From NCBI GenBank assembly GCA_001939945.1, contig MOEB01000043.1, positions 1-35,388 on the forward strand: a stretch of 35,388 nt of DNA, written 5' to 3'. The DNA is from Aerophototrophica crusticola (GTDB taxonomy: Bacteria > Pseudomonadota > Alphaproteobacteria > Azospirillales > Azospirillaceae). The notes below the pieces were generated by a model. That model saw nothing but the letters and a program-made list of their open reading frames with translations, had not been told where the DNA came from and did not search any database. Of the stretch, positions 1 through 35,388 are shown piece after piece (within the stretch, counting starts at the first letter, position 1; each line of letters starts with the position of its first letter). The position numbers and the translations under genes were made by a program.

Positions 1-16
1 CCCGGGACAACCCGGG
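1..16. repeat. short inverted repeat at window edge
   Basis: Arms CCCGGG at 1-6 and 11-16 enclose ACAA. It lies 27 bases past the stop of the membrane-protein gene on the minus strand, so it could form part of its terminator, but no T-run follows before the window ends. Confidence 0.3.
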
Positions 17-42
17 CGGGCGTTTGGTTTTTCCAGGCCCAC

Positions 43-711
43 TCAGCCCTGCCGATCCGGCTTCAGCGCGGCCCAGCTGGCCCGGACCAGGAACAGGGCC
101 CAGAACAGGATGCCGAACTGCTTGCACTGCTCCTCCACCGGCAGGACGAGGTGCAGCTTGTCCTCCAGCACATCGCAAATCGCGGACCCGGCCAGACCGG
201 CGAGGCCCAGGGCCAGCAGCAGCCATTCCCCCCGCAGCGCGTCCCGACGGTAGGCGACCAGCCAGAACCCGGCCCACAGGCCGTAGATGGCCATCACCCG
301 CGCCTCCGACAGGCCGACATGGCGGGCATAGTTCTCATGGAAGGTGAACAGGTCGTCGGCAGCCATGGCCAGGGTCAGCAGGCCGCCAACCAGCAGGAAC
401 CCCGCCAGCCCGTCCCGCCCCACCAGGCCGCGCCGTGCCAAGCCGGCGAAGCTGGCCACCGCCCCCGCCGTCGCCCAGAGCAGCACGCCCAGGAAGGTCA
501 ACATCCCGTAAGAGGGCGGCTGCTTGGCGATGCTGTTCGGGTCGCCGTAAAGGAACCCCGGGAACAGGCCCTGCGCCTCATACAGCCGCATGGCCAGCAG
601 TTGGAACAGGATATTCAGCAGGCCCACCCCCAGGGCCAGGCGGACGGTCCGCCCCATGCCGGGCAGGGCGGGTGCGGGCAGGGGGAGCTTGCTTGCGGTC
701 TCGAAGGCCAT
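43..711 (-). CDS. six-helix integral membrane protein of unknown function
   Basis: I do not recognise this family. The 222-residue product has about six hydrophobic segments, separated by short loops, so it should sit in the inner membrane. Conserved-looking polar residues lie inside or next to helices: DDLFTFHE after the third helix and CDVLEDK after the fifth. Such intramembrane acidic/His groups could bind a metal or take part in catalysis, but that is inference. The start is uncertain: a GTG at 759 and ATGs at 726 and 711 are in frame. The ATG at 711 has the only GGGG-like stretch upstream and leaves a normal short N-terminus. It lies downstream of the di-heme peroxidase gene on the same strand but 120 bases away from it, so co-transcription is possible but not shown. 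Confidence 0.6.
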   Translation of the reverse strand: MAFETASKLPLPAPALPGMGRTVRLALGVGLLNILFQLLAMRLYEAQGLFPGFLYGDPNSIAKQPPSYGMLTFLGVLLWATAGAVASFAGLARRGLVGRDGLAGFLLVGGLLTLAMAADDLFTFHENYARHVGLSEARVMAIYGLWAGFWLVAYRRDALRGEWLLLALGLAGLAGSAICDVLEDKLHLVLPVEEQCKQFGILFWALFLVRASWAALKPDRQG

Positions 712-880
712 GCTGGGCCCCGTCATGGGGTTGACATGGAACCGCAATGTAAGTGTCACAAAATGGCGGAGGCAGAGGGGCGGAATCGTTCAAACCACGA
801 CTTTCCGCCGACCCGCCGCGTGCAGCGGCTTAGCCCGGCTGCCCCTTCGGGCGGCAAAGCGAGGCCGTCGCCCGCCCCGC

Positions 881-2254
881 TCAATGCCCCGGATGGGCGC
901 CCTTGTCCGGGCCGACGGTCACCTTCAGCCGCATGGTCGGGTGGATGTTGCAGACGGCGGTATACTCGCCCGGAGCCTTGAAAGGAACGGAGACGGATTG
1001 GCCCGGGTCCTGGAGGCCGCTGTCATAGTCCATGGATGGCGCGAACACCCGGATGTTGTGGGCGCGGCTGTCGTCGTTGTGGATCACCAGGGTGCCCCCG
1101 GGCTTCAGGGCCACGGATTTGGCGCTGAAGGCCTTGTCCCGCTGGGTCACCTCCACCCGATCCTGGGCCTTGGGACCGTGGTCGTGGCCCTTGGGGGCCG
1201 GCAGGGTCAAGGCAGCCAGCACCGGCGCGGTGTCCTGTGGCCGGTCGCTGTCCAGGGTCTTGAGGAAGGCCAGCAGGTCGGCCTTCTCCTGGGCGGACAG
1301 CACCAGCTTGCGCGGCAGTTCCGGGGCCAGGGTGGGGCGTTCCACCTCGCGGCCGGCATAGTGGTCGATCACCGCCTCCAGCGTCGCTAGTGACCCATCA
1401 TGCATGTAGGGGGCGTGGCGGCCCACCTCCCGCAGGGTGGGGGTCTTCCAGGCGTTCTCCAGCCGCGGCTGGCCCAGCACCCCGCCCCGGCCCGGACCCG
1501 TGCCGGGCAGGCCGATGTCATAGAAGGCGTGGTCGGTGAAGGCCCAACCGCTGTGGCAGGCGGCGCACTGGGCCTTGCCGGTGAACAGGGCGAAGCCGCG
1601 CTTGGCGGCCTCCGGCACCGCCGTCTCGTCCCCCGCGGCCCAGCGGTCGAAGGGCGTCTCCGGGCTGACCAGGGTGCGTTCGAAGGTGGCGAGGGCCTTG
1701 GCGAGGTTGTCCAGGGTCACGCCCGGGGCCTCCGGGAAGGCGGCGGCGAACTGGGCGGGATACTCCGGGTCGGCGGCCAGCTCCGCCGGCAGGGCGGCCA
1801 GATCCTGGGCCATCTCCACCGGGTTGGCGATGGGGCCGGTGGCCTGGGCTTCCAGGCTGGGGGCGCGCCCGTCCCAGAACAGGGTCGGCGCCCAGGCCAG
1901 GTTCCACAGGGTGGGTGTATGGCGGGGCGCCTGCTGGCCCTTTTCCCCCACCGCCAGCACCTTGCCGTCGCCGAAGCCCAGCGACGGGTCGTGGCAACTG
2001 GCGCAGGACATGGTGTCGCCGCCGGACAGGCGGGGGTCGTGGAACAGCCGCTCCCCCAGCTCATGCTTGGCGCGGCTATAGGGGTTGTCGGCCGGGAAGG
2101 GGATGCCCTCGGCGGGCTGGCGGTAGGCGGCGGGGTCGGTGGGGATGGGCGCCTTGGCCACGGGACCCGCAGGCTGGTGCTGGCCGGCCGCGATGCCCGC
2201 CGCGGCCACCACCATCCCGGCCAGCAGGGCCGATCCGATGACGCCTCTCCCCAT
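881..2254 (-). CDS. di-heme cytochrome c peroxidase/MauG-like enzyme fused to an amicyanin-like cupredoxin
   Basis: The 457-residue protein begins with a hydrophobic export signal (about residues 5-24). It has a two-heme peroxidase region with heme-attachment motifs CASCH (84-88) and CAACH (230-234) and the family motif APYMHDGS (281-288). After a His-rich linker (GHDHG, 357-361) comes a single cupredoxin domain (about 368-457) with type-1 copper ligands H399, C435, H438 and M441 in the spacing C-x2-H-x2-M, as in amicyanin. Peroxidases and MauG of this family use H2O2 or high-valent iron in the periplasm and normally take electrons from a separate small cytochrome or blue copper protein; here the likely electron partner is covalently attached (inference). 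It lies 18 bases after the His-rich protein gene, with a GGGGGAG ribosome site in the gap, so the two form an operon. Its physiological substrate cannot be told from sequence. Confidence 0.88.
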   Translation of the reverse strand: MGRGVIGSALLAGMVVAAAGIAAGQHQPAGPVAKAPIPTDPAAYRQPAEGIPFPADNPYSRAKHELGERLFHDPRLSGGDTMSCASCHDPSLGFGDGKVLAVGEKGQQAPRHTPTLWNLAWAPTLFWDGRAPSLEAQATGPIANPVEMAQDLAALPAELAADPEYPAQFAAAFPEAPGVTLDNLAKALATFERTLVSPETPFDRWAAGDETAVPEAAKRGFALFTGKAQCAACHSGWAFTDHAFYDIGLPGTGPGRGGVLGQPRLENAWKTPTLREVGRHAPYMHDGSLATLEAVIDHYAGREVERPTLAPELPRKLVLSAQEKADLLAFLKTLDSDRPQDTAPVLAALTLPAPKGHDHGPKAQDRVEVTQRDKAFSAKSVALKPGGTLVIHNDDSRAHNIRVFAPSMDYDSGLQDPGQSVSVPFKAPGEYTAVCNIHPTMRLKVTVGPDKGAHPGH

Positions 2255-2272
2255 GACTTGGCGCTCCCCCGC

Positions 2273-3091
2273 TTACTTCAGCCGGCTGGCGGCCAGTTCC
2301 AGCCTGGAGACCAGGGCCGCCACCTCGGACGGGTCGGTGGCCTTGCCAGTGCCGGGGACCGGTGTCGGCCAGACTTGGGCCAGGGCGGACAAGGTGGTCG
2401 TGAAGCTTTCCGCCGCCGCGGCGTCCTTGGCCTTCAGGGCCGGGGCGAGGCTGTCGCCCCATTGGCGGGCGACGGTATAGAAGCCGCGGCCGTCCTGGTA
2501 TTCCACCGGGGCGACGATGCGGCCCTGCTCGATGGCGGCGGCATATTCCGCAGCGGCGGTCTTCAGCACGGAGGTCAGCACCGGCAGCAGGAAGGCGGGC
2601 CGGTTGCGGTCCGCCGGCAGGGTGGCCTCGGCCTTGGCGATGGCGGCCTCCGCCGCATCCAGGGCCTGGGACACCTCCGCGGCCGGGGCCTTCGCCTTGG
2701 CCTTGGCGACGGTGGCGTCGAGCTGGGGACGGAAGCCGGCCTTGCGCTTGTCCAGCTCGGCGGCGATGCCGTCATAGATCTCCTCGGACGGGTGCAGGAA
2801 ATGGGGCAGGGCGTCGCTCGCCTTGCCCGCCGCATAGAGTTCCCGCGCGATGGACAGGTGGCCGCGGACCAGGGCCAGGTTGCCGGCCAGCTGCTGGTCG
2901 GCCGACAGGCTGGAGAAGGCGCCGGCCTCCCCGCCCTCACCCCCCTCGCCGCCTTCGCCACCCTCGCCGCCCTGGGCCTGGGTGGCGGCATGGCCATGGC
3001 CGCCGTGGGTTTCCGTCGCCAGGGCCGGGGCCGCGCCCAGGGTCACGGCCAGCCCCACACCCACCCACAGCTTGGTCGTCGTCCGCAGCAT
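2273..3091 (-). CDS. exported His/Gly-Glu-rich protein, partner of the di-heme enzyme
   Basis: This 272-residue protein has a clear signal peptide (residues 1-25, ending ALA). The mature N-terminus is metal-binding in character: HGGHGH at 29-34, then four to five GGE repeats (41-57). The rest is predicted all-helical, Ala-rich and charged. Near residue 97 it carries HFLHPSEEIY (H97, H100, E103, E104), an HxxE-like pattern loosely reminiscent of imelysin/EfeO iron-binding proteins; I cannot assign it to that family from sequence alone. It is first in the operon, preceded by a good ribosome site (GGAGGG, 10 bases before ATG) and by a promoter overlapped by a Fur-like box. Context and composition suggest a periplasmic iron- or copper-handling protein working with the downstream enzyme (inference). 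Confidence 0.75.
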   Translation of the reverse strand: MLRTTTKLWVGVGLAVTLGAAPALATETHGGHGHAATQAQGGEGGEGGEGGEGGEAGAFSSLSADQQLAGNLALVRGHLSIARELYAAGKASDALPHFLHPSEEIYDGIAAELDKRKAGFRPQLDATVAKAKAKAPAAEVSQALDAAEAAIAKAEATLPADRNRPAFLLPVLTSVLKTAAAEYAAAIEQGRIVAPVEYQDGRGFYTVARQWGDSLAPALKAKDAAAAESFTTTLSALAQVWPTPVPGTGKATDPSEVAALVSRLELAASRLK

Positions 3092-3125
3092 CAGAAAACC
3101 CTCCGTCTCGTTGCCCCTCTTCTAA

Positions 3126-3157
3126 TGCGAATTAATCGCAAGCGGAAGGCCCGACAA
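3126..3157 (-). promoter_or_regulatory. promoter with overlapping Fur-like operator
   Basis: Reading the minus strand, TTGTCG (3157-3152), a 17-base spacer and TAATTC (3134-3129) resemble -35 and -10 elements. Overlapping the -10 is TGCGAAT-T-AATCGCA on the plus strand (3126-3140), a 7-1-7 inverted repeat with one mismatched pair, the layout of Fur-type boxes. It ends 35 bases before the ATG of the His-rich protein gene. Iron-dependent repression is the natural prediction. Confidence 0.5.
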
Positions 3158-3191
3158 GACATGGGGGATGCGACAAGGCGCGAGGGCCGAT

Positions 3192-3225
3192 CAGGCCTGT
3201 TTCCAGCTGACTGGAAACAGGCCTG
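3192..3225. repeat. perfect 15-bp inverted repeat
   Basis: Arms at 3192-3206 and 3211-3225 pair perfectly around the loop CTGA. It is one of three perfect palindromes in the 200-bp space between the Fur-box promoter and greB. No T-run follows on either strand, so a simple intrinsic terminator is not obvious. Confidence 0.8.
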
Positions 3226-3272
3226 GCTGTTCGTGTTCCTCAGGTGCCGGCGCCGCATCCGCGGCTTGGCTT

Positions 3273-3292
3273 GCGCGACCATGTGGTCGCGC
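3273..3292. repeat. perfect 9-bp inverted repeat
   Basis: GCGCGACCA at 3273-3281 and TGGTCGCGC at 3284-3292 pair around TG. It is the second of the three palindromes between the Fur-box promoter and greB. Confidence 0.8.
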
Positions 3293-3311
3293 GGCGGCAG
3301 TCGCCGCCGAC

Positions 3312-3338
3312 GCGTGTTTACGGTCACCGTAAACACGC
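3312..3338. repeat. perfect 13-bp inverted repeat directly after greB
   Basis: GCGTGTTTACGGT (3312-3324) and ACCGTAAACACGC (3326-3338) flank one central base. It starts one base after the greB stop codon, so on the minus strand it would fold at the end of the greB message and may stop transcription or protect the 3' end. No U-tract is present. Confidence 0.8.
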
Positions 3339-3339
3339 C

Positions 3340-3843
3340 TCAGCGATAGGTGATTCGCACCACCTCCACCTCGCTCTCGCCGCGCGGCGTGCGCAAGGTG
3401 ACCAGGTCGCCCAGCCGCGCGCCCAGCAGGGCCCGGGCGACGGGCGAGACCCAACTGATCCGGCCGTCCGCGGCATCGGCCTCGTCGATCCCGACGATGC
3501 GGTAGGTGCGCTCCGTCCCGTCCTCCGTCTCCACCGTCACGGTGGCGCCGAACAGGACCTGGCCCCCGTCCTGGCGGGACGGGTCCACGATCTCTGCCGC
3601 CTCCAGCCGGCGGGAGAGGAAGCGGATGCGCTGGTCGATGTCGCGCAGGCGGCCCGCGGCGGCGGCCACGGCCTCCGGCCGCTCCAGGTTGAGCAGCCGG
3701 TCCAGCTCCGCCCTCAGCCGCTCATGCCCGGCGGGGGTGACGTAGTTGCGCCCGCCGGAGCGGAGGATGGCCTCCAACTCCGGATCCGCCAGGGTGCCGC
3801 CGCCGTCATCGGCGTCGTCGTCCTTGACGAAGGCCTTGCTCAT
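3340..3843 (-). CDS. greB: transcription elongation factor GreB
   Basis: The 167-residue product starts MSKAFVKDD, the usual GreB opening. An N-terminal helical coiled-coil hairpin (about residues 30-85, rich in Arg/Leu/Glu) is followed by a C-terminal FKBP-like domain ending VEVVRITYR. Gre factors enter the RNA polymerase secondary channel and stimulate cleavage of backtracked transcripts using acidic residues at the coiled-coil tip. The start is the ATG at 3843, which has GGGAG six to ten bases upstream; a GTG at 3861 is in frame but would put that ribosome site inside the gene. The esterase gene ends only 14 bases upstream, so greB may be read through from it. An acidic stretch (DDDADD) near the N-terminus is slightly longer than usual. 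Confidence 0.88.
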   Translation of the reverse strand: MSKAFVKDDDADDGGGTLADPELEAILRSGGRNYVTPAGHERLRAELDRLLNLERPEAVAAAAGRLRDIDQRIRFLSRRLEAAEIVDPSRQDGGQVLFGATVTVETEDGTERTYRIVGIDEADAADGRISWVSPVARALLGARLGDLVTLRTPRGESEVEVVRITYR

Positions 3844-3857
3844 GCGGCCGCTCCCGT

Positions 3858-5051
3858 TCACGCCTTATGTCTGTGCGACAGGAAGAACGCCGCCATGGCC
3901 CGGCTGGCGTCCGGTCCCGACTTGTCGGTGTAGCTGCCCGCCGGGTCGCCGCCGGCCCAGGCGTGCCCGGCCCCGTGCAGGGTCCAATGCTCATGCACCA
4001 CCCGGCCCTTGCCGTCGCGGTAGAGGGTGCGGGTGAAGGGCTGGCCGGCGGGGGAGCGGCCCTGTTCGCTGGCGGACGCCAGCCCCTTGGCGCTGGCGCC
4101 GGCCTGAGCAAGCACGGCGTCGGCGTTGCTGGGATGGACGGTGCTGTCCCGGTCGCCATGGAAGACGATGGTGGGCACGCCCTTGGCCCGCTTGCCCTTG
4201 GCGCCCTGGCGCATGGCCTGGAAGGCGCTGGGGATGTCACGGGCGGAGCCGCAGGCCAGGCCCGAATGCACGCCCACCGCGGCGAACAGGTCCGGGTAGG
4301 CGGCCCCCATCACCGCCGCAGCCGCCCCGCCGGCGGACAGGCCGGCGACATAGACCCGGGCGGGGTCGGCGCCATGCTCCCGCACCAGGTGCTTGACGAT
4401 GCCGGCCAGGATGCTGGGCTCCCCGCCGTCGCGCTGCTGGTCGGCGGGATTGAACCAGTTCCAACATTTCTGGGCGTTGGCGGATTGCGGCTGGGCCGGG
4501 TAGGCCACCAGGAAGCCATGCTCCTCCGCCACCTTGTTCATGCCGGTGCCGATGGCGAAATCGTCCGGCGACTGGGTGCAGCCGTGCAACATCAGCACCA
4601 AGGGCAGGGGACCCTCCGGCTTCTTGGCGGGGACGTACAGCTTGTAGGAGCGGCTGCCCGCCTCATTGCTGAAGACAAGCTCCTCGAACCGGGCACCTTC
4701 GGGGACGGGTACGGTCCGGCCGTGCTTGCCCGGCATCGTCCAGCCCTTGCCCAAGGCTTGGTTGAGCGTGTCCGCCAAGTTCCCGGACAGGCCGGCCGGC
4801 ATGCCCCGGGGGGTGCGCGCCTTGGGGCGGGGTGGCGGGGCGGGGTCGGCCGTGTGCGCGTCGCCGTAGGAGACGGAGACCGGCTCCAGGTCGATCAGCG
4901 GGCCGGCGTGGGTGGGGGCGGGCTCGGCGCCGGCCGCGACAGGGCCGCCGTTCAGCAGGCGCTGGATCAGGGACGCGGCCTCGGCCAGCCGGCCGGCCTG
5001 GGTCAGTCGCGTGGCCTCGGCCATGCCAGCTTGGAAATCGGGGTTCATCAT
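3858..5051 (-). CDS. PHB depolymerase-family (PhaZ/LpqC type) esterase
   Basis: An alpha/beta-hydrolase of about 397 residues. The lipase box GLSAGG carries the nucleophile Ser (about residue 239), HGDRDSTV supplies the acid (about 300-302) and GAGHAW the His (about 363). The oxyanion-hole region is LMLHGCTQ. The fold begins near residue 125, after a Pro/Ala-rich N-terminal region that is not a signal peptide, so the enzyme looks cytoplasmic or exported by an unusual route. Family members hydrolyse polyhydroxybutyrate or related esters. Start choice is weak: two adjacent ATGs (5051, 5048) and an upstream TTG at 5063 are in frame, none with a strong ribosome site. It lies 27 bases after the ribbon-helix-helix gene and is probably co-transcribed with it. 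Confidence 0.85.
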   Translation of the reverse strand: MMNPDFQAGMAEATRLTQAGRLAEAASLIQRLLNGGPVAAGAEPAPTHAGPLIDLEPVSVSYGDAHTADPAPPPRPKARTPRGMPAGLSGNLADTLNQALGKGWTMPGKHGRTVPVPEGARFEELVFSNEAGSRSYKLYVPAKKPEGPLPLVLMLHGCTQSPDDFAIGTGMNKVAEEHGFLVAYPAQPQSANAQKCWNWFNPADQQRDGGEPSILAGIVKHLVREHGADPARVYVAGLSAGGAAAAVMGAAYPDLFAAVGVHSGLACGSARDIPSAFQAMRQGAKGKRAKGVPTIVFHGDRDSTVHPSNADAVLAQAGASAKGLASASEQGRSPAGQPFTRTLYRDGKGRVVHEHWTLHGAGHAWAGGDPAGSYTDKSGPDASRAMAAFFLSHRHKA

Positions 5052-5078
5052 GGGGACTTTCAAAAGGGGGAAAGGCGG

Positions 5079-5498
5079 TCAGCGCATTCGGTCGGCCAGG
5101 GCGGCCTTGACCTCGGCGCTGGCATGCAGGGCGCCCAGCACGGAAAGGCTGCCGATCACCTGGCGGGCCAGTTCCGGCGTCACGTCCGGGGCGATGCTGG
5201 CAAGGCCCAGCACCTTGATGTGCAGCACCTGGCCGACGTCACGGGCGGCCTCCAGGTCGGCGCGGCTATAGTGGCGCAGGCCCAGCTCCACGCTTTGCCG
5301 GGCCACGGACTGGCGCACCACGTCGGAATGGCGGTCGAGCTGGTTCCGGATGGCCGTGCGGATGAAGTCCGTCCGGTTGGAATAGAACCCTTCCGCGACA
5401 AGCAGGTCCACCTGCCCCAGGTCCACGAAACCCAGGTTTATGGTGATCTTCTCACTGTCGGGGCCCTTGGGCCGGAGGTCTTGCACGTTGCTCGCCAT
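5079..5498 (-). CDS. ribbon-helix-helix (CopG-type) transcriptional regulator
   Basis: 139 residues. Residues about 16-55 fit a ribbon-helix-helix DNA-binding fold: a beta strand (EKITINLGFV), helix A (LGQVDLLVAEG), a turn with NRTDFIR, and helix B. The remaining 80 residues are helical and unlike short antitoxin-type CopG proteins; they may bind a ligand or mediate oligomerisation. It is the first gene of a likely operon with the PHB-depolymerase-type esterase. An inverted repeat sits immediately upstream of its start, which suggests autoregulation and control of the esterase, perhaps in response to polyester storage (inference). The start codon is the ATG at 5498; its ribosome site is poor, which is compatible with repression overlapping the translation start. 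Confidence 0.75.
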   Translation of the reverse strand: MASNVQDLRPKGPDSEKITINLGFVDLGQVDLLVAEGFYSNRTDFIRTAIRNQLDRHSDVVRQSVARQSVELGLRHYSRADLEAARDVGQVLHIKVLGLASIAPDVTPELARQVIGSLSVLGALHASAEVKAALADRMR

Positions 5499-5504
5499 CT
5501 CTGC

Positions 5505-5522
5505 ACCATCTGGCTGGATGGT
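5505..5522. promoter_or_regulatory. candidate operator of the ribbon-helix-helix regulator
   Basis: ACCATC (5505-5510) and GATGGT (5517-5522) form a perfect 6-6-6 inverted repeat, 7 to 24 bases upstream of the regulator's ATG. Position and symmetry suit an autoregulatory site for a dimeric ribbon-helix-helix protein. Confidence 0.4.
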
Positions 5523-5603
5523 AATAGGATGGGGACGGGAGGGTGGGGTGTCAAGGGATGACCCCTGACCCCGTGTGGATTTCCGGGCGTGGGCGCACGG
5601 CGA

Positions 5604-5630
5604 CCCCCTCTCCCCAGTGGGGAGAGGGGG
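5604..5630. repeat. CCCTCTCCCC-type palindromic intergenic repeat
   Basis: CCCCCTCTCCCCA (5604-5616) and its complement (5618-5630) form a nearly continuous palindrome between the regulator gene and the 3' end of the peptide-binding-protein gene. The same CCCTCTCCC core recurs at 7452-7471, so this is likely a dispersed repeat family; it may also end transcription from the binding-protein gene. Confidence 0.7.
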
Positions 5631-5660
5631 CTCGGCGGTTGCCGCAAGGGGACGGTTATC

Positions 5661-7268
5661 TCATTCCACGCTCAGGAATCGGGTCTGGACCACGCCCATG
5701 GGGTTGCCCTTGTAGCCCTTGACCCGGGGACCGACGAGGGTGGTGAAGCTGCCGACCATCAGGGGGACCACGGGCTGCTGTGCCAGCATGTAGGCCTCGG
5801 CCTGGGCCAGCTTGGACAGGCGGATGGCGGGGTCGGTGATGGACTCCGCCTCGTCAACCATGCGGTCGTACTGGGGGTCCTTGAAGCCGGAGAAGTTGCC
5901 CTTGCCGGTGCGGCCGTAGGTCTGCATCAGGAAGGTCAGCGGGTCCGGGTAGTCGCCCAGCCAGGTCAGCAGGGACAGGCCGGGATAGTTCTTCTCCCGC
6001 GAGGTGTTGAGCTGGACCTTCTGCTCCTGGTTCTCCAGCACCGTCTCCACGCCCAGCTTCTGCTTCCACATGGTGGCCACGGCGATGGCGACGCGGCGGC
6101 GGCTCTCCTGGGTGGAATAGAGCAGGTCCACCCGCAGCGGCTTGCCGCCGGGGCCATAGCCGGCCTCCTTCAGCAGCGCCTGCGCCTGCTTGTCCCGCTC
6201 GGCCTGGGCCAGGTTCGCCCAGTCGGGCAAGGGGGCGGTGTAGCCCTTGGGCCCCGGGGCGGTGAAGGTGTAGAGCGGCAGCTCACCGCCCTTGGCCACC
6301 TTGTCGGCCAGCGCCTCCCGGTCGATGGCCAGGGCCAGGGCCTTGCGGAGCTTGGGGTTGGAGGCCCAGGGCTCCTTGGTCATGTTGAAGGCCAGGTACC
6401 AGGTCTGCATGACAGGGTGGAAGGCGATGGACTTGGGCAGGTTCTCCTTCAGCCAGTCCACCTGCGTGCTGGGCGCCAGCACCACCGTGTCCAGCTCGCC
6501 CGCGCGGAAGCGGCGCAGCTCCGTGTCCTGGCTGTCGGACATGTGGTGGTAGACCGTGTCGATCTTCACGTCCTTGGCGCCGTGGAACTGCTCGTTCCGC
6601 ACGAGCTTGACCGATGTCTGGGGCGTGAAGGCCTCCAGCCGGTAGGCGCCGTTGCTGGCGAGCTTGCCGGGTTGCAGGTAGGCGGTGCCGTCCCGCTCCA
6701 CCTGCGCCTTCTGCAACGGGTAGGTGGAGCGGTGCTGGAGCGCCACCAGGAAATAGGCGGCGGGCTTCTCCAGCGTCACCACGAAGGTGCGGGGGTCGGG
6801 GGTGGCCACCCCCAGCTCCGACGGGGGAACCTGGCCCCGGCTGATCTTCTCCCCGTTCTTCACGGGCCAGAGGAAATAGGCGTACTCGGCCGCTGTCTTG
6901 GGGTCCACCAGCCGCCGCCAGGAGAAGGCGAAGTCCTCCGACGTCACCGGCTTGCCGTCGCTCCACTTGGCGTTGGCGCGGAGGTGAAAGGTATAGGTGA
7001 TCCCGTCGGGGGAGACCTCGTACCGCTCGGCCACGCCGGGCACGGGCAGCCCCTCCGGGCCGACGGTGAACAGCCCCTCGAACAGGTCGTAGATGATGCG
7101 GCTCTCCACCGCCGCCGTCGCCAGGTGGGGGTCGATGGTGGCGGGGGCCGGGCCGTTGCCGCGGTTCAGCACCGTCTCCGCCAGGGCGGCAGGCCCCGCC
7201 GCGCCGACGGAGGCCAAGCCCAGGGCCAGGGCGGCTGCCGCCCCCACCAGCAGGTTACGCACGCCCAC
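5661..7268 (-). CDS. oligopeptide ABC transporter periplasmic binding protein (OppA-like, SBP family 5)
   Basis: 535 residues with a signal peptide (about 1-30, ending ALA). The mature protein shows the family-5 solute-binding pattern: LNRGNGPAPATIDPHLA near the N-terminus, YDLFEGL, YEVSPDGITYTFHLR and NAKWSDGKPVTSEDFAFSWRR. Such proteins deliver peptides to an Opp/Dpp-type ABC permease. No permease or ATPase gene is present in the window, so this is an orphan copy that must use a permease encoded elsewhere or act as a chaperone or sensor partner. No lipobox Cys is visible, so it should be soluble in the periplasm. It stands alone between two palindromic CCCTCTCC-type repeats and is probably transcribed by itself. 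Confidence 0.9.
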   Translation of the reverse strand: MGVRNLLVGAAAALALGLASVGAAGPAALAETVLNRGNGPAPATIDPHLATAAVESRIIYDLFEGLFTVGPEGLPVPGVAERYEVSPDGITYTFHLRANAKWSDGKPVTSEDFAFSWRRLVDPKTAAEYAYFLWPVKNGEKISRGQVPPSELGVATPDPRTFVVTLEKPAAYFLVALQHRSTYPLQKAQVERDGTAYLQPGKLASNGAYRLEAFTPQTSVKLVRNEQFHGAKDVKIDTVYHHMSDSQDTELRRFRAGELDTVVLAPSTQVDWLKENLPKSIAFHPVMQTWYLAFNMTKEPWASNPKLRKALALAIDREALADKVAKGGELPLYTFTAPGPKGYTAPLPDWANLAQAERDKQAQALLKEAGYGPGGKPLRVDLLYSTQESRRRVAIAVATMWKQKLGVETVLENQEQKVQLNTSREKNYPGLSLLTWLGDYPDPLTFLMQTYGRTGKGNFSGFKDPQYDRMVDEAESITDPAIRLSKLAQAEAYMLAQQPVVPLMVGSFTTLVGPRVKGYKGNPMGVVQTRFLSVE

Positions 7269-7334
7269 GATGGTTTCCTCCCGCTTGTTTGGCCGACAGG
7301 GGACGGCAGCGGGGGCTTTGCGTCAAGCCCCGTC

Positions 7335-7471
7335 CCTTCTCCCTGGAGAGAAGGTGGCGCGGTAGCGCCGGATGAGGGGGGTGGGTTCAGAGAAACGGCG
7401 GGGTTCGCGTCGGTCCCTACGCCCACCTCCCTCACCCCCGCCTTCGGCGGACCCTCTCCCCAGGGAGAGGG
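7335..7471. repeat. mosaic of CCCTCTCC-type palindromes
   Basis: The stretch contains CCTTCTC/GAGAAGG (7335-7341/7348-7354), GGCGC/GCGCC just after, a Pro/Gly-like GC stretch, and CCCTCTCCC/GGGAGAGGG (7452-7460/7463-7471). The last lies 9 bases past the hybrid-kinase stop and may fold as its terminator. The layout of two C/T-rich palindromes flanking about 100 bases is typical of dispersed intergenic repeats. Confidence 0.6.
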
Positions 7472-7479
7472 CAAGGGGG

Positions 7480-10400
7480 TCAGAACCCCTCAATGAAAGC
7501 CACCACGGCCCGCCAATTGCCGGCGATGGCGTCTTGCAGGGCGGGGAAGGTGGCGCTGTCGCCGGCGCGGGCGGCGGATTCCATCTGGTGGCAGGATTGG
7601 GCCAGGGCATTGGCGCCCACCATGGCGGCGGCCCCCTTCAGCCGGTGGGATTCCGCCCGCACAGCCTCAACCTCCCCGCCGTCGCGCACGGCCTTGTCCA
7701 GGGCGTCGTAGCAGGGGCGGGTGGATTTCAGGAAGCGGGTCAGCAGGGCGCGCAGGGCATCCTTGTCGTTGCCCACCAGGTCCACCAGCCCGGCCAGGCT
7801 GATGGGCGGCGGCTCCGCTGCGGCGGTAGCCTGCGATCGTCCCGCCTCGTCGGGTTGCGGTTTCGCCGGAGGGGCGACGGCCTGCGGTTCGGGCTTGGGT
7901 CCGGGCGTCGGGACGGGGGGCGGCTCTGGCGGGGTCTTCGGGGCGTTCTCGTCCGGGGGGAACCAGCGCACCAGGCTCCTGCCCAGGCGGCGGGTGTCGA
8001 TGGGCTTGATCAGGCAGTCGTCCATGCCCGCGTCCAGGCAGCGGGCATGCTGGTCGCCCAGGGCGTTGGCCGTCAGGGCGACGATGGGCACGCGGCTGTC
8101 GCCGCCGGCCTCCGCCTCCCGCCGTCGGATGGCGCGAGCCAGGGCCAAGCCGTCCATGACCGGCATCTCGCAGTCCGTCAGCACCAGGGCGTAACGGCCG
8201 ATGTCGAAGACGGCCAGCGCCTCCTCCCCGTTGCTTGCCACGGCCACCTTGCAGCCCAACTGTTCCAACTGGCGGGTGATGACCTCCCGGTTGATGGGGT
8301 GGTCGTCCACGATCAGGATCGGCTCCGCCGGCGGGGAGGGCAGCCGGTCCAGCGTGGCCACCTTGGTCACCTCGCTGGGGTCCACCTTGCCCGCGGCGGC
8401 GGCCACCATGCGGTTCAGCACCGCCCGGCGCAGGGGCTTGTCCTCCGGCTTGAGGCGGACCAGGGCGGTGCCGGGGGGCGGCTCCAGCTCCGCTTCCGCC
8501 TCGACGACCAGCACGGCGGGCTTCTCCCCGCGGTCGTCCCTTACCAGGCGGGTGTCGTCCCCGACTTCGGATTTCAGCACCCGGGCGCCGTCAGCCATCA
8601 GGTAGCCTGACAGGATGGCGGCCTCGTCCGCATGGTCCAGGGACAGGCGCACGGACAAGGCGTCCAGGGGCACCAAATCGGTGGGCTTGGCCCCATCCCG
8701 GTCGGCGGGGGCCAGCGACAGCTCCACCCAGAAGCGGCTGCCCTGGCCCGGCACGCTCTCCACCCCCAGCCGGCCGCCCATGAGCGACACCAGCATGCGG
8801 CAGATGGACAGGCCCAGCCCCGTCCCGCCGAAGCGGCGGCTGGTGGAGATCTCCGCCTGGGCGAAGGGCTGGAACAGCCGCGCGATCTGCGCCTCGGTCA
8901 GGCCGATGCCCGTGTCCTCCACGGTGAAGCGCAGCCGCTCCTCCATGGCGACGGGGCCGCGGGGCAGGCGGCGCACCCGCACGCAGACATGCCCGGACAT
9001 GGTGAACTTGATGGCGTTGCCCAGCAGGTTGACCAACACCTGCCGCACCCGGACGGGGTCGCCCATCACGGCGGGCGGAAGGCCCGTGTCCACGGCGCAC
9101 AGCACCCGCAACCCCTTGCGGCGCGCGCCGGGGGCCAGGGTGGCGGCCACGCCCTCCACCACCTCCGCCACGGAGAAGGGCACGCTCTCGATCTCCAGCT
9201 TGCCCGCCTCGATCTTGGAGAAGTCCAGGATGTCGTCGATGATGCGCAGCAGGGACTGAGCGCTCTCCTCGATCAGGGACAGGGTCCGCCGCTGGCTGTG
9301 GGTCAGGGTGGTGCGCTTCACCAGGTCCAGCATGCCCAGCACGCCGTTCATGGGCGTCCGGATCTCATGGCTCATGGTGGCCAGGTAGCTGGACTTGGCG
9401 CGGGTGGCGGCCTCCGCCTGCTCCTTGGCCTGGCGGAGGCTCTCCTCCGCCTTCTTCTGCATGGTGACGTCGAACAGCCAGACGACGATGTGGTCCGTTC
9501 CGCCCTGGGGCAGGGGCTCCCATGACATGACGGTCCAGCGGCGCTGGTCCACGCCGGTGCGGAAGGCCACCTCCTCCCCCTGCACATGGCCGTCGCGGCG
9601 GAAGCGGGCCAGCAGCTCCGCGTGGCGGCGCGGCTCGGCGTACAGCTCGGCGAAGCCCTGGCGGGCCAGCTCGTCATGGGTGCGGTCGAAGAAGCGGCAG
9701 AGCTGGGGGTTCGCGCGCTGGATGCTGCCGTCGGGGTTCAGGACGCAGATGCCCACGGGGCTGGTCTCGAACATCCGCTCGAACCTCGCCTCGCTCTCCA
9801 GCTGGGCGCGGATGGCGCGGGCCCGTTCCTGGCCGATGGACAGCAGCGCGATGAAGTTCAGGGCCGCGTCCACGAAGTTCAGCTCGTCGCCGGCCCATTG
9901 CCGCAGCTCCCGCAGCTCGCAGCGCAGGATGGCGATAGGCCGCTGGCCCACCTGCAGCAGCACGTGCAGGATGCCGACGATCCCGCCGGGCTCCAGGATG
10001 GTGGCGCGCAGCGGGTCCAAGCGCGGGTCGTTGGCCACCTGGGGCACCATCAGGGTGCGGTCCCGGTTCAGGGCGGTCAGGTAGGGTCCCATCTCCTCCA
10101 ACGGCAGGGAGGGCGGGGGGACGTGGCCGGGAAGCACGTCGTGGCAGGCCAGCTCCGACAGGACCATGCCGCCCTTCTCCACCGAGAACAGCCACAGGGC
10201 CGTCCGGTCCAGGCGCAACGCCTCCCCCACCAGCCGGACGATGTCCGGGGCGGCGGCATCCAGGTCGCTGGCGCGCACCGCCTCCAGCCGGGCGATCTTC
10301 TCCAGCGCGGCGGTCTGGCGGATCAGGCGGCGGTTATAGATGACCTGGCTGTGCTCGACGGACTGGCGGACCTTCAGGTCGGCCTCCAGCAGGGACACCA

Positions 10401-10920
10401 GCCGCCGGTTCTCCCGCTCCGCGCTCTCGACGATGCGGGTTTGGGCCAGCAGGATCTCCTGCACGTCCAAAAGGCCGAAGCGCTTGTCGGGGAAGCGCAC
10501 CACGACGGGGTCGTAGATCTCTTCCTGCGGGCGGAGCAGGGCGACGCTGGCCGCCAACTCCACCCGGTCGTCGGAGGACAGGACCAGCCCCTTGCTGCCC
10601 AGGGTGGCCAACAGCCGGCCCAGGGGGCGGCGGGCGAACAGGTCGCGGCCGAACCGGTCGGCCATCAGCTCCATGTAGCGCCGCCGGCCCATCAGGCCCA
10701 GATACTCGCCGTCCTGCAGGATGACGATGCCGGGCACCTCCGGCAGGGTGGCGAAGATATCGCCCATCAGGTAGCCCGACTCTTCCGCCTCCAGGCTGTA
10801 GAACTGCACGGCCAGCATGCCCAGCGTGGCCTGAAGGGTCAGGTGGTCGTAGCGGTGCAGCCGCTCCAGCGGCGTGCGCGGCTGGGGTGGGCGGGCGGTG
10901 GCGGGCGCGGTCCCCGGCAT
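7480..10920 (-). CDS. soluble hybrid sensor histidine kinase (CBS-like, GAF, PAS, HisKA, HATPase, REC, HPt)
   Basis: 1146 residues, no signal peptide or membrane segment. In order: a CBS-pair-like N-terminal region (about 30-160), coiled coil, GAF-like domain (about 205-370), PAS (about 385-500), a HisKA box with [11 protein letters not shown] (phospho-His 518), an HATPase with NAIKF, DTGIGL and GTGLGLSI motifs, a degenerate receiver-like segment, a true receiver ([11 protein letters not shown], phospho-Asp 916), a Pro-rich linker and a C-terminal HPt (SHRLKGAA, His 1092). It therefore holds a full His-Asp-His relay whose final receiver is elsewhere. It is translated 8 bases after the histidine-phosphatase gene. 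Sensing is cytoplasmic; the N-terminal region resembles those of c-di-GMP-related proteins, but the ligand is unknown. Confidence 0.92.
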
Positions 10921-10928
10921 GGCGCCCG

Positions 10929-11492
10929 TCAGCCCACCAGGGCCGCCAAGCGGGCGCGGGCGTTGTCATCGACCCTGATGTCCAGCACCTCCGCGTTGCC
11001 CAGCGGGGTGGCCGCGGTGTCCCCCAGCATCAACAGGCAGACGATGCGGGCCACGCCCTTGCTGCCCACCAGCAGGGGCAGGGTATGGGGTTGGGCCAGG
11101 ATGTCGGCCAGGGTGGCGGCGACGCGCAGGCGGAATTCCCCCTCCCCCTCGCCGCCGGGCGGTGTCTCCCCCGCGGACAGGGCGGCTTGCGTCTCCCCGA
11201 TGGGGCGGCCGTTCCAGTCGCCCAGCCGGCGTTCCACCAAGCCGGGATGGATCAGGATCGGCGGCGCGGCCAGGGACTCGGCCACCAAAGCCGCTGTCAG
11301 CCGGGTCCGCTGCAATGGGCCGGCCAGGATCACGTCGATTCCGGGGTGAGTGGCGGCCAGCCGCTCCCCCACCCCGCGGGCCTGGGCCTCCCCCTCTTCG
11401 GTCAGGGGGATGTCCACGTCCCCGCCGCAGCGCAGGCCCTGTCGGTTGTAGGCCGTTTCGCCATGGCGCATGAACAGGAAACGGTCGACCAT
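10929..11492 (-). CDS. histidine phosphatase (phosphoglycerate-mutase fold) lacking the second catalytic His
   Basis: 187 residues with the branch-1 opening FMRHGETAYN (R9, H10, phospho-His), the GPLQRTRLTA arginine motif and ERRLGDWNG. The position where the family has SHGG reads VGSKGVAR, so the second catalytic His is Lys145 (codon AAG). Branch-1 enzymes use both His residues in the phosphate pocket, so activity may be lost or changed. The start at 11492 has GGGGTGAGG directly upstream. The hybrid kinase gene follows after 8 bases, so the two are almost certainly co-translated. A phospho-His-binding fold beside a His-Asp-His relay suggests a SixA-like role on the HPt, or a non-catalytic phospho-His binder; both are inference. 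Confidence 0.85.
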   Translation of the reverse strand: MVDRFLFMRHGETAYNRQGLRCGGDVDIPLTEEGEAQARGVGERLAATHPGIDVILAGPLQRTRLTAALVAESLAAPPILIHPGLVERRLGDWNGRPIGETQAALSAGETPPGGEGEGEFRLRVAATLADILAQPHTLPLLVGSKGVARIVCLLMLGDTAATPLGNAEVLDIRVDDNARARLAALVG

Positions 11493-11566
11493 GCCTCACC
11501 CCTCGGCCGCATACACCCGCACGGCGTTCCGCAGGCGGGTCGGCTTACCATCGTACTAGCTAAGAG

Positions 11567-11579
11567 GTATGACACATAC
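11567..11579. promoter_or_regulatory. short palindrome upstream of the phosphatase/kinase operon
   Basis: GTATG-ACA-CATAC is a perfect 5-3-5 inverted repeat 75 bases upstream of the phosphatase ATG. It is a possible operator or part of the promoter; the site is short and could be chance. Confidence 0.3.
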
Positions 11580-11615
11580 GCCAGTGTTAAGCCACACGGC
11601 TTGTGACATGCACGT

Positions 11616-12566
11616 TCAGGGCTTGGCCGCGGCATCCGGCGGGACCGGGATGCCCGCCGCCTCTGCCGCCCTGCGGGAGACGAACAGCCGCGCCGGCGTG
11701 CCGCGCACGGCCAGCTTGGTCACGGGGACACCGTCCAGGATGGCGGCGGCCTGCTCCGCCGCGGCCCGGCCCATGGCGGCATAGTCCGGCGAGGCCGCCG
11801 CCAGCCAGCCTGCATCCACGAAGGCCTCGCTGCCGCCCACCAGCGGCACCCGCCCGGCCAGGGCGGCCCGCACGTCCGCGGCGCGGGAGATGATGTAGCT
11901 GTCCGGCCCGGCATAGACGGCGTCGCCGGCGATCTTCCCGGCCGCGATCTCCGCCAATGCCTGGTTCAGGGCGTTGGTGTCGGCGGAGACGGGGATCGAC
12001 ACCACCTCCACCCCCGCTGACTGCGCCCAGGCCCGCACCTGCCCCTCGTTCAGGCGGGCGTTGTATTCCTGGGCGTTGAAAAGGACCACCAGCCGCCGGA
12101 TGGGCAGCAACTTGCCGAACAGGGCGAACTGCTCCGCGGCGGGCACCTGGTTGGTCACCCCGGTGGCGCCCAACCCCGGCTGGTCGGGATTGTCCACCAG
12201 CCCGGTCTGCGCGGGGTCATAGACGACGTTGAAGACCAGCGGCACCCGTTGCCGGGCCACCGCCAGGGACAGTTGGCTGGCGGAGGTGCCAAAGGAATAG
12301 ATCAGGTTCCAGCGCCCGGCCACCATGTCCGGCCGCATCTCCCGCAGGGTCGTGGCCAGGGCGGTGCGGTCCTGCTTGGCGTCAATCTCGGTGTACTCCA
12401 CCGGCACGCCCAGCTCCTTCAACCGGTCCTTGAAGGCGGTGTCCGCCGGTGTGGCGCCCCGCCATTGGACCATCAGCACATGCTTGGGCTCGTGTGTCGG
12501 GTTGGCGGCGGCAAGGCCTGGGACGACCAATGCCAGGGCAAGGATCGCGAGCAGCACCCGCAACAT
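11616..12566 (-). CDS. PF04392-type ABC substrate-binding protein, copy 1
   Basis: 316 residues. Start chosen at the ATG at 12566 because the product then opens with a normal signal peptide (MLRVLLAILALALVVPGLAAA) and GAGG lies seven bases upstream; a longer frame reaches 12665 without a signal. The body follows the PF04392 pattern: VLMVQWRG, YSFGTSASQ, VPLVFNVVYDP, GVTN and a VVLFN strand. The family binds small organic solutes, with tryptophan/tyrosine in the best-known cases. A second, clearly homologous gene lies directly upstream, and no permease or ATPase is nearby. The two differ mainly in loops, so they may have different ligands. Periplasmic location is expected. Confidence 0.85.
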   Translation of the reverse strand: MLRVLLAILALALVVPGLAAANPTHEPKHVLMVQWRGATPADTAFKDRLKELGVPVEYTEIDAKQDRTALATTLREMRPDMVAGRWNLIYSFGTSASQLSLAVARQRVPLVFNVVYDPAQTGLVDNPDQPGLGATGVTNQVPAAEQFALFGKLLPIRRLVVLFNAQEYNARLNEGQVRAWAQSAGVEVVSIPVSADTNALNQALAEIAAGKIAGDAVYAGPDSYIISRAADVRAALAGRVPLVGGSEAFVDAGWLAAASPDYAAMGRAAAEQAAAILDGVPVTKLAVRGTPARLFVSRRAAEAAGIPVPPDAAAKP

Positions 12567-12647
12567 TCTGGCCTCGAACAAGACTGCCGGGACGATCGGG
12601 AAGGCCCCCGGCCAGGAAAGAACGACAGGCGCCACGACAATGGGCAA

Positions 12648-12682
12648 GCGGGGGCCGACGGCCATCGGCCGAGGGCCCCCGC
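12648..12682 (-). terminator. stem-loop between the two PF04392 genes
   Basis: GCGGGGGCC (12648-12656) pairs with GGCCCCCGC (12674-12682), with a further GGCC/GGCC pairing inside. It lies 17 bases past the stop of copy 2 in the direction of transcription. Without a long U-run it may be a partial terminator that lowers expression of copy 1. Confidence 0.5.
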
Positions 12683-12699
12683 GGTTCCAAGCCGGTGGC

Positions 12700-13668
12700 T
12701 TACTTCTCGACGACGGCGCCGGCGGGCACCTTCACGCCGTGCTTGTCGGCCGCGGCCTGGGAGACGATCATCTTCGGGGTCGGCAGGATGACGGGCAGGT
12801 CACCCGCCTTCTCCCCGTTCAGCACGCGGACCACCTGGTCGGCCGCCGTGGCGCCCATGTCCTGCACGGTCGGGGTGAAGGCGGCCAGCCAGCCGCGCAG
12901 CACGAAGGTCTGCGTGCCGCCCAACAGCTTGATCTTGTCGCCCACGGCGGCCTGGATGTCCGCGGCCTTGGAGCCCAGGAAGCTGTCGGCGCCGGCATAC
13001 AGGGCGTCGCCGGCGATCTTGCCGTCCTTCACGTCGGCCAGGAAGGTGTCCAGCGAGGTGTCGCCGGGGGCCACGCGGTGCGACACCACCTCCACCTTGT
13101 TCTTAGCCGCCCAGGTGGTGACCTCCTTCTCGATGATGTTGGAGTTCGGCTCACGGGCGTTGAACAGTACGACCAGCTTCTTGATCGGCGTGAGCTTCTG
13201 GAAGGCGTCGAACTGGGCGTCGATGGTGACGCCGTTGGTCACGCCGGTGGTGTTCTTGCCGGGCTTCTGCAGGGAGTCGACCAGCTTCACGCCCACCGGG
13301 TCGAAGACGATGTTGAAGACGATGGGGACCCGCTCGGCGATCACCGACTGGGCCACCTGGGTCGCCGTGGAACCGAAGCTGTAGGCCACCTTGAACTTGC
13401 CCGCGGCGATGTCCGGCTCCACGTTGCGCATGGCCTCGGCCATCTTGGCGCGGTCCTGGTCGCCGGTGATCTCCTTGTAGGTGACCTTCACGCCCTTTTC
13501 CTCGAGGCGCTTCTTGAAGGCCTGCTCCGGCTCCGTGATGCCGCGCCAGAGGACCATCAGCACGCCCGGCCCTTCCTGGGCCACGGCCTTGGGGGCAGGC
13601 ACCGACATGGCCAGGGGCAGGGCCAGGGTGGCCATCAGGGCCAGACGACGGCTCAGCGCGACTCCCAT
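12700..13668 (-). CDS. PF04392-type ABC substrate-binding protein, copy 2
   Basis: 322 residues from the ATG at 13668. Two ATGs lie six bases apart (13674 and 13668), and the ribosome site GGGAG touches the first, so the second has proper spacing. The signal peptide ends around PKAVAQ. The body shares the family landmarks with copy 1: VLMVLWRG, YSFGSTATQ, VPIVFNIVFDP, TGVTNGV, LVVLFNAREPN and KIAGDALYAGADS. It is the first gene of the pair and is divergently arranged with an MFS transporter across a regulatory region holding repeated ATGAAA/TTTCAT half-sites. Like copy 1 it has no linked permease, so it could serve a distant transporter or a sensor. Confidence 0.87.
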   Translation of the reverse strand: MGVALSRRLALMATLALPLAMSVPAPKAVAQEGPGVLMVLWRGITEPEQAFKKRLEEKGVKVTYKEITGDQDRAKMAEAMRNVEPDIAAGKFKVAYSFGSTATQVAQSVIAERVPIVFNIVFDPVGVKLVDSLQKPGKNTTGVTNGVTIDAQFDAFQKLTPIKKLVVLFNAREPNSNIIEKEVTTWAAKNKVEVVSHRVAPGDTSLDTFLADVKDGKIAGDALYAGADSFLGSKAADIQAAVGDKIKLLGGTQTFVLRGWLAAFTPTVQDMGATAADQVVRVLNGEKAGDLPVILPTPKMIVSQAAADKHGVKVPAGAVVEK

Positions 13669-13733
13669 TCTCATCTCCCGCGTTTTCGTTAGGGGTAGGC
13701 CACATTACATATACGATAAAGGCGAATGACCAA

Positions 13734-13801
13734 TGAAAATTTCACTACCGCAGGCAGGTGCATACCTTCGTAACCCATCCATTTCATGGACTCGCATGAA
13801 A
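13734..13801. promoter_or_regulatory. divergent control region with repeated TTTCAT/ATGAAA half-sites
   Basis: TGAAA-A-TTTCA (13734-13744) and TTTCATG-N6-CATGAAA (13782-13788/13795-13801) are both perfect inverted repeats with the same half-site. The first overlaps a possible -35 for the binding-protein gene (minus strand TTCATT, 18-base spacer, TATATG). The spacing of centres, about 52-53 bases or five helical turns, would let one regulator bind both on the same DNA face. Confidence 0.5.
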
Positions 13802-13884
13802 AATCCCTACCGCCCAGGTCGCATCCTGGATATATGACCAGCGCCGTCCTGGCCGGGCCAAGGGGCTTGGCAGCGTTGGGCGGT

Positions 13885-13904
13885 CCGGATCTTCCACGAT
13901 CCGG
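13885..13904. promoter_or_regulatory. inverted repeat in the MFS leader
   Basis: CCGGATC (13885-13891) and GATCCGG (13898-13904) form a perfect 7-6-7 inverted repeat, 26 bases before the favoured MFS start. It could be an operator or an RNA hairpin. Confidence 0.4.
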
Positions 13905-13930
13905 GCGAAGTGGCGAGGGGCATAGAATCC

Positions 13931-15163
13931 ATGGGGGTTTCTGCCGCGGGCGGGAGCGGGCGCTACGACCAGCCTTGGCTGGTCGGGGGCGGGTTCCTGC
14001 TGCTGATCGCCGCCGACGGGTTCAGCATCCCGTTCCTGCCGATCCTGGCCGACCACTTGCACGAGTCGGGCGGCTTCCTGCCCCATGACGTGGCGGTCGG
14101 GCTGCCGGTATCGGTGTTCTGGCTGGCGGTCGCCGCGACACAATTGACCACCGGCCTGTGGGAGCGCGGCCGTGACCGACGCCTGCTTCTCGCCGCGGCC
14201 TGCCTGTTGGTGGGCGCCGGACTGGCCGCCTGTGCCGTTGCGGGGACGGTCAGTTCCCTGGTCCTGGGCCGGGCCTTGGGTGGCCTGGGGTTCGGGGCGG
14301 TGATGATCCTGGTGCAGGACTATTTCCTCCGGGCGCTCGGCCCGGCCCGGCGGACCTTCGCTTCGGGCCTGTACCTCGGCCTCTTCTTCGCGGGGTCCCT
14401 TGCCGGGACGCTCGCCGGCAGCCAATCGGCATCGCGACTCGGCTATCCCGCCACCCTGGCGCTCGCGGCCGGGCTGGCGGTCGTGGTCGGCGCCGGGGCG
14501 CTGCTGCTGGCCTCGCAACGGGAAGCGGCGCCGCCGCAGCGCCTCCGTCCGCTGGACGTGATGCGCAACCGGGCGATGCTGGGTCTTGTGCTGTTCGCGG
14601 CCCTGCCCGCGCGGCTGGTCAATGGTGGGTTCGTCTTCTTCTTCGTGCCCCTGTACCTGCACCAGCGCGGCATCCCGCAGGATCTGATCGGCTGGGTCGT
14701 CATGATCTATCCCTTGGTGATGGCGACGACGGCGGTGCCCTGGTCCCGCCTGATCGACCGCACCGGCCGGCCCATGGCCTTCACCCTGGCGGGGTTGCTG
14801 CTGTCCGGCATCGCCATGCTGGCCATCCCGCTGGCGGGGGGCGGGCTGTGGCCGACTGTCGCGGCCATGGCCCTGCTGGGCACGGCCCAGGCCATCGGCA
14901 TGTCGCCCCAGATCACCGTCCTGTTCCGCGTGGCGGGGGAGGAGGTGGCGCGATACGGCCAGACCAGCGTCATCGGCCTGTACCGCGTGTGCGAGCGGGC
15001 GGGCCTGATGGCCGGTCCCGTGCTGGTGGGTGCCCTGCTGGGGCATCTGGGCAGTGACGGTGCCCTGCTGGTGCTGGCGGGCATGATGGCGGCCTGTACC
15101 GCCGCCCTGGCCATCGTCTCGCACACGTCGGGCGAAAGGCAATATAAAGGTAAAATCCAATAA
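13931..15163 (+). CDS. MFS transporter
   Basis: About 410 residues with 12 predicted membrane helices in two halves, split by a short cytoplasmic loop (about residues 195-215). The helix 2-3 loop reads TTGLWERGRDRRLL, a worn form of the MFS signature G-x3-D-R-x-G-R-R; LIDRTGRP marks the corresponding loop of the second half. The substrate cannot be told from sequence. Start is the ATG at 13931 (GAGGGG about 12 bases upstream); a GTG at 13910 is in frame but would place the 13885-13904 repeat right at the start codon. It is divergent from the two PF04392 genes, sharing a control region with repeated half-sites, so it may handle the same compound. G+C falls in the last codons (AATATAAAGGTAAAATCC). 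Confidence 0.85.
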   Translation: MGVSAAGGSGRYDQPWLVGGGFLLLIAADGFSIPFLPILADHLHESGGFLPHDVAVGLPVSVFWLAVAATQLTTGLWERGRDRRLLLAAACLLVGAGLAACAVAGTVSSLVLGRALGGLGFGAVMILVQDYFLRALGPARRTFASGLYLGLFFAGSLAGTLAGSQSASRLGYPATLALAAGLAVVVGAGALLLASQREAAPPQRLRPLDVMRNRAMLGLVLFAALPARLVNGGFVFFFVPLYLHQRGIPQDLIGWVVMIYPLVMATTAVPWSRLIDRTGRPMAFTLAGLLLSGIAMLAIPLAGGGLWPTVAAMALLGTAQAIGMSPQITVLFRVAGEEVARYGQTSVIGLYRVCERAGLMAGPVLVGALLGHLGSDGALLVLAGMMAACTAALAIVSHTSGERQYKGKIQ

Positions 15164-15164
15164 A

Positions 15165-15194
15165 TTGAATTCAGCATGAGCGGGTTAATATACT
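15165..15194 (+). promoter_or_regulatory. sigma-70-type promoter of the exported esterase
   Basis: TTGAAT (15165-15170), an 18-base spacer and TATACT (15189-15194) form a good housekeeping-type promoter, beginning just after the MFS stop codon. GTTAA (15184-15188) and TTAAC (15204-15208) form an inverted repeat around the expected start of transcription, a possible operator. Confidence 0.55.
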
Positions 15195-15226
15195 GCGACT
15201 GCGTTAACACGAACGGGAGTGCTATC

Positions 15227-16132
15227 GTGGTTGCGATCAACGGATCGGGGGCCCGGCCTGGGGCGGCGGTGCGCCGCGTCCTGGGGCCCGTGCTGTCCCT
15301 CTGCCTCATGCTGCTGCTGCCGGCTGCGGCCTGGGCGGCCGACATCACGCGGGAAAGCCTGTCCTCCAAGCTGCTGGGGCGGGACTATTTCTTCAGCGTC
15401 TACAAGCCGCCCGGCTATTCGCCCGACAAGGGCCCGTATCCCGTGGTCTACCTGCTGCACGGCGCCAACGGGGACGAGAACGACTGGCCGGTGAAGGGGC
15501 AGGTGGGCCCCACCCTGGACCGGCTGATCGGCGAGGGCAAGTTGCAGCCCATGATCGTCGTCATGCCCGGCCACAAGCTGATGTGGTGGGTGGACGGCAA
15601 TGTGGAGCCGGCCGAGTCGGTCCTGTTCGAGGAACTGCTGCCCACGGTGGAACAGCGCTACCCCGTGCTGAAGACCCGGGAAGGACGGGCGATCGCCGGC
15701 CTGTCCGCCGGTGGCCACGCGGCCATCCGCCAGGCGCTGAAGCGGCCGCAGATGTTCGCCGCCATCGCGGCGCTGAGCCCCGCCATCTACGACCCGGAGC
15801 CGCCGGCCAACTCCTCCGCCTTGAAGGACCAGCAGTGGTTCAAGAACGGCAAGTTCGACAAGCAGACCTGGGCTCGGCTGAACTGGCAGCCCCTGTGGGA
15901 CGGCTACAAGAACCAGCCGGTCCGCGTGCCCATGTACGTCAATTCCGGCGACCACGACAAATTCGACATCGTGATCCATGCCGCCCGCTTCTACGTCGAG
16001 GTTCGGGCCCTCCAGCCCGGCCAGGCGGAGTTCCGCGTGGTGGACGGCGACCATGAATGGCCGGTCTGGGCCGCCACCATCGGCGACGCCATGAGCTACC
16101 TGGGCCGGCACATGGCCGGCGCCCCCCAGTAA
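15227..16132 (+). CDS. exported alpha/beta-hydrolase esterase (esterase D/feruloyl-esterase type)
   Basis: 301 residues from the GTG at 15227, which follows GGGAG by 7 bases and gives a clean signal peptide (a basic stretch, then VLSLCLMLLLPAAAWAA). A longer ATG frame from 15176 would run through the promoter and bury the signal. Catalytic residues are visible: Ser160 in GLSAGG and His276 in DGDHEW; NSGDHDKFD probably supplies the acid. YLLHGANGDENDW forms the oxyanion region. Esterase-D-family proteins hydrolyse small esters or acyl-sugar and siderophore esters in the periplasm; which one applies here is open. It has its own promoter after the MFS gene, and a cytoplasmic hydrolase follows 27 bases later, so those two are probably co-transcribed. 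Confidence 0.85.
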   Translation: MVAINGSGARPGAAVRRVLGPVLSLCLMLLLPAAAWAADITRESLSSKLLGRDYFFSVYKPPGYSPDKGPYPVVYLLHGANGDENDWPVKGQVGPTLDRLIGEGKLQPMIVVMPGHKLMWWVDGNVEPAESVLFEELLPTVEQRYPVLKTREGRAIAGLSAGGHAAIRQALKRPQMFAAIAALSPAIYDPEPPANSSALKDQQWFKNGKFDKQTWARLNWQPLWDGYKNQPVRVPMYVNSGDHDKFDIVIHAARFYVEVRALQPGQAEFRVVDGDHEWPVWAATIGDAMSYLGRHMAGAPQ

Positions 16133-16159
16133 CCCCAACCGACGCTCGCGAGGACCCGC

Positions 16160-17272
16160 ATGACCAACCTCCTGGACCTGGCCGACGAGATGGTGCCCGA
16201 CAGCGCCGTCCAATCGCGCATGGCCGCCCTGGGCTGGGGCGACGCCATGACCTGGGAGGAGTACGAGCTGATGGTCATGCGGGCCATCGCCCCGGGGGAG
16301 GGGAAGTTCGACCTGTGCAGCTTCGACTATGTCCACCCCGTCTCCATGCAGGCCCACTGGCCGGAGCACCAGCGCAAGCCCACGCCGGTGCGCCTGTCCT
16401 ATACCGACTGGGGCGACCCGGACGCGCCCACCGTGGTGCTGCTGGGCGGCATCGCCAATACCGCCCGGCGCTGGGACCCGCTGGCCCTGGCCCTGGCCCA
16501 GCGCGGTGGCTTCCGCGCCGTTTGCCTGGACTGGGCCGGGCGCGGCATGAGCGAGTGGATGCCCTGGCAGGGGGACTACACCCCCGACGCCCATGTGGAA
16601 CAGGTGCGCCAGTTCATCCAGCACCTGGATTGCGGCAAGGTCAGCATCATCGGTTCATCCCTGGGCGGCAGCACGGCGCTGGCGCTGGCGGCGCGGCACC
16701 CGGGGCTGGTGGACCGGCTGGTGCTGAACGACATCGGCCCCTTCATGCCGGCGGAGCGGCGCCGGCGGCGGGCCCAGGCGGTGGCCCGCTATTATGTCTT
16801 CCGCAAGCCGGCGGATTTGTTCCGCCGCACCGGCGCCTCGGCCAAGAATGACGGCCCGGTGACGGAGGACGAGCTGCTGCACAACACCTATTTCCAGACG
16901 GAATGGTCGGACGGGCGTGGCGGCCGGGTCTACCGCCACGACCTGAGGGCCCTGCAGGCCTATGCCGAGCAGGCCCAGTGCAGCCTGGAACAGTGGGACG
17001 ACTGGGCAAGGCTGCAAGGCCAGCCGGTGCTGGTGATCCACGGCATGGTCTCTGACGCGCTGCTGCCAGAGACGGTGGCCCAGATGGTCGAGCGGCCCAA
17101 CACCACCTTGATGGAAGTGCCTGACACCGGCCACACCCCGGCCCTGGGTGACGAGAACCAGATCCACTTCGTCACCCGGTGGCTCCAGGGCGGCGGGGTG
17201 GACGGGCATTTCTGCTGCCTGAACCCGCCCACCCCGGTCCGCCACCTGTTCTCCTCGGCGGCCAAGAAATAG
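16160..17272 (+). CDS. cytoplasmic alpha/beta hydrolase
   Basis: 370 residues, no signal peptide. The catalytic triad reads Ser167 (GSSLGG), Asp299 (GMVSDALLP) and His325 (DTGHTPAL). LDWAGRGMSEW follows the usual D-x-x-G-x-G-x-S element. An N-terminal extension of about 70 residues precedes the hydrolase fold and includes a helical segment (MTWEEYELMVMRAI). Good ribosome site GAGGA seven bases before the ATG. The substrate is unknown; the family includes esterases, lactonases and C-C bond hydrolases. It follows the exported esterase by 27 bases on the same strand and converges with the response-regulator gene, with 24 bases between stops. Confidence 0.85.
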   Translation: MTNLLDLADEMVPDSAVQSRMAALGWGDAMTWEEYELMVMRAIAPGEGKFDLCSFDYVHPVSMQAHWPEHQRKPTPVRLSYTDWGDPDAPTVVLLGGIANTARRWDPLALALAQRGGFRAVCLDWAGRGMSEWMPWQGDYTPDAHVEQVRQFIQHLDCGKVSIIGSSLGGSTALALAARHPGLVDRLVLNDIGPFMPAERRRRRAQAVARYYVFRKPADLFRRTGASAKNDGPVTEDELLHNTYFQTEWSDGRGGRVYRHDLRALQAYAEQAQCSLEQWDDWARLQGQPVLVIHGMVSDALLPETVAQMVERPNTTLMEVPDTGHTPALGDENQIHFVTRWLQGGGVDGHFCCLNPPTPVRHLFSSAAKK

Positions 17273-17296
17273 GGCCGCCAGGGGCCCGAACCCCCT

Positions 17297-18388
17297 TCAG
17301 TCCAGCCAGAAGCCGATGGCGGCACCATCTGACGCCAAGCCGCCGGATGCCGTGGCGCCCAGGGAAAGCGCTTCCACCAGCCCGGCGGCGGACAGGGCGG
17401 AGGATACGGAGGCGCGGACGGACGGCGCGCGTAGCGGCGACGACAGGGCCTGGCTGGCCACCATCACCCCGTGGATGCCAGCCAACGGGATGTCCGTGCC
17501 CGTGGCCGGGACCAGGTCCGACCCGGCGGCACCCAGCAACCAGGGAACCGGCTGCCCCGTCGCGTCGTGGGAGAAGCGGCCTGCCTCGCGGTCCAGCCGG
17601 TAGGCGCCCAGGCGCAGCGCCGAGGGCTGGACCCCATGCCCGGCCGGCCCGGCCCCCATGGCCGCCACCAGGGCCCGGGGCGTCGTGCCAGGGTCAGCCG
17701 CCAGCAACTGCCGGCCGTGGGCAAGGGCCAGGCCCACCGCCGGGGCCAGGTAGCGGGACGGCTCCGCCAATTCCGCCAACAGCACGACGGCACCGCCGCC
17801 GGGCAGGGGGAAAAGGTCGGCGCGGGCGCCGGTCCCGGCCCGGCCGGTCAGCAACCGCCCGGCCACGCCCCGACCCGCCACGGCCAGGGCCGCCTCGAGC
17901 CCCAGCGAGTCGGCGGCAAGGTTCAGCTCCGCCCGGCGCCGCGCCTCCTCGGCGGCGGCCGCCGCGTCCTGCCGCAGCTTGCGCCGCTCCAGGATGGACA
18001 AGACCCGGTTCTCCAGCAGGATGCGGTTGAAGGGCTTGGGCAGGAAGTCCTCCGCGCCCTGCTCCATGCAATGGGCCGTCTCCTCCACGTTGGTCAGCGA
18101 GGTGATGACCAGGACGGCCATCTGGTCCATGGCGTTGTTCTTGCGCAGGCGGCGCAGCACCTCCGCCCCGTTCAGGCGCGGCAGGTTCAGGTCCAGCAGC
18201 ATCAGGTCGAACGGGGTGGCGGCCGCCACCTCCAGCGCCTCCCGCCCGTCGCGGGCGATGCCGACTTCGCTGAAGCCGGCCTTGCGCAGGTACATCTCGA
18301 TCAGCTGGTTGCTGAACTCGTCATCCTCCACCAACAGGATCCGCTCCGGCCGGGACTCGCCCCGGCCCGCCTGTCCAACATCTGACAT
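17297..18388 (-). CDS. response regulator with a degenerate SpoIIE/PP2C-type output domain
   Basis: 363 residues. Receiver domain about 15-135: acidic pair E21/D22/D23, phospho-Asp66 (LMLLDLNLP), a Thr/Ser switch (VITSLT) and K in LPKPF. A short coiled coil (about 135-160) leads to a C-terminal region whose order of motifs matches RsbU/SpoIIE phosphatases: ADLFPLPGGGAVVLLAE (for GDFYD..PLPDG..VIGD) and LGAYRLDREAGRFSHDATGQPVP (for the AGHPPP region). The metal-binding GDVSGHG stretch has become AELAEPS and the AGHP His is Gln, so phosphatase activity is unlikely. It may still bind a partner such as an anti-sigma antagonist (inference). Start ATG 18388 with GAGG upstream. Transcribed alone. 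Confidence 0.8.
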   Translation of the reverse strand: MSDVGQAGRGESRPERILLVEDDEFSNQLIEMYLRKAGFSEVGIARDGREALEVAAATPFDLMLLDLNLPRLNGAEVLRRLRKNNAMDQMAVLVITSLTNVEETAHCMEQGAEDFLPKPFNRILLENRVLSILERRKLRQDAAAAAEEARRRAELNLAADSLGLEAALAVAGRGVAGRLLTGRAGTGARADLFPLPGGGAVVLLAELAEPSRYLAPAVGLALAHGRQLLAADPGTTPRALVAAMGAGPAGHGVQPSALRLGAYRLDREAGRFSHDATGQPVPWLLGAAGSDLVPATGTDIPLAGIHGVMVASQALSSPLRAPSVRASVSSALSAAGLVEALSLGATASGGLASDGAAIGFWLD

Positions 18389-19049
18389 CGTGAAGCCTCA
18401 TCACTCTGGTTGCCCGGGCAGGCCGACGGCTCCGGCGGGAACTGTGCTACGACCCCGCGACCCGATGTCCTGGATTGCGGTCGCGGTCCCTGGTTTACAG
18501 GACAGGTTGCGGTCGGTGCGATGGATGTCAAGCCGGAAGTATATGATGATTCTTGTGTAAATGTATTTTTAGGCATATGCCGCGGAACTTCTATGGGGAA
18601 CAATCCCCTGATTCGGTAAGACAAGCACAAGTGGTCCGGCATTCCGGGCCGGGAGCGACCGGGGCGTGCAGGATAGGTTCGGCGGGATAATCCGGAAGCA
18701 AGCGTCGCGCGCAATGGACCGGCTGGTTGCCGCAGGCATCCAGAATCGAACTTGGCGGGCCCGGCGGAATTGATCTGCACACCCCCATGGTCTTCCTTGA
18801 TCTGGCCCATCACGGGGTTGGAGATAATCTGGCTGCTTCCTGGAAGTATTCGAGCTTGAATACGAATGAGTGCAGAAGGCCAGGCAGAGCCATCGATTGA
18901 TCCACCTCAAATAATCCACGAGCCATGCGCTTGTGCTGCATGGCTGGATTTCCTTGTTGCTGAATCTCATGATTTCGCCTGTAACGAAAGTGGTATAGAG
19001 TTCCCCAGGTGACCGTGCCCTTTGTTCCTAGCTCAGTGGAAAACAGCCC
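18389..19049. other. 660-bp gene-free stretch of lower G+C
   Basis: This is the largest gap in the window. From about 18530 to 19010 the base composition drops well below the surroundings (for example 18541-18580 is mostly A/T). It holds an imperfect palindrome GTATTC-GAGCTT-GAATAC (18846-18863) and upstream regions of the response regulator (left end) and chemoreceptor (right end). Short frames on both strands have no ribosome site or recognisable product. A decayed foreign insertion or long regulatory region are both possible. Confidence 0.5.
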
Positions 19050-20594
19050 ATGCGGTTAAGCCTGAGGCAGCAGGCCTTGCTGCTCATGTCCGTCGGCATC
19101 GCCCTGGTGATCGCGGCATCCACCTTCCTCGGGGCGGACCGCATCTCGTCGCTGCTGTCCGAGAACCTCCGCGAGCGGGCGGGGCTGGTGGGCAAGGTGC
19201 AGGCCGACTCGCTCGTCACCGCGATCTGGCAGCTGGACAAGGCCGCCGCCATGACCTCGCTGGAGGCGCTGAAGCAGGACCAGGACTTCCTGGGCGCCAC
19301 GGTGAAGGATGACCGCGGCAACGTCTTCGCCGAGCTGCCGGTGACGTCCAAGGCCCGGACCTTGGTGGTGGACCAGGCCATCGAGAAGGACGGCAAGAAG
19401 ATCGGCCAGCTCACCCTGACCTATGGCCTGGACCGGGTGGCGGCGGAGCAGCGCGGCCTACTGCTGGCCAATGTGGGCGCCGGCGTCGTGACCGTGCTGA
19501 TCGCCCTGGGCATCCTCATCTATGTGCTGCGCCTGATCTTCACCCCGCTGGCGGAGGCCCGGACCGTCCTGGGCGCCCTGGCGGAAGGGCGTCTGCCGGA
19601 CCGCGTGCCCGGCCGTGACCGCCATGACGAGGTGGGGGAGATGGCCCGCGCCATCGCCGTGCTGCGGGACGAGCTGGCCCGCAAGGCCGAGCTGGAGGCC
19701 CTGGAGGCCAAGCGCGGGGCCGAGCTGGCCGCGGAGCGCAAGCGCAGCATGATGGACATGGCGGGCAGCTTCCAGGAGCAGGTCGGCGACCTCATCATGG
19801 CGGTGGGCGACGTGGCGCATGAGATGTCCACCTCCGCCTCCACCCTGTCCGACGCCACCACCCGGACCCATGAGGTCTCCAGCCAGACCGCCAACACGGC
19901 GGACTCGGTCAGCGGCAGCGTGCAGACCGTCGCCGCCGCGGTGGAGGAGCTGGCGGCGTCGACGGTGGAGATCTCCCAGCGGGTGGGCGAGAGCCACCGC
20001 GCCGCGGACGCGGCCTCGGCCCGCGCGTCGGAGGCCATGCGCCGGGTGGAACTGCTGGTCAGCGCGTCGGAGCGCATCGGAAGCGTCGTCAGCCTGATCT
20101 CCGAGATCGCCGGACAGACCAACCTGCTGGCCCTGAACGCCACCATCGAGGCGGCACGGGCCGGTGAGGCTGGCAAGGGGTTCGCCGTGGTGGCCAGCGA
20201 GGTGAAGAACCTCGCCAACCAGACCGGCCGCGCCACGGAGGAGATCGCCGAGCAGATCACGGAAATCCAGCGCGCCACCGCCACCGCGGCGGAGGACATC
20301 CGCGAGATCGCCAACACCATCCGCACGGTGACCAGCATCTCCGCCTCCGTCGCCGCGGCGGTGGAGGAGCAGAACGCTGCCACCAGCGAGATCAGCCGCT
20401 CGGTCCAGCATGCCGCCCAGGGCGTGGCCCAGGTGAACGAGAACACCGCCGCCGTCGTGTCCGACGCGGCGGAGGCCGGCCGGGTCGCCACGTCGGTGGG
20501 TGACGCGGCCGTGCGCCTGCAGACGTCCTATGTGGAGCTGGAAGGGGCGGTGGTCCGCTTCCTGGACGTGCTGCGCCAGGGCGAGGCGGCGTGA
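19050..20594 (+). CDS. methyl-accepting chemotaxis protein
   Basis: 514 residues: a first membrane helix (about 8-28), a periplasmic domain of about 105 residues (29-135), a second helix (about 138-162), HAMP (about 163-215, [21 protein letters not shown]) and a long coiled-coil signalling domain with the highly conserved hairpin tip ([20 protein letters not shown] onward, about 351-391). The C-terminus lacks a CheR-binding pentapeptide. The periplasmic domain ([17 protein letters not shown], then [12 protein letters not shown]) resembles small CHASE8-like input domains. Receptors of this type signal to CheA/CheW kinases. The next gene starts within its stop codon (GTGA), so it is translationally coupled to a c-di-GMP protein with a similar membrane layout, linking this receptor to c-di-GMP control as well as or instead of flagellar chemotaxis. 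The ribosome site is weak. Confidence 0.92.
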
Positions 20595-22702
20595 CCGGAC
20601 CCGGGGACAAGGGGCAGGCCATGGCGGGTCAGGCGATGGCAGGCGACGGCGGCGGGGAGCGGGCCGGCAACCGCCCGGGAAAGCGCGGCGCCGCGGGCGG
20701 GCTCTGGTCCTCCCTTTCCGTCCGGCAGGCGGTCCGTGGCCTGTCCGTGGCCGTCATGGTGGGGCTGGGCCTGACGGCGCTGGAGATGGGCTGGTCCGTC
20801 CTGCGGGAGCGGGACAAGGTGGAGCGCCTGGGCGGTGAGATCCTGGACCTGCTGGACGGCGCCGCCACCGTGGCCGTCTGGACCTTCGATCCCGACCTGG
20901 GCCGCCGTGTCGCCAATGACGCCCTGACCCTGGAGGCGGTGCACGGGCTGGATCTGATGTACCGCAACAGGGAGGTGCTGGCCACCGCCCGCCGGACGGA
21001 GAAGCGGGAGTCCTGGCTGGGCAGCTTGGTCTTCGGCGACCTGCGGGTGATGGAGCGCCCCCTTTACCGGCCCCAGGCCGTGGGTGGGGCAGAGGTGGCC
21101 GCGGGGGAGGCAACGGGCAGCGTCCGCCTGCACCTGGACCTGCAGGTGATCAGCGCCGACCTCTGGGCTTTCCTGGCCAACGCGTTGGTGGGCGGGCTGC
21201 TGCGCAACCTGGTGCTGGGCATCGCCCTGACCCTGGTGTTCAACCGTTCCCTGACCCGGCCGCTGATGGACCTGGGCCGTGACATCGAGCAGATCGACCC
21301 CACCATGCCCGAGGAATCGTCCGTGCCCGTGCCGAAGGGGCACGAGCGGGACGAGCTGGGCGCCATCGCCGTGCGGGTGAACCAGGTGCTGGTGCGGCTG
21401 GCGGCGGTGCAGGCGGACCTGCGCCGCTACTCCACCCGCGACCCCCTGACCAAGCTGCCCAACCGGGCCCTGTTCGAGGAGACGCTGGGCGCCGCCCTGG
21501 CCCGCGCGCAGCGGGAAGGCAAGCCCTTGGCCGTGATGGCCGTCACCATGTTGCCCGGCGCGCTGCGCAAGGGCGGGGACCGGGCCGTGCTGGACATCGC
21601 CACCCGGCTGACCGACTGTACCCGCAGTGCCGACCTGGTGGCGCGGCTGGCCGCCGACGAGTTCGTGGTGGTGCTGTCGGACAGCGACGCGGTGGGCGCC
21701 ATGCGGGTGGCCGACCGCTTCATGGCGGGGTTGGGCCACGGCCTCGCCCTGCCCGAGGGGCGGATTGACAATTCCCCCGCCCTGGGCATCGCCCTCTATC
21801 CCCTGGACGGCGGCACGGCGGAGGCGCTGACCACCAAGGCCCGGGCCGCGGCCCAGGCCACCAGCCCCGGCAGCATCGGCTATGCCGCCCCCGGCATGGG
21901 GGAGCAGTCCCGCGCCATGCTGGCCCGGGCCGACGGGCTGATCGCCGCGCTGGAGCAGGGCGGCATCAAGCTGATGTTCCAGGCACAGGTGGAGGCGGGC
22001 AGCCGCCAGCCCCAGGCGCTGGTGGCCATCCCCCGGTGCGACCTGCCGCGGGAAAGCCTGGAAGGGCGGGATCTGGTGACGGCAGCGCGGGAGGTGGGAC
22101 TGGAGGTGGCCCTGCAGGACCATGTGCTGCGGGAGGCCTTGCGGGCGGCGGCCCAGGGCCCCGACCTGCCCATCGTCGTGCGCTGCGTGGAACGGCAGTT
22201 GGCCGACCCGGATTTCCCGACCCTGGTGGAGCGCCTTCTGCGCCACGGGGCGGGGGAGGGGCCGGGCGTGCCCCTGGTCCTCCTTGCCCCCCAGGGCGTG
22301 GCCGAGAGTGCGGCCTGCCTGGACGGGTTGGCCCGGCTGCGGGCCCTGGGGCTGGAGGTCTGGCTGGACGTGACCCAGCCGGAGGCGGTGACCATCGGCC
22401 TGCTGAGCGAGGGGCGCTGCTCCGGCCTTGAGTTCCTGGCCCCCAGCACGGGGCTGGAGATGCCGCCGGCCCTGTCCGCGCTATTGTCCCTGGCCCAGTC
22501 CCGCGGCTTGATGGTGGCCGCACGCGGGGTGGAGGGGGCGGGGCAGTGGGCGGCCATCCTGCGCTCCGGCACGAAGCGGTTCCGCGGCACCCTGGTCGCA
22601 CCACCCGTGGCCATGGCCGACATGGCCGCCCAGATCGCCACCCTGCCGGAGCGCGCCGACCGCGGCCGCCAATCCGGCCCCGACGGGGGAGGCACGGCAT
22701 GA
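20591..22702 (+). CDS. membrane GGDEF-EAL protein with both active sites lost but I-site kept
   Basis: 703 residues from a GTG overlapping the chemoreceptor stop codon by four bases. One helix near 48-68, a periplasmic domain ([19 protein letters not shown], similar in style to the receptor's), a second helix near 200-218, HAMP-like linker, GGDEF-like domain (about 280-430) and EAL-like domain (about 450-690). The GGDEF signature is AADEF (354-358), which should abolish cyclase activity. Eight residues upstream of it, RSAD in TRSADLVAR keeps the RxxD product-binding I-site. The EAL domain lacks EALLRW, the paired catalytic Asp and LKIDR-type motifs (positions read PQALVAI and LEFLAPS), so it is not a phosphodiesterase. 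It is best read as a c-di-GMP receptor working with the receptor and enzyme on either side. Confidence 0.85.
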
Positions 22703-22742
22703 GCCGCCGCCCAGCCCCCCGCCCGGCGAGCGGCTGACCGCC

Positions 22743-24794
22743 ATGGTCCCCGGCTTCTCCCGCCCCCTTGATCGTTTGCGGCAACGGTCGCGGCAGTCCC
22801 TGACTGTCTGGCTGGGCTGGCGCGCCCTTGCCGTGGCGCTGGGCGTCGCGCTGTTGGTGGGCAGCGTCGCCGCCGGCCTTGCCGGCATGTCGGAACGCGG
22901 CCGGCTCACCGACAGGCTGGGGCAGACCCTGGCCGTCACCAGCCTGGCCGCCCGCCCGGTGCTGGAGGGCAAGGACCATGCGGCGGCCGAGCGGCTGGCC
23001 CGATCCCTGGTGGAAAGCGGGGCCACCGACCGGGTGGAGCTGCGGGCCGCCGACGGCACGCGGCTGGCCAGCCTGCGCCATGACGGGGAGGAACCCGGCC
23101 TGGTCGGGCTGCTGCTGGGCGGCGCGATCCAGGCCGTGCAGCCCATCCAGGACGAGGCCGGAAACACCGTCGGCACCTTGGCCTTGGGCATGTCCGCCGC
23201 CGGCGTGGCCCGGCTGGGCAGCGCCGCGGTCCTGCCGTTGCTGCTGGCCGGCTTGCCCTGCGCGCTGCTGCTGGGCGCGCTGCTGACGCTTCAGGTCCAT
23301 GCCCGTATCGTCCGTCCCCTGCGGGAGTTCGGGGAGGCCCTGCGCGGCGGTCGTGGCGCCGACCCGGCGGCCCTTTCCCTGCCCATCCCGCCGAACCATG
23401 AGGAGAATGAGCTGGGCCGCGTCGTCCGCAGCGTGTCGGAGACGCTGGGAGACCTGGGCACCGCCCAGGCGGACCTGTACCGCATGGCCCGCCGCGACCC
23501 GCTGACCGGCCTGCCCAACCGCATGAGCATGACCGACAGCCTGGCCCGGGCGGTCACCGCTGCCCGCAACCATGACGGCCAGCTCGCCCTGCTCTACCTG
23601 GACCTGGACCGGTTCAAGCATGTGAATGACAGCCTGGGGCACGCCGCAGGCGACAAGCTGCTGCTGGCCGTGGCCCAGCGCCTGCGTGAGCTGGTGGGCT
23701 CCCCCGAGGGCCTCGCCCGTATGGGCGGGGACGAGTTCATGCTGCTGCTGGAGCGGGTCACCGACCGCTCCAAGGTGATCCGGCTGGCGGGGGAGATCGT
23801 GGATTCCCTCTCCCGCTCCTATTCCATCAATGGCCAGCCGGTGCATGTCAGCGTGTCCATCGGCATCAGCCTGTGGCCGCGGGATGGGACCGACGGCGAA
23901 CAGCTCATCCGCAGCGCCGACACGGCCATGTACGCGGCCAAGGCGGCGGGGGCTGGCACCTGGCGCTTCTATTCGCGGGAGATGCTGGAGCGCTCGCTGG
24001 TCTTCCTCCGCACGGAGGCTAGCCTGCGGGAAGCGCTGGAGCAGGAGCAGCTGGAAGTCTTCTACCAACCCAAGCTGCGCTCGGCCAACGGCCGGCTCTA
24101 TGGCATGGAGGCGTTGCTGCGCTGGCGCCGCCACGACCGCTATGTCAACCCGGCGGAGTTCATCCCCATCGCGGAGGACACGGGCCTGATCATCCCCGTG
24201 GGCGCCTGGGTGCTGCGTACGGCCTGTGCCCAGGCCATGCGGTGGAGCCGGCTGCACGGACCGCTCCAGATGGCGGTGAACGTCAGCGCCCGCCAGCTCG
24301 CCCTGCCGGAGTTCGCGGAGACGGTGCGTGCGGCGCTGGAGGAATCGGGCCTGCCGGGGGAGCAGCTGACCCTGGAGATCACCGAGTCCATGCTGATGGA
24401 CAACATCGACTCCGCCATCGAGGCGCTGCGCAACCTGCGCAGCCTGGGTTGCGGCATCTCCGTGGATGATTTCGGCACCGGCTACTCATCCCTGTCCTAC
24501 CTTCGCCAACTGCCCATCACCCAGCTCAAGATCGACCGCACCTTCATCAAGGACCTGCCGGTGGACACGGCCATCGCCGAGACGGTGCTGACCCTGGCCG
24601 CCAAGCTGAACCTGCAATGCGTGGCCGAGGGGGTGGAGACCGACGCCCAGTACCAATGGCTGGTCCGCGCCGGCTGCCACCTGCTCCAGGGGTTCTTCAT
24701 CGCCAAGCCCCTGCCGGTGCGGGAGTTCGAGCAGCAGTTCCTGCCCGGCCCCGGCCTGCGGTTGGTCAGCGCCCGGGACGGGTTGGGAAGCTGA
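22743..24794 (+). CDS. membrane GGDEF-EAL bifunctional c-di-GMP enzyme
   Basis: 683 residues. Membrane helices about 24-50 and 157-182 enclose a periplasmic domain of about 105 residues with TDRVELRAADGTRLASL; HAMP-like linker to about 245. The GGDEF domain has an intact GGDEF (328-332) and DLDRFKHVNDSLGH. The I-site position reads GSPE rather than RxxD, so product inhibition is probably absent. The EAL domain has all catalytic landmarks: EALLRW (456-461), NVSARQL, LEITESMLM, VDDFGTGYSSL, LKIDRTFI and EGVET. It could therefore make and break c-di-GMP. It starts 40 bases after the degenerate paralogue and completes a three-gene operon in which all proteins share the layout of two helices around a small periplasmic sensor. 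Confidence 0.92.
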   Translation: MVPGFSRPLDRLRQRSRQSLTVWLGWRALAVALGVALLVGSVAAGLAGMSERGRLTDRLGQTLAVTSLAARPVLEGKDHAAAERLARSLVESGATDRVELRAADGTRLASLRHDGEEPGLVGLLLGGAIQAVQPIQDEAGNTVGTLALGMSAAGVARLGSAAVLPLLLAGLPCALLLGALLTLQVHARIVRPLREFGEALRGGRGADPAALSLPIPPNHEENELGRVVRSVSETLGDLGTAQADLYRMARRDPLTGLPNRMSMTDSLARAVTAARNHDGQLALLYLDLDRFKHVNDSLGHAAGDKLLLAVAQRLRELVGSPEGLARMGGDEFMLLLERVTDRSKVIRLAGEIVDSLSRSYSINGQPVHVSVSIGISLWPRDGTDGEQLIRSADTAMYAAKAAGAGTWRFYSREMLERSLVFLRTEASLREALEQEQLEVFYQPKLRSANGRLYGMEALLRWRRHDRYVNPAEFIPIAEDTGLIIPVGAWVLRTACAQAMRWSRLHGPLQMAVNVSARQLALPEFAETVRAALEESGLPGEQLTLEITESMLMDNIDSAIEALRNLRSLGCGISVDDFGTGYSSLSYLRQLPITQLKIDRTFIKDLPVDTAIAETVLTLAAKLNLQCVAEGVETDAQYQWLVRAGCHLLQGFFIAKPLPVREFEQQFLPGPGLRLVSARDGLGS

Positions 24795-24834
24795 GGTGCT
24801 CGGTCCTCCCCGTCGGGGTGGGCCAAGCCACCTG
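24795..24834. terminator. convergent gap with short hairpins
   Basis: CCCCGTCGGGG (24808-24818) and GGTGG-GCCAAG-CCACC (24817-24832) are alternative small stems between two converging genes. They may act as a weak bidirectional terminator; no T-runs are present. Confidence 0.35.
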
Positions 24835-25596
24835 TCATGACGGCCCGCCGCCGGACCATCGTTCGCGCAGGGCGCGGAGTTCGCCGCTCCCCTCCAACTC
24901 CTTCACGGCGGCCAGGATCGCCTGGGCATGGGGGCCGTCGCGGCGGGCGGCGCAGCGGATCTCGAGCGGGTCGATCTCCCGCACCACCGCCACACGGTCA
25001 CGGAGTTGGGGGTTGGCCTCCAAGTGCCGGCGGAGGACCAGACTGTTGACCACGCCATAGTCGGTGTGCCCTGCCGCCACCTTGTCAACCACCGACGGCG
25101 CCCGCTGGGCATCGCTGCGGACCAGGGTGCCCTCGGCGAAGGCGGCCTCCAGCGCCGGATAGACATAGCCCAGGGTGGTGGCAATGGTGCCGCGCAGGTC
25201 CTTGATCTCCGCCGGGGCGGGTAGCTCGGCGGGGGCGATGACCAGGTTCACGTGGGTGAAGACCGGTTCCGACCAAGCCAGGGCCGCCACCACGTCCGCC
25301 GGGAACCAGCGCTCGGTGGCATAACAATGCATGTCCAGGGACAGGATGTCCGCCGTCACCCGCTTGCGCGGCCGGTTGGTGATCCGCACCGGCAGGCCCA
25401 ACCGGGCCCCGATGGCCCGGTACAGGTCGGGCAGCAACCCTTCATGCCCCCTGTCCGACATTTCCGCCAGGACCAGCGGCGGTCCCCAGCCCTCGCTGAC
25501 GGCGGCTGTCAACATGCCTTCGCTGCCGCGGGCCGTCGGCGTGGCGAGAAGCAGCGACAGGACGACCGTCGCCAGCACGCTGTGTGCCTTGCCCAT
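24835..25596 (-). CDS. amino-acid-type periplasmic binding protein (SBP family 3)
   Basis: 253 residues from the ATG at 25596, with a signal peptide (AHSVLATVVLSLLLATPTARG). The body fits the family-3 fold: GLLPDLYRAIGARLGLPV (for G-x-x-x-D-L), then DLRGTIATTLGYVYP and VVDKVAAGHTDYGVVNSLVLRR. GHTDYGVVN corresponds to the G-x-x-D-a segment of polar amino acid binding proteins. No permease or ATPase is linked. It lies 93 bases after the three-receiver kinase gene on the same strand, so it may be the fourth gene of the phytochrome operon. An orphan family-3 protein beside kinases can act as a periplasmic sensor subunit; here no partner kinase with a periplasmic domain is present, so that remains open. 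Confidence 0.82.
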   Translation of the reverse strand: MGKAHSVLATVVLSLLLATPTARGSEGMLTAAVSEGWGPPLVLAEMSDRGHEGLLPDLYRAIGARLGLPVRITNRPRKRVTADILSLDMHCYATERWFPADVVAALAWSEPVFTHVNLVIAPAELPAPAEIKDLRGTIATTLGYVYPALEAAFAEGTLVRSDAQRAPSVVDKVAAGHTDYGVVNSLVLRRHLEANPQLRDRVAVVREIDPLEIRCAARRDGPHAQAILAAVKELEGSGELRALRERWSGGGPS

Positions 25597-25689
25597 GCGC
25601 CCACCCCGCTGCCCGAAACCGCGCCACGGCGAAGTGTGCACGAAAAAGTGGTAGGGCGCGAGCGCCTGTCACGGAAGGACGCCGGTACT

Positions 25690-27735
25690 TCAGCCCTTGG
25701 CCACCCCGGCCAGCACCCTGGCCAAGTCGCCCTGGGTGAAGGGCTTGGGCAGCACGGGGAAGCCGTCCACCGGGCTCCCCCCGCCCACGGTGCGGCCGGT
25801 GACCAGCACCACCGGCAGGCCGCCGCGCCGGCTGCGCGCCTCCCGCACCAGATCCTCACCGCCCATGTCGGGCAAGCCCAGGTCGGTCAGCATCAGGTCA
25901 TAGGCGGCGTCCTCCAGGCAGGACAGGGCCGCCTGGCCGCAATCCGCCTCCTCCACCGCGTGGCCCATCTCCTCCAGCAGGGTGCGGGCGTGCAGGCGGA
26001 TCAGCGCCTCGTCCTCCACCAGCAGGATGCGCAGCCTACCGGCTTGGCCGTCGCGGCTCTCCGGGTTCGCCTGGTCCAGCAGGTGGCGCACCCGCTGGGC
26101 CAGGTCGGCACGGCGGAAGGGTTTGCCCAGCAGCTCGATGCCCGGGGCGGTCCCCAGCGCGTCCACGTCCTCCGCCGCGAAGCCGGACGTCAGCAGCAGC
26201 CGCATCCCCGGCCAAGCCTTGCGGGCCCGCTCGGCCAGTTGCAGGCCGCTCATCCCGCCGGGCATGACCACGTCGCTGAACAGCAGGTCGAAGCCGGGAC
26301 CCCTTTCCAGCAGCGCCAGCGCTTCCGCCGCGCAGGACGCCACCACCACGTGGTAGCCCAGGGCCTCCAGCGTCTCCGCCGCCGTCTGGCGGACGGCGTT
26401 GTCGTCCTCCACCACCAGCAGCCGCTCCCCCCTGCCGCCGGGGAAGCCGGCCAGGGCGGGGCGGTTCGGGCCGGGGGCGGGCACGTCCAGCCGGGGCAGG
26501 CGGATGGACACCACCGTGCCGCCCCGTTCGGGGCAGTCCAGGGTGACCTCGCCGCCGGACTGGCGGACGAAGCCATAGACCTGCGACAGGCCCAGGCCGC
26601 TGCCCCGGCCCACCGATTTGGTGGTGAAGAAAGGCTCGAACACCTTGGCCAGCACCTCCGGCGGCATGCCGGTACCGGTGTCGGCCACCGTCAGCTCCAC
26701 CCGGCCCTCCTCGGCCCCTTCGGCCAGGCAGCGGGTGCGGATCTCCAGCCGGCCGCCGTCCGGCATCGCGTCGCGGGCGTTCACCGCCAGGTTCAGGATG
26801 GCCGCCTCGAACTGGGCCGGGTCCAGGTGGCAGGCGCCGGCCCGCGGGTCCAGGTCCAGGGCCACCTCCACGCTGGCGCCCACGGCCCGGCCCACCAGCT
26901 CCTGCGTCTCGCGCAGCAGGGCGTTCAGGTCCACCACCTGGGGCCGCAGGGCCTGGCGGCGGGCGAAGGCCAGCAGGTGGCTGGTCAGGCGTGCGCCGCG
27001 CTGCACCGCCTCCTGCGCCGTGTCCACCAGCTTGCGCACCTGGGCGGCGTCGCCGGCGCGGGCATGGATCAGGTCCAAATTGCCCACCAGGATCTGCAAC
27101 AGGTTGTTGAAGTCGTGGGCGATGCCGCCCGTCATCTGGCCGATGGCCTCCATCTTCTGGGCCTGGAGCAGCACGGCCTCCATGCGCTCCCGCCGCAGGA
27201 TCTCCGCGTTCAGGCGGTTGATGGTGTCGGCCAGGGCCTCCGTCCGCTCGGCCACGCGGCGCTCCAGCCCCTCGTTCAGGCGGCGCAGCGCGTCCTCCGC
27301 CCGTTGCCGCTCTGCCCGCTCCCGCGCCTCAGACAGGGCGCGCACCACCACCAGGGGCAGGCGTTGCAGCCGGGACTTGACCACATAGTCGGTGGCGCCG
27401 CGCTTCAGCGCCTCCACCGCCACCTCCTCCCCCAGCGTGCCGGAGACGAAGATGAACGGCGTCAGGGGCGCCAGCTCCCGCGCCACGGTCAGGGCCGACT
27501 CCCCGTCGAAGCTGGGCAGGACATAGTCTGCCAGGACCAGGTCGAAGCGGTCCTCCGCCAGTGCCCGGGTGAAGCCTTCCCGCGTGTCCACCTGCGTGAT
27601 GTCCAGCGGTCGCCCCAGGCTGGACAGGTGCTCCGTCACCAGCTCCGCGTCCAGCGGGCTGTCCTCCAGCAGCAGCAGCCGGATGGCGGGGGCCTGGACG
27701 GTGGCGGGTCCGTGCGGGTCGGCCAGGATGACCAT
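25690..27735 (-). CDS. REC-histidine kinase-REC-REC hybrid protein
   Basis: 681 residues, soluble. An N-terminal receiver (Asp70 in LVLADYVLP), coiled coil, kinase core with GGIAHDFNNLL (phospho-His 207), NLAVNARDAM, ADTGTGM and GSGLGLSQV motifs, then two C-terminal receivers (Asp488 in LLFSDVVMP and Asp618 in LMLTDLGLP). It has no sensor domain of its own: input must come through the N-terminal receiver, most simply from the phytochrome kinase encoded upstream in the same operon. The start is an ATG five bases after the stop of the Rcp1-type regulator, overlapping its GGGGG ribosome site closely, so translation is probably coupled. This gives a multi-step relay: light sensor, receiver, kinase, two output receivers (inference). 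Confidence 0.9.
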   Translation of the reverse strand: MVILADPHGPATVQAPAIRLLLLEDSPLDAELVTEHLSSLGRPLDITQVDTREGFTRALAEDRFDLVLADYVLPSFDGESALTVARELAPLTPFIFVSGTLGEEVAVEALKRGATDYVVKSRLQRLPLVVVRALSEARERAERQRAEDALRRLNEGLERRVAERTEALADTINRLNAEILRRERMEAVLLQAQKMEAIGQMTGGIAHDFNNLLQILVGNLDLIHARAGDAAQVRKLVDTAQEAVQRGARLTSHLLAFARRQALRPQVVDLNALLRETQELVGRAVGASVEVALDLDPRAGACHLDPAQFEAAILNLAVNARDAMPDGGRLEIRTRCLAEGAEEGRVELTVADTGTGMPPEVLAKVFEPFFTTKSVGRGSGLGLSQVYGFVRQSGGEVTLDCPERGGTVVSIRLPRLDVPAPGPNRPALAGFPGGRGERLLVVEDDNAVRQTAAETLEALGYHVVVASCAAEALALLERGPGFDLLFSDVVMPGGMSGLQLAERARKAWPGMRLLLTSGFAAEDVDALGTAPGIELLGKPFRRADLAQRVRHLLDQANPESRDGQAGRLRILLVEDEALIRLHARTLLEEMGHAVEEADCGQAALSCLEDAAYDLMLTDLGLPDMGGEDLVREARSRRGGLPVVLVTGRTVGGGSPVDGFPVLPKPFTQGDLARVLAGVAKG

Positions 27736-27740
27736 CCCCC

Positions 27741-28196
27741 TTACCCCGCCCCTGGGCCGGGACGGGCCGGGGGCTCGTTCAGGATGGCCCAGAACACGCC
27801 CACATTCTGGATGGCCTCGAAGAATTCCCGGAAGTCCACCGGCTTCACCACGAAGGCGTTCACCCCCAAGGCATAGCTGCGGACGATGTCCTGCTCCTCG
27901 CGGGAGGAGGTGAGCATCACCACCGGCAGGTGCCTCAGGGCGGGGGATGCCTTGACCTTCGCCAGCACCTCCAGCCCGTCCACCTTGGGCAGCTTCAGGT
28001 CCAGCAGCACCACCGCCGGGTCGCCCGTGTTCCGCCCGGCATGGGGGCCGTTGCAGAACAGGTAGTCCAGCGCCTCCGCCCCGTCGCGCACGACGACCAC
28101 CTCGTTGGCCAGTTGGCTGCGGTCCAGGGCCGCCAGGGTCAGCTCGATGTCCTTGGGGTTGTCTTCCACCAGCAGGATGGGTCTCAAATCGGCCAT
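27741..28196 (-). CDS. single-domain response regulator of the Rcp1 type
   Basis: 151 residues starting MADLRPILLVEDN, with phospho-Asp66 (VVLLDLKLP), the switch region VVMLTSSREEQD and K in VVKPVDFREF. The insertion DYLFCNGPHAGRN after the third helix and the C-terminal DFREFFEAI are typical of Rcp1-like receivers that partner phytochrome kinases and have no output domain. The start at 28196 lies four bases after the stop of the phytochrome gene, and its own stop is five bases before the hybrid-kinase start. It is the obvious phosphate acceptor of the phytochrome and could pass phosphate on or compete with the receivers of the hybrid kinase. Confidence 0.92.
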   Translation of the reverse strand: MADLRPILLVEDNPKDIELTLAALDRSQLANEVVVVRDGAEALDYLFCNGPHAGRNTGDPAVVLLDLKLPKVDGLEVLAKVKASPALRHLPVVMLTSSREEQDIVRSYALGVNAFVVKPVDFREFFEAIQNVGVFWAILNEPPARPGPGAG

Positions 28197-28200
28197 GGCG

Positions 28201-30444
28201 TCATCCCTGCGACTGGCGGTTGGGAAGCGAGAAATAGAAACAGGCACCCTGGTCGGTGGCACCCTCGGCCCAGGTCCGGCCGCCATGCCGCTCCACGATG
28301 CGGCGCACGTTGGCCAGCCCGATGCCGGTACCCTCGAACTCCTCCATGCGGTGCAGCCGCTGGAAGACGCCGAACAGCTTGTGGACATAGGACATGTCGA
28401 AGCCGACGCCGTTGTCGCGCACGGCGAACACGGCCTCGCCCTCCCGGTCCTCCCGGGTGATGGCGATGGTGGCCGGGGCGCGGCCGCGGCTGTACTTGGC
28501 CGCGTTGGACAGCAGGTTCTCCAGCGCCAGGCGCAGCATGGCGGGGTCGGCGTCCACCAGGCCCAGGGAGCCCACCTCCCACCTTATGTCCCGGCCGGCC
28601 AGGTCCGGCTCCAGCCGCCGCCGCACCTCGGCGACCAGCTGGTTCATGGCCGTCGGGATCGGCCGCAGGGAGGCACGGCCGAGCTGGGAGAAGCTCAATA
28701 GGTTGTCCACCAGGGTGCCGGCGCCTTTGGCGGATTCGATGATGGTCTCGATATAGCGCCGGCCGCGGTCGGACAGGGCTGTGCCCTCCTTGTCCTTCAG
28801 CAGCTCCGCGAAGCCGACGATGTGCCGGAACGGGGCCCGCAGATCGTGGGACACGGAATAGGAAAAGGCTTCCAGCTCCTTGTTGCTGCGCTGGAGTTCC
28901 TCCGCCAGGGCGGCCAGCTCCTCCGCCTTGCGCAGCACCACGTCCACCACGGCGGTGCGCAGGGCCTTGGCACCCGCCACCTCCTCCCCACGCCAGGGCA
29001 GGGAGCGCAGGCGGACCGTCTCCTTCCACACGTCGAAGGACTTGCGGGGATGGATGCGGCCCGCTTTCGGGGCGCCCGCGGGCTTTCGGGGGTCCCCGCC
29101 CCAGTCCACGGTGCGCACCACCTCCGGCCGGAACCAGAGCACATAATCCTGGTGGATCTGCGACACGGCGATGGCCAGCAGGCCTGACGCCACGTCCTTG
29201 TAGGCTTCCGACGGCGGGTAGACCTGGGGCAGCCGGTCGGTGACGAAGGCCTCGTCCGCCGGGTGGCGGGGCAGCCACTCCACTAGCGCGCGCACCTGCT
29301 CCTCGCCGGGGGTGGCGCCCACCAGCCAGACCCGCTCGCCGCTGATGATGGCGGCGCCGCCGCTGTCGGTCATGCCCAGCAGCAGGTCGGGTGCCTTCAG
29401 CAGCCCGTCCACATAGCGTTCCTCCGACGCCATGCGGCCCAGCAGGGCGGCGCCGATGGTGCGCAGGCGCATGCCGTGCTCCATGTCCGCCGCACGCTCG
29501 GTGGCGGACAGTTGCAGGGCCAGCACCGTGGCCAGGAACTCGCAGGCCCGCCGCACGTGGAAGGGCGCGCGGGACGGGGCGGCGTTGTGGCAGGAGATAA
29601 GGCCCCAGAGCTTCCCGTCCTGGACGATGGAATAGGACATGGAAGCCCAGGTCCCCATGTTCCGCATATATTCCAGGTGCACCGGCGACACGGCCCGCAG
29701 CACCGACAGGCTGAGGTCCACCGGCTTGCCCGTCACCGGGTTGGCGGCGGGCAGCACCGGCACGGGCACATAGTCCGCGTCGGCGATCAGCCGGCTGCGG
29801 TTGCGGCGGTACAGCTCGCGGGCCTGGGCGGGGATGTCGCTGGCCGGGAAGCGCAGGCCCAGGTAGCTGGGCAGGGTGCCGTTGCCGTCCTCCGCCACCA
29901 CGGTGCCGTGGAAGTCCGCGTCGAAGCGATAGACCAGTGCCCGGTCGAAACCGGTCAGCCGGCGCACCTCCCGCGCGGCAAGGGCGCACAGCCCCTCCAC
30001 GCTGGCCGTGCGGTGCAGCCCCTCGATGAAGTCGCGCACCAACAGGTAGGGCTGCTCGGTAGCTGGTCCCCGCTCCGACGCGGCCTCCAGCTCCAGCACC
30101 AGCTGCCCGTCGCTGGCATGCAGCACCAGGTGGGTGTGCACCGGCAGGCCGGTCACCTTGGGCGACACGGTCAGCACGGCATGGCGGCCCGGCTCCACCA
30201 CCAGCCCGGCAAGCACCGGGTCCAACTGGGGCAGCGACTCCGCCAGGGGCCGGCCCAATAGCGCGTCCGGCCCCTGGCCCAGCATCTCTGCCACGTTGGC
30301 GCTGACCTGCACCACGGTGCGGGCAGCCGGGTCGAGCACGAGCATGGCCCCGTAAGGCTGGATGGCCCCGGGGATGTGGATGGGTTCGCGGTCGCAGGCC
30401 GACAGGTCGGGCGGCGCGCTGGCTGTCGTGTCGGGCACGCTCAT
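28201..30444 (-). CDS. bphP: bacteriophytochrome sensor histidine kinase
   Basis: 747 residues from the ATG at 30444. Cys17 in LSACDREPIHIPGAIQPYG is the biliverdin attachment site. PAS (about 20-125) and GAF (about 140-310) domains follow, the latter with FPASDIPAQ (Asp203), SPVHLEYM (His256) and SCHN (His286), all standard for biliverdin-binding phytochromes. The PHY domain (about 325-490) has WFRPE and the tongue motif PRKSF (466-470). The kinase has SVSHDLRAPF (phospho-His 533) and NLLSNAAKYS. It should be red/far-red responsive. An in-frame GTG at 30489 lies within a CACGTG palindrome and has no ribosome site, so the shorter start is favoured. No heme oxygenase gene is present in the window; biliverdin must come from elsewhere. 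Confidence 0.95.
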   Translation of the reverse strand: MSVPDTTASAPPDLSACDREPIHIPGAIQPYGAMLVLDPAARTVVQVSANVAEMLGQGPDALLGRPLAESLPQLDPVLAGLVVEPGRHAVLTVSPKVTGLPVHTHLVLHASDGQLVLELEAASERGPATEQPYLLVRDFIEGLHRTASVEGLCALAAREVRRLTGFDRALVYRFDADFHGTVVAEDGNGTLPSYLGLRFPASDIPAQARELYRRNRSRLIADADYVPVPVLPAANPVTGKPVDLSLSVLRAVSPVHLEYMRNMGTWASMSYSIVQDGKLWGLISCHNAAPSRAPFHVRRACEFLATVLALQLSATERAADMEHGMRLRTIGAALLGRMASEERYVDGLLKAPDLLLGMTDSGGAAIISGERVWLVGATPGEEQVRALVEWLPRHPADEAFVTDRLPQVYPPSEAYKDVASGLLAIAVSQIHQDYVLWFRPEVVRTVDWGGDPRKPAGAPKAGRIHPRKSFDVWKETVRLRSLPWRGEEVAGAKALRTAVVDVVLRKAEELAALAEELQRSNKELEAFSYSVSHDLRAPFRHIVGFAELLKDKEGTALSDRGRRYIETIIESAKGAGTLVDNLLSFSQLGRASLRPIPTAMNQLVAEVRRRLEPDLAGRDIRWEVGSLGLVDADPAMLRLALENLLSNAAKYSRGRAPATIAITREDREGEAVFAVRDNGVGFDMSYVHKLFGVFQRLHRMEEFEGTGIGLANVRRIVERHGGRTWAEGATDQGACFYFSLPNRQSQG

Positions 30445-30484
30445 GCCAAATAGGTTCCGAATGGGGATGCGCGGGCCGGTCCCC

Positions 30485-30494
30485 GTCACGTGAC
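30485..30494. promoter_or_regulatory. GTCACGTGAC palindrome upstream of bphP
   Basis: This perfect 10-bp palindrome lies 41 to 50 bases upstream of the bphP ATG, in the divergent space shared with the MHS transporter gene. It could be an operator; a similar GGTCACGT occurs at 30556-30563. Confidence 0.35.
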
Positions 30495-30691
30495 TAAGCC
30501 ATTAGGTACCAAGTCTGCGCGGCCGCTGGCGAGCCGACATAGGGCCTAGTCCGTCGGTCACGTATCGGCCCGACTTCGGCATAGTACTGTGCCTGGTTGG
30601 CCCAGTGGCCCCGGGGACTGTCGGTTATTGGGCGCTGACCCTCGGCTGACTGTGGAACGGCCAGCCTTCCCCGGCCGCCCTCTTGGCCCGT

Positions 30692-30800
30692 GGCGGAAAG
30701 GTTCCCGCCCCGCGGGTCCCCCGACCAAGGTCGGGGCTGAAAAGGTGTGCTGGATGAATAACCCTGCAAACGTCCAGGGCATAGCCGGGACTGAAGTCCC
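30692..30800 (+). promoter_or_regulatory. structured 5' leader of the MHS transporter
   Basis: Three stem-loops lie in a row within 185 bases upstream of the ATG: GGCGG/CCGCC (30692-30709), CCCCGACC-AA-GGTCGGGG (30719-30736) and GGGAC-TGAA-GTCCC (30787-30800). A leader with stacked hairpins can be a riboswitch, attenuator or protein-binding RNA. I do not recognise a known riboswitch class. Confidence 0.4.
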
Positions 30801-30874
30801 CGGGAAGAAATCGGCGCGCCACGTCGCCGAATGCCTTGTCGCGTCTTGTGGTATCGCATGGGTTGGGAGGAGAC

Positions 30875-32599
30875 ATGACCAACATAACGGTGGGAACCGC
30901 CGCAACAGCGCCGCCGATGACGGCGGAAGAGAAGCGGGTCATCTTCGCATCGTCCCTCGGCACGGTGTTCGAGTGGTACGATTTCTATCTCTACGGTTCC
31001 CTGTCGGCGGTGATCGCGGCCCAGTTCTTCTCGGGCGTGAACCCCACGGCGGCCTTCATCTTCGCGCTGATGGCCTTCGCGGCCGGCTTCGCCGTGCGCC
31101 CCTTCGGCGCCCTGGTGTTCGGGCGGCTGGGCGACATGATCGGCCGCAAGTACACCTTCCTGGTCACCATCCTGATCATGGGCCTGTCCACCTTCATCGT
31201 GGGCATCCTGCCGAACTACGCGGCCATCGGCATCGCCGCCCCCATCATCCTGATCATCCTGCGCCTGCTGCAGGGCCTGGCGCTGGGCGGCGAGTATGGC
31301 GGTGCCGCCACCTACGTGGCCGAGCACGCCCCCCACGGCCGCCGCGGCAACTACACGGCCTGGATCCAGACCACGGCGACCCTGGGCCTGTTCCTGTCGC
31401 TGCTGATCATCCTGGGCTGCCGCCTGTCCATGTCGGCGGACGACTTCAACAGCTGGGGTTGGCGCATCCCGTTCCTGGTGTCCATCCTGCTGCTGGGCAT
31501 CAGCGTCTGGATCCGGCTGATGCTGAACGAGAGCCCGGCCTTCAAGAAGATGAAGGAGGAGGGCAAGCACTCCAAGGCGCCGCTGACCGAGAGCTTCGGC
31601 AACTGGAAGAACCTGAAGATCGTGCTGCTGGCCCTGTTCGGCCTCGTCGCCGGCCAGGCGGTGGTCTGGTACACCGGCCAGTTCTACGCCCTGTTCTTCC
31701 TGACCCAGACGCTGAAGGTGGACGCCCAGGCGGCCAACCTGATGATCGCCGGCTCCCTGCTGATCGGCACGCCCTTCTTCATCCTGTTCGGCAGCCTGTC
31801 CGACCGCATCGGCCGCAAGCCCATCATCATGGCCGGCCTCGCCCTGGCGGTGCTGACCTACTTCCCGCTGTTCAAGGCCATCACCCACTTCGCCAACCCG
31901 GCGCTGGAGACGGCCATCGCCACCAACCCGGTGGTGGTCACCGCGAACCCGGAGGAGTGCTCCTTCCAGTTCAACCCGGTGGGCACCAGCAAGTTCACCA
32001 GCTCCTGCGACATCGCCAAGGCCGCCCTGGTGAAGCGCGGCATCCCCTACACCAACCAGGAAGCCCCGGCCGGCACGCTGGCGAGCATCAGCGTCGGCAG
32101 CACGGTCATCTCCTCCTATGACGGCGGCGGCGCGCCCGCCGGCAAGACCGAGGTGCACCTGGGCCACGGCCCGTCCGCCGCCCCGGCCCACGCCGACCCC
32201 AAGGCCGCCGGTGCCGAGTTCGAGAAGTCCCTGGGCGACGCCCTGAAGACTGCCGGCTACCCGCCCAAGGCCGACCCGGCCCAGGTCAACACCGTCGCCG
32301 TCGTCGCCCTGCTGACCATCCTGGTCATCTACGTGACCATGGTGTACGCGCCCATCGCGGCCATGCTGGTGGAGATGTTCCCCACCCGCATCCGCTACAC
32401 CTCCATGTCGCTGCCCTACCACATCGGCAACGGCTGGTTCGGCGGCTTCCTGCCCACCACCAGCTTCGCCATCGTGGCCGCCACCGGCGACATCTACTCC
32501 GGCCTCTGGTACCCGATCATCATCGCCTCGGTGACCTTCGTCATCGGCATGCTGTTCGTGAAGGAGACCAAGGACATCGACATCTACGCGGATGATTGA
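30875..32599 (+). CDS. MHS-family (metabolite:H+ symporter) MFS transporter with a large soluble insert
   Basis: 574 residues. The start is the ATG at 30875 with GGAGGAG eight bases upstream. LGTVFEWYDFYLYG at the N-terminus and GRLGDMIGRKYTF in the helix 2-3 loop are MHS/sugar-porter hallmarks; the second half repeats GSLSDRIGRKPII. Relatives carry dicarboxylates, alpha-ketoglutarate, proline or shikimate with protons. About residues 340-470 form a polar insert in the second half, containing two Cys (EECSF and SSCDI) that could be disulphide-bonded, and a Gly/Ala/His-rich part. Helices resume at VAVVALLTILVIYVT. Codon choice is far more restricted than in the neighbours (GGC, CTG, ATC, ACC nearly throughout), which points to high expression. 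A clear terminator follows. Confidence 0.9.
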   Translation: MTNITVGTAATAPPMTAEEKRVIFASSLGTVFEWYDFYLYGSLSAVIAAQFFSGVNPTAAFIFALMAFAAGFAVRPFGALVFGRLGDMIGRKYTFLVTILIMGLSTFIVGILPNYAAIGIAAPIILIILRLLQGLALGGEYGGAATYVAEHAPHGRRGNYTAWIQTTATLGLFLSLLIILGCRLSMSADDFNSWGWRIPFLVSILLLGISVWIRLMLNESPAFKKMKEEGKHSKAPLTESFGNWKNLKIVLLALFGLVAGQAVVWYTGQFYALFFLTQTLKVDAQAANLMIAGSLLIGTPFFILFGSLSDRIGRKPIIMAGLALAVLTYFPLFKAITHFANPALETAIATNPVVVTANPEECSFQFNPVGTSKFTSSCDIAKAALVKRGIPYTNQEAPAGTLASISVGSTVISSYDGGGAPAGKTEVHLGHGPSAAPAHADPKAAGAEFEKSLGDALKTAGYPPKADPAQVNTVAVVALLTILVIYVTMVYAPIAAMLVEMFPTRIRYTSMSLPYHIGNGWFGGFLPTTSFAIVAATGDIYSGLWYPIIIASVTFVIGMLFVKETKDIDIYADD

Positions 32600-32641
32600 T
32601 GCGCCCCCGGGCGCCCTGACAGGCACCGGTCTTGACTCGGA

Positions 32642-32674
32642 CGGGCGGGGAGCGATCCCCGCCCGCTTCCTTTT
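32642..32674 (+). terminator. intrinsic terminator of the MHS gene
   Basis: CGGGCGGGGA (32642-32651), loop GCGA, TCCCCGCCCG (32656-32665), followed by CTTCCTTTT. It is a 10-bp perfect GC stem with a U-rich tail, 43 bases after the stop. It is the clearest intrinsic terminator in the window. Confidence 0.85.
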
Positions 32675-32716
32675 CGTGCTCCCCCAGGCGCCGGTCGGCG
32701 GCCAGGACCGCTTCCG

Positions 32717-33229
32717 TTACCAATAAGCGCCCTGCGCGGCGGATTTCAGCTCCACCACATGGGTGTGGACGGTGGAGACCTGGGCCAGGGCCCGGTCCAT
32801 GTCGCCGCCGCCCTGGACGGCCGCGTCCAGCATGGCATGGGCGTCACGCACATGGGTGGCGACCCGGTCCACCTGCATCCGCATCTCCGGCACGGCCGCC
32901 ACCGGCGGCAGGGCTTGGCTCACCTGGTCGAGGGCGGCCTTGACCCCGCCCACGGCGTCCGGCGGGGCGGGGCTGCCGGGAGGGGCATAGAGGGGGGCCT
33001 GGGCCTGCTTCAGCCGGTCCGCCACCTGGTCCAACTGCTGGATGGAGGCGCCGAGTTGGGCCCGGGCCGCGGCATGCGGGTCGTTCTTGCGCGGCTGTGG
33101 CGCCGGCTGCGGCCCGCTGGGTAGGGCCCCCTGGTCCTGGGTGGTGGGCGGCGGTTGCGGGGAGGGCTGCTGGGCCAGGGCCGCTCCGGCCAGCAGGGCC
33201 AGGGGCAGGGCAAGGGCGACGGGCTTCAT
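32717..33229 (-). CDS. exported helical protein of unknown function
   Basis: 170 residues with a signal peptide (MKPVALALPLALLAGAALA). After a Pro/Gln-rich linker (about 20-48) the rest is helical, with evenly spaced Leu/Val/Ala and many His, Asp and Gln (QLGASIQQLDQVADRLKQA; VATHVRDAHAMLDAAV). Possible coiled-coil bundle in the periplasm. I do not recognise the family. It converges with the MHS gene and is divergent from the DUF2892 gene, so it has its own promoter in the 33230-33513 region. Confidence 0.7.
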   Translation of the reverse strand: MKPVALALPLALLAGAALAQQPSPQPPPTTQDQGALPSGPQPAPQPRKNDPHAAARAQLGASIQQLDQVADRLKQAQAPLYAPPGSPAPPDAVGGVKAALDQVSQALPPVAAVPEMRMQVDRVATHVRDAHAMLDAAVQGGGDMDRALAQVSTVHTHVVELKSAAQGAYW

Positions 33230-33312
33230 CGGGCGAACCTCCCGGGGGCAGCGGTAGACCCGATGTCAACATGCCAACCCGCCCCGGGCGGGGTGCCGGC
33301 CGCCAAGGTAAA

Positions 33313-33326
33313 GCGGGTTAACCCGC
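33313..33326. promoter_or_regulatory. 14-bp palindrome in divergent region
   Basis: GCGGGTTAACCCGC is a perfect palindrome 84 bases upstream of the exported-protein gene. It is a candidate operator for that gene. Confidence 0.4.
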
Positions 33327-33399
33327 CCGGACGGGCCGCGCCGTGGTTTGGCGCCCCCTCCTTCCGGCCCCCCTCCCGCCCCGGAAATCCGCGGGCGGG

Positions 33400-33440
33400 C
33401 TGATCCAAGTCAATTACCTTCAGAGATACGCAGGTAAACA
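33400..33440 (+). promoter_or_regulatory. FixK/FNR-like box and promoter of the DUF2892 gene
   Basis: CTGATCCAAGTCAA (33400-33413) differs from the FixK/FNR consensus TTGAT-N4-(A/G)TCAA by one base. TAAACA (33435-33440) can serve as a -10, putting transcription start near 33447 and the box centre near -41, the usual position for activation by this family. A second inverted repeat, TTACCT-N12-AGGTAA (33414-33419/33432-33437), overlaps the promoter. Confidence 0.45.
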
Positions 33441-33513
33441 TGTGTCCAGGTTTCGCCGATACCGCCGGGCAACGGGCCCGGCCGGGCCGGTATCCGGGTT
33501 TGGGGAGGACGCC

Positions 33514-33720
33514 ATGCAGCCGAATGTCGGTGGGATCGACCGGGTGCTCCGTTTCGTGGTGGGGATCATCCTGCTGTCCCTGCTTGTCCTGCTGGAGGGG
33601 GATGCCCGCTGGTGGGGTCTGGTCGGCCTGGTGCCCCTGGGCACGGCCCTGCTGCGCTGGTGCCCGCTGTACCCCATGCTGGGCATCAACACCTGCCCGC
33701 GCGGCACCCGCGCGGCCTGA
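33514..33720 (+). CDS. small DUF2892-family membrane protein
   Basis: 68 residues beginning MQPNVGGIDRVLRFVVG, with two membrane helices (about 10-28 and 33-50) and the characteristic ending WCPLYPMLGINTC. Ribosome site GGGGAGGAC directly upstream fixes the start at the ATG at 33514. Proteins of this family occur alone or fused to rhodanese domains; the two Cys may be functional in sulphur or redox chemistry, but no reaction is established here. The upstream FixK/FNR-like box suggests induction at low oxygen (inference). Confidence 0.85.
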   Translation: MQPNVGGIDRVLRFVVGIILLSLLVLLEGDARWWGLVGLVPLGTALLRWCPLYPMLGINTCPRGTRAA

Positions 33721-33732
33721 ACGGGCGAGGGG

Positions 33733-34089
33733 TCAGCTTGCCAGCGCCCTTTCCACCGCCGCCAGCAGCGTGCGGCGCGAGAAGGGCTTCGGCACCAGCA
33801 CGGCGTTGCGGTCCAGCAGTTCTACCGGGCTGCCGGTGACGTACAGGTGCGGCACCGGCCGTTCGGCCAGGATGCGGCTCACGGCTGCCGTGCCGGTGCC
33901 CTCCCGCAGGCGGATGTCCACGGTCATCAGGTCCGGCGCATGGGTGCGGGCGGCAGACACGGCGTCATTCTCTGTGGCGGCGATCTGCACGACCCTGTGG
34001 CCAAGGCGGGTGAAGATGGCCTCCAGGTCCAGTGCAACCAGCGCGTCATCCTCGATGATCAGCACACGCAAAGAATAGTTTGCCGGCAT
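33733..34089 (-). CDS. single-domain response regulator
   Basis: 118 residues covering one receiver domain and nothing else: LRVLIIEDDALVALDLEAIF (acidic pair 13-15), phospho-Asp58 in LMTVDIRL, switch Thr in YVTG and K in LVPKPFSRR. Receivers of this sequence type act in alphaproteobacterial relays or as phosphate sinks. It has no linked kinase here; orphan hybrid kinases in this window (HPt at 7.6 kb, or the three-receiver kinase) are possible partners. Ribosome site is weak. It is convergent with the DUF2892 gene, with 12 bases between them. Confidence 0.88.
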   Translation of the reverse strand: MPANYSLRVLIIEDDALVALDLEAIFTRLGHRVVQIAATENDAVSAARTHAPDLMTVDIRLREGTGTAAVSRILAERPVPHLYVTGSPVELLDRNAVLVPKPFSRRTLLAAVERALAS

Positions 34090-34373
34090 CTAAGTATCCG
34101 CGCCCGGTATTTCTCTTTCGGCCCGGTTTACTACATTCCGCCGCGGCCGAAGCGACCAAATCGCATTTGTATGTGGTCAGCCTGTTCACCGTGGCGGACA
34201 AAGCACATGGATTTGATTTGAAGCTTATCGAATTGTTCCTGGCATTCGCGCGACCTGGGTGGCCCCTGCCCCCAAATCCCGAGAGTTTAGCATTAATCCC
34301 ACCGATTCCCTGCCGCCTGGCCCGACCCTGGCTTAGGCTGCCCCTTTCCATCTGGGGTGGAAGGGGCTGCGGG

Positions 34374-34802
34374 GTGATGGACGCCGTGGGGGACCGCCAG
34401 ACATGGCTGCGGGAGCAGTCGCGCCGCCTGCGCCAGACGGACGGCCTTGCGCCCGACATCGCCGGCGATCTGGTGGCGGACGAGCTGCTGGCCATCGCCC
34501 GGGCTGAGCAGCGGCAGGCGCGACGCCTGGTCCGGCTGGTGCTGTCTGAATTGCTGCTGTTGCTGGCGCGGCCGGGCGGGGGCGGGCCGCGGCGCGGGCT
34601 GGTCTGCGCCGCCCGGATGGACCTGGAGGAGCTGTTGGACGGCTCCGCCAGCCTGCGGCTGCTGGTGGAGGCGGAATTGCCACTGATCTACGACCAAGCC
34701 GTGCGGATCTTCCTGACAGGGTCGGCGGCCGGCGGGTTCGACCCGCCGATCCGCTGCCCCTTCGACCTGGACATGGTGCTGGACTGGCGGTTCTACCCGT
34801 GA
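34374..34802 (+). CDS. DUF29-family protein
   Basis: 142 residues from GTG 34374 (ATG 34377 is the alternative; GGAAGGGG lies 8-12 bases upstream). TWLREQSRRLRQ at the N-terminus, a helical middle with RRLVRLVLSELLLLLARP, and the end CPFDLDMVLDWRFYP match the DUF29 pattern, whose members end C-P-x-x-L-x-x-x-L-D-x-x-F-x-P. The frame is open upstream to 34080, but that part has no ribosome site and lower coding character. Function is unknown; the proteins are helical and often present in many copies in cyanobacteria and alphaproteobacteria. Confidence 0.72.
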   Translation: MMDAVGDRQTWLREQSRRLRQTDGLAPDIAGDLVADELLAIARAEQRQARRLVRLVLSELLLLLARPGGGGPRRGLVCAARMDLEELLDGSASLRLLVEAELPLIYDQAVRIFLTGSAAGGFDPPIRCPFDLDMVLDWRFYP

Positions 34803-34820
34803 CCGCCCAGCGGCCGGGGC

Positions 34821-35033
34821 TCAGCCCTCCCGCTTGTCCTTGTCCACATAGGATTTCGCCTGTTCGGCGTCGCGCGCCGCGTCCTGGGCCGCTTCCTTCA
34901 CCGCCTGCGGGTCCAGGTCGCGGGCCTTCTCGATCAGGCCCTCCGCTTCCTTGCCCTTGCCTTCGGCCGCCTTGTCCAGGGCCTGCTCCGCCAGATCCCG
35001 GGCCTTGTCGTGCTTGTCGTCCTGTCCTGCCAT
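34821..35033 (-). CDS. small charged helical protein, likely stress-induced
   Basis: 70 residues starting MAGQDDKHDKARDLAEQALD. The protein is almost entirely Lys, Arg, Glu, Asp and Ala, with no membrane helix or Cys and strongly predicted helices, similar in composition to CsbD/LEA-like stress proteins; I cannot assign a family. GAGAGGA before the ATG at 35033 sets the start; a longer frame to 35102 lacks a ribosome site and would overlap the promoter. An EcfG-type promoter lies upstream. Confidence 0.78.
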   Translation of the reverse strand: MAGQDDKHDKARDLAEQALDKAAEGKGKEAEGLIEKARDLDPQAVKEAAQDAARDAEQAKSYVDKDKREG

Positions 35034-35063
35034 GGGTCCTCTCCGCTGGGTGGTGGCCCCCTG

Positions 35064-35089
35064 AACCGGGGATTGGTGGGGGGAGTTCC
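35064..35089 (-). promoter_or_regulatory. EcfG-type general stress promoter
   Basis: On the minus strand GGAAC (35089-35085), a 17-base spacer and GGTT (35067-35064) match the alphaproteobacterial EcfG pattern GGAAC-N16/17-CGTT except for the first base of the -10. The promoter ends 30 bases before the ATG of the charged small protein. Confidence 0.55.
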
Positions 35090-35266
35090 GCGCCGCCCGC
35101 ATGACAGGGCTTTGCCGGACGGGGCCGACCGGCTAGGCTGGGCTGGAAATTGCCGTGGTTGCGTCCGGGCCGACACACCGTTACAAGCCACGCCAGAGAA
35201 ACGGCGGAAAAAAGCGCCGACGATGATTCCGGCAGGGCCAATGGCCCGCCGACAGGGGAGGGAAAC

Positions 35267-35388
35267 GTGCCTGCGGAAGCGTCCGCCATCCGGCGCCGTG
35301 CCGGAACCGTCTCGCATGGCCGGCCGGGCCTGTACGCCCTGGCCTGCGCCCTGACGCTTTGGACCACCCCCTCCCTTGCCGTTGAGGT
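35267..35388 (+). CDS. start of an exported protein, cut by the window end
   Basis: A GTG at 35267 follows a strong ribosome site (GGGGAGG, 35255-35261). The 40 codons present encode a basic N-terminus with RRRAG, then a hydrophobic stretch (GLYALACALTLWTTPSLAVE) that fits a signal peptide ending SLA or LAV. It is divergent from the small charged protein gene. Nothing can be said of the mature protein. Confidence 0.6.
   Translation, partial: MPAEASAIRRRAGTVSHGRPGLYALACALTLWTTPSLAVE

Follow-up and report, generated by a model that had tools for sequence, protein, structure and literature searches.

What does a MauG-like enzyme that carries its own copper domain act on, and under which conditions is it made? 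These questions are raised by one reading frame in a 35,388-nt stretch of Aerophototrophica crusticola DNA (contig MOEB01000043.1, assembly GCA_001939945.1), called the window below. To our knowledge, many MauG-like enzymes lack a known substrate; the enzyme analyzed here, P0001, is tied to one candidate partner, P0002, and to apparent iron control, which makes its substrate testable. The features used in the argument are these.

881..2254, minus strand: fused enzyme P0001, reading frame of 457 aa plus stop
1991..2005, minus strand: haem motif CASCH, P0001 residues 84-88
1553..1567, minus strand: haem motif CAACH, P0001 residues 230-234
1814..1876, minus strand: W127, Q137, P141 and E147 of P0001, from the alignment of fused proteins
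1358..1360, minus strand: Tyr299 of P0001, from the alignment
914..1186, minus strand: cupredoxin domain of P0001, from Pfam, alignment and a PDB profile search
1058-1060, 950-952, 941-943 and 932-934, minus strand: copper ligands H399, C435, H438 and M441
2273..3091, minus strand: P0002, 272 aa, with a signal-like N-terminus, a Gly/Glu-rich stretch and an all-helical domain
3126..3140, no strand assigned: putative Fur-type operator, reading TGCGATTAATTCGCA and lying 49 bp upstream of the P0002 start codon

A di-haem enzyme joined to a cupredoxin

P0001 comprises a signal-like N-terminus, a CCP_MauG/di-haem domain (residues ~62-334), a linker and a cupredoxin (~357-447), and Pfam support for a MauG/CCP di-haem enzyme and a C-terminal cupredoxin in one protein is well above chance. 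Its matches to CCP_MauG (1e-58) and Cytochrom_C (5.5e-7) both exceed the curated cut-offs, and the copper half matches Cupredoxin_1 at 28.6 bits (cut-off 27) and Copper-bind at 25.3 bits (cut-off 21.2). An earlier note on this DNA had proposed such a fusion, and the finding of CCP_MauG plus Copper-bind/Cupredoxin_1 in a single 457-aa protein bears it out; both CxxCH motifs and the four copper ligands lie at the residues it named, and the C-x2-H-x2-M loop spacing is, as it held, that of amicyanin in a mau cluster (CTPHPFM). The linker, which it called His-rich, does contain some His (KGHDHGPK), but the enrichment is mild.

The residues H399, C435, H438 and M441 are invariant in 11/11 aligned fused proteins, and C-x2-H-x2-M is present in 22 of the 23 trimmed fused domains, the other one (L042) lacking an inner stretch but keeping the motif in its longer alignment row. 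By sequence, a Pfam cupredoxin match together with His-Cys-His-Met ligands marks this as a putative type 1 copper cupredoxin. When a profile of nine copper domains (eight fused, one unfused) was searched against the PDB, it matched copper nitrite reductase (5.5e-14), and also amicyanins (best 4.3e-9) and plastocyanins. The AlphaFold model of P0001 is poor (mean pLDDT 60), with a weakly modeled enzyme half and a C-terminal part of seven strands (block values of 77-89 over residues 361-450), and the best 50 Foldseek matches to this model are all di-haem proteins; the cupredoxin fold therefore rests on Pfam, the PDB profile search and the seven predicted strands.

A MauG-cupredoxin fusion is not named among the titles and abstract openings listed from a collection with few subscription journals. 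In operons for methanethiol oxidase, a MauG domain is fused to SCO1, a copper protein (PMC5739008); like P0001, that protein joins a MauG domain to a copper-protein domain, but it has SCO1 rather than a cupredoxin, and its partner and context differ. MauG-like domains also lie within far longer frames (~670-1030 aa) in Vibrio, Aeromonas, Chromobacterium and their relatives (L069-L086, L092, L094, L096). One further sequence (L194, from genome G390) has a MauG-like domain joined to the start of a cupredoxin, followed by apparent loss of frame, and could be either another fusion or a pair of genes that has suffered damage; its cupredoxin match is weak and covers just residues 377-411, and it was rejected as a second kind of fusion and excluded from the fused group.

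The MauG branch and its unfused cupredoxins

In a tree of 103 sequences the 23 fused ones form one group (support 99/89), which is consistent with a single origin of the fusion. This group lies inside a clade of 62 (100/99) that also holds three mau-cluster MauG sequences (two of them identical) and 14 other unfused sequences, all 17 of them with a cupredoxin-like gene downstream (L182 and L186 doubtful), plus 22 that lack such a gene; outside the clade lies the classical CCP paralogue from A. crusticola. Duplicate fused sequences (L038, L047, L063), other near-copies, the short pieces L093 and L109 and, except for the classical CCP paralogue, matches weaker than 1e-40 were omitted from this tree, in which L194 was labeled 'none'.

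The di-haem half also resembles MauG in sequence. P0001 residues 44-337 are 49.5% identical to Methylobacterium DM1 MauG; W127, Q137, P141 and E147 are invariant in 11/11 aligned fused proteins, and the spacing of the last three matches that of MauG Q103, P107 and E113 (numbering from PDB titles). W127 would correspond to MauG W93. Tyr299 occupies the position of the axial Met on the electron-transfer haem of classical peroxidases and, by alignment range, that of Tyr294 on the six-coordinate haem of MauG; Tyr is found there in 26/26 fused sequences (three of them duplicates), 18/18 sequences from unfused pairs and 66/80 others, the remainder having Met (13) or a gap (1). Met-His ligation in classical CCPs versus Tyr-His ligation in MauG is a known difference (PMC6405878), and at this position P0001 has Tyr whereas the CCP paralogue (L007) has Met.

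P0001 could be a MauG-MauL fusion that has been relocated but continues to mature a TTQ enzyme. TTQ_mauG is its best NCBIfam match, and in two mau clusters the gene after mauG, at the mauL position, is cupredoxin-like. However, the score of 308.6 bits is under the equivalog cut-off of 443.85, and the methylamine dehydrogenase small subunit (PF02975) has no match in this genome, which is rated 99.99% complete, and is present in only one of the 14 genomes with the fusion (6/81 family genomes are positive). TTQ maturation is thus largely contradicted, and we consider this explanation very improbable. P0001 and MauG share a di-haem domain, its pocket residues, a Tyr in the axial position and a supported clade, but P0001 differs in its fused cupredoxin, its partner, its iron-type operator, a score below the family cut-off and a genome in which no mauA was found.

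The copper half had been linked to amicyanin in the earlier note, a link that is not supported: P0001 scores 22.5 bits on the NCBIfam amicyanin model (cut-off 110.2), its domain is nearer to unfused cupredoxins, and the genome has no small-subunit match. Scored with a model built from the fused domains, 12 of 15 cupredoxins that neighbor unfused, non-mau MauG-like genes reach 54-89 bits (the others score 47, 23 and 14, and the neighbors of L186 at 23 bits and L182 at 14 bits may not be true pairs). The same model gives 55 and 30 bits for the cupredoxin-like proteins encoded directly after mauG in two mau clusters, which have Ile at the place of the Met ligand, and 35 bits for DM1 amicyanin. 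From these comparisons, the copper half resembles cupredoxins encoded directly after MauG-like genes more than it does amicyanin.

The A. crusticola genome contains an unfused counterpart of the fusion, a second locus at which a MauG-like gene is followed, 24 bp on, by a distinct cupredoxin gene whose product begins with a signal-like sequence. Such unfused pairs suggest that a cupredoxin is a common redox partner of P0001's MauG branch, mau-cluster MauGs included. On the Methylobacterium DM1 plasmid, the mau cluster has between mauG and a napG-named gene a cupredoxin-like ORF (L107:8929-9273) that the listed annotation lacks; it retains the His, Cys and His, with Ile replacing Met.

It is also possible that P0001 is a self-contained periplasmic peroxidase, in which the cupredoxin passes electrons to the di-haem center so that H2O2 is removed in iron-starved cells, with P0002 serving as a metal buffer or docking protein. 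The invariant pocket residues shared with MauG (11/11) would fit such an activity, as would the ability of Tyr-ligated BthA to reduce H2O2 (PMC6405878). Nevertheless, Tyr replaces the Met of classical peroxidases, the genome already encodes a Met-type CCP paralogue, with no iron-type box in the 300 bp upstream of it, and the tie to P0002 would be left unexplained; a peroxidase role of this kind seems quite unlikely.

The candidate partner P0002

The P0002 gene precedes the fused enzyme gene by 18 bp. A P0002 homologue adjoins the fused gene in 15 of the 23 distinct sequences (14/22 without L106), with a gap of ~0.8 kb in L014, and lies elsewhere in the genome for the other eight, so P0002 is present in every genome with a fused sequence. 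The frequency of the fusion, which the earlier note had proposed to survey, was found to be 14/82 in family genomes (one match spanning both domains; G054 is counted as fusion-free despite a masked stretch, and masked stretches are possible in other genomes) and 3/372 in a class sample, where at most four candidates were scored per genome. Close P0002 homologues (E<1e-60) occur in 14/81 family genomes, the very 14 with the fusion; the next best match is at 4.9e-35, and seven more family genomes have distant P0002 relatives alone (E 4.9e-35 or weaker). An urn model gives 5e-16 for identical sets of fusion and P0002 genomes, a value that takes no account of kinship, although within two genera some genomes are positive and others negative. 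In the class sample, P0002 at E<1e-60 is found in 3/385 genomes, and the best three matches are the three fusion genomes. The suggestion that the co-encoded protein is a partner is therefore strongly supported by co-occurrence across genomes.

Among 20 neighbor proteins scanned, none recurs beyond the enzyme/P0002 pair, a permease or iron gene included; the exceptions, an M20 peptidase in three Roseomonas loci and DctP in three MAG loci, reflect the likeness of close relatives. The downstream membrane protein P0003 has no relative among the loci compared.

The predicted model of P0002 is all-helical with a confident core. The description of this protein as His-rich was overstated (6 His in 272 residues), and a Pfam search found no match, PF09375 included. 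By Foldseek, its fold is only weakly similar to that of EfeM (E 0.57), but this lead toward an imelysin is unsupported, with an hhalign probability of 0.1-0.3% against 31 M75 proteins that all came from one seed and among which EfeM-type proteins may be missing.

When the 22 partner sequences are set against 25 distant P0002 relatives (some near-copies in both sets), two classes of residues can be distinguished. H78, H100, E104, Y183, Y198 and D200 are invariant in partners and present in 21-24 of the 25 distant relatives. Other positions mark the partners: E103 is found in 22/22 partners versus 1/25 distant relatives, with distant counts of 1/25 for L99, 3/25 for F167, 11/25 for H97, 10/25 for E182, 8/25 for E197 and 6/25 for E265. 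HxxE was rejected as a P0002 motif on the count for E103; the shared pair is H100/E104. No Trp of mature P0002 is invariant among the 22 partner sequences (W241 is in 15/22), which speaks against the known MauG-type products; the sole invariant Trp, W9, sits in the signal-like N-terminus. Residues 9-13 there form a W-x-G-x-G pattern that seems unusual for a cleaved signal (partners/distant relatives: W9 22/19, G11 22/20, G13 21/17).

These data bear on a further alternative, in which enzyme and P0002 form an MbnH/MbnP- or SACCP/MopE-like pair and the enzyme converts a P0002 residue, making a copper site. In MopE the conversion is of Trp to kynurenine. The partner gene is placed beside a MauG-like gene in both known systems (PMC3621798); the two-gene layout seen here is the same, a MauG-like enzyme being encoded beside a dedicated partner. 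In addition, P0001 scores 222.8 bits on the MbnH NCBIfam model, and the cupredoxin supplies a copper theme. On the other hand, this score is under the MbnH cut-off of 362.85, and the same paper reports well-conserved Trp residues in mature MbnP and a response of SACCP/MopE-type genes to copper, whereas the enzyme/P0002 pair has no invariant mature Trp, an iron-type operator and a fused cupredoxin. We regard this alternative as unlikely, though deserving of consideration.

A putative iron-type operator and a possible mechanism

A putative iron-type operator upstream of the pair had gone unnoticed in the earlier note. The site TGCGATTAATTCGCA was first spotted by eye upstream of P0002, so it is no independent test in itself; a matrix built without it finds 3126-3140 as the sole match scoring at least 12 in the window. 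With up to two mismatches allowed, the pattern TGCGAATNATTCGCA has 10 matches across the 6.06 Mb of the genome, and the reversed control has none. Seven of these sites adjoin, by Pfam names, four TonB receptors, one solute-binding protein, aconitase and the enzyme/P0002 operon; the other three are near a DUF1289 protein (at ~470 bp), one protein that is nitrate-reductase-delta-like and one frame that Pfam does not match. From its likeness to Fur sites and from the neighboring genes, we take the motif TGCGATTAATTCGCA/TGCGAATNATTCGCA to be a Fur box; as in a Fur regulon, it is common to the enzyme/P0002 operon and iron genes of the same genome. Aconitase is among the predicted Fur targets in Gluconacetobacter (PMC9368920).

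The box precedes P0002 in 16 of 23 loci (15/22 without L106), with no more than 1 of 500 shuffles for any of them; start codons were chosen by script, so distances shift and boxes do not. Loci with the box are those of Azospirillaceae and two others, and the seven without it (L039-L043, L045, L046) come from Roseomonas, Hyphomicrobiales-type MAGs and one MAG labeled Gammaproteobacteria. Where the fused gene lies away from P0002, it has its own box in 8/8 cases (seven at 0/500 shuffles, and L013 weaker at 3/500), and in most of these P0002 has one as well. Distant P0002 relatives have the box in 16/25 cases, at no more than 2 of 200 shuffles, and TonB receptors are near some of them (L170, L173, L179, part of L148). 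Background matches scoring at least 16 number nine in 180 kb (mostly M75 loci), eight of which are positioned a short way ahead of a match to imelysin (M75), and imelysin genes are Fur-controlled in other bacteria (PMC3143127). No box was found in the 300 bp upstream of the unfused MauG-like/cupredoxin locus of the same genome.

Iron-controlled operons for a helical periplasmic protein and a haem peroxidase are known from EfeO/EfeB, in which EfeO carries a cupredoxin domain, and from imelysin with a di-haem DUF1111 protein (PMC3143127, PMC9174327). The enzyme/P0002 pair resembles them in layout and control, but its cupredoxin is on the enzyme, the enzyme is of MauG type and P0002 is not detectably an imelysin. 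An Efe (EfeUOB) system was rejected for lack of an FTR1-type permease match in the genome; such a match is found in 3/14 fusion genomes, leaving 11/14 without. The pair departs from each analogue tested in at least one defining feature, which makes it a variant rather than a member.

With a Tyr-type MauG-like domain, type 1 copper ligands, co-occurrence with P0002 and an iron-type operator in most family loci and two others, we propose that the two proteins make up a periplasmic redox pair under iron control, whose copper-wired enzyme would act on P0002 or its metal, a reading that we hold at about even chances. The two-gene periplasmic module would be induced under iron scarcity; H2O2 (or O2 plus electrons) would bring the di-haem center into a high-valent, bis-Fe(IV)-like state, and the cupredoxin would serve as a built-in one-electron wire. 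The target would be a P0002 site of conserved His, Glu, Asp and Tyr residues (H78, H100, E104, Y183, Y198 and D200), with the partner-specific H97, E103, E182 and E197. Either a residue of this site would be oxidized, Tyr more likely than Trp, or a P0002-held metal would be oxidized, so that P0002 binds, carries or releases iron. The narrower version, that under iron starvation the enzyme installs a Tyr-based rather than Trp-based cofactor or an oxidized metal site in a dedicated helical iron-binding partner, and thus modifies a protein in the service of iron supply, is tentative and on balance improbable. A MauG-type enzyme that is induced by iron shortage and has its own copper domain would represent an unrecognized use of such chemistry and, should P0002 prove to be an iron protein, the roles of high-valent di-haem chemistry would extend beyond amine and methane metabolism.

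Several minor observations concern P0002 relatives and the region upstream of P0002. In the A. crusticola genome, a TonB-dependent receptor is immediately followed by a shortened protein distantly related to P0002 (L179:5008-5514). Among the P0002 loci that lack the Fur-type box, an Irr-type box is good in L039 (2 mismatches, 0/500 shuffles), fair in L042 (3 mismatches, 9/500) and absent from L043, L046 and the three Roseomonas loci. Those Roseomonas loci (L040, L041, L045) have in common TGCAAACGATCATCG, which lies 42 bp upstream of where P0002 starts, has a low matrix score and may be the site of another regulator. In the window, two long inverted repeats (3193-3224 and 3314-3336) lie between the upstream gene and P0002.
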